64,000 bases of DNA. It comes from Agrypnia vestita. Taxonomy: Eukaryota > Arthropoda > Insecta > Trichoptera > Phryganeidae. Location: assembly GCA_016648135.1 (NCBI GenBank), contig JADDOH010004017.1:186001-250000 (forward strand), read 5' to 3'. Position numbers and translations under genes: made by a program. The stretch's first letter is position 1; each line of letters starts with the position of its first letter. Shown here piece by piece: positions 1 to 64,000 of the stretch. Under the pieces are notes generated by a model. The model was not told the DNA's origin, searched no databases, and worked only from the letters and a program-made list of their open reading frames with translations.

Positions 1-287
1 TTTAAGAGAATTTTAATCTGACGTTGTGATCCTGAGAAAACAAAGAATATGTCGTCAACATATCTGTAATAGTAGTTTATTTTCTTAATGAGTGGATTTG
101 AAGATAGTAGTATATTTTGCTCGAAGTTATCCATAAAAATATCTGCCAATAGTGGCGATAGCGGGTTTCCCATCGGTAAACCATTTATCTGTTGGTAGAA
201 TTCACCTTGGAAACATAAGGTACTTTGTTTAATGCATACCTTGATGATAGTGAAGATATCTTGTCTCAAGCTTTCATCGTCACATTT
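1..287 (-). pseudogene. Penelope-like element reverse transcriptase fragment
   Basis: On the minus strand an open stretch runs from 287 off the left edge and reads as the palm of a Penelope-like reverse transcriptase. It contains NGLPMGNPLSPLLADIFMDN (about 190-130) followed some 20 residues later by RYVDDIFFVFSG (about 65-30), the catalytic YVDD box. The GLPMG-PLSP-ADIFM spacing to YVDD is characteristic of Penelope-like elements rather than LTR or LINE enzymes. Upstream at 293-288 two in-frame stops break the frame, so this is a decayed, 5'-truncated piece; its C-terminal side lies outside the window. The GIY-YIG endonuclease is not visible here. Hammerhead-like motifs elsewhere in the window may derive from the same class of element. 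Confidence 0.85.
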
Positions 288-559
288 TCATCACCTAAGA
301 AAGATACTGGAAGACAAAAATTCTATTTTATCTATATCTATGCAAATATCGATTATGATTATTTTTATATTGAAATTGAGAACCTTATTCAGAAAGGGCC
401 TGGCCTCCATAAGCAAGTTCGTAAAATCAAAACAAAACAATAAAAACAAAACAAAGCGGAGTCATGGACGGACTCTTAAAGAATAACGGAGGCCCTTCTG
501 GTTTGAAAATAAAATAAGTAGGTATTAAGGACAATGCTGGAGCCTATACCCGGTATTGC

Positions 560-860
560 AATAGGCACGTGAAGGCGCAGAAGCAATGAAGAAAATTGGT
601 CCCTATCACGATAGCCTTTCTATAACCAGCACCATCAGATTTAACTGGCTAACTAGATATTGGATAGGACATGTCGGGCAACCAGCGACAGAGCTATAAA
701 ATAGTATACGAGCCTAAATTAACTGGAAAAGGACCGCCGGGCTGACCCAGACAGCAAATGGATCGGAAGAAGTAGAAAGACATCATCCAGAAGGTTAGAG
801 CTCTACAAGATTTAGGTACACGGCCATCAGAAGTAGGTAAGTATGTTCATGCAAACTTTA
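560..860 (+). pseudogene. degenerate LINE ORF2 C-terminal tail
   Basis: Broken frames read WIGHVGQPATEL, then GPPG-PRQQ and EEVERHHPEG. This is the pattern found downstream of the reverse transcriptase domain in many insect LINEs (WLGHV-RM, G-RPRGRP, EEVE-D). Several stops and frameshifts interrupt it. The family cannot be set. Confidence 0.45.
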
Positions 861-1799
861 TACATGAAACGAACCGCGCTGTTAACCAACCACGTAGTAG
901 TGAGAGTAGCTCCTATTACACTCTGTATATATTACACAAACGTGCAAAGTTATGGAAAGTTTACTGCACATATTCGTACCTATCTGAAGAAAATGTAGTA
1001 TAACTAAAAAAATGTATTTTGTATCAACGACCTAATTATGCATTAGAAGTATAATGAATGTATTAGGTACCTATCACCAGGGGTTATATCCATTTGAACT
1101 GGAGGCAGTTTATTTGAGAAGAAATATATTATTTTAAAAGCTTTTTGTCGTACTTAAAAATCATCACTAGGTGAGTTACTTTTTGGTCCTGAAAAGAATT
1201 TTTTATTATTATAGGGAAATTATTTATGGTTATGGGTTAAAATTTTGTAAGTATTTAAAACATTACCATGTAATGGAAAGCATACAACATTTTTGCAACG
1301 TATTAGTTCAATATATTATACGTAGGTAGGTACTATTCTGCCGTATATCCGAACTGTCTAGCCTACCTTTGGGATCTCATTTTAGGGTTCAGCGTCAGGG
1401 CTGATTTCGCTGACGCTTTTTCAATGTTGGCTTGCCACAGTGATGGTGATCAAACCGTTATTTTATCACACGGTTCTGTTTTTTGAAATTTTGTATCTGA
1501 TTGATCGTCAAATGTTTGAAATAGGCAAGTCAGATAAATGACACGTATTTGCATAAAACTTGTAAAAAATTGATAATGTGTGGTTGTTCTCAGAGCGGAA
1601 TCGGTGAACGTTGCATTCGGGGATTCCCGGTACTGGGTAGTAGGTACTCAGTACCGGGAAACGAAACCCATTTCCCGGGAATTCCGGTACTACAAAATGA
1701 TATACTAACTGAAATATTTTTAATTATTATCAAGCTGTAAATGCTGTTTTAGTCGGTTTAGGTGCTAAAAAAAATCTTTCGTCACTGGTAAAAGTCAAA
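861..1799. other. AT-rich stretch without a recognisable gene
   Basis: No coding region is supported. Around 1626-1700 the word CCCGGTACT occurs in both orientations (near 1627, 1655 and 1684) and once more near 2337. These copies flank the hAT remnant at 1800-2010 and may be its subterminal motifs. Confidence 0.4.
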
Positions 1800-2010
1800 A
1801 TGGCCCTCTGGGAAAATGGTGGACAACGTGGCCACTGCCTAAGCATACCTAGCTTACAAACGTTTAGGCAGTGTGGAACCCGAAAGGATATTCAGTTCTG
1901 CAGGATATAGGATAGGATATTGCGAACAAGATTACGTGACGAAAGTTTCGATGCTATTTCCATTTTGTGTAGATACGCACTACCGACAGCTACGTATATT
2001 TCGCTAACAT
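1800..2010 (+). pseudogene. hAT-family transposase C-terminal remnant
   Basis: One frame reads GSVEPERIFSSAGY (about 1868-1910). After a frameshift near 1925 the next frame reads RLRDESFDAISILCRYALP (about 1930-1990). Together they match the hAT dimerisation region (S-E-R-FS-AG, then RL-ENL--L-FL). The upstream WWTTWPLPK piece fits the preceding segment. The rest of the transposase is absent, so this is a relic. Confidence 0.75.
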
Positions 2011-2751
2011 TTTACGATACGTAATTAATTTTATTTTTCATTATCGTTGTGTTTAAAAGTTACTGTTAATTTTGAGTTTCTGATAAGTTACAGTTAAGAA
2101 TTTTTGTTAAGACCAGACTGAATAGTTTAAGGTACAATTTATTTAATTAAGATTTAAAAGTTCCCTTTTTACGACAAGAGTGATTATCTTTTGTTAAATA
2201 ATTTATTGAATTACCTACATACGGTAATTCAGTGATTTGTATTGTGATCAAACTTCTTTCCAACATTTTATTTCACGCACAACAAGCATTTAACTAAATT
2301 TTTTCTCTAGTACCGAAAGTATCGAATATCGAATTTCCCGGTACTGCAAACACTAGTTGCATTGTGTAAAGTGATCACTTGAGCCAGCTGATCCAAATCA
2401 TCGTAAGCTCTGTGGCCGCCCTATAAAGACATCCATACATGTTTCCCATATAAATAGCTTCGTCTCTGTGAGACTGCTGTAATTTATCTTAATTTGTTAT
2501 TCTATTGTAGTTATTAATAAATTCTTCCGCTAGATGGATCTAGATAAAAATTAAAATGTGAACTTTGAATTGCAATACACGGTAAATCAATAAATATGTC
2601 ATTAAGATTTATTTCACCGAAATTATAGTTACAATTCTGCGGAGTGCACGTCCTTGATCAATTACTATTTTCATCTAGATAATATTTGATAGGATCCGAC
2701 GGATATATCCACCTCTCTGTTCCGCTGGTTTACGCTAACCTGTGAATAATT
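2011..2751. repeat. non-coding stretch with one dispersed stem-loop repeat
   Basis: No gene is visible. At about 2450-2500 lies a minus-strand copy of a dispersed repeat whose core is a TCTC-ACA-GAGA stem-loop followed by CGAAGCT. Related copies are at 42588-42880 and 51588-52630. A nearby GTGATCACTT word (about 2370) also recurs in those copies. Confidence 0.5.
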
Positions 2752-3022
2752 AAGGCGATTCTAGCAGAATGAGCAAATTTCACCATTTTTTCTCATATTG
2801 CTTTCTCATATATCTCTCTTGCATTTTTTATCACATTTTTGTCCTGAAATCTCTTATTTTAAATTTTTTTCATCAGGTTACATATATTTTAAAAACGAAT
2901 ATCTTATTAAAATGTTACAAACTAAATTATATAATTGATTAATAAATTACCAATGTTTTAATAATGACGAAAATTGCTCCACTTTTTGGGCCTTTTATGA
3001 CTGAATGGTCTGTTGAGATGTC
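2752..3022 (+). repeat. direct repeat, copy 1
   Basis: This segment runs from TTAAGGCGAT to GGCCTTTTATGACTG and TGTTGAGATGTC. It recurs in the same orientation at 3352-3629, about 600 bp downstream, with moderate divergence. It is non-coding and the family is unknown. Confidence 0.7.
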
Positions 3023-3351
3023 TATTTTATTCAATAATATTACAAAGTAAACGTTTATCTTAAATTTATTATAATTTTTGCAAAATCTGTTAGTTTGTTT
3101 ACATGCAATTTATGTTTTAAGAAACACTGTTTTTTAAATTATTTTTATTTTTTGTGTGTTTTTTCAATCCTTTTTAGATAGTTTATAACTTTTTTCTTTA
3201 ATAAATTAAAGAAATAGACATTATTATTTTAAAATTAATACAAAAAAATCAAAAAATTATTCTCGATTACAGATTTTAGCTATTTAATCAAGACGCAACG
3301 TAACACAATACGCAGTGCCTTACATCTAATTGTTGAATTTTGGCAACCTTA

Positions 3352-3629
3352 AGGCGATCGTCTAGCGGAGTGAGCAAATTTCACAATTTTTTCTCATATC
3401 TTCTCTTGCGTTTTTTATCACATTTTTGTATGGAAATATTTAATTTTTAAATTTATTCATCAGGTTACGTATATTTTAAACACGAATATCTTGTTGAAAT
3501 GTCACAAACTAAATTATATAATTAATTAATACATTACCAAACCTTCGATGTTTTAAAAATGAATAAAATTGCTCCACTTTGTGGGCCTTTTATGACTGCA
3601 TGGCCTGTTGAGTTGTCTTTTTATCGCTC
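3352..3629 (+). repeat. direct repeat, copy 2
   Basis: Diverged second copy of 2752-3022, sharing GGGCCTTTTATGACTG and ACTAAATTATATAATT. About 330 bp of AT-rich sequence separates the copies. Confidence 0.7.
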
Positions 3630-3961
3630 AAATAAACAAAAACAAAGCAGAGCGCTATTATTTGTGTTTATTATTATGCAAAAGGTTTTACAATATCTGG
3701 TTAATGCTTACGTTTCCCGAGAGATGAGAAAATATTTTATTCGTCGAATAGTGCTGACCAATTAAACGCATTATTCATTTTATCCATCGAGAAATGTTGA
3801 TCAGAATTAAAACAGAGGTGTTGAAATAGAGCCTAAAAGATTTTGAAGTACATATTTGAATTATATATTTTTTTTAATTGAAAAATACGTATGATATTTT
3901 TTTACAACAATGATAACTAATAGATATTTAATAATCAAATTATTATTTTTTACGTAGTGAC

Positions 3962-4445
3962 GATATGCGTCACGGTGATCTTTACAATGAAGTTAAGGAG
4001 CAAACCAATAAGGCAGCAGCCATATCCGGCTGTTTAAAGGTTTTGGAGGAATAAGTACATGCTGACAGATAGCACGGCCCGAATCTACATTATGACATAA
4101 TGGTATAGAAACTAGGGCTGACACAGTTAGGACTAAAAGCCTTCTCCGGACGTCTGAGATGAGAGTAGGTAGGTACCTACTGCGCACTTCAGCAGGGAGG
4201 ACTCTCAGGGACAGGACCAAAACTCTGAAGCAAGAGAGACCTATCGTTAGATGGGGCAGGAAGAGACGGCGGTACTAGAGAGATCGCGTGGATAGGATGG
4301 ATAATACAAGAATTCCCCGTATGGTTGCCCACAATACATCACATGCCAGGAAGACCGCCAAAAAGATGGGAAGATAGCTGGTGCTCCACTTCCCAAGAGG
4401 ACGGCTCCCGCTCAATAACAGATCTATGATCTAGAACAAGAAGAA
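3962..4445 (+). pseudogene. LINE (RTE/endonuclease-RT type) ORF2 C-terminal remnant
   Basis: Broken plus-strand frames read LYNEVKEQTNKAAAISGCL (about 3980-4035), then RTSAGRTLRDRTKTLKQE (about 4180-4240), then DRVDRMDNTRIPRMV (about 4280-4325), and end in a GRP-KRW-like region. This order matches the part of insect RTE-type reverse transcriptases downstream of the catalytic domain (EVK-Q--KAS-ISGCLN, GKTLRDR, H--RMD--R). Stops are frequent, so it is inactive. The catalytic YADD region is not present. Confidence 0.75.
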
Positions 4446-4619
4446 AAGAAGATATGCGTTATTTGTCATCTTTTTTATCCGATTCGGAAACGATTGGCCT
4501 AACGAAACGTAAAAAGTGCATTCGTGCAAATTATCACCACAAGAGAGCGATTATCTCTTTATTATAAATTATTATTATTTATCTTATTGATGAGTCAGCT
4601 CTGTATCTACTAAGTACTG

Positions 4620-4905
4620 CAATGAAGTGCTTCATTATACTGAAGTGCACACTTCACACGCTTTTAATCGAACTGCACACTTTAAACCGCACACTTCAAA
4701 CTGTAGGTACACTTTACACTTCAAAATTCAAACTGCACACTTCAAATTTCTCACTTTAAACATCAAACCAAGTACCTCATTATACTCGACTTCACACTTT
4801 ACATGTTTTTAATCAAACTTCAAATACACATTGCCGTTATTTGTGATTTTCAGCGAAGTGGAACGAACGAATACTTCAGGAAACTTTCAATAATACCTAT
4901 AATAT
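4620..4905 (+). repeat. degenerate CACTTCAAA-type short repeats
   Basis: The words CACACTTCAAA, CACTTTA and TTCAAACTG are iterated irregularly from 4630 to 4770. The right part (about 4790-4905) recurs near 39070-39180, so it belongs to a dispersed element. A run of C residues at 4945-4965 follows. Confidence 0.55.
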
Positions 4906-5433
4906 TTTTTGGCGGATTTTATGTAGATAAAATGACTTATCGATATCCCCCCCCCTCCCCCCCCGGCAGAAATATTATTTTTGTGAATTTGATATGGATA
5001 AAATGACCTACTCGCGTCAGCGTCAGTGATAATTTTTAGCTACATGCATGCACAATTTTGTAGGAGTAACAGTTTTGAAGTAGGTTACTTCATGTAGCTT
5101 ATTGAAGTAGACGAAGTGCTGTAACGTTTCGGTACCTACTACAAATAAAGTGGTGAACGTGTGCATGTTGAAACCTTCATTCCGAAATGAAGTTTTGCCC
5201 TTCGCTTATCCACTAGACCTCGGTCAACACTGACTGACGCTGAGAGCATATTATCAGAGATTCTTTTAAACCTAAATATTGTTCCATGCCTAAAACACGG
5301 CAAGGACTGTTTAATAGAAAAAAGAACCTCGCAAGTATTATTTATATCTACATATAATAAATACACTTTTTACTTGCTGACTCCGTTTCGCAGCAACACC
5401 CTGGTTACAAAAATATAAATAAATATATAATTA
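4906..5433. other. non-coding stretch, nothing recognised
   Basis: AT-rich sequence with a C-rich run at 4945-4965. The short ORFs here show no family resemblance. Confidence 0.4.
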
Positions 5434-5559
5434 CTAGCTGATTAGTCCGGCTTCGCTCGGGACCATAATTTAGTAAGCGTAGAATTTGTTGACGTCTCTT
5501 TTTTGCTAGTTTCGGCATCTGTGATTGGGAACCATCTTCGCTTTACCAAAACATCAACA

Positions 5560-7575
5560 GATATTTTAGCACACAATCATAACACTCTAGAGAGAACCTT
5601 TCAAAACTTTCTAGAGCATTCCGAAATCTTATAGAACTTTCTGGAATCTTATAGAACTTTCCCTTTCCAGAACCTTCTAGAGCATGATAATTCTTTCTGG
5701 AACCTCTAGACCCACCGGCGCACTCCCCCACTCAGTTTGAAATCTTATAGATCTTTCTGATAGCCTGTAGAATTTTCTCCTTCCTTTTTAGAGAATTCTC
5801 GAACCCTCTAGAACTTTCTGGAACCTTTTAAACTCACCGTCACACTCACTTTCTCCATCCAGAACTTTCTAGAGCATTCTGGAACTTATTTTAATCTCTG
5901 GAACCTTCTAGACTCACCGACTCACTCCACCACTCAGTTTGGAATCTTTTAGAAAGTTTTTGAATTTTGTCTTTCCAGAACCTTCAAAAGCATTCGAGAA
6001 CCTTCATGAACGTTATGAAACCTTCTAGACCCCCAGACACACTCCACCTCACTGTTTGTAACGTTAGAGAAGTTTCTTTAGAAGAATAAAGAATCTTCTA
6101 GAACGTTCTCCTTCCAGAATTCTATAACTTTTTCAAACGTTCTGTAACTTTCTACAGTCACCGACACACTCCGCCACTTAGTTTGGAACCTTATAGAACA
6201 TTCTAAAATCTTCTAGAACATTCTCCTTTCAGAATTTTCGGGAGATTTATCTAACGTTCTGGAATCTTTTGATCTCACTAACATACTCCGTACTCAGTTT
6301 ACAACCTTATAGAACATTAGTGAATATTCTAGAACGTTGTCTTTCCAGAACTTTCTATAGCTTTCTGTTCCGAATGTTCTGGATCCTTCTAGACTCACCA
6401 ACACACTCCGCCACTCTTTGGAACCTTTTAAAACCTACTTGAACGTTTTCCTTTCAGAACCTTCTAAAGCATTCGAGAACCATCAGTAACATTCTGAACC
6501 TCTAGACTCACTGACACTCTCCGCCACTCAGTTTGTGTACTTATAGAACTTTCGGAAATCTTCTAGAACCTTTTCCTTCCAGAATTTTCTAAAGCTTTAT
6601 CGAACGTTCTAGCACCATCTAGATTCACCGGCACACTCCGCCACTCAGTTTGGAACCTTATAAAACCTTCTTGAACATTTTCCTTCCAGAATCTTCTAAA
6701 GTATTCGAAAACCATCATGAACCATCTAGACTCACTGACACACTCCGACACTCAGTTTGTGATCTTATAGAACTTTCGGAAATCTTCTAGGACCTTTTTC
6801 TTCCAGAATTTTGAACTTCCAGAGGCTTTATCGAACGTTCTAGAACCATCTAGACTCACCGGCATACTCCACCACTCACTTTGGAATCTTATAGAACTTT
6901 CTGTTTCCAGAAACATCTAAGGCATTCATTCTAAGGACTTCAACATTCTAAGGACTTCATGAACGTTCTGGAACCTTCTGGACACACCGACACACTCCGC
7001 TACTTAGTTTGGAACCTTATAGAACTTTCTGTTTCCAGAAACTTTTAAAGCATTCGAGAACCTTCATGAACGTTTTGGAACCTTCTGAACACATCGACAC
7101 ACTCCGCTGCTCAGTTTGGAACCATTTAGTACTTTCAGTAATCTTCTAGATTATTCTCTTTCCAGAACTTTCTAGAGCTTTACCGAACGTTCTGGAACCT
7201 TCTAAACTCACAGACACACTTCGCCATACTGTTTGGAATGTTAGAGCACTTTCAGGAAACTTTTAGAACGTTCTCCATCCAGAACATTCTTGAACTTTAT
7301 CGAACGGTCTGGAACCTTATAGTCACAGATACTTTCTAGACCTTTATTGAACGTTCTGGAACTTTTTAGCCCTACCTCGTAATTTGGAACCTTATAGAAC
7401 TTTCAGGAATCTTCTAGAACACTCCCCTTCCAGAACTTTCTAGAGCTTTACCAGACATTCTGAAACATTTTTGACTCACCGGTACACTCCGCCACTTAGT
7501 TTGGAAACTTATTGAACTTTTGGGAATATTTTACAACATTCTCCTTCCAGAACTTTCTAGAATGGATTTTTCCGG
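5560..7575. repeat. tandem array of ~118-bp units rich in TTCnnGAA motifs
   Basis: The landmark ACACTCCGCCACTCAGTTTGG recurs in diverged form near 5920, 6040, 6165, 6285, 6400, 6515, 6632, 6741, 6865, 6990, 7095, 7213 and 7485, giving a unit of roughly 110-125 bp and about 16 units. Each unit holds TTCTAGAA, TTCTGGAA and GAACGTTC. Longer runs such as GAA-CG-TTC-TG-GAA-CC-TTC (near 6968 and 7190) have four alternating nGAAn blocks at the 5-bp spacing that defines a heat shock element. The motif is seen directly; HSF binding is inferred. Confidence 0.8.
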
Positions 7576-7589
7576 AACCTTCTAGACTT

Positions 7590-8195
7590 ACCGTACCTAC
7601 CGACACAGTTGGCGGGCCCTTCTGGAACAATCTGAAGCATTTGCGCCCTTCGCAAAACAAAAAAACGTGCTAGAAAGCACATTTTCATCACCCGCTCCCA
7701 CCCACGCCTAGCCATCCCCACCAAACTGGGACATTTTCGATGTGACCCCAAGGGCTATCTGCCACCATAACCATCAGGGGGTGGTAGTGTAAGTGTAATT
7801 CGAAGGACGGTGTTCTAGAACACCCTCCTTCGAATTTATCGAATGTACAGGAACCTTCTAGACACACCGACATATTCCGCCACTCAGTTTAGAACCTTAT
7901 AGAACTTTCGGGAATTTTCTAGAACCTTCTCCTTCCAGAACTTTCTAGAGCAGGTTTTTTCGATACCTTCTAGACTTACCGACACAGTCGGCGCGCCTAT
8001 TTTGAAACAAATCTGATGCATTTGCGGCCTTCCCATTACAAAACAATGTGCTAGAAAGCACATTTTCGTCAACGCACAGCCACCCGCACCAAACTCGCAT
8101 ATTTTCGATGTGACACCAAGGGCTATCCACCACCATAACCACCAGTGGATGGTTGTAGCTGGTTGTGGAGAAAACTTGGCGGATAGGGAAACACG
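7590..8195. repeat. two-copy ~370-bp segment inside the Helitron-like element
   Basis: About 7590-7790 and 7975-8160 are diverged direct copies. Both hold GTGCTAGAAAGCACATTTTC (a hairpin), TTTTCGATGTGAC and AAGGGCTATC. The second copy is the part preserved at 45880-46080 in opposite orientation. The apparent ORF here (7884-8240, minus) is W/V-rich and is preserved only because the DNA element is repeated. Confidence 0.7.
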
Positions 8196-8211
8196 GGTTT
8201 CTTTATATATA

Positions 8212-8264
8212 TATTGATGTGACACGTATTCCGTGTTCACATCTCTATTTAAAAAAAAAAAAAG
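8212..8264 (+). repeat. SINE 3' tail fragment with poly(A)
   Basis: The sequence TGACACGTATTCCGTGTTC followed by A13 matches the 3' end of the tRNA-derived SINE seen at 14331-14511, 55873-56060 and 62134-62313. It abuts the end of the Helitron-like element at 8217; the SINE head is missing. Confidence 0.75.
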
Positions 8265-8770
8265 ATAAATTATAAATTATATATATAATGTAGGTATATA
8301 TGCATAGCCACGTATAAAGCGTAATTAATACATTATATAATATATTTTTATAAGTAGGTACCTACTAACAAGTTTCTGATAAGTTGACACGATTTTGGTT
8401 ACTCGAACTTTTTGAAAAAGTAATAAAAATTTGAATTAGCTGTAAATATAATAAAGAAAAGTGGTTTTTATGTTTGCTTATATCATATTTTTATGATAGA
8501 ATTTTCTACATCCATGGAAGTAAATCTACGGCATGAGAGCGATTTTGAATTCTTATTTTGTATTTATATTTATCTACATACATATCTTACATCTCTTCGC
8601 GTTATGTATTATATTTAGCCAACACCGCGGGTTACTTATCATTCTGGTGTTTTTTATGTGATATTTTACAGTAATACTGACACATCTCCGATAACCGGTC
8701 GTAGCAAGGTGGGCTATGTTTATAGCTCAGGTCTCGTGAGCCAGCTGCAAATTTTGTTTTCATTTTATAT
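8265..8770. other. AT-rich stretch, nothing recognised
   Basis: TA-rich sequence from 8270 to 8350, then ordinary AT-rich DNA. No coding or structural signal was found. Confidence 0.4.
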
Positions 8771-8772
8771 AT

Positions 8773-9670
8773 TTACCCGAGACAAACCGCTTTTTTAGAA
8801 ACAAAGTAACTATCATAACCAGGGCGATAAAAAAGATCTGCTACTTGTAACAATGGATGGGCTACATATTTTTGTGTATCATGTGTAAGCGGAATAAACA
8901 TGAACATTAAAGCCATGTATTCACTAGGGGACAAATTGTCCCTCAACAGCACGCGCGGCATAGAGTCTACGTGACGTTGCAACGTCGTGCACTGTTCCGC
9001 GACCTCGCGCACAACATAGCGCGGCATTTTCTACGTGCCGTGGCAACGTTGCCATGCGCACGGTACCCGAGCGTACTCACTGCAACATTCCGCGGAGCGT
9101 CAGTACCACGTGGTATGTTTACAAGTGAATACGCATGCGCTGTATCTGTCAAGATGACAATGCGGGGAAACGAAATCGTTCTCGAACTCATCGAGCTGTA
9201 TCGATCGAAGATCGCATAGAATGTCCGTCCTTCTTTCTCTTTGCAGTAAATAATTTCGCATTTTCCTCTTTTTTCTCCTCTTACTTTTCGATAAACTCAT
9301 TAACATAAACAGATACGCGGCTATCATCATAACCTCATAGGGCGATATATTTCCGCGACGTCTGGAAAACAATAATTATTTGCAAAAAGGACCTTGTTTT
9401 TAATAATATTCAATGTACTACAGTAAACCCTCGTTAATTTGAAATTGCGACCCAAAAAAACATTTCGAATTGCGCGGAACCCCGTTTTCGCCAAATGAGA
9501 TACCGCAGCTGTCATCCATAACTTCATCGGATGACATTTCCGCGATGCGAGTCCCGGTGTGTACACGTCAAATGACCGCGTCATTGTCCCCGAAACATGA
9601 GCGTAGATGTTGATGCGACATGTCGAGCGGAATGTTTCGCGATTTGTCCCCTAGTGAATACATGGCATAA
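8773..9670. mobile_element. rearranged PIF/Harbinger-like remnant
   Basis: Several broken pieces point to PIF/Harbinger. On the plus strand at 9154-9219 MRGNEIVLELIELYRSKIA resembles the start of a MADF DNA-binding domain (LIELYR), cut off by a stop. On the minus strand at about 9360-9250 ISPYEVMMIAAYLFM is followed by KSKRRKKRKMRN, like the start of Harbinger nucleases. Related S-P-x-E pieces occur on the minus strand near 8930 (NLSPSEYMALM) and 9545-9490 (EMSSDEVMDD), and on the plus strand near 9645 (DLSPSEYMA). An inverted repeat of at least 25 bp, around CACTAGGGGACAAAT, links 8911-8936 with 9642-9668. No catalytic domain remains. Confidence 0.5.
9417..9480 (+). repeat. pogo/Tigger-like terminal repeat remnant
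   Basis: The sequence CAGTAAACCCTCGTTAATTT followed by GCGACCC and GAATTGCGCGGA resembles the terminal inverted repeat class of pogo/Tigger elements (CAGTA-ACCTCG-TTA). No second end was found, so the call is tentative. Confidence 0.35.
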
Positions 9671-10537
9671 TAGATGTCCATAAACCACGTGGTTTCATTT
9701 TGAACTTTCGGAACATTTGGAACTCCTCCCTCTCTCCGTGTAGCCCTAACGTGGCTTTTGCCTTGACTCGCCCGCTCCCCCCTTTCCCCCTCTCGAGTGG
9801 AACGTATTTTTTCCAATTAATTCCAAAAGACACTTTGTGCTCTTTTATCCTACCAAAACTTTTAAAATTATTGGGTATAAAATGAACAAGACTGATATTT
9901 GTTTTATAACATAGCGCCTATTAGTAAATATGATTAGGGAAAAACGACGTATAACAATTAGTACATAAAGGTAAAAAATTTAATAAAATATTTTAACTTA
10001 AAAAAAAGATTCTCAGCAAGAAAGCTCAGAAAAGATCTCAATCATTATTGCTTAAATTAAAGAATTAGAACAAATCATACCTGGAGTGTAAAAAACAAAA
10101 AGAGTTTGATCGTGTTTTTTGCTGTAGTTCTATCTCAAATAATTACTTGTCCTGTATAAAACATTTTAATTCTCATCGACATCATTTTGAATTTCGGTTT
10201 TTGAAAACTCGTTGGAAAAACATTTCCGATAAGCCTCGTAAAGTTTATTTTACAGCGTCATTTCACATCAAACCACACTTTGAACTTGAAATAACACTTT
10301 TACGAGCATTAGAATAATTAAAGACGCATTTAAGTTCACTTTAAAAAAACAAAATTAAAATTATTCCTTCACCGAGCGGTATAGCGACACGCGGTGGATC
10401 CGAATCGAAACAGTAGTAGGAGGGGGAAGTCCCGTGTGTAAGGAACTTGAGTATAGTTACCGGGTACCTAATACTTTTAATACATTGATAATACTGGGCC
10501 GGCGCAGCACTTCGGCTAGCTGTAAAAGTCTCATGTA
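9671..10537. other. non-coding stretch with a pyrimidine-rich patch
   Basis: A C/T-rich patch lies at 9720-9790. The ORFs here are composition-driven and no family is recognised. Confidence 0.4.
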
Positions 10538-11391
10538 GGGGAGACCTAGGAGAGTTGTGACAATTTTTACGTTACCTCACATATCTCGGCTAAAAATAAT
10601 ATTACCTCTACAAAACCTACTACATTTAGTAGCTTGTTCTTTTCATCAAATAGAATAAACATAAAAATTAGAAAATAAATAAAAACCAATGAGTAAATCG
10701 ATAAAAACTAAAACAACTGCGCGTGTCACAACCCGCCTAGTACCGAGGTAAGTTGTGACACAGGTCAAGGTGAGTTGTGACAAGTATGCATGTGGTTATT
10801 TAAAGGAGCATAATTAAGTAAAAACAATTGCTATTAGTGAAAATAATATTTGTATTATAAAAACATTATTTGTTCAATACAAAACTTCTTTAATCAGTCT
10901 TTGGCACTTAATACAGTCCATAAAAAAATAATAAAGTCAACTTTTGATAAACTTAAAAAAAATAAAAAGTTATTCTTATGTTTAATCGGTCATCATGTTA
11001 ATTATTAATGTTCTTATAATTAGTTAAAGATATTGGAATAAAACATGGGATCAAAATCCAGTTAAAAATTAATTTCCCCGCAAGATCTAGTCTGATAAAC
11101 AATGGTTGAATAGTTAAAGTATATCGGAGTGAAGGAAGCAATATCAGAACATAATACACAATGAATAATAATCAATGGAAATTTTAACCAAAAACTTACT
11201 TTTCGTGATTTTTTTTGCCCAGATGATGTACACTCACAACCACTCACAGCAAGTCGCCGGTGCAAACTGCATCAAATGATGCATCAAAAAAGTAGTAAAT
11301 AGGCGATGTTACCAGTTCGCTAACGCCCATAAATTTCGAGAAATCGTCTGTGTCACAACTCTCCTCTGTCACAACTCTCCTAGGTCTCCCC
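10538..11391. mobile_element. pogo-like non-autonomous DNA transposon with TTGTGACA iterons
   Basis: The terminal inverted repeats begin GGGGAGACCTAGGAGAGTTG at 10538 and mirror at 11391, flanked by TA on both sides (10536-10537 and 11392-11393). The 11-mer GAGTTGTGACA or its complement occurs about six times (near 10551, 10728, 10750, 10771, 11351 and 11367), as expected of transposase-binding sites. The TA duplication and layout match the element at 59180-60938, which still encodes a psq-type helix-turn-helix. No transposase is encoded in this 854-bp copy. Confidence 0.7.
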
Positions 11392-11393
11392 TA

Positions 11394-11751
11394 CGCGCGT
11401 CAATGTCAATATATTGCGTACCTAAAATATAAAAGAAATAATCAAACTATTTATTTCCATAGTTTGATTAATATTTTTTTTATATTTCTTACAGTTTTAA
11501 TTTTGCCACGCAGCCCAGCATAGCATTCTGCCTAGTCTTCCCCACCCCTCTTGATCAGGCGGCGTGGTTTATGAACGCTCCCTTATACAGACCACAACCG
11601 TCGTTTTACCATTAATAAGGAGCCTAATTGGACTCCACGATGGTTGTGGAAGGAAGGCGGTCTTGTTACAACTCGTTGATCTCCTTTGCAGAGCGGCGAA
11701 CGCCATCGGGAATCTTCCGGTGCAGGCTGCATTAGCTCCGCCCTCGTGGCA
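11394..11751. other. unidentified repeat-like sequence hosting a hAT insertion
   Basis: The sequence from about 11500 through 11759 continues after the hAT element at 12485-12600 (GGTTGCCCTATTTATCG onward). It is GC-richer than its surroundings and could be an older element. I cannot classify it. Confidence 0.35.
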
Positions 11752-12492
11752 GTCCTGGGTAGGGATGGGTCGTCGACATATTTACCGTCGACTAAACGAG
11801 ACCGTCCACGTCTATCCATCGACGAGACGATCAACTAGTTGAATTCGTCAACTAGTTGACGCGTCAACTTCGTTACGCGGACGTCGCGGACGTTCTATCT
11901 AAACATCGGGACGATGGTCAACTGTCTACGGTTCGGCGCGACACTGCTCGATGGCTATTTTTATTACGTTAATTTTTAAAATTTAAAGAAGTTCGTAGGA
12001 ATATAGTTTCGGGGAAAGTAAAACCGCTACTTGTACTTATATGTAAAAAGAAATATTTTATTATTTGTTTGTTTACGCACATTATATATTTTACATATTG
12101 TTTTATATACTTCTTTCTATATATAATAAAGAAAGAAGTAGGTATACACAACAATATCAGGTGCAAGCAGTAAAATATTAGTTCAATAAAAAATAAAATA
12201 ATTAAACAGAATTGTTTTATTTTATACAGCGCAAAAATCACCGAAACGTCGCACGTGCACATCGCACAAATCAAGTAAAAAATAATAGATAATAGCTTAT
12301 TAAGCCTATCTCGCCCTACGCATGCATTCAAATTTCAAGTCCTCGAATCGTCCATCGACCACAGCGTCCGCCGTCCACCGTCTACGAATTCAACTAGTCC
12401 ATGCGATGAACGTAAACCGTCGACGCGTCGATGCAACGTCAACGATTGATTTCAACTAGTCCGTCCATTCAACGCCCATCCCTAGTCCTGGG
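11752..12492. mobile_element. hAT non-autonomous element, copy 1, with 8-bp target duplication
   Basis: A perfect 8-bp target duplication GTCCTGGG (11752-11759 and 12485-12492) brackets an element at 11760-12484 (725 bp). Its ends are TAGGGATGGG and CCCATCCCTA. Both terminal ~200 bp are packed with short palindromes (GTCGAC, CAACTAGTTG, ACGCGT). The centre is AT-rich and includes a short TATA run. No transposase is encoded; an apparent 120-codon minus ORF in the AT-rich centre is not supported. A longer copy of the same family is at 37332-38332. Confidence 0.9.
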
Positions 12493-12639
12493 GTTGCCCT
12501 ATTTATCGTCTCTTTGCATGCACTGCGTGCGGCGATGGGGCGAACACCGTGGATTTTATTCGTGTTTGCGGTCGTGTAGTTATTTCCTCCTATTTGATTA
12601 AATATTTGTAACGGATCCTACAGGTACAGCACTCCCAAT

Positions 12640-13160
12640 CTTGGCCCTGAGTAAATAATAAAAAAAAGATTATTATTTTATATAATTTAATTGAAAAATT
12701 GTCCCGGGTTTGGGTGAGAAAATCTCAAGAAAAATGCTGATAGTGCGTGTCCTCGAGCGCTGAATTTAAAAGAAAATAATATATTTATTAAGCTTATATA
12801 CATAGGTACACGTAATATGAAAATAAACATATATTTCGCAAAATTTTATATTGTATAATATGCCGTATAAGGGGTATAAAAGGAAGGGAGCAATATCCAA
12901 AAAAATGAATGCAGTCGTCGAGGACACTACTGAATTCGAGTTTTTATTGGAAATTAAGCCTATAAATTATAAATTAATGGGAAATATGATTTTGAAAGGG
13001 ATAGTAGGTATATAAAATTTAAAATTCAGTAAAGTCTAAATTAGTCATCCTCGGTGACTGCATTTAAAACATTTAAAAAAATGTTTGTATATTGCTGTCT
13101 TTGCTTTTAAACTGTCGTAATATAAGATGTTGCGAAATACTTTTTTATTTCTATATTATA
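12640..13160. other. AT-rich stretch, nothing recognised
   Basis: No coding signal. A short TCGAGGAC/CCTCGGTGAC-type symmetry around 12915 and 13045 is too weak to call an element. Confidence 0.3.
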
Positions 13161-13164
13161 TGTA

Positions 13165-13430
13165 ATCCCAATTATAATAATTTCGTTGTCTCTCCGTCCG
13201 TCAGTCTGTCCGTCTGTCCGTCCGTCGTAACGTCCGTAATTACTTAAATATATATATATATATATATAATATATATATATATATATAGATATATATATAT
13301 ATATATATATCTAATATATATATATGTTATTAATTTTTTCTTTTTCGGCTAGTAGGTATTATTATATGAACGTTCCTCACACACTCTTCCTCAGACAGAC
13401 ACCATATTCTTCAGAAAATGTATAACAATC
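13165..13430. repeat. Helitron-like 5' end, TCCG/TCTG microsatellite and (TA)n tract
   Basis: ATCCCAATTATAATAATTTCG at 13165 resembles the 5' end of Lep1-like Helitrons and is followed by a TCCG/TCTG tract (13190-13225) and an interrupted (TA)n tract (13246-13325). The segment 13330-13420 (TTTTTCGGCTAGTAGG to CATATTCTTC) recurs in inverted orientation at 28636-28720, again beside a (TA)n tract. The two sites are probably copies of one element. Confidence 0.55.
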
Positions 13431-14330
13431 CGATGACATGTATGGATTTCATTAATTTGATGAAAGATTCATTGTTTGGTGTTTGCTAAATATAAATTTA
13501 AATATTATTTACAAGATTTTCAGTCTCACCATCACATATGCGCGACGCATAGCCGATCATTAGGTGACATGTTAGAGATGTTACATTGACCTTCATTTGT
13601 GTCGTGTCAACCTTTCATAAGCTTAAATGTATCTATACGCACAAGAGACACAAAAATAAAATATCAATTGCCACCGCAGGCCATGAAGCGGCAAAGGGGA
13701 TAACACACATAATAGAAGTACATATTCAACTTATAACAAGTCAAAAAATGTTCACGCACAAGAGATATGTAATACAATTAAATATAGATTTAAACCTTAG
13801 ATTACCAATCAGGAGGTTTCATTTTCTGTTTATCAACTCCGGAAACACTACTAGTGGTAATGAATAGAATAAAGTCTAAATCAATTTGTTTTAACGAATG
13901 ATTCGTCTAAAATACATCGTTAAACGGCAGGCGGCCTATATCCTCGCCCGACCTAGGATATAAATAATATCCGCTTGTTTTTGTAAAAAAATGTTCTTCA
14001 AATTTTTCATACATTTGCGAAACAACAGAGGGAGTTATAAAAATGGATTAATGGCTGAAATTTTGCGGTTGGTTATTTACACGAGGCGTCTTCTTTGTTG
14101 TAAACAAAAATTGAATTATTTAGGTGGAGAATAGAATGAGAAAAGTTATTTTTATTTTAGATCATTTTAAACCAAATCTTTTCAAACTTAAACTTCGATC
14201 TGTTGAAATACAATTCTAATAGTGTTATTATGTATTATACATATACGCATATTATGATGACATATTACACAATACTAGATTAAGATAAGTTTACCGTTTA
14301 TTTTTTTTACAAGATGTGTAAATACAAGAG
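13431..14330. other. non-coding stretch, nothing recognised
   Basis: The ORF at 13586-13867 has no recognisable family and ordinary AT-rich composition. No repeats were detected by eye. Confidence 0.35.
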
Positions 14331-14511
14331 TAGTTTGATGGTCTAGTGGTTATTAATCTCGTCTAGTAATCAAGTGGCTGGTGGATCGAGCCCCATCCAG
14401 GAGACCAGCAAGTTAATCCTATTTTCATAGAACAAGCGTTTAGCCTAGTTTGAAAATAGTAAGAATATTGATGCGACACGTATTCCGTGTTCGCTTCTGT
14501 ATTAAAAAAAA
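14331..14511 (+). repeat. tRNA-derived SINE, copy a
   Basis: The head carries an A-box-like TGGTCTAGTGGTTA (14339-14352) and a B-box-like GGTGGATCGAGCC (14380-14393). The body runs from CCAGCAAGTTAATCC to GACACGTATTCCGTGTTCGC and ends in a short A tract. RNA polymerase III would transcribe such an element. The B box is mutated compared with the copies at 55873-56060 and 62134-62313 (GGGTTCGAA). Confidence 0.8.
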
Positions 14512-14684
14512 CTCCTTCCATTAGCACGAGCGATTAGCTCATTTTATGGAGAGTAAAGCAAAGATAAAATTTACATAACATATGTAAAATGTAGTAAATA
14601 AAAATGTTTTTAAATAAATTTTTATTTTTATTTAAGCTTTGACATATGCAATATTTGAGTTATTTATCACTACAATAGTTATTA

Positions 14685-14803
14685 ATTAAGTCTGATAATG
14701 AGAGGGACTGGTCATCTCAAACATATTGTGTGTATAATAAATAGTTTAAACAAAAAATATATTTTAAATTAAAAATAATATTTTCACTAAATGTCCTAAC
14801 CTA
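14685..14803 (+). repeat. repeat with degenerate hammerhead-like motif
   Basis: CTGATAATGAGAGGGACTGG followed by CATCTCAAAC is a decayed version of the CTGATGA-hairpin-GAAAC motif. The downstream TAATATTTTCACTAAATGTC is shared with the complement of 20933-20965, so both belong to one repeat family. Confidence 0.55.
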
Positions 14804-14807
14804 TATA

Positions 14808-15199
14808 TCCATACTAATATATAAAGACGTAAAATTTGTAAGTTTGGATGTAGGAGGTAATCTCCGAAACTACTCATCCGATTTCAAAATTCTTTCACCA
14901 ATGTTTAGAATAGACTTTCAAGGTGGACATAGGCTATATATTATCTCGTTAAAATAAAAGGGCTTTTCGTGGTGACCTATTTTACAACTAAAATCGACGA
15001 AAAAATGGTCGAGCAATGCCTTAACGGTAAAAGACGGTAAGAATATTTTCTAAAGAGAAGTTTTAGAAATCAAAAAGTTCCATAAAAAAGTCCGCGACGA
15101 CGTATATCTATATGTTAAGGTTGATTGAATGACAAATTGATAAAATATGACTAAAAGTTATTAAAAATCTACGCGTGCGAAGCCGCGCGGGTAAGCTAG
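14808..15199 (+). mobile_element. short non-autonomous Helitron (Lep1-like)
   Basis: The element begins TCCATACTAATATATAAAG at 14808 with host A before it. It ends with a GC hairpin (CGCGTGCGAAGCCGCGCG) and CTAG at 15196-15199, followed by host T. At 392 bp it encodes nothing. The internal CCGATTTCAAAATTCTTTC and CATAGGCTATAT words are typical of the abundant small Helitrons of Lepidoptera (from memory). Insertion between A and T without duplication is met exactly. Confidence 0.85.
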
Positions 15200-15560
15200 T
15201 GTGAATATAATTTCGATGATGTGTATTGTATAGTTCGAAAGTAAAAGCTCTGTTGGCCTCGTGTGGCAGTGAGAGGTCAGGTTGGAAGAACTAATTTGAT
15301 TGTTTTCTTCTTCAAATGTAGCAAATTTATTTTGTGGTAACATAATTATAATTAATATAAATTAACTTTGTTTAAACCACTTATTGCAAATAGTTATCTT
15401 TTAAATTTATTTTCATATTAATTAGGTACTTTATATTATTATTTTCCATATATAACTTTTGATCTATACTTCGATTTTTAAATATTATTTTTGTTTTCCT
15501 GATGAAGAACCCATTGGCTTTGAAACATGTTGATTTTTTTCAAAGTTAATTTATATTAAT
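15200..15560. repeat. AT-rich stretch ending in a hammerhead-like motif
   Basis: Only the motif at 15499-15531 stands out: CTGATGA, then AAGAACCCATTGGCTTT-like spacer, then GAAACATGTTGA. Its hairpin and outer stem pair poorly, so it is probably a decayed member of the family described at 62912-63127. Confidence 0.4.
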
Positions 15561-16151
15561 TATAATTTGATTGTATTATGTTAATTTTTTTCCTTTAAAT
15601 AATGTTATTTGTTTTATTTTATTTTTATATTTTATTCACTTCTTTTACCTTTTCTTTATATTATGTTATTTTCCTTTAAATATATTTTTTTAATGCACCC
15701 CAGAGACATTGGTGTGGTTTGTGCGGTTTCGGTTTCGCCGCGCCGCACGGGTGCTTTTGAATTTAAACGAAACCTTTAAATTTAAATTTAAATTTAGCAT
15801 TTAAACAATGTCAACTGAATGGCGAGAGTGGAGGGCCGATAAAGAACTTTTGCTCACAGAGTGGCCTTGGGTCTGTGGTTGATCTCAATTCCCTGTTGGA
15901 AGGCCTCGTCAAGCGCTTGTGCGCATTAATTATTGGCTCAATGGTAACATTGTAAATGCGGAATTAAAATACCCTCGGAAGCAGCTTGGATCCGAATAGG
16001 CTTCTTGGAGCGAAAAATATCAAAAATTCTAATTATTTTTAGTTCCAAGAACATCTATTATTGATTTTTAAACGGATACATTTTTTGTAAGGCAAATACA
16101 TTAACAGTTTGTCGGAGTGGCACTTAACATATTCCGTGTTATAAAATAATA
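15561..16151. other. non-coding stretch left of the mariner
   Basis: A GC-richer patch at 15705-15760 and an ATTTAAATTTAAATTT run near 15778-15800 are visible. No gene or element boundary is recognised. Confidence 0.35.
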
Positions 16152-17460
16152 TTAGGTCCTTACATATGAAATTGGCGTTTTGCCGTACTGGCAAATTTGA
16201 TCTCAAATATCTTCTCTTTGGTTAGGAATTCCAAATCTAAATTTATACAGCTATTTACTCATGTATTTGTGTTTTGAAAATTATGATTCATTTGTTTTTT
16301 CCTCAATTGTTTTTTCTTTGCGTCACTCAGTTTACAAAATGAAAAACTTGAAATATCGCGTTATTTACGAGTACGAGTTCCACCGTGGCACCAGTGCTGC
16401 AGAAACGGCTCGAAGGATTAATGATGTGTATGGCGACGGTGCCGCAAAAGAAAACACAGTGCGTTTTTGGTTCCAACGTTTTCGTTCTGGAAATTTCGAC
16501 CTGCAGAACAAGCCCCGTGGACGGCCGGAGACCAAAGTTGATAATGAAGAATTGAAGGCTATTGTGGAAGCGGATCCATCGCAAACCACATCCGAGTTAG
16601 CTGCAGGCTGCGGTGTTAGTGATAAAACTGTTTTAATCCACAAATTGTTAAGGTGAAAAAGCTTGAAAGGTGGGTACCTCACGAATTGAGTGAAGCAAAT
16701 CAACAAACGCGCGTTGACTGCTGCGTTGCATTACTCAACCGGCACAATAATGAAGGGATTTTAAATCGAATCATTACCTGTGAATGAAAAGTGGAGTCCT
16801 GTACGATTGAATCGGAAGCGCTCTCAACGCATGGCAGACCCGCCGACAACAAGGCCAAAACATTGACCCCAAGAGCAAATGACTCCAAAAAAGTTACTTG
16901 TGAGGCGTTTGGTGGACTAGTGCTGGTGTCGTTCACTACAGCTTTCTTAAATATGGCCAGTGACACGATTACGGCAGAAGTCTTGTGGTCAGCAACTTGC
17001 ACAACCATGATGGAAAAAGCTAGATGCTAAACAAAGCCGAGGGCTGGTTTAATGCTGCTAGGCCACTGCGTGCTTCATGTAACGGCAGACAAACACCACT
17101 GCACAACAGGACGCGCTAACCAAGATTAGGGGAGCTTCACATTGGATGTCTAAGATCATCCACCCAACCGTACTCTCCGGACCTTGCCCCAACAGATTAC
17201 CATTTTTTTCGAAATTTGGATAACACCTTGCAAAGGAAAAAATTCAACTCCGATGGGGCAGTCCAAACCGCCTTCAAAGTTTTTATTGATTCCCGTCCGA
17301 ATGGTTTTTTTAGTAAAGGGATCGATGAACTACCTATGAGATGGCAAAAGTGCATAGATAGCAATGGTACATACTTTGATTAAATAAATATATTATAATT
17401 AAAAAAAATCGGCTTTATGTTCCTCCCTACTAAACGCCAATTTCATATGTAAGGACCTAA
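16152..17460 (+). mobile_element. complete mariner element (mori/DD37D-like)
   Basis: The inverted ends TTAGGTCCTTACATATGAAA (16152) and the mirror ending at 17460 are flanked by TA (16150-16151 and 17461-17462). This is the Tc1/mariner target duplication. The length, 1309 bp, is normal for mariner. A second copy of the same family begins at 63646. The transposase inside is frameshifted (next entry), so this copy is immobile unless helped in trans. Confidence 0.95.
16339..17383 (+). pseudogene. mariner transposase, frameshifted
   Basis: The ATG at 16339 opens MKNLKYRVIYEYEFHRGTSA, then ENTVRFWFQRFRSGNFDL and KPRGRPETKVDNEELKAIVE: the two N-terminal helix-turn-helix domains and the GRP linker of mariner. 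The frame shifts near 16650 and continues as KKLERWVPHELSEANQQTRV. It shifts again near 16783, exactly at the first catalytic Asp (the CDEKW box), so that codon is lost. The second Asp (LLHDNARPH box) is lost to a deletion near 17078. The third Asp survives in SPDLAPTDYHFFRNLD at 17195-17197. The remaining distance between the second and third sites fits a DD37D enzyme. The end is IDSNGTYFD at about 17383. Full length would be about 345 residues, normal for the family. Confidence 0.93.
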
Positions 17461-17462
17461 TA

Positions 17463-18829
17463 TTATAATTTTAACATGCTAAAGAAGCCAAACGTCTTAA
17501 GAAAAGCTAACGCAAGCTACAAACAGTGGACGTAACAAAAAATGAAAACTGAAGAAGTGAAACTAAACTCAATCAAACGCCTGATACTAGCGAAGTTGGT
17601 AACACTTTAGGCTCGCCCGAGTCATGAACTAAGCATTCTGCGTCACGATTTCAATGTCAATTTGCATCTGCAGACAATTTTAATTTGTTAATTAAAAATA
17701 ATCCAATAACATCAAACATAAAATTGCGGATTACAATTTACGCAGTATTTATGTATTCTATTTTAGCCATAGTAAGCGAGTAGTTTCATTGATGAACTTT
17801 GAGCAGATGTTTTAGTCAAAATACGATTAAATGTTGGTTAAAGTTCCATGGTAAATATATATTTTATCATGCTTGTATTATATTACGTGTATTATATATT
17901 TCATTCAAGAAGTAGTACCTAAAAAAATAAAATTTAGTATTATGCTAAGGTGCTTCAAATTATTTTTTATCGGGATACACTTTTATATGCTTTCAATAGT
18001 CAAAAAATATAGGTACGCGAATTATTTTCATTTTTCATTTTAATAAATTTTAGGGGTCGCTACCATTGATCAGTTTCGAAAATATGCGTCCTAGGCCTAA
18101 GTTTTTAGTTAGTTAGTTAATAACATAATATGTTTTAATAATAATAAATGTTTTAAAGGGTGCTTCATAGATTTTTTTTAAATATCATACATTTTTGAAT
18201 TTCATATATGCCAATAAAACATTTGTTTTTGGGAATTATTAATCTTTGAATTATCAGAGATTGATAATGCTGAGAATGTAATGACATTCTACAAACTTAC
18301 AGAATATGAACATAAAATTTAATATCTACATACTGGATTATATCATGGGCACCTAATTAGCAGAATTGTATATATAAAGTGTGCCATCACTTTTTTCCAC
18401 TAAATTAAACTCCGGTTACGCTTGTAAAGGGGAAAATCTCGGTAATAGAGGGATGTGAAAATTAATTACAATTATTCAACATTCATAGTATTTGGGAATA
18501 AACAAACAGTAATGAGCTTTTTCATTTGTAATAGGATCTTCAAAAGAACGCACAGGGGGGTGAACACTCGCATTTACCAAAGAACAAAACAAAATATTCC
18601 GCGAGAAGATGAGAAATAATTCAATTGGGACCCTCCCTCGCTTGCGAATTACCAACAATCGAGGCTTTCCGTTTACTAATGCGTAATTTTATAATAAAAT
18701 TTAAATAGTTATTGTACTAGGTTTAGTAAAATCAATGTGCAAAATTTTCCAACAACAAATAAAGGATATTTTTTTATTTTTTTTATTTTTTTTTATTTAT
18801 GGTTTTTGTGTTTAATTTGTAGAACTCCA
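17463..18829. other. long AT-rich stretch, nothing recognised
   Basis: No coding region, repeat family or RNA gene could be supported. Runs such as GTTAGTTAGTTAA (about 18105) are simple sequence. Confidence 0.4.
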
Positions 18830-19083
18830 TATTTATTTTTAGCGAAATTTAAAATAAATTAAATTTTAATAAATATTATTATTAAGTTCTACGGGTTAAG
18901 TATTTTTATGTGTTACAGCTGTTTCGGCTTGTAAGGCCATTATCAAACAATCTGACAACAAACTGTTTGATAATGGCCTTACAAGCCGAAACAGCTGTAA
19001 CACATAAAAATACTTAACCCGTAGAACTTGATAATAATATTTATTAAAATTTAATTTATTTTAAATTTCGCTAAAAATAAATA
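18830..19083. repeat. near-perfect palindrome with hammerhead-like arms
   Basis: Arms 18830-18949 and 18964-19083 (120 nt each) are inverted copies with a single mismatch seen and a 14-nt spacer. Each arm holds TTTGATAATGGC, a short loop, GCCGAAACAGCTGTA, a variant of the CTGATGA-hairpin-GAAAC motif. Two core positions differ from an active hammerhead (first C to T, second G to A). The arrangement may be two inverted terminal units of a Penelope-like element. Confidence 0.85.
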
Positions 19084-19204
19084 AAGGATACTTGTGTAAA
19101 GTACGTGACGTTTACTGTTGACGATTACGCGACGTTTAATGTTAAAATTTGTCCGTCGACTCGAATGTTATAATTGTCCCAGCGTCGGAAGTTCTGGCGT
19201 GACT

Positions 19205-19640
19205 GCTAACGATCGAGAACAATTTATGGCGGATCATCTTGGCGACAATTCAAAAATAAAATAGCCCCGGTGAACTCTCGGTTATCTGACGTCGGACGCG
19301 TAGCGCCGGGCGGTGCGTGCGCGGCGGGCGGCGGGCGGCGGCGGCCACTTCAGCGCAGCAGCCGAGCCGGCCCGCTCGTCCGAACCTCCCGTCCTGAAAG
19401 CGCCGACTCTCGTCCGCCGAAGCTTCCTCCGGAGCGGACGACAGCGCGTTGTTGCGGAACACCGAGTTGCGAAACCGCGGTGAGGCGCGAGTCCAGCTGT
19501 GACGTCGCGGCTGGAGCCTGGACAGTCAGCGTCGCGAGCCGGTAGTGAGTGCGAGAATGGAGTCCGCCGATCAAAAAAGGCGCCGCATGATGAGCAGCCG
19601 TAGTGTGAGTGTGACGGCCAATGACAAAGAGAGGGTGAGC
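19205..19640 (+). promoter_or_regulatory. CpG-rich promoter/5' UTR island, first of two
   Basis: Composition changes abruptly from AT-rich to strongly GC- and CpG-rich, with GGCGGGCGGC runs at 19320-19340. Two TGACGTCG words (19287-19294 and 19500-19507) resemble cAMP-response elements. The island ends at a splice-donor-like site after a short ORF. It is read as the promoter and 5' UTR of the exon at 19557; the start of transcription cannot be placed. Confidence 0.6.
19557..19634 (+). CDS. candidate first coding exon A of an unidentified gene
   Basis: The ATG at 19557 (context GAGAATGG) opens 26 codons, MESADQKRRRMMSSRSVS then VTANDKER, a basic, hydrophilic start without signal peptide or membrane segment. 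It ends AGAGG at 19634 followed by GTGAGC, a good 5' splice site, in phase 0. The frame stays open past the donor to 19997, but that extension is hydrophobic, Cys-rich and looks like intron read-through. It lies within a CpG island and shares the phase of the candidate exons at 56667 and 61809, so all three may be alternative starts of one gene. I do not recognise the protein. Confidence 0.5.
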
Positions 19641-20055
19641 TACATTTTTCTATTGTTACCATGCCCAGAGAATTGCTGCGACCAGGTAGATATCACTTGT
19701 TCAGTACCTTCTTTATGTTGTCCATCTTTCACTGTTTCTTGTGGCTTTAACCGCTCGGCGGTCGCTGTTCGCCTGCCTGTGAACGTGCTGATATTACCAC
19801 TTACCCTGGAAAATGCTGATACTCCACAAAATACTACTGTTGGATGGAGTATCGTGAATGTAATACTTCTTCTTTTCAGTGAAGTCGATCGAAGAAAATA
19901 CCCTTTACGGGTTGTTCATTATTCGCCTCATAATATAATATTTCTACTTCTTCTTATGATGGAATACATAATACCAAAATCCCCCGTGAGTAAATAAGTC
20001 AGATGTAACTGCTTCGCCTACGGGAAAACTTAAACATAATTCTAGTGTGTGTATA
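19641..20055. other. putative intron start, nothing further recognised
   Basis: The sequence returns to ordinary composition after the donor site at 19635. An open frame continues by chance to 19997. There are no repeats until 20056. Confidence 0.35.
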
Positions 20056-20576
20056 CAGGGTTATTTGAAAAACATTAATAACCTCGCAAGACTATATTCC
20101 TCCCTTGATTATGAGTCGAAAATGTTCAAGCTATTATGACCTAATATCAATAGTTAAGGAGATATGCGACATCAAAGTTTGCATTTTTTTTCAATATTTC
20201 TGAATTATTTTTTGTAAAACGTTGGACTATATCATAGTAACTCATATTTAATATTAAAAATTCATTGCCTTTAACACAAATCAAATAAAAAAATAAAAAC
20301 CTTCGAATTCCAAATGGAATTTTTTCAGGGTTTATATCATTTTATTTAACGTGTATTGAAACGAATGAATTTTTCGTAATCGACATGAGTTACTGTAATG
20401 ATAGTCTAACGTTTTACAAAAAATATGTCAGAAATATTGAAAAAAAAATGCAAATTTTGATGTCGCATATCTCCTTAACTATTGTTATTAGGTCACAATT
20501 GCTTGAACATTTTCAACTCATAATCAATGGAGGAATATATTCCTGCGAGGTTATTAATGTTTTCCAAATAACCCTG
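20056..20576. mobile_element. MITE with long terminal inverted repeats, copy 1
   Basis: The ends CAGGGTTATTTGAAAAACAT (20056) and their mirror at 20576 are flanked by TATA/TA. Inverted similarity extends for over 150 bp inward (AACCTCGCA, GGAGATATGCGACATCAAA, ACGTTTTACAAAA). The TA flank and CAGGG end suggest a Tc1/mariner-type MITE. No protein is encoded. A strongly diverged relative is at 44718-45400. Confidence 0.8.
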
Positions 20577-20932
20577 TATACATAGACACCTAAATTAAAA
20601 TAATTCTTCAGGTCATTGCCGATAAATCGACGTTTATTGGTAACATGACATTTTAGTAGCTTGCGACAATATTTAAAATAAATACATAAGAATTACACCA
20701 GAAAAATACATACCTATATATATCGTACATATTAATGATAGCAAGCGTATCGTCCACTTCCTGTTGCATCATTATTTAAATTAAATCAAATAATTTTAGT
20801 AATCTAGTTTTTCTGTCTGATTCAGATACTTTTAAATCTTGTTGCAAATAGTAATAATGTAATAATCATATAAGATATTGTATGATTGGCAGTCACTTCG
20901 TGGTGTAACATTTAACAACATTTTAAATCAAA
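20577..20932. other. AT-rich stretch, nothing recognised
   Basis: No gene, repeat or structured element was found here. Confidence 0.35.
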
Positions 20933-21225
20933 ACATTACGTTGGGACATTTAGTGAAAATATTATTTTTTAAATTTAAAATATAATTTTTAGTACACTTT
21001 GTATTACAGATAAAATATTTGATTTGTTTATTACGACTATAATTTCGAGAGGAGCAGCCCCTTTCATCATCATCAGATATAATTAATAACTGAACCTGAT
21101 GATGAGAGGAACTGCTCATCTCGAAACTATAGTAGTAATAAATTACTCAAATATTGTGTGCAGTATAAAGTTAACATAAAAATTATGTTTTAAATCATCT
21201 TAGATGATGTGTTATGGTGAAATTA
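20933..21225. repeat. inverted pair of hammerhead-like repeats
   Basis: Centred near 21085, the left arm read on the minus strand has CTGATGATGATG, a hairpin, TCTCGAAATTATAGTCG. The right arm on the plus strand has CTGATGATGAGAGG, CTGCTCATCTCGAAAC, TATAGTAG. The flanking AT-rich arms (AATATTTTATCTGTAAT versus AATATTGTGTGCAGTAT) are related but diverged. The left arm also matches 14750-14803. Confidence 0.65.
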
Positions 21226-21239
21226 GTATTTTCTATCAT

Positions 21240-22190
21240 TAATATCGACGTATAACTACTGTCGAATCTGCAAAAAATAGATTTTCATTTTACCATCTTA
21301 AACTATGCAATTTACTAAATATTTTCTGACAAAGTTAAAAAGATTGTTTAATATTCGTTTTGAAAAAGCAAATAGAAAGGAAAATTAAACCTTTGTTTTT
21401 ACACCCGTTATCCGACAATCGGCCCGATTGTGAAAATAACAATGTCTGGATCTTTAAGATCTTTATCCCAACACTTAATAGACGATAATAAAAATTAAAA
21501 ATGTCCAGAGTGGATTTTGGAATTCTACGGCTCAAATACACTGTATTAAAAGATGATATAAGAAAGATTGTTTCTTACAAACGTATTCATTTCTTCATCC
21601 ACAGCGTCCTGATGAAATATTCGGCGTTACCGCATATTCAAATCTTCCCATCTTGACATTTGACAGATAACAATTTACATATTTCTCCCTCCCTCTATAT
21701 CTATCTCATGTAGAAACTTACAGAAACAAACACCGACGTAAAGCTATGTCTCGTTTATTTTTAATTTGTATTATCGTCTATTAAGTGTTGGGATAAAGAT
21801 CTTAAAGATCCAGACATAACTGTCAAATGTCAAGATGGGAAGATTTGAATACGCGGTGACGCCGAATATTTCATCAGGACGCTGTGGATGAAGAAATGAA
21901 TACGTTTGTAAGAAACAATCTTTCTTATATCATCTTTTAATACAGTGTATTTGAGTCGTAGAATTCCAAAATCCGCTCTGGACATTTTTAATTTTTATTA
22001 TCGTCTATTAAGTGTTGGGATAAAGATCTTAAAGATCCAGACATTGCTATTTTCAGAATACGGATGAATATACTGTAAATTAGTAGGATTGAGATAGTAA
22101 AACCAAAATCCAACATTGCAGACAATAAACGTAGGGACCGTTTGAAATTGGTCATGTTCGTATATCGTGAACATGACCAATTTCAAACAA
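21240..22190. repeat. older repeat hosting a foldback element
   Basis: The sequences left (21255-21400) and right (22065-22140) of the foldback resemble one continuous stretch at 23275-23530: GTCGAATCTGCAAAAAAT, GGAAAATTAAAC, AGATAGTAAAAC and ACGTAGGGAC occur in the same order. The second site acts as an approximate empty site. A perfect 19-bp inverted repeat (TTTGAAATTGGTCATGTTC) lies at 22141-22187. Confidence 0.55.
21413..22065. mobile_element. foldback element, copy 1
   Basis: Two long inverted arms (about 21440-21660 and 21825-22050) share CAATGTCTGGATCTTTAAGA, CAACACTTAATAGACGATAA and the complement of GATGAAGAAATGAATACG. A short unique loop lies between them. The outer ends are asymmetric: one has ACAATCGGCCCGATT, a hairpin, the other TCATCCGTATTCTG. 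The second copy at 47655-48318 is in the opposite orientation and defines the same ends. No target duplication is evident. Confidence 0.8.
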
Positions 22191-22560
22191 TTTTAAGAGA
22201 AAGTTCTCTTTTTCTTGGATAAAAAAATTAAAAAATATGTGGAATTTTAACATTTTTGCCTAACGTTATGGTATAATTTAGAGGTATTGTAAATGTACGT
22301 ATAAACGAATGATGACGTGCAATATTCATGAAAGTACATTTTTCATGAACAGTATACATTAATTATGTACAATATACATAATGTTATGTATGCGCATATT
22401 TAAAATCTGCAGATTCGTATCAAAACACAATATCGCAGCCATTAATTGGGGCGGAAATAGTGACACAATTAGGCCGACGTTTGTAATTACATTATTTCCA
22501 TCAAAAACATACCTCCTTGTGTTTAAAAAAAAAATCATAAAATAACGTCATAAACAAAAA
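22191..22560. other. AT-rich stretch, nothing recognised
   Basis: Contains TTCATGAA and ACATAATGTTATGTA symmetries near 22330-22385. No gene or named element. Confidence 0.35.
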
Positions 22561-22564
22561 TTTC

Positions 22565-22569
22565 ATTTA

Positions 22570-22605
<36 letters not shown>

Positions 22606-22606
22606 G
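22565..22606 (-). repeat. (TTA)n microsatellite forming the LINE 3' tail
   Basis: About 13 TTA units. On the minus strand they directly follow the stop region of the CR1-like ORF, so they probably are its simple-repeat 3' tail. Confidence 0.8.
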
Positions 22607-22619
22607 ATAATGGGCAGGC

Positions 22620-23118
22620 AGCTTAAGCTGATAGGCCCATATCACTGTCTCTTATTTGAATATCCAGCCTATTCTTAAATTGGTTGACACTGGCTGCAGA
22701 CACAACATCCTCGGGCAAACTGTTCCACATATTGACCACTCTATTGCTTAATGCATGCTTTCTTGGGTTACACGAGAACCGAGACTTGTTCAACTTCAGG
22801 TGATGTCCTCGAAGGCCCACATTAGTGTTAAATGCAAACATATCTGTCATATTAGGAATATTGTAGTAGCCCGATAGAATCTTGAATGTCTCGATGAGGT
22901 CACCTCTTGCTCGTCGCTCCTGAAGAGTGGGCAGTTTCAATACTCTCAGCCTTTCCGCATATTCCAGGTGTTTAAGACCCAAGGGCAATTTTGTGGCTCG
23001 TCTCTGAACATTTTCCAGTAAAACTATATCTTTAACAAAATATGGATTCCAGATCTGAGAGGCATATTCGATGAAATCGCCGTCCCAGACACGATATTTA
23101 AGAAAAATGTCTTATGAA
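22620..23118 (-). pseudogene. CR1-like LINE ORF2 C-terminal fragment
   Basis: The minus frame reads VWDGDFIEYASQIWNPYFVK, DIVLLENVQRRATK, then RLRVLKLPTLQERRARGDLI and ETFKILSGYYNIP, and ends NRVVNMWNSLPEDVVSAASV, NQFKNRLDIQIRD. This is the conserved region after the reverse transcriptase palm of CR1/L2-group LINEs (EYA--IW-P, LE-VQRRATK, L-LE-RR-RGDLI, F--RV---WN-LP--VV-A-SVN-FK--LD). It is open for about 160 codons and 5'-truncated, as expected of a dead-on-arrival LINE copy. The stop lies at about 22620 and the simple-repeat tail follows. Confidence 0.9.
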
Positions 23119-24290
23119 TATGAACGAATTACATACAAAACCGTGCAAAACACGCGGAATCCCAAATAGCGAACAACACCTGAAACATCCGTACATAAAC
23201 AATTGTACAGTTAACTTCCCCCCATTACGCCGTAAAATTTCAAGATGTTCGCCGGCTACTGTAACAATAGTATTAAAATTATTATCTCTTTACAAATATA
23301 TTGTCGAATCTGCAAAAAATCTTTTTTCGTTTTTATCTTAAATCATCCAAAATATTTTTAATTTTTTGAAAAAAAAAATAATTTTCGTTTAAAAAAAGCA
23401 AATATTAACGGAAAATTAAACTTCTTTTTCAACATGATCAAAAAATACAGAGTAAAGCGAGTAGTTTAAGGACATAAGATAGTAAAACTAAAACAGAATT
23501 TTTCCCGATTCGACAGAATACGTAGGGACTGTCGATACAACATGGTAAAATTAAAAGTGCTTATATACTAGAATTTAAAGAAAATGGAATGTACAAAAAA
23601 ATATAAATTCGATACAATTAAGATAAAGAATAAAGAAAATGGAATGTACAAAAAAATATAAATTCGATACAATTAATTTTATAAACCGCTATTGAATCCA
23701 TACTTTTAATGCATTTTTTGCACAACCTGTAACTCACTTTTACATTTGATCACTTTTACATTTGATCTCATTAAACTGGTTGTAGTTTTACAAGAACGTT
23801 TATTTATTCATCTACATATATCATTCTCTAACAATATTAAAAATAGAATGTATCGATCGAGGTCGCTATGATGACGATATGAAACTAGAAATGGTAACTT
23901 ACATACAATAACGGAATGCGATTGTACTTCTTGGGTACTTCGATGCCAAGCAGCGCAGTAAAAGTGTTAATTATTACGGGATTAATAATTAACTTTTAGC
24001 TACGCTAATATTCTAAACATACCATATATCAAAATATCTAATACATGTTGTATAGAAACTAGATATTATTTTTAATACGTTTTAATATTTCTATTAATCT
24101 TTACCATACCGTGAAAGAAAACATCATTCTCAGCTATTATTTATTCTATTTATTTATTTAATATTCACGGAATTAAAAAAAGAAGAAATTAATATATAGA
24201 AAACAATATATAATATAGATGGCCAATTATATAATATAGGTCTCCACTTTTAGAAATATGTTAATAATGATAAATATGTTATAAAATAAA
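23119..24290. repeat. non-coding stretch with a 54-bp tandem duplication
   Basis: 23275-23530 is a diverged copy of the DNA flanking the foldback at 21413. At about 23575-23690 the segment AAAGAAAATGGAATGTACAA continuing through TTCGATACAATTAA is tandemly duplicated (54 bp, essentially identical). No gene was found. Confidence 0.6.
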
Positions 24291-24930
24291 CTTAGGCATG
24301 TTAAGAATAATATAACAAGAAAGAATAAAAATTTAAACAAAAGAAAAATAGATTTAATCATTAGCAGAAAAACTTAGGCATGTTAAGAATAATAAAACAA
24401 GGAAGAATAAAAAAAATTAAACAAGTGAAAAAGAGACTTAATTAGTAAGCAGAAAAAAATTAGGCATGTGAAGAATAATACAACAAGAAGGAATAAAAAA
24501 AAAATAAACAAGAGAAAAGGAGACTTAATTAGAAAGCAGAAAAATGTAGGCATGTTAAGAATAATACAACAAGAATAAAAAATTTAAACAAAAAGAAAAA
24601 GAAACTTTTATTGGCAGAAAAGCTTAGGCATGTTAAGAATAATACAAGAAAGAATAAAATATTTTAAACGAGATGAAAATATGTCCTTTGGTTTTCACGG
24701 CCGTTCAGAATCTACTGTGAACAGTTTTCTGGGATATTCTGCCGAGTATATGTGACCTCTCTGGCCAGAGAGGTCACATATACACGGCAGAATATCCCAG
24801 AAATCTATTCACAGAAGATAAAAAGAGACTTAATAAGTAAGCAGAGAAATTTAGGCATATTAAGAATAATACAATAAGAAATAATAAAAAATTTAAACAA
24901 AAGAAAAAGAGAATTAATAAGCAGAAAAAA
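24291..24930. repeat. minisatellite of ~84-bp units, interrupted by a palindrome
   Basis: The landmark TTAGGCATGTTAAGAATAAT recurs near 24294, 24373, 24460, 24548, 24627 and 24852, each followed by A-rich sequence and GCAGAAAAA. The unit is about 80-88 bp. Between the fifth and last units lies an unrelated insertion (about 24677-24815) with a near-perfect 39-bp inverted repeat meeting at 24764/24765 (CTCTGG/CCAGAG) and carrying GACCTCTCTGG. Confidence 0.8.
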
Positions 24931-25071
24931 TTCTGCACTCAAAATTTTTCTTAATCTTTTATATACCGTTAAAAAATATGTTAGCGTATAAAATTGTAAT
25001 TTTTAAGTGAATTTTTAAGAATACAATACATAACAGGCCTTAAAACCTTAATGTTGTTAATTTATAATAAA

Positions 25072-26732
25072 CTAGCTGTTCTTACCCGGCGTTGTACGGG
25101 TTAAGGATTAAGTTTAAAATAAATTTGTGAGGGTAAACAAAGGCATCGAAAATATATAAGCGGAGGGGAAGGGTTAAAAGAATAGGGGGGAAATGTCACA
25201 TATGTTACCCGCCGAGTTCTAACGAATAAGTATCCAAATTTTGAGGTCCGATCGGCCGAAAGGTACAGATTTACCTAGAAAATAATCAGGGGAGGGGAAG
25301 GGTTAAAAGGATAGGGGGAAATGTCGCATATATTACCCGCCGAGTCCTTAAGAATAAGTTTTCAATTTTTGAGTCCGATCGGTGAAACGGTACAGATTTG
25401 CATCGAAAATGTTAGGGGGAGGGGAAGGGGTATGAAAATAGGGAGGAAATGTTGCCTATGTTACCCTCCGAGTCCTAAAGAATAAGTTTACAAATTTTGA
25501 ATCCGATTGGTCAAACAGTACAAATTTGCATCGAAAATATGTTAGGGGAAGGAAGGGTATGAGAACGGGGAGGAAATTTTGCCTATGTTACCCGTCGAGT
25601 CCTAAAGAATAAGTTTCCAAATTTTGAGTCCGATCGGTCAAACTGTACAGATTTGCATCGAAAATATGTCAGGGGAAGGGGTATGATAGATAATAGGGAG
25701 GAAATGTTGCCTATGTTACCCGCTGAGTCCTAAAGAATAAGTTGTCAAATTTTGAGTCCGATCAGTCAAACGGTACAGATTTGCATCCATAATATGTCAG
25801 GGGGAGGAGAAGGGGTATGAGAATAGGGAGGAAATGTTGTCTATGTTACCCGCCGAGTCCTAAAGAATAAGTTTCCAAATTTTGAGTCCGATCGGTCAAA
25901 CGGTACAAATTTGCATCGAAAATATGTCAGAGGGAGTAGAAGGGGTATGAGAATAGGGGGCAATTATCGCCTATGTTACTCCCTGAGTCCTAAAGAGTAA
26001 ATTTCCAAATTTTGAGTTTTATCGGTCAAACGGTAAAAATTTGCATCGAAAATATTTCAGAGGGAGTAAAAGGCGTATGAGAATAGGGAGGAAATATCGC
26101 CTATGTTACTCGCCGAGTCCTAAAGAAAAAGTTTCCAAATTTTGAGTCCGATCGGTCAAACGGTACAGATTTGCATCGAAATATGTCAGGGGAGGGGAAG
26201 GGGTATGAAATAGGGGGGAAATGTTGCCTATGTTACCCGCCGAGTCCTAAAGAATAAGTTTCCAAATTTTGAGTCCGATCGGTCAAACGGTACAGATTTG
26301 CATCGAAAATATGTCAGGGGAGGGGAAGGGGTATGAAAATAGGGGGGAATATCACTTATGTTACTCGCCGAGTCCTAAAGAATAAGTTTCCAAATTTTGA
26401 GTCCGGTCGGTCAAACGGTACAGATTTTCATGGAAAATATGTCAGGGGAGGGGAAGGGGTATGAAAATAGGGGGGAATATCACTTATGTTACTCGCCGAG
26501 TCCTAAAGAATAAGTTTCCAAATTTTGAGTCCGATCGGTCAAACTGTACAGATTTGCATCGAAAATATGTCAGGGGGAGGGGAAGGGGTATGAGAATAGG
26601 GAGGAATTGTCACCTATGCTACCTGCCGGGTCCCAAAGCATAAGTATGCAAAATTTGAATCGATCGGACAAACGGTGTGGATTTGTATAGAGAACAGACA
26701 GACAGACAGACATTGAGTTTTATAGGTATAGA
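25072..26732 (-). mobile_element. Helitron-like element with internal ~128-bp tandem array
   Basis: On the minus strand it begins TCTATACCTATAAAACTC (26732 inward, host A before it). It then has a GTCTGTCTGTCTG tract, and ends with a hairpin (CCCGTACAACGCCGGG) and CTAG at 25072-25075, followed by host T. The interior is about 12 tandem units of 127-130 bp, marked by AAGTTTCCAAATTTTGAGTC near 25231, 25359, 25488, 25614, 25742, 25872, 26002, 26132, 26260, 26387, 26515 and 26643. Units share GATCGGTCAAACGGTACAGA, GGGGAGGGGAAGGGGTATGA and TTACCCGCCGAGTCC. It has no Rep/helicase gene. The three conserved words per unit vary much less than the G-rich linker. Confidence 0.85.
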
Positions 26733-26973
26733 TATTGAGCATTTAAAGAAAAGAAAAAGATAAATATAATGATATGTTTCGGACCATTCCTTCATTTAAT
26801 TAGTGAGAAGGAGATTTATTTTTTACAGTTCATATAAAATGAATGTGAAATTTCTTTGTCTTGCTACAAATGGTGGTGTTGTGTCGCCACAGCTATCTGA
26901 CATCAAATGTATCAATTTTACATCGGATTGAACTCAAAAATAATTAATATTAAAGGAAACACATAATTTTTGT

Positions 26974-27155
26974 GAAGTTGCAATTTCAGAACAAGGTCTT
27001 GTGAATTACTGAACAATTTTTTTTAATCAATTAGAAAAGACATTCAGAAAAAATCAAAAAATTGGAGGTCCGTGGTTTGACAGTTAAAATATTTTTTCTT
27101 TAATTTGATTTTTTTCTGTATGTCTTTTCTAATTGATTAATAAAAATTGTTCAAA
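26974..27155. repeat. foldback SINE-like element, core mostly deleted (copy D)
   Basis: Inverted arms 27011-27058 and 27104-27152 (ATTAGAAAAGACATTCAGAA versus its complement, ending in GAACAAT/ATTGTTC) surround a 45-nt core that keeps only GGAGGTCCGTGGTTTGACAG. The outer left part (TGTGAAGTTGCAATTTCAGA) is the complement of the 3' body of the SINE-like element at 58794-58980. Confidence 0.65.
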
Positions 27156-27348
27156 AATAATTATTTCGATTGGGATTCGCTTTATATTATTGGTTTTCCG
27201 CTAATAATATTTAAGCTAAATGTCTTTTTTAGACGTTTAAATTTTAGATACATTATAGATTTTAATTGACTTGGTAGACCTGTGTCATAAAATATTGCTC
27301 AGAAAGGTTTAATTGTATAATTGTTAGTAAAATACACAAGTGCTCACT

Positions 27349-28185
27349 TCTAAAAGAACAGATGGGTCAAATAGTGTAGATTTGTATAGAAAATATAATG
27401 GGGGAGAAGGTGGGATAAAGGGTAGTAATGTCGCCTTTGTTACCCGCCGGCTCCTAAAGATAATTATGCAAAATTTGGGTTAGATCAATCAAACGGTGAA
27501 GATTTGTATAGAAAATATATCGAGGTAGGGGGTGGGGTAAATGGAGAGGGGAAAATATCACCTACGTTACTCGCCGGGTCCTAAGGTATAATTATGCAAA
27601 AATTGGGCTAGATCCGTCAAACAGTGTACAGAAAATATATCGGGAGGAGGGGTTAAGGCTGAGATGGTAAAGGTGACCTATGTTAGCCGCCGTCTCCAAA
27701 ACAATAAGTGTGCAAAATTTCCATCAGGTAAGTCAAACGTTGTAGGTTTGTAATGAAAATATATTGAGGGGGAGGGTAAAGGGGGAGGTGGATATATAGC
27801 CTATGTTACCCGCCGGATTTTAAAGAATAATTATGCAAAATTTGGGTCTTCAAGATTGATCGATCGATCAAAGAAGATCGATCAAACGGTGTAAATTTAT
27901 ACTGAAAATATGTCAGAGGGGTGTGGGGTAAAGGAGAGGTAGTAAATGTCGCCTACCTTATTCGCCGTTTCTTAAAAAATAATTACATAAAATTTGAGTC
28001 AGATCGATCGAACGGTACAGATTTGCATGGAAAATATATCAGTGGGAGGAGAGGAATGTCACCTATGTTACCCGCCGGGTCCTAAAGAATAAGTAGGTAT
28101 GCAATTTTTGGGTCAGATCGGACAAACGGTATAGATTTGTTATAGAACAGACAGACAGACAGACAGACATACTTTATTTTATATT
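27349..28185 (-). mobile_element. decayed Helitron-like array, second site
   Basis: Six to seven units of about 120-140 bp share GATTTGTATAGAAAATATA, TTACCCGCCGG-TCCTAAAG and ATTATGCAAAATTTGGG with the array at 25072-26732. They end in GACAGACAGACAGACAGACA (28146-28168). The expected GA|T terminus is mutated and the CTAG end is missing. It is older and more diverged than the first array. Confidence 0.7.
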
Positions 28186-28323
28186 TATATATGTAAACAC
28201 GCTTATATTGGAATGCAATGTTGTGTCAAAATTTCAAGTCAATTGGTCTATTACTTTTCGAGTTTTGCGATCAAAAACATAAGCAGGCTGAATATATATA
28301 TATATTTAATAAGAAATGAATAA

Positions 28324-28624
28324 ATGAAATTAAGAGACATACACAAATATCAAATAATAATACTGAAAAATTAAATACTGGAACCTGGATACGAACCACG
28401 GGCCTCTGTCTTAGGCGGACAGCGTCTTACCAATTTCACTATCCCAGCTTCTTAATAAATCATCAATATTTCATAGTTATATGGTTTATGGTTCGCTTTG
28501 AATTATTTATTCACTTATTTATATTATTCAACTTTTTTATTCGATATATATCTATATAATATATATATGTATATTTAATTTTTCAGTATATTATTTGATA
28601 TTTGTGTATGTCTCTTAATTTCAT
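28324..28624. repeat. tRNA-like core between 54-bp inverted repeats (copy A)
   Basis: Arms 28324-28377 and 28571-28624 are inverted copies with about one small difference (ATTAAGAGACATACACAAAT and its complement). Just inside the left arm, on the minus strand, 28450-28379 reads as a tRNA-like unit. It has an A-box-like GATAGTGAAATTGGTAAGA, an anticodon arm CTGTC-loop-GACAG with five pairs, and a B-box-like GGTTCGTATCC. The T stem pairs only partly, so this is not a working tRNA. Adjacent AT-rich loop sequence fills the rest. Confidence 0.7.
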
Positions 28625-28635
28625 ATATATATATA

Positions 28636-28720
28636 TTGAAGAATATGGTGTCTGTCTGAGGAAGAGTGTGTGAGGAACGTTCATATAATAATACTAGCTG
28701 AAAAAGAAAAAATGAATAAC

Positions 28721-28775
<55 letters not shown>
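28636..28775. repeat. inverted copy of 13330-13420 plus (TA)n tract
   Basis: TGAAGAATATGGTGTCTGTC through ACTAGCTGAAAAAG matches the complement of 13330-13420. It is followed by about 27 uninterrupted TA units at 28720-28775. Confidence 0.75.
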
Positions 28776-28776
<1 letters not shown>

Positions 28777-30156
28777 CTCCTATAATTTTCTAAGTAGGTA
28801 TATCTTTATGGATTGTGGTTTGTGATACTTAGAATGAGTATCTCAGAGCAAAGCGTTTATTATTGCAGCTGTCGTATGTTAAGTTATCCGCGTAAACAGC
28901 GGTGCTCCTATACATCGGGGCCAGCTAAACTTTCTCTGAAGTCCCAGCTAAAATGGAGATAATTTTTGTTTTAACAAACCGGTATATACAACACGTATAT
29001 CTCGTCCAGGCCATTTGACTTGTAGATTGTTTATAACTTAGAAAATATAATTAGAACACGCGCACTATTGTATTATGCTCACCGAATAATAACACGACAT
29101 ACTATTTAACAAAAAATCACGTAACTGTGTGACAAACAGTCAATGCAGTAACATGCATATAAGTCGTTAAATAAATATATACAGCCATCATTTTTTATTT
29201 TTAGATTTGATGTCAATACATTCTCTGAGCTCATTCCTATATTTTAAATATTATTAAACAATTATAACAAGTATCAAACTATTTGTTTTCTTATTGTTTA
29301 TTAAAATTTTCAATAATATTATATAATATTTTTCACTCTTAAATTACTCAGAATTATATTTCACTACATTCCTAATAATTTAATGCACATATTAATTTCA
29401 TAATCAACTTAATCCGAATGCTTGCATTTCAAAAGCAACCTAAATACTTAAGTCCATTTGAAAAGTTAAAATAACTCACGACATATATATGTTTCAAATT
29501 ATTGCATTTCATTTTTTATTATTTGGATGGTTATTTTTAATTCCTTTTCTCATTAGCTTTTATTTCATACTGTTCATGTTTTAAATAAGATATAAAACAG
29601 TTTTTTGTAATTTTCCAAAAAAATTCGTGGCGTTGGATAGGTTTTGATTTTCAACTACTCATATAATCTTTTTTGCATAAAATAGCTAGGAGCTTCGTAT
29701 GTTTCAGATGCACAACAGAAATGAACGAAATCTAAGATAAACGATGATGATGACCCTTGGGTTAACTGGGATACTTAGATTCTCACTTTTGTACATGCTA
29801 AATCAGCAATAAACAAATGTGATAATATAGGGAATAGTAACATTTAATACAACAAAATATGTTTCATATTTCTAATACTTTGTATAAATCACTATTTATT
29901 GAATTATCAACATGTTTTGGTGCCAATTGTCCCTTCATCAGGATACGACGCACGTGTCTATACTAAAAATTGAAATTGGAAGTACGGTGTATATAGAATA
30001 CGGAGTTACAAAAATGAAAAATAAATAAATTTGAGTTGAATACCTAATTAGGAACTAATGCGAAAATAAATTTAAAAGGTTACTAAAGGAGGCAGCCAAA
30101 CAATTTCCCAAACGCAAATTAAGTCAAAAGATATTATATTAAAGAACATATTCTTA
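28776..30156. other. long AT-rich stretch with one hammerhead-like motif
   Basis: No gene was found. At 29906-29942 the minus strand reads CCTGATGAAGGGACAATTGG then CACCAAAACATGTTGAT. It has the CTGATGA core and a TATC/GATA outer stem, but GAAA is changed to AAAA. Confidence 0.45.
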
Positions 30157-30405
30157 TTGTGAAGTTGCAATTTCAGAACAAAGTTCTGTGAATTTTAAAA
30201 CCAAATTTATTAATCAATTAGAAAGACACACAGAAAAATCAAATCAACGAAAAAATATTTTGACTGCTACCGGTATGATGTGGTGTATTGGTAAGGCACC
30301 TTCCCGGATAGATAGGAGATCCAGGTTAGAGTCCCAGTAAAAAGCCAAAATATATTTTCGTTGATTCGATTTTTCTGTAAGTTTTTCTAATTGATTAATA
30401 AATTT
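30157..30405. repeat. tRNA-like core between ~58-bp inverted repeats (copy C)
   Basis: Arms 30204-30261 and 30347-30405 are inverted copies (AATCAATTAGAAAGAC, GAAAAATCAAATCAACG and complements). The 85-nt core between them carries an A-box-like TGGTGTATTGGTAAGGCA and a B-box-like GGTTAGAGTCC in plus orientation. The left outer part (30157-30203) is the complement of the SINE-like body at 58925-58978, while the right arm starts the same body in direct orientation. Confidence 0.7.
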
Positions 30406-30865
30406 GAGTCAAAAGAAACCGATTACGACTCTATTTTGGACCTGTGTCGGCATTATTCATTACAGCTTTTTGACATCGGGCACAATAATTACTGTAGAGG
30501 TATACTGTCAAAAATGGTAAACGATGATGGACAAGCACGCTATCAAACAACCGTCAACCGAGACTTGTCAATTGTGTAGTCCACTACTTCTCCACGACAA
30601 CTCTAGTCCACACATTGCATAATGGACCGTTTTAAAAAACGGAAATTCTCCATCACCCATCTTACACCTTACTCGTCAGACCTTGCACCTACATTCTTTT
30701 TGGAATTCGGATAACGTTTTACAAGGAAAAATTTCTACTGCGATGAGGCGGGGAAAAACGCTTTTAAAGCATTTATCGGTTCCCATCCCCAGGATTTCTA
30801 TAGCAAAGGCATCAATAAAAGTGCACGAACGACACTGGCATACATCTATTAATTATATATATATA
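30406..30865 (+). pseudogene. decayed mariner transposase remnant
   Basis: In changing frames the sequence recalls the second half of a mariner transposase. VNRDLSIV is followed by a region matching the second-Asp box (LLHDN-RPH), then HHP-YSPDLAPT-FF (near 30650-30700), then GNVLQGK-like and AFKAF-SHPQDFYSKGI (near 30760-30815). There are many stops. It is a different, older mariner lineage from 16152-17460. Confidence 0.6.
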
Positions 30866-31473
30866 TACTTTTCTTAAAAAAAATGTTTTAATTTTTCCAT
30901 ATAAAACGGAAATTTTAAAGGTACCTAATATAATTAAATCATATAATGTTTTTATCGTAAATCTTGTTGGACGTAAATATATTCGTTTTGAAAATATAGC
31001 AAATTTTGTATTACCCACATACCTAGATTATTTATATCGTCGACAAATTTCGATAACAAAAGTTTATTAGTTTTTTTTTTAAATTAATTATTTTATGAAT
31101 GAATATCTTCTGCTTCAAAGGTTATGTTTTTATAAATATATTTTTTATTGGGTACCACCAAGTTTTTCAAATTCTATTCCAATAATAATGAAATTTCTCT
31201 ATTGTAGGTATCCAGTAAGCGTGCAGAATGTTATCTACTGTGTCAGTTAGTTCAGAGTAAGAAGTTGCCACTTTATGCAACTGGGTATTTGTAAATAGAG
31301 ACTATTATTAGAAGCTTGACAGTCCATAGAGCAAAGAGAAAAAACATTCGAGCTGTCTGTGATGTACGTATATTTAGATATATTTTGTGTATTTTATGCT
31401 GAGGGCGTTTTCGCGAACGCGAATGCGAATATTGATTTTTTTTTTTAATTTGGCGCCAATTATGTATGGCTTA
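30866..31473. other. AT-rich stretch, nothing recognised
   Basis: GCGAACGCGAATGCGAATA near 31410 relates to the GCGAATGCGAAT repeats at 32140-32190. No gene was found. Confidence 0.35.
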
Positions 31474-31616
31474 GGCCCGGTTGTTTCAAGTTGGATTAAA
31501 GTAAGCGTTCGATTAAAGCATTTTACGAAAACGGATCGTCTGATTGGTAGAGGACGTAAAAATGTATGCTTTAAAAGAACGCTTACTTTAATCCAACTTG
31601 AAACAACCGGCCCTTA
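31471..31616. mobile_element. Harbinger/Tourist-like MITE with TTA target duplication
   Basis: The 140-bp element 31474-31613 has nearly perfect inverted ends of about 37 bp (GGCCCGGTTGTTTCAAGTTG, then GATTAAAGTAAGCGTTC). It is flanked by TTA at 31471-31473 and 31614-31616. The 3-bp TTA duplication and G/C-starting ends are typical of PIF/Harbinger MITEs. It encodes nothing. Confidence 0.85.
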
Positions 31617-32727
31617 GCGGCTCGGTTTCGCACGAAGCGCGTTCCGTTTGCGTCCTGTTCCGAGAATTTCCGAGTTGATCTAATAGAAGCATTAAGAATA
31701 ATTTTGTTTTTGTTTATTTAAAGTGTTTTCTTATAAAACATAAATTATTTATAGTTTGTAATTGAAGAACATAGTTTTTGTTTTTAGTTTCGTTCAAGAA
31801 TATGATTACCTAACAGTAAAAACTTATGTAAAGACTGATAAAAGTTACAGAGAAGAATTTGTTTTTTTGTTTACATTGCATTATTATATTTTTTGTTTTC
31901 AAAGTTGTAATGACAAGTTAATTGTTGTTTAGTGGTGATCTGGAATCTTAAGCTTTATTACCCAATGTAGAAGTAGATGGTAAATAAATAATACCAAATG
32001 ATAATGTAAAGTGAAGACTGATAATGTGATTACGAGGTAAAGCTACTTTTTCTAATAATAAAAAAAATTAGAAATGTATGGATTTTTTATTAACCAAATA
32101 TGTTTTTTTCTGATGTTCATATTCGCAAAAAATTCGCTCGAACTTTGCGAATGCGAATGCGAATATGCAAAAATATGCGAATATTCGTTACATCACTACT
32201 AGAAATGCGTATGAATATAATTATGGCGTGTGATGGAAGCGCGACTCTAAAGATATATTATATTCCCAACATACGCCGCAGTATCTTTGAGTCTGTCTTT
32301 TCTCGATCCGGAGAGTCAATTAATGTAATTGAAGCTGTTAATTCTCGCTTCTCGCGATGTCGCGCGACGTGACCCCCTCCGCGAGACCTTCCAGCTGGGT
32401 TCGTTTTAATTCTTCGCAATTTCACAAAATCAATTAACGCTGATCACCATCACGCTTGTTTATTTACGCGTCTCCTACGCACCGGAAAATTCCCTGATAA
32501 ACGTTCCCAATTCAAGGACATTTTAGGCGCCAACAAATATCTCAGCTTGTGTGAAATAAAATTCTATAGTCGTCAGTATCTCGGGACGAATGATTTCGAT
32601 ATCATTCAAACAAACGAAAAATTCTAATGGCATTTTGCCGATAGGTTAGTGCAAGGCGTATTCTGTTTGTACTAGCTGTAAATATCTTTATTTTTATGTT
32701 GAAATGATACGACGGGAAAACGAGAGA
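31617..32727. repeat. non-coding stretch with a hAT-like end
   Basis: On the minus strand at about 32205-32130, TAGTGATGTAACGAATATTC is followed by repeated GCATATTCGCATTCGC words. It resembles the end of a hAT-type MITE; the partner end was not found. A CpG-rich patch at 32340-32400 (CGCGCGACGTGACC) has no ORF support. Confidence 0.4.
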
Positions 32728-33509
32728 TAAGGCGTCTGATACACATGCTTATTTAGTGGCACGTGAGCATGCGCAGTGTCGACTTTGACAGTGGCATGCT
32801 TATTAGTGGCATGTGTGTACGCACATTGCTAGAAATGAGCATGCCACCCAGTGGCATGCTCAAAAATCAACCGCCGGTTGATTTATAAGCATGCCACTGT
32901 CATTCACCATAGAGAAGGGGTATCTTTGGAGCATGTGTGAACAGACTTGCTTATTTATGAGCATGCTTATGTCATTCGCGGGCTTCGCGGCTAGTATTAT
33001 CGATGCGATCTTCTCAGTCCGCGACAGATGAAACAAATATGGCGCATTGGGGAGATGATAAAACATTACTTTTCGTGACTTATTATAGGAATCACGAATG
33101 TCTGTGGAATACTCGGTCATCGTTGTGTAAAAATAATATAATGAGAAATAATGTTTACGAAACTTTATTAATAGGCATGAATGATTCAAATCTTACAATA
33201 AAAATTATATAAACTAAAATCAAAAATGTGCGGATAGAAACTCGGGAACTTTTTTGATTTATTGGTTCACTTGAATTTTTTATTTCAGTTTGCAGTTTCC
33301 ATTTTGAACAAAAGCGTCTCTATTCTATGACAAGAGCATGCCACTAATAAGCATGTGTGTTTGATTGTTAGCTTTGGGCATGCTTATTTATGAGCATGCC
33401 ACTAATAAGCATGCCAGTAATGAGCAAGTGTGTACAGTTGTTATGGCATGCTTATTAGTGGCATGCTCATTAGCATGCCACTAAAGAAGCATGTGTATCT
33501 GTACCTTAA
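32728..33509. mobile_element. PIF/Harbinger-like element packed with GCATGC iterons
   Basis: The ends GGCGTCTGATACACATGC and the complement of GCATGTGTATCTGTACC are imperfect inverted repeats flanked by TAA (32728-32730 and 33507-33509). About thirteen GCATGC sites, mostly as AGTGGCATGCTTATTAGTGG or its complement, crowd both subterminal regions (32755-32970 and 33340-33495). The centre keeps a MADF-like ORF (next entry). No nuclease is present, so this 776-bp copy is non-autonomous. Confidence 0.75.
33030..33212 (+). pseudogene. MADF-domain protein remnant of a Harbinger element
   Basis: The frame reads MAHWGDDKTLLFVTYYRN, then HECLWNTRSSLCKNN and NVYETLLIGM. A start with W, then LL-FV--YR-HECLW and N--YE--L is the pattern of the MADF/Myb-like accessory protein encoded by PIF/Harbinger transposons. 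It is cut short at about 60 residues, and the normal LWD motif reads LWN. Confidence 0.6.
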
Positions 33510-34239
33510 CGCATTCGCGTTACAATAGTTCTCGACTTCCATCGAGGTCACATTCCATAACTTTGGTCTTAAGTCGATTTTCATAAAATAAATCTTTAAT
33601 AAATGATAATACCCATTAATTTAAATTGTTTTGTTCACTATAAATGCACAGAATAAAAAAAAATACATAATTCATTGCTCTTATATGGAGGGTAATACGA
33701 TTTTATTGTATGAATGATCTTTGTATTCATGAAATTTTGTACCATGGTATGTATTTATAATAAATAAATAAAAATAAAAAGATAGAAAAAAAGTGATGTT
33801 CATTGATGCACTTAAGTTGTATCAGCGAATGAGTTGGCGGTGCTGGTTTTCTGAACAGTATATTTAATTTTGCGTCCGACACTTATACATAGTTACATAG
33901 TTCAAATAGGTTAAAATACATTACACAGTTAAAATAGGTCGAGGAATGATGTTAAAAAGAAATGTCCATTTTTGTATTTATACATACCTAGCTGCACTTA
34001 AGACCAAAAAACTTAAATGCAGTAGATAGGAGCACAGCAATCTTTAAAGTTCGTCTATAAGCTGAAATGCAAATTTTTCATAAATTTCCCACAGTTACTT
34101 ATCTATCTTGTTTTATTTTTATTCAAAATATTAAGAAACCTTATAAAAAACTGAAGTGGGCAGAATTGGCACAACGACATGGCCAAAGCTAGGTAAAAGA
34201 GGCCAGAACTGACACATTTGAACATATTTCAAGTTTGAT
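33510..34239. other. AT-rich stretch, nothing recognised
   Basis: No gene was found. A short GGCCAAAGC/GGCCAGAAC alternation near 34180-34215 (AGAATTGGCACAACG, CCAGAACTGACACA) may be another transposon end. Confidence 0.35.
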
Positions 34240-34744
34240 GTTTTTATTTAAGTTGAAAATAAATTTGTGGGGGGAAACAAAGGTTTCAATTTTTTGCAAA
34301 ACCTCTGATTAAAACAATGTTTCCATTTAATAAAGGCTGGGATGGATAGGATGTCCAGGGAAGAAATATGGCCTATTTTTTCCGTCGGGAATATGTATGC
34401 AAAATTTGGGTCCAATTGGTGAAGCGGTGTAGATTTGTACAGAAAATATATCTGGGGGAGGGGATGGGTTAGAAAAGGGAGAGGACATATCGCCTATGTT
34501 ATCCGCCGGGTTCTAAAGAATATGTTTGCAAATTTTGAGTTCGATCAGTCGAACGGTACAGATTTACATTGAGAATATATCAGGGGGAGGGGAAGGGGTA
34601 AAAGGAAGGTGGAAATGTCGCCGTTGTTACCCGCCGGGTCCTAAAGCATAAGTATGCAAAATTTGAATCGAATCGGACAAACCGTGTAGATTTGTATAGA
34701 GAACAGACAGACAGACATGGCAGGCAGAGTTTTATAAGTATAGA
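34240..34744 (-). mobile_element. truncated Helitron-like array, third site
   Basis: On the minus strand it begins TCTATACTTATAAAACTC with host A before it (34744 inward), then has the GTCTGTCTGTC tract. About three units of the 128-bp family follow (GATTTGTACAGAAAATATATC, TTACCCGCCGGGTCCTAAAG). The left side begins in GAAAATAAATTTGTGGGGGG, matching 25100 onward in the first element. The hairpin and CTAG end is missing, so the copy is truncated. Confidence 0.75.
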
Positions 34745-36100
34745 TATTGATAATCTCGTTTAAAACGATAAGCTCGGATGTGCACTTTCTCATTGGTTCA
34801 AAGACAAAGGAATGTAATCAAAATATTTGAATTCGGAAAATGTTGTATGTAAATATTTATCAACATTGAAAGGGTAGGTATATTTATTTATATTAATCAA
34901 TAGTAGGTATATAAAAACAAAGTAGGTATACAAAAACATCTTCGTATTTAAATGCAACATTGTGCCAAAATTCCAAAGCAATCAGAGCATCGGTGAAGAA
35001 CTTTCAGAGATTAGCGATTTTGTACAAACGAACATTATTTTTTTTATTTATATAGATTATAATCAATTTTATATACGTGTTTTCTACATTTTCAAAAAAG
35101 TAATTAATGTGCTATATGGGAAAATTAAAAAAAAATCGATTCTGACTATTTTTGAGTTCGTAGTGATGCACAGATGGCAAAAAATATCTAAAAGTTGCTA
35201 AAACTGGGTCATCAACCCTAAGTTGAAAAATAGTTTAACAGATGTCATATTTATTAACTCATATTATCAAGAACGAAGGCAACTTATTACACAATAGTGT
35301 ATAAGAAGAAAAGAAAAACAAACAATAATCGATTTCCTTTCTTTTCTTATTATTAAAACTATACTAAACTTATCTTACTTAACTTAGGAAATAAATTATA
35401 AGTAACGTATAAAAAAGTTATCTTGTAAAAAATTGTTTTTTTTAAGTGTATAAATAAACGATGGTTCTTCCGCAATGAAATGAAATGAATATGTAGTAAA
35501 GCTCTAGAATTCTAGAACTATCTAACAGTGAGAAGTGATTTATTAAATTTATACGATTCTCCCGCAGTTAGTTTGCTTTTTACTCCCTTTCTTTTAACTC
35601 GTAGCGTCTGCTTGTCTGTCGAAAAAACTTTGGATCGATTTTTAACCCTTTTCTCGTGATCCAATCGTGCTGAAACTTTGCAGACAGACTCGTGGCGACG
35701 ATAAAATGATGTAACAAATTTTCGTTTAAAATTTTGAAGTAATTATAGTATACATTAGGTTATTTCAAATTGGAAACCAAATAAATGAGAAAGAAGCCCG
35801 ACACGTGGAGAGGGCGCGAAACTTGTTTCAACTAGTCTGACTCGAGCCATGGGTCCGATCAGACGGTTTCGCCGACGCCGTGCCCCCCTATACCAATTAT
35901 TACGTTTTTTAATATTCTATAAGTTTTAAGGATAATAATAGGGGTTAGTTTTTTAGCTCCTATCTCGGTGTGGAGCCGCCTTCAGGAGTGTCCATCAGTC
36001 TACGGAATAAATTAAAAACTTATCTCAGAAAGTTACAAATGCGACTTGCCTATAAGACGCACGTGTTCTTTATATTATATCATCTACAGCTCCGCAATTA
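34745..36100. other. long AT-rich stretch, nothing firmly recognised
   Basis: No gene was found. GATCCAATCGTGCTGAAAC near 35655-35690, after a GTCTGCTTGTCTGTCG tract, has the flavour of a small transposon, but no ends were found. Confidence 0.35.
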
Positions 36101-36728
36101 GATACAATTAGGGAATGCAATCCCGAGTCGGGATTGCCCTTTCGGGATCCCTCGAGATTAGAATTTCCAATCCCGCGGGATCCCCACGGATCGGGATCCC
36201 GAATACTTTTTTTTGTTTATAGAGCTGAAAAGCAATTAACGACAATGCCTTGCATTTTTATATCAGCAATTTTAATAAAATGTTCATTATTGATCATTAG
36301 ATGTATGAATGTGGCCGAAGCAAAAGTGGTGTGCCAGGATAGAAGAGTGTGGCGTTCAATCCTCTCTGCCTACCCCTGCAGGGAAACGGCGTGATGGTTA
36401 GTTAGTTAGTTAGTTAGCATTAAAGTTTTTGTAAGCGTTTTTCCAAGCATCAATCAATGTAGTAGAGTAAAAACTACTAACTAATAGTAGTTTTTATTAT
36501 TATGTTAGGTTGATAAAATACAGCAAATATTATTCAAAGCTTCATTATTTTAATGTGACATAAACATAAGTCTCAAATACTTTAATTAAATTTACAAAAC
36601 ATAAAAAATGCTAATCAATCCCGATAATCTCGTCCAATTTTTCGTTTCGGGATTGATCTCGTGAAATGCCTTGAGATCTCGTGGGATCCCGATCTCGCGG
36701 GGTCGGGATTGCATTCCCTAGGTATAAT
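36101..36728. mobile_element. hAT-like MITE with CCCG-rich ends
   Basis: The inverted ends TAGGGAATGCAATCCCG (36109) and mirror (to 36720) are flanked by 8-bp sequences GATACAAT and GGTATAAT, matching at 6 of 8 positions. Both ends hold several GGGATCCCG/GGGATT words. The 612-bp element encodes no transposase. The 8-bp duplication and TAGGG start suggest the hAT superfamily. Confidence 0.75.
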
Positions 36729-37323
36729 ATAGCAATTTTAATGAATAAACAAAATCATTATCTGACTTTGTAACTAAGTGCTAGGCGAATAATATGACAG
36801 CGTTCATATATTCCGATATCATTTCTTGCACCCTCATTTCATTGAATTCTAACTTGTACTGCACCCCGAGGAAAAGTAATTAAAATATTCAGACATTATT
36901 CAAGAATTTTCACGTGGCCTACCTACCTATGTGCTTACTGGGTGCCGGACAACTTCCTGACAGCCAACTAACTGCCCGACAGCCGTACGTAAGTCAACTG
37001 GCCGACAGTCGATTGCCCGACAAGCCAACTTCCATAAAAAATATAGGTATTTAAATCGGAAATCGGGGTTGTTTGACTAAACCTATACGATTACTACAGA
37101 TCGATTTTTTGCACGTGGCAGTGTAGTCAGCCACTGATTTTATTGTCAAAATGTATTAGTACATAGATTTGTTGAATGTTTAATTGTTTTATGGATTGGT
37201 AATGAAATAATATTAATCGCATCTTACTAACCTCTTCACCAGCTGAAAATAATTTTCCTTCTTGACCCTTCAGCAGCCGTATGGCTCACGCGTCATCAGT
37301 TTTTTTGCTAGCATCGTAACACA
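36729..37323. repeat. stretch with GCCCGACAG/GCCGACAG iterations
   Basis: From 36950 to 37030 the words GCCGGACAA, CTGACAGCCAAC, GCCCGACAGCC, GGCCGACAG and GCCCGACAAGCC follow each other at short spacing. It looks like one end of a transposon with binding-site iterons; no mirror end was found. Confidence 0.45.
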
Positions 37324-38340
37324 GTTGGCGTTAGTGATGGGTCGTCGACGTATTTACCGTCGACGAAACGAGACCGTCCACGTCCGTCCATCGACGAGAC
37401 GATCAACTAGTTGAATTCGTCAACTAGTTGACGCGTCAACTTCGTTACGCGGACGTCGCGGACGTCGCGGACGTTCTATCTAAGCATCGGGACGATGGTC
37501 AACTGTCTACGGTTCGACGCGACGCTGCTCGACGGCTCAACTGTTGGCTATTTTTATTACGTTAATTTTTAAAATTTAAAGAAGTCGAAGGAATATAGTT
37601 TCGGCCGCTACTTGTGCTTATATGTAAAATATTTGAATTATAATATAAGAAATATTTTATTATTTATTTGTTTACGCACATTATAGGCTTTTACATATTG
37701 TTTTATATACTCATTATCATATATATATATTTATATATATATACTATTCTATATCTATAGATATATATATATAGAGATATATATATATATATATAATAAA
37801 GAAAGAAGTAGGTATACACAACAATATCAGGTGTAAGCAGTAAAATATTAGTTCAATAAAAATATAATAATTAAACAGAATTGTTTTATTTTATACAGCG
37901 CAAAATTGGTAATTCACCGAAACGTCGCACGTGCACATCGCACAAATCAAGTAAAAATAATAGATAATAGCTTATTAAGCCATCTCACCCTACGCATGCA
38001 TTCAAATTTCAAGTCTCTGTCATAGTTCGTGTACACAGATCTGCACTCTATGGTCGTGTACTTTAGAGTTGAAATGAAATTACCCGTCGAGCCGTCTATG
38101 ACGTCTACAAGTCGACAGCGAGAGATGGGAGAGAAATAAACGGAGACGTTTTGTCTTGCTCTCACTCGTTGCTTTGCACTACGTTGAATCTCGAAACGTC
38201 CACCGTCCACGGCGTCCGCCGTCCACCGTCTACGAATTCAACTAGTCCATGCGATAAACGTAAACCGTCGACGCGTCGACGCAACATCAACGGTTGATTT
38301 CAACTAGTCCGTCCATTCAACGCCCATCCCTAGTTGGCGT
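37324..38340. mobile_element. hAT non-autonomous element, copy 2, with 8-bp target duplication
   Basis: A perfect 8-bp duplication GTTGGCGT (37324-37331 and 38333-38340) brackets 37332-38332 (1001 bp). It is the same family as 11760-12484: GTCGACGAAACGAGACCGTC, CAACTAGTTGACGCG and the TA-rich centre are shared. This copy retains about 180 bp near 38020-38205 (TCTGTCATAGTTCGTG to GAATCTCGAAACG) that copy 1 lacks, and a longer TA tract at 37719-37795. No transposase ORF. Confidence 0.92.
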
Positions 38341-39234
38341 TTCTAACATATTTAATACTACCATAGACATCTCTTGATTTGTCCGCAAAACAAAATGTTC
38401 TTCACAATGAAAAGCGTCAAATGTGATTTAATCAAATGCGTTATTCTGGTTTAAGAAAATGTCGAATGAATAATATTAACAAGTCCAAGGAATGTTTGTC
38501 ATTTTTTGTGCGTATCGATTTTCATGTAAGTACCTACCTATATACCCTCATCTGCCAGGTATTTTTTTAAAGTAATATGATTTGGAACTTGTGACGGATT
38601 TGATGCAATAGAATATAGTTTTATCAGCATTCAAATACATAATTCTCTATATAACAATGTCTGTAACTAACGCTATCAATACTTGATACAATCGACTAAT
38701 TTATATAACGAATTTTTACAATAAATCATTTTTCAAATATTATATAATCTGTCACTAACGCTACACTACGCCGCTAGATGGCGCTGTTTTCACTATCGTA
38801 ACTATCGTAACTATCGAAATGTATTGTATTCTCTCTCCATATAGTAATACTATTTTAAATAATAATGCATTTTTTAGACTACTTGCACATTGATCAAAAA
38901 CATTGTCACGAAAAAAATATTAAAAAATATGTATTTCCAACATATTTTATAAAAAAAAATTATATAAAAATCTTTTTATAAGAGAATGATGTGTTTTGCT
39001 ATCGCTAGGGCATAATAACTACTAATTAATGTGTAGCTAAAATTGAAACATGTAAAAGTCACTTGAATTCACACTTTACATCTTTTTAATAGAATTCAAA
39101 CTTCAAACGCATATCGCCATGATGTGTAGATAACTTTTAGTGAAATGTAACGAATGAACCCTTCAGTTCACTTTCAATAATGCACTTATCAAACATTGCT
39201 TCGATAAGTGCATTAACAACTTTGAACAAACTGT
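38341..39234. repeat. non-coding stretch including a repeat with a CTCF-like site
   Basis: 38640-38830 recurs on the minus strand near 58040-58130 (CACTAACGCTAC, GGCGCTGTTT, TATCGTAAC). It contains CCGCTAGATGGCGCTG at 38771-38786, which fits the CTCF core consensus. 39070-39180 matches 4790-4905. Confidence 0.55.
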
Positions 39235-39390
39235 AAATAAAGCCGCAAACAATCTTTAAGTTCTCAGAGATTTTGAATAAAGAGTCAGGTATTCCTACCA
39301 CAATGCAGTATAATGGTAAAGCGGCTAGCAATCCTCAAGGTGTGGTTGATTTATTCGCCGAATGCTTCGCTAAAGTCTGTAATAAAACTA
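39235..39390 (+). pseudogene. Jockey-like LINE ORF2 segment before the RT domain
   Basis: The frame reads FKFSEILNKESGIPTTMQYN, then GKAASNPQGVVDLFAECFAK. This matches the linker between endonuclease and reverse transcriptase in Jockey-group LINEs (SGIP--M-YN, A-LFA--F--V). It breaks at an (AAT)n tract at 39388-39410. The RT part follows 1.2 kb downstream at 40570, after unrelated sequence. Confidence 0.75.
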
Positions 39391-40565
39391 ATAATAATAA
39401 TAATAATAATTGGATAATTTGTATAGCGCCGTTTTCGCGAAATACTCACCTCAAGGGCGCTTTACACAGAGAAATTATTATCTTACAAGACAACTTACTG
39501 CTAGAAAAGGAAAAACTTATTTACTATTACTTACTGTTACTAATACTGTTAATAATACACCAACAGTACATCAATTAACCAATAAAATCGGAGATATAAT
39601 TATTAAAACGATTCTCGATGTGACAATGAACAATTAGTGATGTATATATTTATATATATTTCTCTTTCTCTTTCCTTAATTTTTGCTATATATATTTTTT
39701 TAATTTGCTATTTTCTTTATTTATTGCTATTTTCTTAATTTGCTTAAATTTTTTAACTTTGTACTGAAAATTTATTTTATGTTATTTTTGTGCTTAATTG
39801 TTTTCGTTTTTTATCTCTTATGTTTATAAAGTGAATAATATTTTGTAATAGTGTACTTTCTTTTTTTACTTTTTTTAGTGTACTGAACTTTCAATTGTAA
39901 AAATGAACATACAGACAAACGTCTTTTTAGACGTTTTGTGGGACTACATATTATAAAATGTAAATAAAATAAATAGAACAAAAAAAGATAAAATCGGAGT
40001 TATATAATTATTAAAAATTTTCTCAAAAAACCTTATGACTATCCTACTGCAATAAATTTCAATAATTACTCACAAAAAAATACAAAACAAATTCCCTATG
40101 CCAAATTCACAAAGATTATTTTATAAATAAATCTCACCCCTTCCTTACACTGTATAAGTAATAGACATTGAAGAAAGGGACAAATAAAGATATCATCTTT
40201 AAGAACATCATTATAAATGGTTTCTGCTTTTATACTTTAATTTAGCTTGTAAATACTCCTCCCATAAGCTTTGGCTCACATTATGGGGAATATAATGTCT
40301 GTAAAAACGTCATAACATAGAATCAATTTATTATAAAAAAACATTACGTATCTACTGTATAAATAAATATAATAAATAAAAAATATTTATAATTATCCCA
40401 CCACTGTTAATTAAATGTAGGAACCATCTTACGAATGCATTCACAAAATTATTATTTTTTATTTATTTAATATATAGTACAAATACAGTTCTTATATATT
40501 TACATATTAGATTAACATTTTTTTAAAATACTTTATAGTCATGTAGGACCTCATCAGTGAAGAGA
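39388..40565. other. sequence interrupting the LINE, with (AAT)n tract
   Basis: Between the two LINE segments lie an (AAT)n tract, about 180 bp of unassigned sequence, a nested LINE 3' end (39609-39989) and about 550 bp of AT-rich sequence without signal. Whether the two flanking LINE segments were once contiguous is inferred from their order. Confidence 0.5.
39584..40016 (+). mobile_element. 5'-truncated retroelement with ~25-bp target duplication
   Basis: The direct repeats AAAATCGGAGATATAATTAT (39584 onward) and AAAATCGGAGTTATATAATT (39990 onward), each running to TATTAAAA, differ by one substitution or indel. They bracket 381 bp that ends GTAAATAAAATAAATAGAAC followed by A7. A-rich tail plus a ~25-bp duplication means target-primed insertion of a LINE 3' end. 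A CGTCTTTTTAGACG hairpin precedes the tail. Confidence 0.7.
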
Positions 40566-40569
40566 AGCT

Positions 40570-41063
40570 CTTGAGTCTGATGAGGGAGAATTATTTAACT
40601 TTTCTTTGCAGTCCGGAGTATTCCTTGATAAATGGAAAATGAGTTATATATCTCCAACTTTCAAAAATGGAGACAAAACTGAAACAACAAATTACAGGCC
40701 TATATGCTTAGAGTATATACAAACAAACATAGATTGTATAGATCGATCGAAAAATCGTTCGAATCAGTATTCTTAAAGAAATTTATTTTAGATACAAAAA
40801 AAGTTATATCCCCTTTACAACATGGATTTGTAAGCGGGAAATCAACGCTTACAAACTTAGTTTTATACGAAAAGTATATAAATAAGAATATGAATAATCA
40901 CTTGCAGATGGATGCGGTGTATACGAATTTAAGCAAAGCATTCGACAAGGTATCACACAAACTATTATTAAAAAAATTAAAAGACACGGGAATGAGTAAT
41001 CACACCTTAAAATGGATTGATAATTGTGTCAAAATACACGATAAAAAAATCCTTTCCCTTTGA
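40570..41063 (+). pseudogene. Jockey-like LINE reverse transcriptase fragment
   Basis: The frame at 40585 reads ELFNFSLQSGVFLDKWKMSY, then ISPTFKNGDKTETTNYRPIC, the RT start (W---I-PI-K-GD----NYRPI). A frameshift near 40705 leads to the next frame: FESVFLKKFILDTKKVISPL, QHGFVSGKSTLTNLVLYEKY, then YTNLSKAFDKVSHKLLLKKL and GMSNHTLKWIDNC. This covers RT blocks 1 to 4, including QHGF--GKST and the first catalytic Asp position, here N in YTNLSKAFD. The YADD block is missing because similarity stops at 41030. Inactive fragment. Confidence 0.9.
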
Positions 41064-42587
41064 GGCATCCAGTGGCAGTAAAAAGACTTATTAATCAGCA
41101 TTCGAATTCATATTAAATAATAATTAAATATACATATGTATTTCCAAAAAATGTGAGTATAGAAATTATAATTTCACATTTCTCTTAACGTGAATGAACC
41201 AAATAATAAAAATAATTTTATAATTAATAATATAGGTACGCTAAAATTATTAAAGTTTCATAACATTGACTTTCAAGTATTTACACAAAGACATAGGACA
41301 TGGTTTTTTGATGCATAAAGAACTAACTGTATGTTTAATGGTAAAGTAGAATATTACTTGAGAAGACCTTCATTAAATTTAAGTCAATAAATTTTCCCTA
41401 TCGATCATTATTGGACATTCAAAAATATATGATTGAGATCTCTGACATCCATACCGTACTCACATATCGGTGAATTATTGCATTTTATAATATTTATAAT
41501 ATAACACTTTATAATATAAAAACTGTAAAACAACAATGATTGGATCTTAGGCGACGTATAGTTACAATCTTATCTCCGCTTACACGACTTTTTAATGAAG
41601 AGATTGATTTTAAAACTGCGTCATTTGTTGACATATTACATGCTATGGAATTTTTATTTTTAAATAGTACTTAACGTGTTTTAATAAAAAACTAACTTTT
41701 AAAGAGTGGTTAAATACTCAAAGTGTTTGAGTAAATACAATATATTGCTTAAAATTGTATTAATAAAAGTTAATATAATTTTAAACTTTTATTAATAAAA
41801 AGCTTTTTTTAAAACCACCAGAAAACATAAATATTTCATGCAAATTTAAAAATTTATAACTTTATTAATACTAAACATTTATTAATTATTTCAGTACTGT
41901 TATACCATCATAATGCTGGCTTTATTCTTGTAAGAAAACATATTCTCCGTACATATATATATTCAGTAACTATTGATGATTTCTAAACACTGAAAACGAT
42001 TTTTTTTGGCGCGGCCTGTCGATTAATGCTTATATTTTCTTGATTATTGTTAATAATGATCAGTTTATGATTTTTATATAAGAATAAAGATTTTATCTAA
42101 GTTACCGTCTTAAAAATTGTAGTCTATCATATAGGTTCTGATATAAATGAATAATTAAAACCCACATTTTTGTAAGAAAAAAGAACGCAGAAATATATGT
42201 TTGGAGTGAATCTAGTTGTTAACTAATTTTGATTCATTCCATTGAGAAATCCAAGTACCTACCTCGACTTTTGAAAAAAAATAATGTAATCGTATCTGAT
42301 AAAAGTAGTCGATCATACTTGAGATTTCCGACCTGACAATCTCACTTTGCCAGAGAATCAGTGATATCATTTACAAATTACACCAACATGATTAGGAATC
42401 CACACTAAAAACACTCGAACTTTTTAAAAACAAACTATAAGGTGGAAATTTAATTTTGGCAAAAATAAGTGATAGATTTCGATTTAAAAGGGAATTCCAT
42501 TTACAATAAAATCAAACACGATTATTTTTGGTGGTAGATTTAAATTTTCCAAATAAATGGACGATTAGTGTATATTATTAGTGTATC
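41064..42587. other. long AT-rich stretch, nothing recognised
   Basis: No gene, tRNA or repeat boundary could be supported. Confidence 0.35.
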
Positions 42588-42880
42588 TCACAGAGACGAA
42601 ACTGTATTAATTATGGGAAAGTAGGTATAGAAGTCATTTGGGTGTACACAGGACTTATGACTTGTCTTTTTATGGTTGGCTTAAGTGATCACTTTACACA
42701 ATTGTAACATTCGCCATTTCCACCCATGATAGAATATACCATGCTTATTCATAATTAATACAGTTTCGTCTCTGTGAGATATCTATAATATACACTAATT
42801 GATTAATAATGTCTCTGTGACATAAATCCAGCACTGTTCTGAAAGATTTGAACAAACTCAAAATATTCTGAAAAGGACGA
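42588..42880 (-). repeat. dispersed stem-loop repeat, inverted arrangement
   Basis: The plus-strand copy of TCTCACAGAGACGAAACTGT at 42588 and its complement near 42760-42785 face each other. Beyond the right copy, 42820-42880 is the complement of 51588-51650. The family shares TATTAATTATGGGAAAGTAG and AAGTGATCACTTTACAC with 51588-52630. Confidence 0.7.
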
Positions 42881-42884
42881 TTGT

Positions 42885-42960
42885 TTGATAATGACCGATT
42901 AGTTAATAATGGCCCCGGCCTAGACAGCTGAAACGATAGTCCATTTATTTGAAAAATTTA
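42885..42960 (+). repeat. decayed hammerhead-like motif
   Basis: TTTGATAATGACC, a long loop, then CAGCTGAAACGATAG resembles the motif in the arms of the 18830-19083 palindrome (TTTGATAATGGCC, GAAACAGCTG). The core is mutated. Confidence 0.35.
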
Positions 42961-43016
42961 AAAGTAGAACAAAAAATTAGTTTTTAATTTTATTGCAGTA
43001 ATTAAAAAAGTATTAT

Positions 43017-43316
43017 TTGAAAAGTATTATCAAAGTCGGGACACTAAAACGGACCGTGCGGTCTGCCGAACAACGTCCGACCGAAATAAATAAGTTGGTC
43101 GGTCAGCAAAAACGGGACAACTACTACGCCCTGGAACAGGGATTGCGAAACTTTTTTAGCAGTTTGCAAAAAAATCAAGATAACAGTATTACGTCATTTT
43201 GTACAAAAATAACATTCGTACGTTTTCTGAAAATAATAAGATTGTTACCCCAACACGCAAAAATTAAAAAACCTCAAGATATTTGTCAAATGTCAATATT
43301 TCTATCATTATTATGA
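43017..43316 (+). other. unrecognised open frame, weak coding evidence
   Basis: Ninety-nine codons including TVRSAEQRPTEINKLVGQQK and RDNYYALEQGLRNFFSSL. The stretch 43030-43150 is clearly GC-richer than its surroundings, and a TTTTATTGCAG acceptor-like sequence precedes it at 42990. No family is recognised and the second half is low in information. It could be a transposon piece. Confidence 0.2.
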
Positions 43317-43319
43317 AAA

Positions 43320-44078
43320 TATTGGCATAATTTAATATTTGAACTCTTTGGATGAAGAAATTAGCAGATGTTTGTGTTAATATAAGTATCTACTTATTTT
43401 ATATATAATATTCATCAAAAACTTATATTTTAGATAAAACTCCAGATTGCAATAACTGATTTGCGTGATGAAATAAACAAGTAGTTTTAAGAATACTAAG
43501 ACATTGTGAAGATCTGACATTACAATCCATGTATGTGTAACATAATATTAATGTACCTGTTTTAATTCAAAATGATTTATATGCCATTACTGCAGAAATG
43601 TTTGTGTATTTAATTAAATTTAATTGTTTTTATTTCTTTTTTTCCCTATGTGAAATATTAAAATTATCTATACATATCTCTTTTTTAAAAAAAAAAATCA
43701 AATATTTTATGTTGAAAATCATTTGAATATTGCGTTAACATAGAAAATACACAAATATGAAAAGTTTCCGAGCTCCACCTAGTCGGGAAGTTGTTCATAT
43801 TTCGATTATTAAATTTGCAGAAAAACAAAAAGACAAGTGAAGCTAAACATAATCGTGTAAAAATTATTCAAATGGCCAGTTCATTTAAAAAAAAAATGTT
43901 TTTAGGAATTACATTCCAAGTTCTCAGTATAGGTATTGCTATCCTAATTAATTGATCACGTTCAATGGCCTCGAAGTTATTTATGTGAAAACTTTGAAAA
44001 TTTAACTGATTGGCCGCCCGAGGACTGTGATCAGGAAAACCTGTGATATATTATATATTACATATATATATATATATA
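43320..44078. other. AT-rich stretch, nothing recognised
   Basis: No coding or repeat signal beyond a short TA tract near 44060-44078. Confidence 0.35.
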
Positions 44079-44453
44079 CATGTTAGTTCTAACTACTTTG
44101 GGGGTAACCCGCGTCAAATTCTGATCGTCAGGACCAGTCGTCTGCCGACGTTTCGAACAGATCTCACTGTTCATCTTCAGGGCGCCTTGTCGATGAGCTG
44201 CTTCTCCAAAAAGCGTACAACCGTTTGGGTCCGGAGCTCACCGTCAAGTGAAAGTTTGAAAAATTCTGCGTCAGGTGTTTGTGGAGGAGTGGGTTTCTCC
44301 AGCGACGCCGTTAATGTGTTTTGCTCGGTTTCTAGTAATCCGTATATTTAATTTATTATCGTCATTATACAATATTGAGAAGGTTGGATTTTCTTACGAT
44401 CAGAATTTGACGCGAGTTACCCCCAAAGTAGTTAGAACTAACATATATTGTAC
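44079..44453. repeat. foldback element with ~47-bp arms
   Basis: TGTTAGTTCTAACTACTTTG followed by GGGGTAACCCGCGTCAAATT (44081 onward) returns inverted at about 44395-44452 with few changes. Inside, on the minus strand near 44185-44148, CTGAAGATGAACAG, TGAGAT, CTGTTCGAAACGTC forms a perfect 6-bp hairpin between a CTGAAGA and a GAAA block. The outer stems of a hammerhead do not form. Confidence 0.65.
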
Positions 44454-44717
44454 CCGTGAAAGCCTTAGATTTAACATATATATACATATATATTATATGA
44501 CAAAGGTGCCTAAATAAAAAGTCGTGGCAATTAATATCCCGCTACCATAATGACAAATCTGATTTTTATGCATGTCAAGAGGAAGTATTAAAAAAGGAAT
44601 AATACGGCAATAGGATCAATAGAAGGTATCTACTACCGATGTACATATAGGTAGGTGAATTTTTTCTATGCCTTTCATTTTTTTAAAATTAATTTTTGGT
44701 TTTTTTTTAGAGATATA
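44454..44717. other. AT-rich spacer
   Basis: Nothing recognised. Confidence 0.3.
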
Positions 44718-45400
44718 CAGGTTGTAATAAAGTTAGTTCACAATACTTTAAATGTAGATTTTTGCCTAATTTATGAGTCAACAATGTAAATGTTCAAGCA
44801 GCAATGTTTCAATATCGATAATTATGGAGACAAGCGACTTCAAAGTTTGCATTTTTTAGAAACTATTTCTCACTTATGTTCTGTAAAACGTTGGACCACC
44901 ATGAAATTAACTTATTCGCATAATATAAGTTAAACAAAATAATAAAACTGTGGTGTTTCTTCTCCTGGGTGTGAGGCTCTGGTATTTTCAATAAAACACC
45001 CGCGTCAATTGACGCGTTTATCCCAGTAGAATTCAACAAGATACAAAAATAGGTTTCTCCCGCGACCGTTCGTCTTCCCGAGCACGCCTGTCAATCTTGA
45101 ATGTCTTTCGTCCGGTCTCCCAGTCAACATCCTTCACACACACACACACGCACACACACACATACACACACACACACACGAACGCACGTACATCGAGATA
45201 CACTACAAAAACCTTGCAGAAATTAAAAATATATATTTGTTGCAAGATTTTTATCATTTTATTTGACTTATATTAAAGCGAATGAATTTTATCTTTGATA
45301 AAAGTCAGTTTCATCACACTCCAAAGTTTAACAGAAGTCGCTTATCTCCATAACTATTGATTTTAAGACATTGTTGTTTGAAAATTTTCAAACACAATTT
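44718..45400. mobile_element. MITE related to 20056-20576, diverged copy
   Basis: CAGGTTGTAATAAAGTTAG and the following TTATGAGTCAACAATGTAAA, TTCAAAGTTTGCATTTTTTA and TAAAACGTTGGAC appear in the order of copy 1. The right side holds the inverted counterparts (CTCCAAAGTTT, TTATCTCCATAACTATTGAT). An insertion with a (CA)n tract makes it longer. The right end is poorly preserved. Confidence 0.6.
45135..45183. repeat. (CA)n microsatellite
   Basis: About 22 CA units with G and T interruptions. Confidence 0.9.
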
Positions 45401-45832
45401 AGGCAGGGTCTGCCGTAAAATATTATGAAAGTATGAACCTGTGTAGCGAAAAATATTTTAAACAAATATAAAAAGCGTATGTATTGGAAAAAGTGTGTGT
45501 GTGTGCGCGCGCACTTCCCTCGTCCGATCGCCGAACTTCCGAGGGAACCCGACCACCCTCGGCGGAACACTTTTCTGTACAGTTTCTTAACCAATTACCA
45601 AGGACTTAAATATACGTTAATAAGCTGTTTCCTGACCTTACTGTAGCATTAATATTTTTTTTACAATAACAAAATTATATATCATTTTTATTTAGGGGTA
45701 CTTTGTTTTTTGGGAATGTTTTGCCTTGAGGCGAATCAATATTTTTTAAAGTAACTAATTGAGCTCCAGTAGGATATTTCAAGATGTTTCTTTGATTTAT
45801 TGTACTGTGAACTAATGAATAAATAAATAAAA
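45401..45832. other. non-coding stretch, nothing recognised
   Basis: A GTGTGTGTGCGCGCGCAC patch at 45495-45515 is simple sequence. No gene was found. Confidence 0.3.
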
Positions 45833-46283
45833 TCAATATATATATATATAAAAAAAACCTGTGTTTCCCTATCCGCCAAGTTTTCTCTACAACCAGCTAC
45901 AACCATCCACTGGCGGTTATGGCGGTGGATAGCCCTTGGTGTCACATCGAAAATATGCGAGTTTGGTGGGGGTGGCTGTGCGTTTGACGAAAATGTGCTT
46001 TCTAGCACATTGTTTTGTAATGGGAAGGCCGCAAATGCTTCAGATTTGTTTCAAAATAGGCGCGCCGACTGTGTCGGTAAGTCTAGAAGGTATCGAAAAA
46101 ACCCGCTCTAGAAAGTTCTGGAAGGAGAAGGTTCTAGAAAATTCCCGAAAGTTCTATAAGGTTCTAAACTGAGTGGCGGAATGTGTCGGTGTGTCTAGAA
46201 GGTTCCCGTACATTCGATAAATTCGAAGGAGGATGTTCTAGAAGGTTCGCGAAAGTGCTATGACGATCCAAACAGTGTACTAG
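45833..46283 (+). mobile_element. heat-shock-motif Helitron-like element, short copy
   Basis: It begins TCAATATATATATATATAAA at 45833 after host A and shares about 370 bp with the complement of 7860-8217 (AGTTTTCTCTACAACCAGCT, GTGCTTTCTAGCACATTGTT, GTTCTGGAAGGAGAAGGTTC). Only one to two array units remain, with TTCTAGAA-type motifs. It closes at a CTAG (46280-46283) followed by T, but without a clear 3' hairpin. It shows that the element family moves independently of the long array. Confidence 0.6.
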
Positions 46284-47654
46284 TTTTGTATAAACCACAT
46301 TGTTTTTAATGACTGCAGGTTTCCTTACCACCCTATCTTCGTCAGGGCGAACGCAAAATACCTTTTACGAATTAATATCCGTTGTACCGGGTGGGAAAAT
46401 AATTAAAATTGAAGGGAAAAACGTTAGCAATCCAAGCAAGTCGTCCCGCGTGTGACAGGTTCGCCAACCCTGCCCTAGTATATTTACAGTTACGTCATAA
46501 GTTGTGATGATTGTAGTTATTTTTTACACCGCTTCCCCCGCGTGGATCTCTCCGGGGCGGAAATCGTAGGCGACTTCAGCAAAAAAAAACAGCCAATGTA
46601 GGTTGTAAGTGGGTGACGGCATCTGCTCGAGGCGCGCACAAAACTGGTTAAACGGTAATAAAATTGTTTAATATTAAACTCGGTAAAAACAAATTACGCT
46701 GTTTACGTACCAACTTACGAATAACAATTCCGACTGCCATTACCATGAAAATACACAGGAACAGGAAATTATAACAATTGCAACTGTGACACCGACTGTA
46801 TTCCATTGAAAAATAGAAAAAGTATTATGTTCTTTTAAAGTATTTAACTATCGCCAGATTAAAATACCGTTTTTTTATGAATCTTTTAAAAACGTACAGA
46901 ATATACCGTCACGATCAAAGTTATCCTATTTCATAAATGTTATTTCCGTTCTTTTTTCTTTACTTTACAAGGTTAACTTTACAAAACAAATTAAATCGAT
47001 ATTCTTGTTCTGTATAGCTGTAAGATAATATTTTTTTCTTTTTCTCCTGCACTTTAATGTTTTATTTCTGGCTTGTAGATTTTTCTTGGTGTATGTAACA
47101 TTTTAATATGCTATTTTTTTGTAAATATTTTATTGTATCTTTGTTGTTATCAATGATTTGATAACTTTGATTAATAAACAATTCCTTGAACTGTATTTTA
47201 TCGTAACTATGGAAACTATGGTGACAATATAAATGAATTCCCTATCTTAAGACGAGACTAATGAGAAAGGATGATTATCAAAAATGACGAATATCAGACG
47301 AATTTTACCCATAGGAATTGACTAAAAATGGCTTAATCCGTCTCCAGCCCCGAATTTTGCCTGCCTATTTATTAACAAAAAAAATTTTACTCAAAAATCG
47401 ATCTCGGATATCATTTCAAATACATTTTAATGCATAATAGCCATTAATTATTAATACTTTATTTTGATGGCAGAAATTTACTCGTCGTTGTAAATACTCG
47501 TATATCATAGGCTTACATAAAAATATAAACATAATTTTAACCAGACATTTATCTTCCGGATGAAAAAAAAAAAGATTGTTAACTTCTTATTTCATAGTGG
47601 TCAGGCTATTGTTTAGAAGGGAAGTCAACTTCCATTAAGACATCAGGTAATCAT
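46284..47654. other. non-coding stretch with one hAT-like end
   Basis: On the minus strand near 46485-46455, GGCAGGGTTGGCGAACCTG resembles a hAT terminal repeat (CAGGGTTGGC). No partner end was found. A GC-richer patch at 46520-46640 has no ORF. Confidence 0.35.
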
Positions 47655-48318
47655 CCGTATTCTGAAAATAGCAATGTCTGGATCTTTAAGATCTTTATCC
47701 CAACACTTAATAGACGATAATAAAAATTAAAAATGTCCAGAGCGGATTTTAGAATTCTACGGCTCAAATAGGTACATTGTATTAAAAGATGATATAAGAA
47801 AGATTGTTTCTTACAAACGTATTCATTTCTTCATCCACAGCGTCCTGATGGAATATTCGGCGTTACCGCGTATTCAAATATTCCCATCTTGACATTTGAC
47901 AGTTATGTCTGGATCTTTGAGATCTTTATCCCAACACTTAATAGACGATAATAAAAATTAAAAATAAACGAGACTCATCTTTACGTCGGTGTTTGTTTCT
48001 GTAAGTTTCTACGTGAGATAGATATAGAGGGAGGGAGAAATATGTAAATTGTTATCTGTCAAATTTTAAGATGGGAAGATTTGAATACGCGGTAACGCCA
48101 AATATTTCATCAGGACGCTGTGGATGAAGAAATGAATACGTATACGTTGAAATGAAAAGAAACAATCTTTCTTATATCATCTTTTAATACAGTGTATTTG
48201 CGCCGTAGAATTCCAAAATCTGCTCTGGACATTTTTAATTTTTATTATCGTCTGTTAAGTGTTGGGATAAAGATCTTAAAGATCCAGACATTGTTATTTT
48301 CAGAATCGGGCCGATTGT
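47655..48318. mobile_element. foldback element, copy 2 (opposite orientation)
   Basis: Same element as 21413-22065, inserted reversed. The left end now carries TCATCCGTATTCTG and the right end GAATCGGGCCGATTGTC. Arms 47675-47900 and 48065-48300 are inverted copies. The loop (AACGAGACTCATCTTTACGT to GTTATCTGTCAAAT) is the complement of the loop of copy 1. Apparent loop inversion is fully explained by the reversed insertion. Confidence 0.8.
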
Positions 48319-49664
48319 CAGTTTGGTGATTGTCGTGATGGCTTACAGCATATCCAGACGATTCACCAGCGCACGTATTTTTAAAGAACTTTTCCATTAT
48401 TGTTTGTTATGCTCTGTTTTTTTTTTAATATCCATAAAGTGTCCAAACACATCGTCATCAAACGAATTGATACGTTTATTAATTACAGCGATGTTTGCTT
48501 CATGATAGATGGGACGAATATCGACTATTAGACGAAAAAACAGGACTAATGTCAAAATAACGAATATCATCACGGACGAATATTAAGGTGCTCCTGTATA
48601 TTGAGGGACAACTTATGCAGCTATCGTTGATTTATTTAAGTAATACAATATTTAAAAATATATATATTCGAACTCGCCATGCTTACAATACAATCGGCAA
48701 ACATACATACAATACTAATCGTACAAACAATACAATTAATTTGTTTAGAATTCATACAAAGAGGTTTGATTTTTCAGCATATATGTTTTTTCATGTGCTG
48801 ACTTTCATTTTTCTATGCAATATACAATTTGCTGTATACCACACAGATACCTATATGCACTGTATGTCGAGTCATTTAACAGATTACTTATCATATATGT
48901 AAATTATCATACTTTTGATAAGGTCTTGCAATATTCGGTCTAGAAAATTCGACAGCTATTTATGATAATATTGGGAAACCACAAATAAATACGGTAAGAA
49001 TATTAATAAAATAAAATATGTACATGCTTTAAAAACATGATGAATGATGAGTGATTTGCATGCACACTCAGGTATGTGCACGTAAGCATATATATATATA
49101 TATACACAGTTCGCCTTGCCACATTGACTATTATTTTGTTTGCTTTGTGAATAATAGTCACTCACACATCAGAAAATAGTAAATACGTGAATAAACAGTA
49201 AATTTAATATTGTATGTATCTAAAAATAGCCGCTTCATCTCGTTCGTCTTCGTTTACGGCAAGTGCGACTTCAAATGCAAATTACAAATTGTTTTGAATA
49301 AGTGTATAGCGTTCCACAGTTGTTTATTTTTACATTGGTGTCACAGAGACCGCAGAATTGACTTGCCACATGTTAGCATAAATTATTTTGGCCAAATATT
49401 CGCGATGTTCAGTCTCATTTAATTAGTGAAAACTATCTGTAACCCTTAAAAAATGACGGTACTTTTACATTCCGGTTCCTAAAGAATAAGTATTTACTTA
49501 TGTATAGTCGACAACCATGAAATAGTAATAACGACTTAAATCAAAATATTTAAAAAAATATATATTTCCCCTGCCGGCAGTTAAATGTACTATTATAAAC
49601 CCTGGCGATTGAGCGGAACACGAAATGGTTCACATCTTTGCTAAGACTATAGGTACTGTATTTT
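48319..49664. other. long AT-rich stretch, nothing recognised
   Basis: Contains a short TA tract at 49088-49105. The ORFs at 48588-48902 and 49210-49422 show no family resemblance. Confidence 0.35.
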
Positions 49665-49745
49665 TGACGAATAGTGCAGGCTCGGCGATAGCAACATCGC
49701 TTCGGGTTTGCTGGTCCGGGGTTCAAGCCCCACCTCGGCCATTTA
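49665..49745 (+). repeat. tRNA-like SINE head remnant
   Basis: The 3' half of a tRNA-like unit is clear: CCGGGGTTCAAGCCCCACC forms a perfect T arm (B box GGTTCAAGCC), followed by an acceptor-like CTCGGCCA. The 5' half (GTGCAGGCTCGGCGATAGC) does not pair with it. It is probably a SINE or transposon-borne tRNA fragment, not a tRNA gene. Confidence 0.6.
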
Positions 49746-50149
49746 ACTTTGTTTTTTAGCTGTAAATTCAAACGAAATTACGGACGTTACACGAAATTAC
49801 GGAAACAGACAGACGTGAATAGTGTGAATAGTGTAAATATTTAGTAACGAGTGCTTTGCGAGGCAGTAAAGGAAATTATTATTTATTTATGTTTAGCATT
49901 TTACAAATATCTTTTTGCTGGCGTTTACTATTGCCATAATCCAAAATTATGAAACGTGGCAACGAAAAAAGATGCAAAACCTAGTCCAGTATGCGTTTAT
50001 CAATCGGAAAATCTCGTGGAGCGCGATGACTTTTAAGTTTTTAAGAATATCTAAATCTTTTCCCATGTAATATATTAACATATTTTTAAAAGGAACACAA
50101 AGTTGAGGAAAATATTATATTTCTATCAAAATATTATAATTCTACAGCG
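49746..50149. other. AT-rich stretch, nothing recognised
   Basis: ACGAAATTACGGA is repeated at 49770-49805. No gene. Confidence 0.3.
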
Positions 50150-50475
50150 AAAATATCATCATCATCATCTTCATCCCCTTGTCCTGGTAGGGTCGGGGAC
50201 TCAAAGACTCGACAAGGTGCTTCTATATTCACCTATCTTGCGCTGTTACCTCATGAGTCGACCAGTCCAGACCCATTCTGTTTTCATACACTTTTTTTTG
50301 CCTCTTCCAGCTTAATCTGGGGCGACCTTCCTCCTTCCGGAGTTGCCAAGAGGATTCTTCTTGATGTTCGTTCCTCTGTCATTTTGAGCACATGTCCAAG
50401 CCACCTCATTTGTGATTTTCTAAAAAGGAAAATATAACATATTCTGTAACACATTCCAGGAAAATAAAACATCAT
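50150..50475 (-). pseudogene. LINE ORF2 C-terminus and 3' end with (GAT)n tail
   Basis: The minus frame reads RKSQMRWLGHVLKMTEERTS, then RRILLATPEGGRSPQIKLEE. It is the RWLGHV-RM--ER--R-L----EG-R--G-P--RW block of LINEs in decayed form (LGRP has become RSPQIK). About 130 bp of 3' untranslated-like sequence (CCCCGACCCTACCAGGACAA) follows and ends in (GAT)n at 50150-50175, a LINE tail. It is 5'-truncated near 50475. Confidence 0.75.
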
Positions 50476-51587
50476 TAAAATTTAAGTATTGATCGTATTT
50501 ATGGCATCTTGTAGTCGAACGAACTCATAAGGTGAACACGCCACGGCATTCTTAAAAGCCTCAAGAAGCGAAGTCAGAGAGAGAAATATAAAAATTATCA
50601 TTTGAAGATAGAGTAAACGTTTTATTACCTTGCATTCTAGCTCTAGGGTGGCCGTGATGTTATTCATGTAAGATCATGATATAAGATCGAAAATGAGTTG
50701 CTTGCTGAACCATGCCGTCAAGCAACTGCGGCAATGTTTATTATACACAATCGTATCAGTGCATTAAAAATGCAAAGTTATGAAACGTGGATTCTACGAA
50801 TATAATATGAGAATTTATCAACCCGTAAAAACCCAAAAAAAGAATTAACTGTCACATTGTTTGTATTTTAAAGATTGTTTATGTCTTATGTTGATAAATA
50901 ATCCTTAAAATTCTTTAAAAAACTCCTTAAAATTCTTTAAAAAACTTCATACTTCGTATTTATAATTATATCAAATGTACATTCTAACAAACTTATCGTA
51001 TTACCTACTACTTGGTTTAGTTTTGAAATATGCACGTAATAATTCTGTCTGTACAAAAACTGTTGAAAACTTAAAGCTTATATAAATATATAAAGTTTAC
51101 ATGAACATATACCTATTCAAAGTAATATTAAAAAGAATTAAGCATATTGAATTGCTGGCAACGCATATCACGAAAGTATCGTACACGGGATTGAATTAAT
51201 ATTTGGAATTTTCAGTAGTTCTTCTCAGCAAATGGTACAGAAATGATAAATTTGGAACAAAGTTTTCTGGTTAGATATTTAAATAATTAAGATATTTTAA
51301 AAAAGAGATAAATAAAATAAATAGTTTTGTAAATTCTGAACACTATTAACGTACATGGACAAAAGATATTACGCGCCTAAAAATTTATTTTGTTTGGAAT
51401 AAATATTTAATTGTCTATATTGTTTGGTATACATGTTTGTACAAAACAAATACTAGTAACCGAGCTGGAAACAAGGTCAACGATGCTTTGTGCTTCGTTA
51501 CCGGAAATCGAACCAGTCAAGGAAATTGAAACGCGGTGTGCAATTGGTTTTGGTATCATATACGAGTACCTACACGTAAAATACAGA
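50476..51587. other. AT-rich stretch, nothing recognised
   Basis: No gene was found. CCTTAAAATTCTTTAAAAAACT is duplicated in tandem at about 50902-50945. Confidence 0.35.
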
Positions 51588-52630
51588 ATATTTTGAGTTT
51601 GTTCAAATCTTTCAGAACTGTGCTGGATTTATGTCATAGAGACATTATTAATCAATTAATGTATATTATAGATATCTCACAGAGACGAAACTGTATTAAT
51701 TATGGGAAAGTAGGTATAGAAGTCCTATTACACCCAAATGACTTCTATACCTACTTTCCCATAATTAATACAGTTTCGTCTCTGTGAGATATCTATAATA
51801 TACACGTAAAATAAATAAGTAATGTGCATTTCAATGGTAGGTATCGTGCGTTCTTCAATCGTGAATTCTTCGACCCGTTTCAATATCCATTATGATAATT
51901 CTTCATTCAGAATATTTTAAATATGTTCAAATTTTTCAAGAACACAATTCTGAATTTTATCCCCTGGGTAAATCCACTAACCAATATATTATAGATATCT
52001 CAGAAGAAGCTATTTTTATTTGGGAAGGTAGGTATAGAAGTCTGTTTATTGGTTTACGTCTTATCGTACGGCTGGCTTAAGAGATCACTTTACACAATGT
52101 ATCGTTCACCAATTCCAACCATGATAGAACTACCACATCCATCAAATTTTCGGAAGTTGTATATACCTATGTTAACTTTGCAAACCTTGTTGTACACGCG
52201 AGTTGTATTTTATTACTGCCCTCTGTGGTTGGAGTTTGTCAATCCCATAAATCACCAGTACAGATGGCACCGTTGCGTTGGTATGAGATTATTTAGTTAT
52301 TTGAAACAGTATTCTTTTTATATGTACCTATAATAACATTTACACATACGCCTGAATATTATATTAATTTTTAACTCCTCTTTAGACCAGTTTTTATACA
52401 TTCAGAATATTTTGAGAATGTTCAAATTTTTCAAGAACACAATATTGGAGTTTGTCCTTAGGGGAACACCATTAATCAAGATATATTATAGATGTCTCAT
52501 AGAGACGAAGCTATTTATTATAGGTGGAGTTGTGAACGTTACATTGTTCAAAGCGATCACTTAAACCAGCCGTATAAGATAGGTGGTAAGTCATATAAAT
52601 ACCCAAAAAATAGACTTCCAAACCTTCTTT
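51588..52630. repeat. cluster of stem-loop repeats with a palindrome
   Basis: Three diverged direct units start CAGAATATTTTGAG (51588, 51908 and 52412). Each leads to ATTATAGATATCTCACAGAG-type sequence (or TCTCATAGAGACGAAGC), GGTAGGTATAGAAGTC and, where present, GATCACTTTACACAATGT. The TCTC-ACA-GAGA stem-loop followed by CGAA is the best conserved part. The first unit is also mirrored (next entry). Confidence 0.7.
51661..51803. repeat. perfect 64-bp-arm palindrome
   Basis: Arms 51661-51724 and 51740-51803 are identical inverted copies with a 15-nt spacer. Each contains CTCACAGAGACGAAACTGTA and CCCATAATTAATACAG or its complement. The spacer sequence occurs next to the arm in the copy at 42632, so the palindrome arose by inverted duplication of one unit. 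Confidence 0.9.
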
Positions 52631-54449
52631 TTTTTTTTGAAATTCTTTATTGAAAATAGAATAAATAAATGTTGTAGTAACAGTGAATATTGCAATTTTT
52701 TATACGTGTTTAACTGTCCCCACTCTTCAATCCCATATAAAAAATAACTCAGTCTCTATGATCTTGATAATTCTTCATTTCCGAGCAAGAGGCATCCCGG
52801 ACGAGGAATAACTTAACAACATGCAAATACTCATAAACATCGCTAAGTGTCGCGATTATCGGAGTAGGTATCGCTACGAAAATTTATTCTCGCTTGCCTG
52901 AACGTGTGAAAATGCAAGTACGTAGTACAAGTATGCGGTCCATAGAACCATCTAGAATGTAGACTCTAGACGTACGCGCGTTTCTGGAAATTTCTTTGAC
53001 TCTCAATTTACAATATTACCGAATCCAAGCACTATTTGTTTGAAGTGTACTTTTTTACGTTGTATAATATCGTACTACAATTCGAACTCTTAACCTCTTT
53101 AACATTATTTAAAATCTACCGTTATTTATAATCTCCGGACCACAGTAATAAATAAACCTACTGAATCGTCACAACACTAAATTAAGTAGGTATATGTTTT
53201 TATAGATATTTCGATATGGAGAAATTAATCTAAATTCAAAGTAAGTCCGGTATGGATGCACATTTATATAATAATATGGCTGAGTATGTTAACGCTCTAG
53301 ATCTAGAAAGTCGCTTGACACCATTTACCGCAAAACAATTTATGAAATAAGTATATTTAATTAAATTCTGAAACCAACGCATATTGGACACGATAGAATC
53401 CAGCAACTCGAATTGGCAGAAATAGCCTGCCTTGCGCCTCAGTGTCTTCACAAAGAAATTTGTCTTGAGATAACTTCAAATGCTTATTTCGATAATTAAG
53501 GATTTTCTCATTATCTTTTTATTTATGCTAATTTAGTGTGTTTTCTTTTAGTAGGTATTTACAGAATTTTAGCTAACTGTGAATGGTTTAAATTACATTT
53601 TCATACTGTATTTCAAATACTTATTACGAAGACAGTAACAAACAATGGATTAAGGATACATTGGTAGCAAACTGTTGGATTTAGGAACTATTGATATTAG
53701 ATAAATACCTAGCAAACCGGATTTGGGATATTTTTTAAATGATCTATCTTCAATGTGTCATGGCGGCTAAATACTGAAAGCTGATGTGGATTAAGCAACA
53801 TTAAAACTAAATGAAAATGGATTTGGGATAATTTGATTTTAAAGTATAGAATCTGATTAAATTTTCTGTTAAAAAATTAGACTTTTAGGCAGTTTGCCAA
53901 ATAAAAAGTATTGTTCCGCTTCTCTCTCGATATCAAACACATTAATTATAAATTGATTGATTAATAAACTAATTTGATTTTTTGTCCAAATGCTCGTGGT
54001 TTTTGTAACATCAGAAAAATGTTGATCTTTTATTAAAGTTTACCTATATTCTTCATTATTTATATTACATTATCTCTTTCTACTCTTCGAGTTACCATGT
54101 GTGTAAATTATATTTGCGCAAGTTGTTGGTGGCTACATACTTTTAAATGTAGTAAATAGCAACATAAAAACTGGTCTACACAGATGGCAAGTGCTTATTA
54201 TCTATCTGAAGTTGGTAGGCTTATCGCGCGTCATATGTCCACGCTGATCTATATTTTTATCAGCTGCCTTAATCGTTAATAAGATTATCATTACGTGAAT
54301 ATAGTATTTTCGAGTTCGCGACGGTAGAAAATATATTTAAAAGGTCAATAAGAAATTGGACGATTTCCGCAAAAAAAAAAAATTAAACAAAAATTCAAAA
54401 TTAACTCGTGTACTGTAGGTAAACTTTTTTATATATATCTACCTATATT
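52631..54449. other. long AT-rich stretch, nothing firmly recognised
   Basis: A T11 run at 52628 next to TTCTTTATTG could be the complement of a poly(A) tail with an AATAAAG signal. The minus frame at 53451-53360 (VKTLRRKAGYFCQFELLD, SIVSNMRWFQN) is the only protein-like patch and matches no family I know. Confidence 0.3.
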
Positions 54450-54870
54450 TATTTTTATTTATTTATTTATTTAAAAATCCTTGTTTACAAATAAGATACT
54501 TAATACTAATTTAACAATAAAACATAAGATAAAACATAAGATAAATTACACATTTTTTTGTTTTGTTTAATTTGTGGATTATGCCACTCTACTAGGCTAC
54601 GCCTGTCCCAGAGTGGCGTTATAGCGCACAATTATAATATTTTTTCGAGTTCGTCAGTAGTATTTATTTTCATAAGGTAGTTATTATGTATCTATAGAGT
54701 ATCAAGTGGAATGTTAGTGAAAGTTGAGTTAGTCATAAGTCCAAGTGTAAATATGTGTAGAATAATTGTTTAATGTAAAAAGGGTTAAAGTTTTGTTTAA
54801 GATTATTTTTTTATTTTCCTTAATTAATTAATTAATTTATATAGGTATATATTTTTATTTAAAGACATTA
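54450..54870 (-). repeat. LINE 3' untranslated region and tail
   Basis: On the minus strand this follows the stop codon at 54873-54871 and ends in an (AAAT)n tail (complement at 54455-54476). It includes CACTCTGGGACAGGCGTAGC. The length and tail are normal for a LINE 3' end. Confidence 0.7.
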
Positions 54871-55252
54871 TTACGCAATTACAGTAAGTAAATTTTCAGT
54901 TGCTGTTCTACCTTTGGAGGTAAGCCAGTTGTTTGCTAAAGCTTTTATTTTATTAATTGAGTATATTCTGATTTCCGGGAAGTCTGTTTTAAATATGTTA
55001 AATATTTTAGGCCCTATGTATGAGTAATTTTTCTGTCCATGTGTTGTCTTAGTTTTTGGTATTTCGTCAAGGTTTCGTAATGCTTGTCTAGTATTATGCG
55101 AATGCGAGTTACTGGTTGCTGTTAGGTGGTTTGTGTTTTTAACGTAGAAGATGAGGGTAGACTTAACGAACAGCTGTCTAACGTCCAGTACATTAAATTC
55201 TCTGAATAGTCTGTCTGATTGGTATGTGAATGGTTTCTTATTTATGATTTAA
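54871..55252 (-). pseudogene. LINE ORF2 C-terminal fragment, frame intact
   Basis: The minus strand is open for about 125 codons without a Met start: PFTYQSDRLFREFNVLDVRQ, LFVKSTLIFYVKNTN, HNTRQALRNLDEIPKTKTTH, GQKNYSYIGPKIFNIFKTDF, then RIYSINKIKALANNWLTSKG and a stop. The H-H-TR----L--P---T--GQ-S--Y-GP--FN pattern is the extreme C-terminus of Jockey/R1-group LINE ORF2 proteins. The copy is 5'-truncated near 55252 and keeps its 3' end. The absence of internal stops over 125 codons suggests a fairly young insertion. Confidence 0.8.
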
Positions 55253-55872
55253 AATGTGATACAACAAATAATTGTTTTCCCTTTGTTTACTTACTGGAAA
55301 ATGGTGCTACCCAGATTGTAGCATTAGTCTATCAGCGCGGGTGAGATTTGAATTTGAGTTAATGAAATTTACGTTTTGTCATAAAGCTAAATAGCAAATA
55401 AGCCTGAATAATCTCACCCCCGGCTCCCAAATAACAATGAGGATTTTAGTTTATTAGCGAATGTTACGATTTCCGTTCGACGATGTGTTCGAGACTGCGC
55501 CAGTTTTATTGTTTGTTAGTCGAATACACAATTGTGTTTACATTTTGAGTTAAATTTTGCGAGCGGTTCTTCGAATACTTCTCTTACAAATACGTGGGAT
55601 AAGGACGTAATGCATTTTTATTGCGACATAATTTTTGATAGCGAGGCATTTTGACTTTCTGGTATGTAGAGGTATGTAGAAAAGCTAAACTTTACTGAGA
55701 AAAATAACATACTACGCGCGATCAGCAATCAGGATTCAGAAGAAAACATTGAAAAATGCACTAAATATTGTAATTGATAAGGGGAAAGGACATACACATG
55801 AAAATAAATATGCCGTCGAAACATTTCTAGATTTTTATATATATATATATAATATATATATTATATATATTT
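55253..55872. other. AT-rich stretch with (TA)n
   Basis: A (TA)n-like tract lies at 55836-55870 beside the SINE poly(T). No gene. Confidence 0.35.
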
Positions 55873-56060
55873 ATTTTTTTTTTTTTTTTAATAAAGATGC
55901 GAACACGGAATACATGTCACATCAATATTCTTACTATTTTCAAACTAAGCTAAACGCTTGTGCTATGAAAATAGGACTAACTTGCTGGTCTGGAGTGAGA
56001 TTCGAACCCGCCACCTTTGGATTACGAGGCGAGAGTCCTAACCACAAGACCAACAAGCTA
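55873..56060 (-). repeat. tRNA-derived SINE, copy b
   Basis: On the minus strand: TAGCTTGTTGGTCTTGTGGT (A-box region), GCGGGTTCGAATCTCACTCC (B box GGTTCGAATC), body CCAGCAAGTTAGTCCTATTT to GTGACATGTATTCCGTGTTC, then a 16-nt A tail (T run at 55874-55889). It is the best-preserved promoter of the three copies. The anticodon-like position reads CGT, but the anticodon stem pairs poorly. Confidence 0.88.
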
Positions 56061-56209
56061 TTTTACTAGAGCATTTGTAACAAAACACCGAAAATGTTTT
56101 TTTAATTAGAAAAAATGACTTACAAGATAAAAATAAAGATATTTTTAAGGTACAGAAACTACTTGAGTGATACATATCAAGTAACTAAGGTAAATAATGA
56201 TACGTCCGA

Positions 56210-57080
56210 TCCGAAAGAAAACGAGCTCGGTATAAACAGTGCGAGAAGCGAGAGTCGGAAGAAAAATATTTGCAATACGCGACCCCGGGTAATTGGGAGT
56301 ACACGTCTTGTCCCGTAGATGTCTCCGGCGGAAGCCCTCCGAGTGCTCAATCAAAAAGTTGCGAAAAACAAGGCAGCACGCGCCACGCACGCACACGCGG
56401 GCGCGCGCCGTGCGTGGTCGCACGTGCGTGTATCGATCGGCCGCGGGGCGAGGAGTCACCCCCGAGGACGCTTCCTTCCGCCCGCGCGGCGCGGTGTGAG
56501 CGCGCACCCACACCGCGCCGCGGGCCGCCGCCGGCTGCCGCGCGCATTTCGCTATCCGCTCTCCCGCCATTCGGTCACATTCCTCGCGGCTCCCTGGACA
56601 GTCGCTTCGCAACCGATACCCGACAGTTCGCGAGTGCACCGCCAGGAGATCCCGCGCTACGTCACGATGCCGGATTCCGAAGAAAAACACCACATTCAAG
56701 TGAGATTTCTCCTTTATTTACAAACATTCCCGCGTTAGTGCATTTTCGCCGGGCCCAAATTGTTGTCATTTCGCGGGTGGTCGGCGGCGTCGCCCGATCG
56801 GTCGCATCGGGCGGACGAACCGCGGTAATAAGAGCGATAGTCCGCGGTATTCCGCGGTTGTGTTTATTGGCGTCAATTCCGGGGCGGGAAGGGCGTGGTG
56901 GACGCGCGCGCGGGCGGTCCTCGCGACCGGGAGCGATAGCCGGAGGCCCGCCGCGAAAAGGGCCGGCTATTCGCTCTCGGTTAAGCCGAGGCCGGGCGCC
57001 GGACGAGCTCCCCTTCGCTCGCGGGCCGCGGTAGTGGATTACGATTTGCGAAGCGCGCGATCTTCTCTTGTTTTGGTCGG
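56210..57080 (+). promoter_or_regulatory. CpG-rich promoter/5' UTR island, second
   Basis: Strongly GC- and CpG-rich for about 850 bp, with CGCGCGCCGTGCGTGG and CCGCGCCGCGGGCCGCC runs; surrounding DNA is AT-rich. The word CCTGGACAGTC with nearby GTCGC or CTTCGC occurs here (56591) and in the first island (19517), upstream of each candidate ATG. All long ORFs across the island on both strands are explained by lack of stops in GC-rich DNA. Read as promoter, 5' UTR and start of the first intron of the exon at 56667. Confidence 0.6.
56667..56699 (+). CDS. candidate first coding exon B of an unidentified gene
   Basis: The ATG at 56667 (context TCACGATGCC) gives eleven codons, MPDSEEKHHIQ, then GTGAGA, a strong 5' splice site, in phase 0. 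The acidic start lacks a signal peptide. The frame is open upstream to an ATG at 56319, which would add 116 residues of Arg/Ala/Pro-rich sequence. I prefer the short start because that extension looks like GC-rich UTR. Donor phase and strand match the exons at 19557 and 61809. Gene identity is unknown. Confidence 0.45.
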
Positions 57081-58586
57081 TTTGTTGGGTTTCGGATGAA
57101 TGAGTAAACTTCCATTTTCAAATTCTATTGTGTGTCCACTATTCGCTCTCGATTCCCGTCGAGAGTCGGGGTGTTTTAAATCGTATACCTAGTTTATTAT
57201 TATTATATTGAGTAAGGCATTGCGAATAACGTAGATCCGTATAACGCTAGTCAGCATTCCGCGATAGTCCGCTGAATTGACTTGTTTGAATGGGAAATAA
57301 ATTTAAGAGTCCATTACGACGTAATACGTGAGACGTGCCGCTCATTTGTTTTCATCAAGTTGTCAGTAGAATTTATTAGCGACAATTTCACACTTGTTTG
57401 CATAACATCTTAAAAGTCCAACCGAATGACGTATTTCTAAATAAAAACATATTTAATCTGCTGCAAATAACTCTTTCATGTTTTCCAATATTATTATTAT
57501 TTAGTTTCTAGAGGGCTTTTAAGGACGGCAGTAGGAAGGGGATTCAAACATCCATTTGTGCTTCTTTGTACAGAACACGTCCATAGTAGAAGTAATTGTT
57601 TGATCAGTTATTTAGAATTTATTTTCATTTATAGTTTGCCAGAACAATAAAGCAAAACGGCGCGGCCAACCATCCATTGGTTGTGTTGTTTTTTGGTTTT
57701 TCTTTATTTACTGATTTATTTATTTAAACACGATCCGTGAATCTAAAAAATAAAATAAAATAAATTATTTTGTTACTCCTTACTATTTAACTGATTTATT
57801 TTTATTTTTAATGAGAACAATACATTAATATTTAAAACCCACTATCCCAACATTCATATACAGGTGTTTAGTGACCTACAAATCAAAAAAAAATGCGAAC
57901 ATATTCACACATTAACACACATTAAACAGTATGAATGAAATCCAAATGACTAATGGTCTAACATTTCTACTTAATTTGAATCAGTTTCCGATAAAATTAT
58001 AGTTGAGATTTAATTTCCACTAAAATATCGCGAAATCTTAGTACGTTTGTGATAGCGTGGAAACAGCGCCATTTGGTAGCGTTAGTGATAGACATTGTTA
58101 CATTGATAATAATGTATTTTGATGATCTGTATACGAAAAATAATTTTCTTGTTTAAATTTTTTTTTTTTGCTTATTTGAATTTCACATCAATTTATTTAT
58201 TTGTTCACGTAAATATACGGCACCTAATAAATACCTACCTACTATTACGTACGTATGTACATTTACAAACATAAATTATTCTTACAAAATAATATTAAAT
58301 AACAGTACTCTTAAACATGAAAAGCCCTACGACTTATTTTCGATAAATTAATTTCGTTTAACTGAAGCAGATCTGCAAATGAAACAGATATCAAATGTAA
58401 TGTATTTATTTATTTCTTGTCAATTATTATGCGTTTTATCGCACGTCGATAGCCTGACTAGGAGTTTCCGGTTTAAAGATAGTCTATATTATATTTCTAT
58501 ATTTATATTACGTCAAGGAATTCAACACATAACCTTTTCTTGCACGATTTTATTTAGTTTCATTTGTTTGCCAATCACAAAATTTT
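57081..58586. other. putative intron, one dispersed repeat
   Basis: 58040-58130 is a minus-strand copy of 38640-38830 (AACAGCGCCATTTGGTAGCG), with the CTCF-like word mutated. Nothing else is recognised. Confidence 0.4.
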
Positions 58587-58980
58587 AATTCACGAAAAAA
58601 TATTAGGTTACTACTGGTTACTACTAAAATGAATTATTCAATTAATCATGGCGTCCATCTAGCGGTGGCATTGCAAAGTAATTTCAACCATCGTATCAAA
58701 AAAGTGGATTGCTCTATGGACAAAAATAAAAATTAATCAATTAATAAAAATAAGAACTACATATAAGGTCGATATATTCACGGAAACATAGAGGGTTGCT
58801 ATAGCTTAGTGGTCAGAGCACCGGCCCCGGAAAGGAGGTGACCTGGGTTCGTATCCCAGTAGTAACCTAATATTTTTTCGTGAATTAGATTTTTCTGTAT
58901 GTCTTTCTAATTGATTAATTAATTTGGTTATTAAATATTTCACAGAACTTTGTTCTGAAAAATTACAACTTCACAAAATA
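58587..58980 (+). repeat. tRNA-headed SINE-like element with inverted left flank (copy B)
   Basis: 58794-58867 is a 74-nt tRNA-like head: GGTTGCT/AGTAACC closes all seven acceptor pairs (one G-U). The D arm is GCTTAGTGGTCAGAGC and the T arm CTGGGTTCGTATCCCAG is perfect. The anticodon stem does not pair. The body follows (TCGTGAATTAGATTTTTCTG, TCTTTCTAATTGATTAATTA, ACAGAACTTTGTTCTGA) to ACTTCACAA near 58978. A 31-nt exact complement of the head-body junction (58856-58886) lies at 58587-58617, so the head is bracketed by inverted repeats as in copies A, C and D. Confidence 0.75.
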
Positions 58981-59177
58981 TGAATGTGTTCTTGAATATA
59001 CAAAATTTTGTGATGAACTTACATGTATTGGAATGCAACTTAAATAAATATGAAATATTTGATCGACTTCCGTTCTGTAATTTGGCAAAGACACCTGTTG
59101 CAGATGGCAATAAAATAATCATTCAAAATTGTTCAAAATATATTTAAAATGCTGATGCGTTATTATATCGGATATTG
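58981..59177. other. AT-rich spacer
   Basis: Nothing recognised. Confidence 0.3.
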
Positions 59178-60940
59178 TAGGGTGATTGTGCTAGTAGTCG
59201 GCCATTTTACAGAAAAGTCGTCTTTGGAATATCATTGTAAGTTCATTTTTGAAAGGTGGTTTAGAAAAACGCGTATGTATTAAAGAACAGGGAGTTTATT
59301 TTTATTATATTTATTGCTTTTTAAAATTAGCCTACCCATAAAAATTAAAATAGTATTTTAATGAAAAATGGCTGTTTTAATGAAAAATGCGTCAGTTGTC
59401 GGCCACCTATGCGTCAGTAGTCGGCCATCAGATTTTAGAACAGGGCCGCCAGACGTCCTTTAGAAATTTGCGCTATACAGGCATTTATTTTTTCAATTTA
59501 TACTTAAATCCTTTAAAGCTTTTCGACAAATCGTCTCAATTTGTTCATAGGTACGTTTATAATACACTAATAATCACAAACTAGAAACTAGAAAGAGAAT
59601 TATTTTTTCGATTGGGCATTTTGGTTATATGTTAAAGCCGCTTTCATCTCCATTAATAATCCGATTAAGGTCCTCTAATACATCTTCATCGTTGTTTTCT
59701 ATTAGATGGGTTTTCAAGTCCTTAAACCAAGTTCTTATATAATTTGCGTATTCTAGTATAATGCTTTCCGCAATTCTGGCCGGCGTATGAATAATAAATA
59801 CCACCTTTCTCCCGGTTTTTCATCTTAGAAACGTGTTTTTATTTTTTCTGTTTTCCCAATTTGCTCCACAGTAGTCGGAGTTCTTGTTTTTTAGAGGGAA
59901 ATGACATTTTGCTGATGCTATTACAAGATTATTAAAGATTCCACAATTTTGTTTTCGTCAGATAGCGATATAAAGTGATTTGGTTCCATTCGACGTGTTT
60001 TTTTCCAATACCTATCCCTTGATGCGGTCCTGCAGTTTTGCCCTAGGAACATAAATTTCCAAACAATATCTGACAAGCCACGCGTATTTTTTACCTTCTC
60101 TTACTGCTTAAAGGGCTTTTTGAAGGCTATCATCAGTATACTGATGAAAAACGTATTTTAGTTTTTGTCGCCATTGATACAAAATTAATAATTTTTATAT
60201 TTAGTTAACATTAGGATGATAAAAGATAAATTTCATCTACCAAAACCGTCCTTAGACGCTGCATGGCCGACTAATGATACATCAATTTTAACACATCAAC
60301 CAGTTGTCGGCCCCACACTTCTAAGTTAAAAAAAACATATTATCAGTGTAGTAACTAGCGGCCGACCACTGACTATTAGATAGTAGTGCTATTTTCACTA
60401 ACATAACGCATAATAATAATAATCTTAGTAAATTTTGTGTCATTAACAGCGTAAGAGACAAAAATGAAACCAGTATTCGCCGCCAGTAGTCGGCCGCCCC
60501 GGCCGACCACTGGATTTTGTAGAAAAAATTGTCCCAGTAACCGGCCGCACGAGTTTCAACATAAAAATATTGAAAATGTCTGTTTTATCATTTTAACTCG
60601 TAAATTTAGTTCATGTTTTTTCCGATAAATGCTACTTATACAGTGCAAACAAATTAATTGAACTTCTATTTAAAGTTTGAAAATTTTCTTAACGACATTT
60701 CCGAAAAACCAGAATCAGAATTGATAGCTCATAACCACCGGCATATTTTTTGGGTCTACTTAAATATACCTAAAAAAAACGCAAGGTGGTGCAGTTTTGT
60801 GTTTCTTTCGCGGAATAGTGGCCGACTTCTTAGCATTCAAAAATATTATTGAATTATATTGCGAGTGTCAAGTTTATTCAAGTTGACGTAATTGGTGGCC
60901 GACTACTGAAGGTGGCCGGAACACTGGCGAAATCACCCTA
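59178..60940 (-). mobile_element. pogo-like element with TCGGCC iterons
   Basis: The ends GGGTGATTGTGC (59180) and GCGAAATCACCC (to 60938) are inverted and flanked by TA. About a dozen copies of AGTAGTCGGCC or its complement are scattered through the element, densest at both ends (59193, 59395, 59418, 60360, 60487, 60900). The minus strand retains transposase pieces (next entry). TA duplication plus a psq-type HTH place it in the pogo/Tigger branch of Tc1/mariner. The 1759-bp copy is an internally deleted, dead derivative. Confidence 0.8.
59640..60190 (-). pseudogene. pogo-type transposase remains (psq HTH and first DDE Asp)
   Basis: The minus strand from about 60160 reads IAFKKPFKAVREGKKYAW, then PRAKLQDRIKG: the psq/CENP-B helix-turn-helix (L--A--AVREGKKS---A---FGVPR-TL-DR-KG) with frameshifts. 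Further on, at about 59790-59640, it reads RIAESIILEYANYIRTWFKD, then DVLEDLNRIINGDESGF, where NGDESGF matches the first catalytic Asp box of DDE_1 transposases. The later D and E/D boxes are deleted. Confidence 0.75.
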
Positions 60941-61808
60941 CATGCCGGTGACATGCGTATGTCAGCTTATATTATTATAATAGTGACGTTTGAGTTTTGA
61001 CGTTAATAGCATTCAGAAAATAAACATGTCTTCGACGCAATTCTTATTTATTACAAGATATTAAATTGACGATGACCAAAAAGTAGAAAATGATATTCTA
61101 TTTATAAAATAAAAACACGCTTTTACGCAAGTTTGCGGCGCTTTTTCCAAACTCCAATGATCGCTTGCATTAAATAAACTGTACATTCACATCACTACGT
61201 AAAACACTCTTTTTCTAAAATTTTATTCGATTAGTTATTCTTAGTTATATTTAACACATATCGCAAATAGCTAATATCGATATACGTACTATAAATATTA
61301 CTACTCATCTACTATCTACCAGCTACTCACTTCATATGCATTCGCTGTTAAAAATTATGTTTTATTGTCCTTTCTTATACATGGTTATGAAAATAATTTC
61401 TATCTCTTTCTGACTGATAGGTACATTTAGTACACAATAGAAGACAGCAGAAACTAAATGTCTCAGATTTGTTTTTTAGTGACTAATCTATATTTATAGT
61501 ACGTCTATGCTAATATCCTAATATTCGCCCCACGCTTTTTATTTTATTGACATGGGCATATACTGTGATCCCTCCAGTAATGTGGTTGTTAAAAAAACTT
61601 CGTCAATTTTTATCCGTCGGGGTAGGAACTTTTGAAAGCGCCTTGCTATATTTTATTTTCTTAGATGTCTTACAAATATAAATTTATTTGAAAATATGCG
61701 TTCCATGAAAACAACTGAATACCTAATATTGTTTCGTAAAGTTCCCGTCTTAACTTGTATCCGACACTGTTTACTAAGCGTTTACATAATATTAAATAAC
61801 AGTAAAAA
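60941..61808. other. AT-rich stretch upstream of candidate exon C
   Basis: No CpG island here, unlike the other two candidate exons. No TATA or initiator can be named with confidence. Confidence 0.35.
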
Positions 61809-62087
61809 ATGGATTTGAAATTCGTGGGCTCCAGATCGGAGAAGTGTGAGGAGTGCGACACACACGACGAAGATCAGTTGCACAAACATAGTTGCAAACA
61901 AGGTAATCCACGGTCCACCTGCAAATTAAATTGTGATGCGAACTTCCAAAAATCGGAAGAAAGTCATCCGAAATCAAGCCACGAAAACAGAACGGAGAAA
62001 ACCCTACAAGAAATTGAACAAAAAAATAAATCAGGAGAGATTGAAGTGGAACAAATACTAAAGAAAAAGAAGTCTTTAATTTTTGAG
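61809..62087 (+). CDS. candidate first coding exon C of an unidentified gene
   Basis: The ATG at 61809 (context AAAAATGG) opens 93 codons: MDLKFVGSRSEKCEECDTHD, EDQLHKHSCKQGN, then a Lys/Glu-rich segment (KTLQEIEQKNKSGEIEVEQI) ending KKKKSLIFE. GTTAGC follows at 62088, again in phase 0. Composition is coding-like and hydrophilic, with Cys/His clusters in the first 40 residues and a possible short helix at the end. An earlier GTAATC donor at 61903 would be phase 1 and is less likely. A SINE lies 47 bp into the presumed intron. The family is unknown. Confidence 0.45.
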
Positions 62088-62133
62088 GTTAGCTTTCACA
62101 TTAATTTATTGAATCACGTAAATTTTTTTTCCT

Positions 62134-62313
62134 TTCTAAATAAATAGAAATGCGAACACGGAATACGTGTAACATCAATATTCTTACTATTTTCAAATTA
62201 AGCTAAACGCTTGTGCTATGAAAATAGGACTAATTTGCTGGTCTGGAGTGAGTTTCGAACCCGCGAGCTTTGGATCACGAGGCGAGAGAGCTAACCACAA
62301 GACCAACAAGCTA
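62134..62313 (-). repeat. tRNA-derived SINE, copy c
   Basis: Minus-strand copy: TAGCTTGTTGGTCTTGTGGT head, GCGGGTTCGAAACTCACTCC (B box slightly mutated), body CCAGCAAATTAGTCC to ACACGTATTCCGTGTTCGC, then a degenerate tail. It sits just inside the intron after candidate exon C. Confidence 0.87.
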
Positions 62314-62911
62314 CTCCAATTGCTAATTGAATTGGGAATATGTTGGTAATAAAAACGAAACACAAATTTCATAAAAAAAATCCCTGGCGTAATAACGGGT
62401 CCTGATTACATAAAAGATGACAAATTTTGGCGCGAACAAGTTTAAAATCAGTTATTTTAAGTTTAAAACGAAACATTTTTGACACAAGAAACTATAGAAA
62501 ATTATCCTTGTCGTATTGGGTGGGGAAAAGGTCAATTTTGTGTAAAAAAAACGTAGATAAGCTCTTGGGAACAATAATCTCCAAATTCAAATTTACAATG
62601 ATTTTTTCTCAGCTAATGTGGGGCATTATAGTAATGCAGGATCGTATAGTTTACATAAAAGATAATGAATGGGCCCACTTATGATAAACGTGATTTGTCA
62701 ATCTCTGTGAATAAAACATCAAAAACATATATTTTATATAGGCATCTATGGCGTGAAGCGTCCAAAATGTATCATTTTTAAACTTAAAATAATTGCTTTT
62801 GAACTTGCTTGCACCAAAATTTGACATCATTTATGTAATTAGGACAAACTTAACTGTTCGAAGAATATTTTTTCTTCTTCTGTATGAAGGCTTGAACTTT
62901 GTGGTGACATT
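62314..62911. other. AT-rich stretch, nothing recognised
   Basis: The ORF at 62427-62684 has no recognisable family. Confidence 0.3.
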
Positions 62912-63127
62912 ATTATTAAAATAAAACACAAATTACTTTGTTTTCACCACTATATTAGATTAAAAAATCTACATGTTTCGAGAACAATGTTCTCTTCATC
63001 AGGATTATTGTGTACTAATCTTAGTACACAATAATCCTGATGAAGAGAACATTGTTCTCGAAACATGTAGATTTTTTAATCTAATATAGTGGTGAAAACA
63101 AAGTAATTTGTGTTTTATTTTAATAAT
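62912..63127. repeat. perfect palindrome, 107-bp arms, hammerhead-like core in each arm
   Basis: Arms 62912-63018 and 63021-63127 are exact inverted copies with a 2-nt spacer. On the plus strand 63037-63043 is CTGATGA. Next come an extra A, a 6-bp hairpin GAGAAC-ATT-GTTCTC (63045-63059) and GAAA at 63060-63063. Then AC-AT-GT-A can form a 2-bp stem III ending in a GUA cleavage-type triplet, and GATT (63070-63073) pairs with AATC (63033-63036) as stem I. This is the layout of the minimal hammerheads of Penelope-like elements. The extra A before the hairpin is atypical. The left arm has the same motif on the minus strand. Confidence 0.85.
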
Positions 63128-63643
63128 TAGGACACTTTATTACGCCAGAGAAAAAAAAATTAAATTTGTGTTTCGTTTGTATTGCTAACTATAGCCATTG
63201 AATTGAAATTTTAAAATTGAGATAGCGAAAAGAGCTGCATCATAATAATTTTCTCGAAAATCAAATATTTATACCAACATTGAATTACGTACATTCATGC
63301 AAATAAAATTAGTGCAGACGTTGGCAAGATTTCCACAATCAATATTATTTGCTTGCCCGAAAATACATATGTATTCATATAAATTTAAAGCAGTTACTAT
63401 ACGACTACATATTTATCTATTTTGGGGTATTTTAGCAACTGAAATAAATATGGAAGGTATAAAATAAATCGTAACATAATTTTGAAAAAATAAATTAACC
63501 ATGTAGAACTTCGCCCGTGAAAGGAATTAGCGGTGACATTCTCTGTCTTTGATAGTGAGAGGCTGAAAAAACTAGCATGTATGTATCATACTACCTACCT
63601 TTGTATAGAATGTATTCTTTCCTATTTATTTCCTCTCTAGAAA
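63128..63643. other. AT-rich stretch, nothing recognised
   Basis: No gene or repeat boundary before the mariner at 63646. Confidence 0.3.
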
Positions 63644-63645
63644 TA

Positions 63646-64000
63646 TTAGGTCCTTACATATGAAATTGGCGTTTTGCCGTACTGGCAAATTTGATCTCAA
63701 ATATCTTCTCTTTGGTTAGGAATTCCAAATCCAAATTTATACAGCTATTTACTCATGTATTTGTGTTTTGAAAATTATAATTCATTTGTTTTTTCCTCAA
63801 TTGTTTTTTTCTTTGCGTCACTCAGTTTACAAAATGAAAAACTTGAAATATCACGTTATTTACGAGTACGAATTCCACCGTGGCACCAGTGCTGCAGAAA
63901 CGGCTCGAAGGATTAATGATGTGTATGGCGACGGTGCCGCAAAAGAAAACACAGTGCGTTTTTGGTTCCAACGTTTTCGTTCTGGAAATTTCGACCTGCA
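63646..64000 (+). mobile_element. second mariner copy, cut by the window edge
   Basis: TTAGGTCCTTACATATGAAA begins at 63646 after TA (63644-63645). The sequence is nearly identical to 16152-16510 with a handful of substitutions and one extra T, so both copies moved recently. The right end is outside the window. Confidence 0.93.
63834..64000 (+). CDS. mariner transposase, N-terminal part
   Basis: The ATG at 63834 opens MKNLKYHVIYEYEFHRGTSA, ETARRINDVYGDGAAKENTV and RFWFQRFRSGNFDL to the window edge, 55 codons without interruption. This is the first helix-turn-helix of the mariner DNA-binding domain. Compared with the copy at 16339 only an R to H change is seen here. Whether the catalytic part is intact cannot be seen. 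Confidence 0.85.
   Translation, partial: MKNLKYHVIYEYEFHRGTSAAETARRINDVYGDGAAKENTVRFWFQRFRSGNFDL

What the first reader, a model, noticed from the sequence alone, without database searches (positions are those of the whole stretch)
5434..8217. Helitron-like element carrying a 2-kb tandem array of heat-shock-element motifs
Seen: about 16 units of ~118 bp, nearly all containing TTCTAGAA, TTCTGGAA or GAACGTTC, some with four alternating GAA/TTC blocks at exact 5-bp phase. Known: HSF trimers bind three or more nGAAn blocks in this arrangement, and Helitron-borne heat shock elements rewire stress responses in Caenorhabditis. Inference: the array could be an HSF sink, stress-inducible enhancer or source of stress-induced noncoding RNA, loosely like HSF-bound satellite III in humans. 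The density exceeds what a promoter needs.
Basis: partly seen in the sequence, partly recalled or inferred. Interest (0 to 1): 0.78.

Follow-up and report, generated by a model that had tools for sequence, protein, structure and literature searches.

The report
Heat-shock-site-packed Helitron transposon family
An abundant jumping element in this animal genome carries dense, precisely spaced copies of the DNA site that the heat-shock master regulator normally recognises, so it may have spread thousands of heat-responsive switches; whether they work has not been tested.

Summary
Window 5434-8217 is a complete canonical Helitron on the minus strand (5' TC, 3' CTAG, A and T beyond the ends). Its interior gives 20 matches to a ~117-bp unit, most of which is GAA/TTC alternating at 5-bp phase: 55 chains of two or more blocks against a mean of 3.6 in dinucleotide shuffles, 24 of three or more against 0.1. 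It belongs to an abundant non-autonomous family: many ~480-bp copies and rarer long copies with arrays. The 1.32-Gb genome holds 21,260 perfect four-block sites (TTCnnGAAnnTTCnnGAA) against 68 for the reversed pattern; 20 of 20 sampled clusters lie in this family. Phased blocks outlast matched triplets between diverged copies, a modest and mixed sign of past selection. The genome encodes an HSF with a canonical recognition helix. Around 12 of 102 Rep/helicase matches no HSE was found. Closest precedent: Caenorhabditis HSE-Helitrons, which their discoverers said may be restricted to that genus; this looks like an independent case. HSF binding, heat induction and effects on genes are inferred, not shown. 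The host species was not identified.

The parts
5434..8217 (-). Complete non-autonomous Helitron, long (array-bearing) form; Helitron 5' end at 8217, 3' end at 5434
   Evidence: Termini A|CTAG...TTGA|T on the + strand; same ends in relatives L001, L002, L049 and in short copies
8188..8217 (-). Helitron 5' end: TC + A/T run + subterminal stem GAAAC/GTTTC (8188-8201)
   Evidence: DNA fold -2.8 kcal/mol, z -3.2; 28 tail matches in 32 sequences, base after ...GA is T in 22 of 28
5434..5464 (-). Helitron 3' end: GC-rich hairpin (decayed here) followed after about 10 nt by CTAG
   Evidence: Hairpin in L001 and L002 (-6.7 and -6.8 kcal/mol; 8 and 11 of 200 shuffles fold as well), not above shuffles in the window copy (z +0.2); base before CTAG is A in 20 of 21 copies where that end was located
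5621..7586 (.). Main array: 18 matches to the ~117-bp HSE unit
   Evidence: Unit HMM; phased-block statistics
7590..7796 (.). First copy of the non-HSE tail (Helitron 5' region) inside the element
   Evidence: Resembles 7975-8217; L001 and L002 have a single tail
7811..7974 (.). Two further unit matches (one partial), incl. the longest chain (six blocks from 7902), short-form type
   Evidence: 7813-8217 is 97% identical to the short copy at 45840-46243
7975..8217 (.). Second tail; the form shared with the abundant ~480-bp copies
45833..46283 (+). Second family member in the window: short copy with 7 perfect three-block HSEs, apparently ending at an alternative CTAG (ends placed by eye)

Best explanation
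The feature is one long copy of an abundant non-autonomous Helitron family whose interior is a heat-shock-factor (HSF) binding-site array. SHOWN: canonical Helitron ends; a ~117-bp unit made of about 29 bp of other sequence plus about 88 bp built on 5-bp-phased GAA/TTC; the same module in many dispersed copies; 20 of 20 sampled four-block clusters lie in this family. ESTIMATED: of the order of ten thousand copies. INFERRED: an ancestral Helitron had an HSE module about 250 bp inside its 5' end, the promoter position of an autonomous element. Non-autonomous derivatives kept it and, in the long lineage, amplified it. When HSF is activated, trimers bind these sites cooperatively, open chromatin and recruit RNA polymerase II at copies. 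That ties the element's transcription and accessibility to stress, and incidentally makes each insertion a candidate heat-inducible enhancer. Most copies decay neutrally after insertion.
For: Motif statistics. Genome-wide 21,260 four-block sites vs 68 reversed-pattern control; 20 of 20 sampled clusters are family members, 20 of the 23 clusters visible in the capped listing. 9 of 12 TTCTAGAAnnTTCTAGAA loci read (of 93 hits, control 0) are family members. Helitron ends. Unit consensus with 13 intact in-phase blocks. In-phase GAA/TTC retained 64/80, 50/61, 44/52, 42/47 against off-phase GAA/TTC 24/44, 24/37, 20/29, 18/27 in four overlapping comparisons. Core columns more conserved than interblock spacers among 81 of 95 units (A/T 0.939 vs 0.797), a contrast absent at A/T sites of young short copies. 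An HSF DNA-binding domain with SFIRQLNMYGFHKV is encoded. In C. [quoted passage not shown] PMC6765114, passages).
Against: No binding, expression or chromatin data. The 29-bp non-HSE part of the unit is about as conserved as the HSE core (A/T 0.900, G/C 0.857 vs core 0.939, 0.825). With two copies agreeing and a third tested, core A/T beat control A/T in 4 of 4 tests but beat the interblock spacers in only 2 of 4 (in the other two, spacer A/T was 21/21 and 14/15). The G/C position of each block, which matters most for HSF (recalled), is not significantly better conserved on its own in any test. Pieces around 12 of 102 Rep/helicase matches hold no three-block HSE and no similarity to the family, so the promoter-origin step lacks its key witness.
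Confidence: 0.62

Rival explanations
1. Neutral passenger: the HSE-like array is a satellite-type internal repeat that grew by slippage from a ~10-bp GAAnnTTCnn seed and was multiplied by Helitron transposition; HSF may or may not bind it, but its match to HSF specificity has no role in the element's success.
For: GAA/TTC recur at 5, 10 and 15 bp (91 alternating, 69 same, 62 alternating), as a short-unit origin predicts; the non-HSE part of the unit is similarly conserved; spacers are as conserved as cores in 2 of 4 tests; G/C positions are not significantly protected; another CTAG-type element in the window (about 25072-26733) has a 128-bp array with no three-block HSE, so arrays arise in such elements anyway.
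Against: In-phase blocks outlast off-phase GAA/TTC in 4 of 4 overlapping comparisons; short and long forms share the phased design; 17 block positions in 88 bp (13 intact and in phase in the consensus; the rest read by eye) is a striking coincidence.
Confidence: 0.4
2. HSF sink: the sites are so many that they titrate HSF and dampen or reshape the heat-shock response (compatible with the first two).
For: 21,260 four-block sites in the assembly; 12-50 three-block sites in each long copy or its ~3-kb locus.
Against: Copies are dispersed and may be silenced; no occupancy data; bound sites would also act as enhancers.
Confidence: 0.15
3. The 5-bp-phased palindromic array serves DNA structure or Rep/helicase recognition during rolling-circle transposition, not HSF.
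For: Palindromic blocks could form cruciforms; all 20 short copies read hold at least one three-block HSE.
Against: Insertions exist with few and with about twenty units; Helitron ends are recognised at TC and hairpin-CTAG (recalled; features as in PMC6544945, passages); no other triplet pair shows the phase.
Confidence: 0.1

Closest known systems
Caenorhabditis HSE-bearing Helitrons (Helitron1_CE, Helitron2_CE, HelitronY types; Garrigues et al. 2019, PMC6927752)
   Same: Helitrons carrying dense clusters of HSEs (windows with more than 10 per kb in some species), mostly non-autonomous copies, in C. elegans supplying a large share of the genome's HSEs
   Different: Apparently a different animal lineage; HSEs organised here as a ~117-bp tandem unit; 21,260 four-block sites; an HSE-bearing Rep-helicase copy, known in C. 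elegans, was not found here; binding and induction are shown there, not here
Helentron non-autonomous elements with satellite-like arrays (oyster, PMC7492417; abstract start in search listing only)
   Same: Rolling-circle non-autonomous element carrying a tandem array
   Different: Those are Helentrons, and no HSE content was mentioned in what I saw; here the ends are TC...CTAG
ONSEN/COPIA78 and other heat-responsive COPIA elements of Brassicaceae (PMC5059998; abstract start in search listing only)
   Same: Transposon with heat-responsive elements in its regulatory region
   Different: Retrotransposons in plants; no tandem array of this kind mentioned in what I saw
Human satellite III bound by HSF1 (PMC9032817; abstract start in search listing only; details recalled)
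   Same: Repetitive DNA as an HSF target
   Different: Satellite arrays, not a dispersed transposon

Membership tests
Canonical Helitron | 5' terminus TC and 3' terminus CTRR (here CTAG) | tested here: met
   ends shared by copies at different places. Features as stated in PMC6544945 (passages)
Canonical Helitron | Insertion between A and T without target-site duplication | tested here: met
   A before CTAG in 20 of 21, T after GA in 22 of 28 tail matches (the first-GA rule misplaces some); 32 sequences examined. Not confirmed by an empty site: that search did not complete
Canonical Helitron | Hairpin upstream of the 3' end | tested here: met
   L001 z -2.1, L002 z -1.9; not in the window copy, z +0.2. 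Only these three ends were folded
Canonical Helitron | Rep/helicase encoded (autonomous members) | tested here: not met
   No stop-to-stop frame of 150 aa or more lies in the window element, so it is filed only as non-autonomous. The genome has 102 PF14214 matches; none of 12 examined shares sequence with the family
Heat shock element array | Three or more nGAAn blocks, alternating, 5-bp phase, beyond chance | tested here: met
Heat shock element array | HSF binding and heat-inducible activity | not testable with these tools
   Needs ChIP, RNA-seq or a reporter assay
Caenorhabditis-type HSE Helitron | HSEs concentrated in Helitrons genome-wide | tested here: met
   20 of 20 sampled four-block clusters in the family; sample from the first eight contigs only
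Caenorhabditis-type HSE Helitron | HSEs in the promoter of an autonomous Rep/helicase element | tested here: inconclusive
   0 three-block HSEs in 14 pieces around 12 of 102 matches; the right partner may not have been sampled, and some pieces may lie outside their element
Helentron/HINE | Helentron-type ends instead of TC...CTRR | tested here: not met
   Ends are TC...CTAG

The most novel reading that the evidence does not exclude
Outside nematodes, a Helitron family independently turned the HSF site into its own cis-acting asset: it amplified HSF-binding units, uses HSF-opened chromatin at stress to be transcribed and copied even as a non-autonomous element, and by flooding the genome with tens of thousands of strong HSEs made the host's heat-shock network and the transposon inseparable.
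Probability: 0.3. Interest if true: 0.87.

Novelty: new variant of a known kind. Interest (0 to 1): 0.7.

Why it matters
The Caenorhabditis study found HSE enrichment in Helitrons in all 27 Caenorhabditis genomes examined and not in the other UCSC animal genomes with annotated Helitrons (PMC6927752, section 9). An independent and large case would show that capture of heat-shock sites by rolling-circle transposons recurs. It makes testable whether transposons gain by exploiting HSF, and how an animal runs a heat-shock response with more than 20,000 dispersed strong sites.

Tried and rejected
Ordinary satellite or chance motif: rejected (shuffles; reversed-pattern control). Helentron/HINE: rejected by the ends. 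HSEs in the autonomous Helitrons of this genome: looked for around 12 of 102 Rep/helicase matches (upstream of all 12, also downstream of two), none found. The partner may be lost, unassembled or unsampled; L080, L081, L083 and L085 match neither L053 nor L054 and may lie outside their element. A first conservation test showed high core identity but was biased: choosing blocks intact in the reference lowers expected divergence. I replaced it with tests conditioned on two agreeing copies; only one search has context-matched triplets. A first attempt to split units by a fixed anchor found only 7 of them and was replaced by the HMM. The third sequence folded was not an element end and is not used. 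Viral contigs: no exact match to two family patterns. Host identity: not determined; insect-like by recalled features only. Print: full-text searches joining Helitron with heat shock element, HSF-1, Lepidoptera, insects or heat shock factor and two broader ones listed no insect HSE-Helitron, judged from titles and abstract starts; the library lacks most subscription journals. PMC13104882 (passages) only cites the Caenorhabditis work; PMC6544945 (passages), an insect Helitron family, has no 'heat shock' in its main text as held.

Full report
OBSERVATION. The region 5434-8217 begins with CTAG and ends with TTGA on the + strand, with A before and T after. Between them lie 20 matches to a ~117-bp unit. 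In 5580-8000, alternating GAA/TTC blocks at 5 bp form 55 chains of two or more, 24 of three or more, 8 of four or more and 3 of five or more, the longest six. 1000 dinucleotide shuffles give means of 3.6, 0.10, 0 and 0. At 5 bp, 91 alternating pairs occur; the next best of all triplets with their reverse complements has 12. 43 of 47 three-block HSEs in the window are in this element or its short relative.

ANATOMY. Read on the minus strand the element is a canonical Helitron: TC + A/T run + a small stem at the 5' end, and a GC-rich hairpin followed by CTAG at the 3' end. Of 32 sequences inspected, 28 tail matches were found. The base beyond ...GA is T in 22 of 28, and the base before CTAG is A in 20 of the 21 where that end was located. 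The 3' hairpin folds moderately better than shuffles in L001 and L002 (8 and 11 of 200 shuffles as good) but not in the window copy. The consensus unit is 29 bp of unrelated sequence followed by 88 bp with 17 block positions at 5-bp steps and one phase slip; 13 are intact and in phase, the others read by eye. In Helitron orientation the array starts about 245 bp inside the 5' end. The window copy looks like a chimera: it has two tails (from 7590 and from 7975) where L001 and L002 have one. Its last 405 bp are 97% identical to the short copy at 45840-46243, the best-scoring match in the genome after itself.

FAMILY. A search with the last 441 bp gave 3069 first-look candidates, 40 of them scored; the 39 other than the query are 91-97% identical. 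I read 20 of these with flanks (L025-L044): ~480-bp elements, the tail found in 20 of 20 and the CTAG end located in 15 of 20, with a mean of 5.7 three-block HSEs (range 1-8). Long, array-bearing copies read: the window copy, L001, L002, L049 (both ends seen), and L047, L050, L052 (not both ends). These loci hold 12-50 three-block HSEs each, at most 12-32 per kb. The 20 short-copy loci have 3 such sites in 110 kb of flanks.

GENOME SCALE. TTCnnGAAnnTTCnnGAA occurs 21,260 times in the 1.32-Gb assembly; read backwards, 68 times. The listing shows only the first places; I fetched 20 of its 23 clusters (contigs 1-8; two on C7 and one on C8 left out). 20 of 20 match the family at 84-95% identity over 134-995 bp; the best match is a short-form reference in 18 and the window element in 2. 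The stricter TTCTAGAAnnTTCTAGAA occurs 93 times, control 0; of 12 such loci read (four cut out by the tool, eight chosen by me from the listing), 9 are in the family and 3 (L003, L004, L048) are not. At 1.45 four-block sites per short copy, 21,260 sites would mean roughly 15,000 copies; at the 2.1 seen per sampled cluster, about 10,000. Both are rough: the first sample is of the most similar copies, the second was chosen for having a site, and long copies carry 3-6.

SELECTION OR PASSENGER. Among 81 near-full units of 95 (14 short ones dropped, CpG columns left out), core columns are more conserved than interblock spacers (A/T 0.939 vs 0.797, G/C 0.825 vs 0.763; 0 of 10,000 label permutations reach this), but the 29-bp non-HSE part is similarly conserved (0.900, 0.857). 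Young short copies show no A/T contrast (core 0.979, spacer 1.000 from 9 sites) and a small G/C one (0.960 vs 0.928), about what neutral decay after insertion predicts. Conditioned on two agreeing copies and tested in a third, core A/T exceeds control A/T in 4 of 4 tests (p 1e-5 to 0.02) but exceeds spacers in only 2 of 4. With context-matched triplets, in-phase GAA/TTC is kept whole in 64/80, 50/61, 44/52 and 42/47 cases, off-phase GAA/TTC in 24/44, 24/37, 20/29 and 18/27. Against all matched triplets, p is 0.022, 0.079, 0.052 and 0.0045, and the four tests overlap. Gapped or poorly aligned stretches were dropped in both. The G/C position alone is never significant. Slippage in 10-bp register could also spare cores and mix spacers. 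I read this as modest evidence for constraint along source lineages, not proof.

PARTNERS. The genome holds 102 Helitron_like_N matches, a number of them in open frames of 685-1605 codons. Fourteen pieces around 12 of them contain no three-block HSE and no similarity to this family at E 1e-5; one recurrent group has, by eye, different Helitron ends. The machinery that moved this family is therefore unidentified. The genome encodes HSF: one exon translates to a domain with SFIRQLNMYGFHKV, and two further HSF-type matches with equal scores exist.

MECHANISM. Most likely the module descends from an HSF-responsive promoter of an ancestral Helitron, now carried and in one lineage amplified by non-autonomous copies; HSF would bind, open and transcribe copies at stress. 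Steps shown: ends, units, phase, abundance, family attribution. Steps inferred: binding, induction, benefit to the element, effects on host genes.

COMPARISON. Garrigues et al. 2019 (PMC6927752; abstract, sections 5, 9 and 12 and passages read) found HSE-enriched Helitrons in all 27 Caenorhabditis genomes examined, with HSF-1 and Pol II occupancy after heat shock in C. elegans, and no such enrichment in the other UCSC animal genomes with annotated Helitrons, concluding that it may be restricted to Caenorhabditis. Their genome-wide scan used its own motif, so counts are not directly comparable. PMC6765114 (passages) showed HSF-1-dependent induction of Helitron1_CE. My full-text searches listed no insect case (titles and abstract starts). 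A second CTAG-type element in the same window with an internal 128-bp array and no three-block HSE (ends by eye) shows that an array alone does not bring HSEs.

VERDICT. A real, strong and unusual feature: a new variant of the HSE-Helitron phenomenon, apparently independent of nematodes. Its function is plausible by precedent but untested.

Noticed in passing
window 25072-26733: Another CTAG-starting repeat element with an internal ~128-bp x 12 tandem array and no three-block HSE; probably a different Helitron-type family (ends read by eye only). A similar 128-bp array is at 34389-34703.
   Followed up: partly
window 46280-46283: The short copy at 45833-46283 departs from the family before the usual hairpin end and appears to end at a different CTAG followed by T, possibly a new 3' terminus.
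   Followed up: partly
window 16201-16656: Open frame resembling a mariner-type transposase (by eye); a longer relative lies in L030.
   Followed up: no
window 22623-23111: Open frame resembling the end of a non-LTR reverse transcriptase (by eye).
   Followed up: no
G000 contigs, e.g. C19569 (L053, L055): Many Rep/helicase matches with identical or nearly identical scores, a number of them in long open frames, suggesting recent activity of a different Helitron family.
   Followed up: partly
L088 (C9376:7050-7480): A second, divergent HSF-type DNA-binding domain, with an equal-scoring match on C18556.
   Followed up: no
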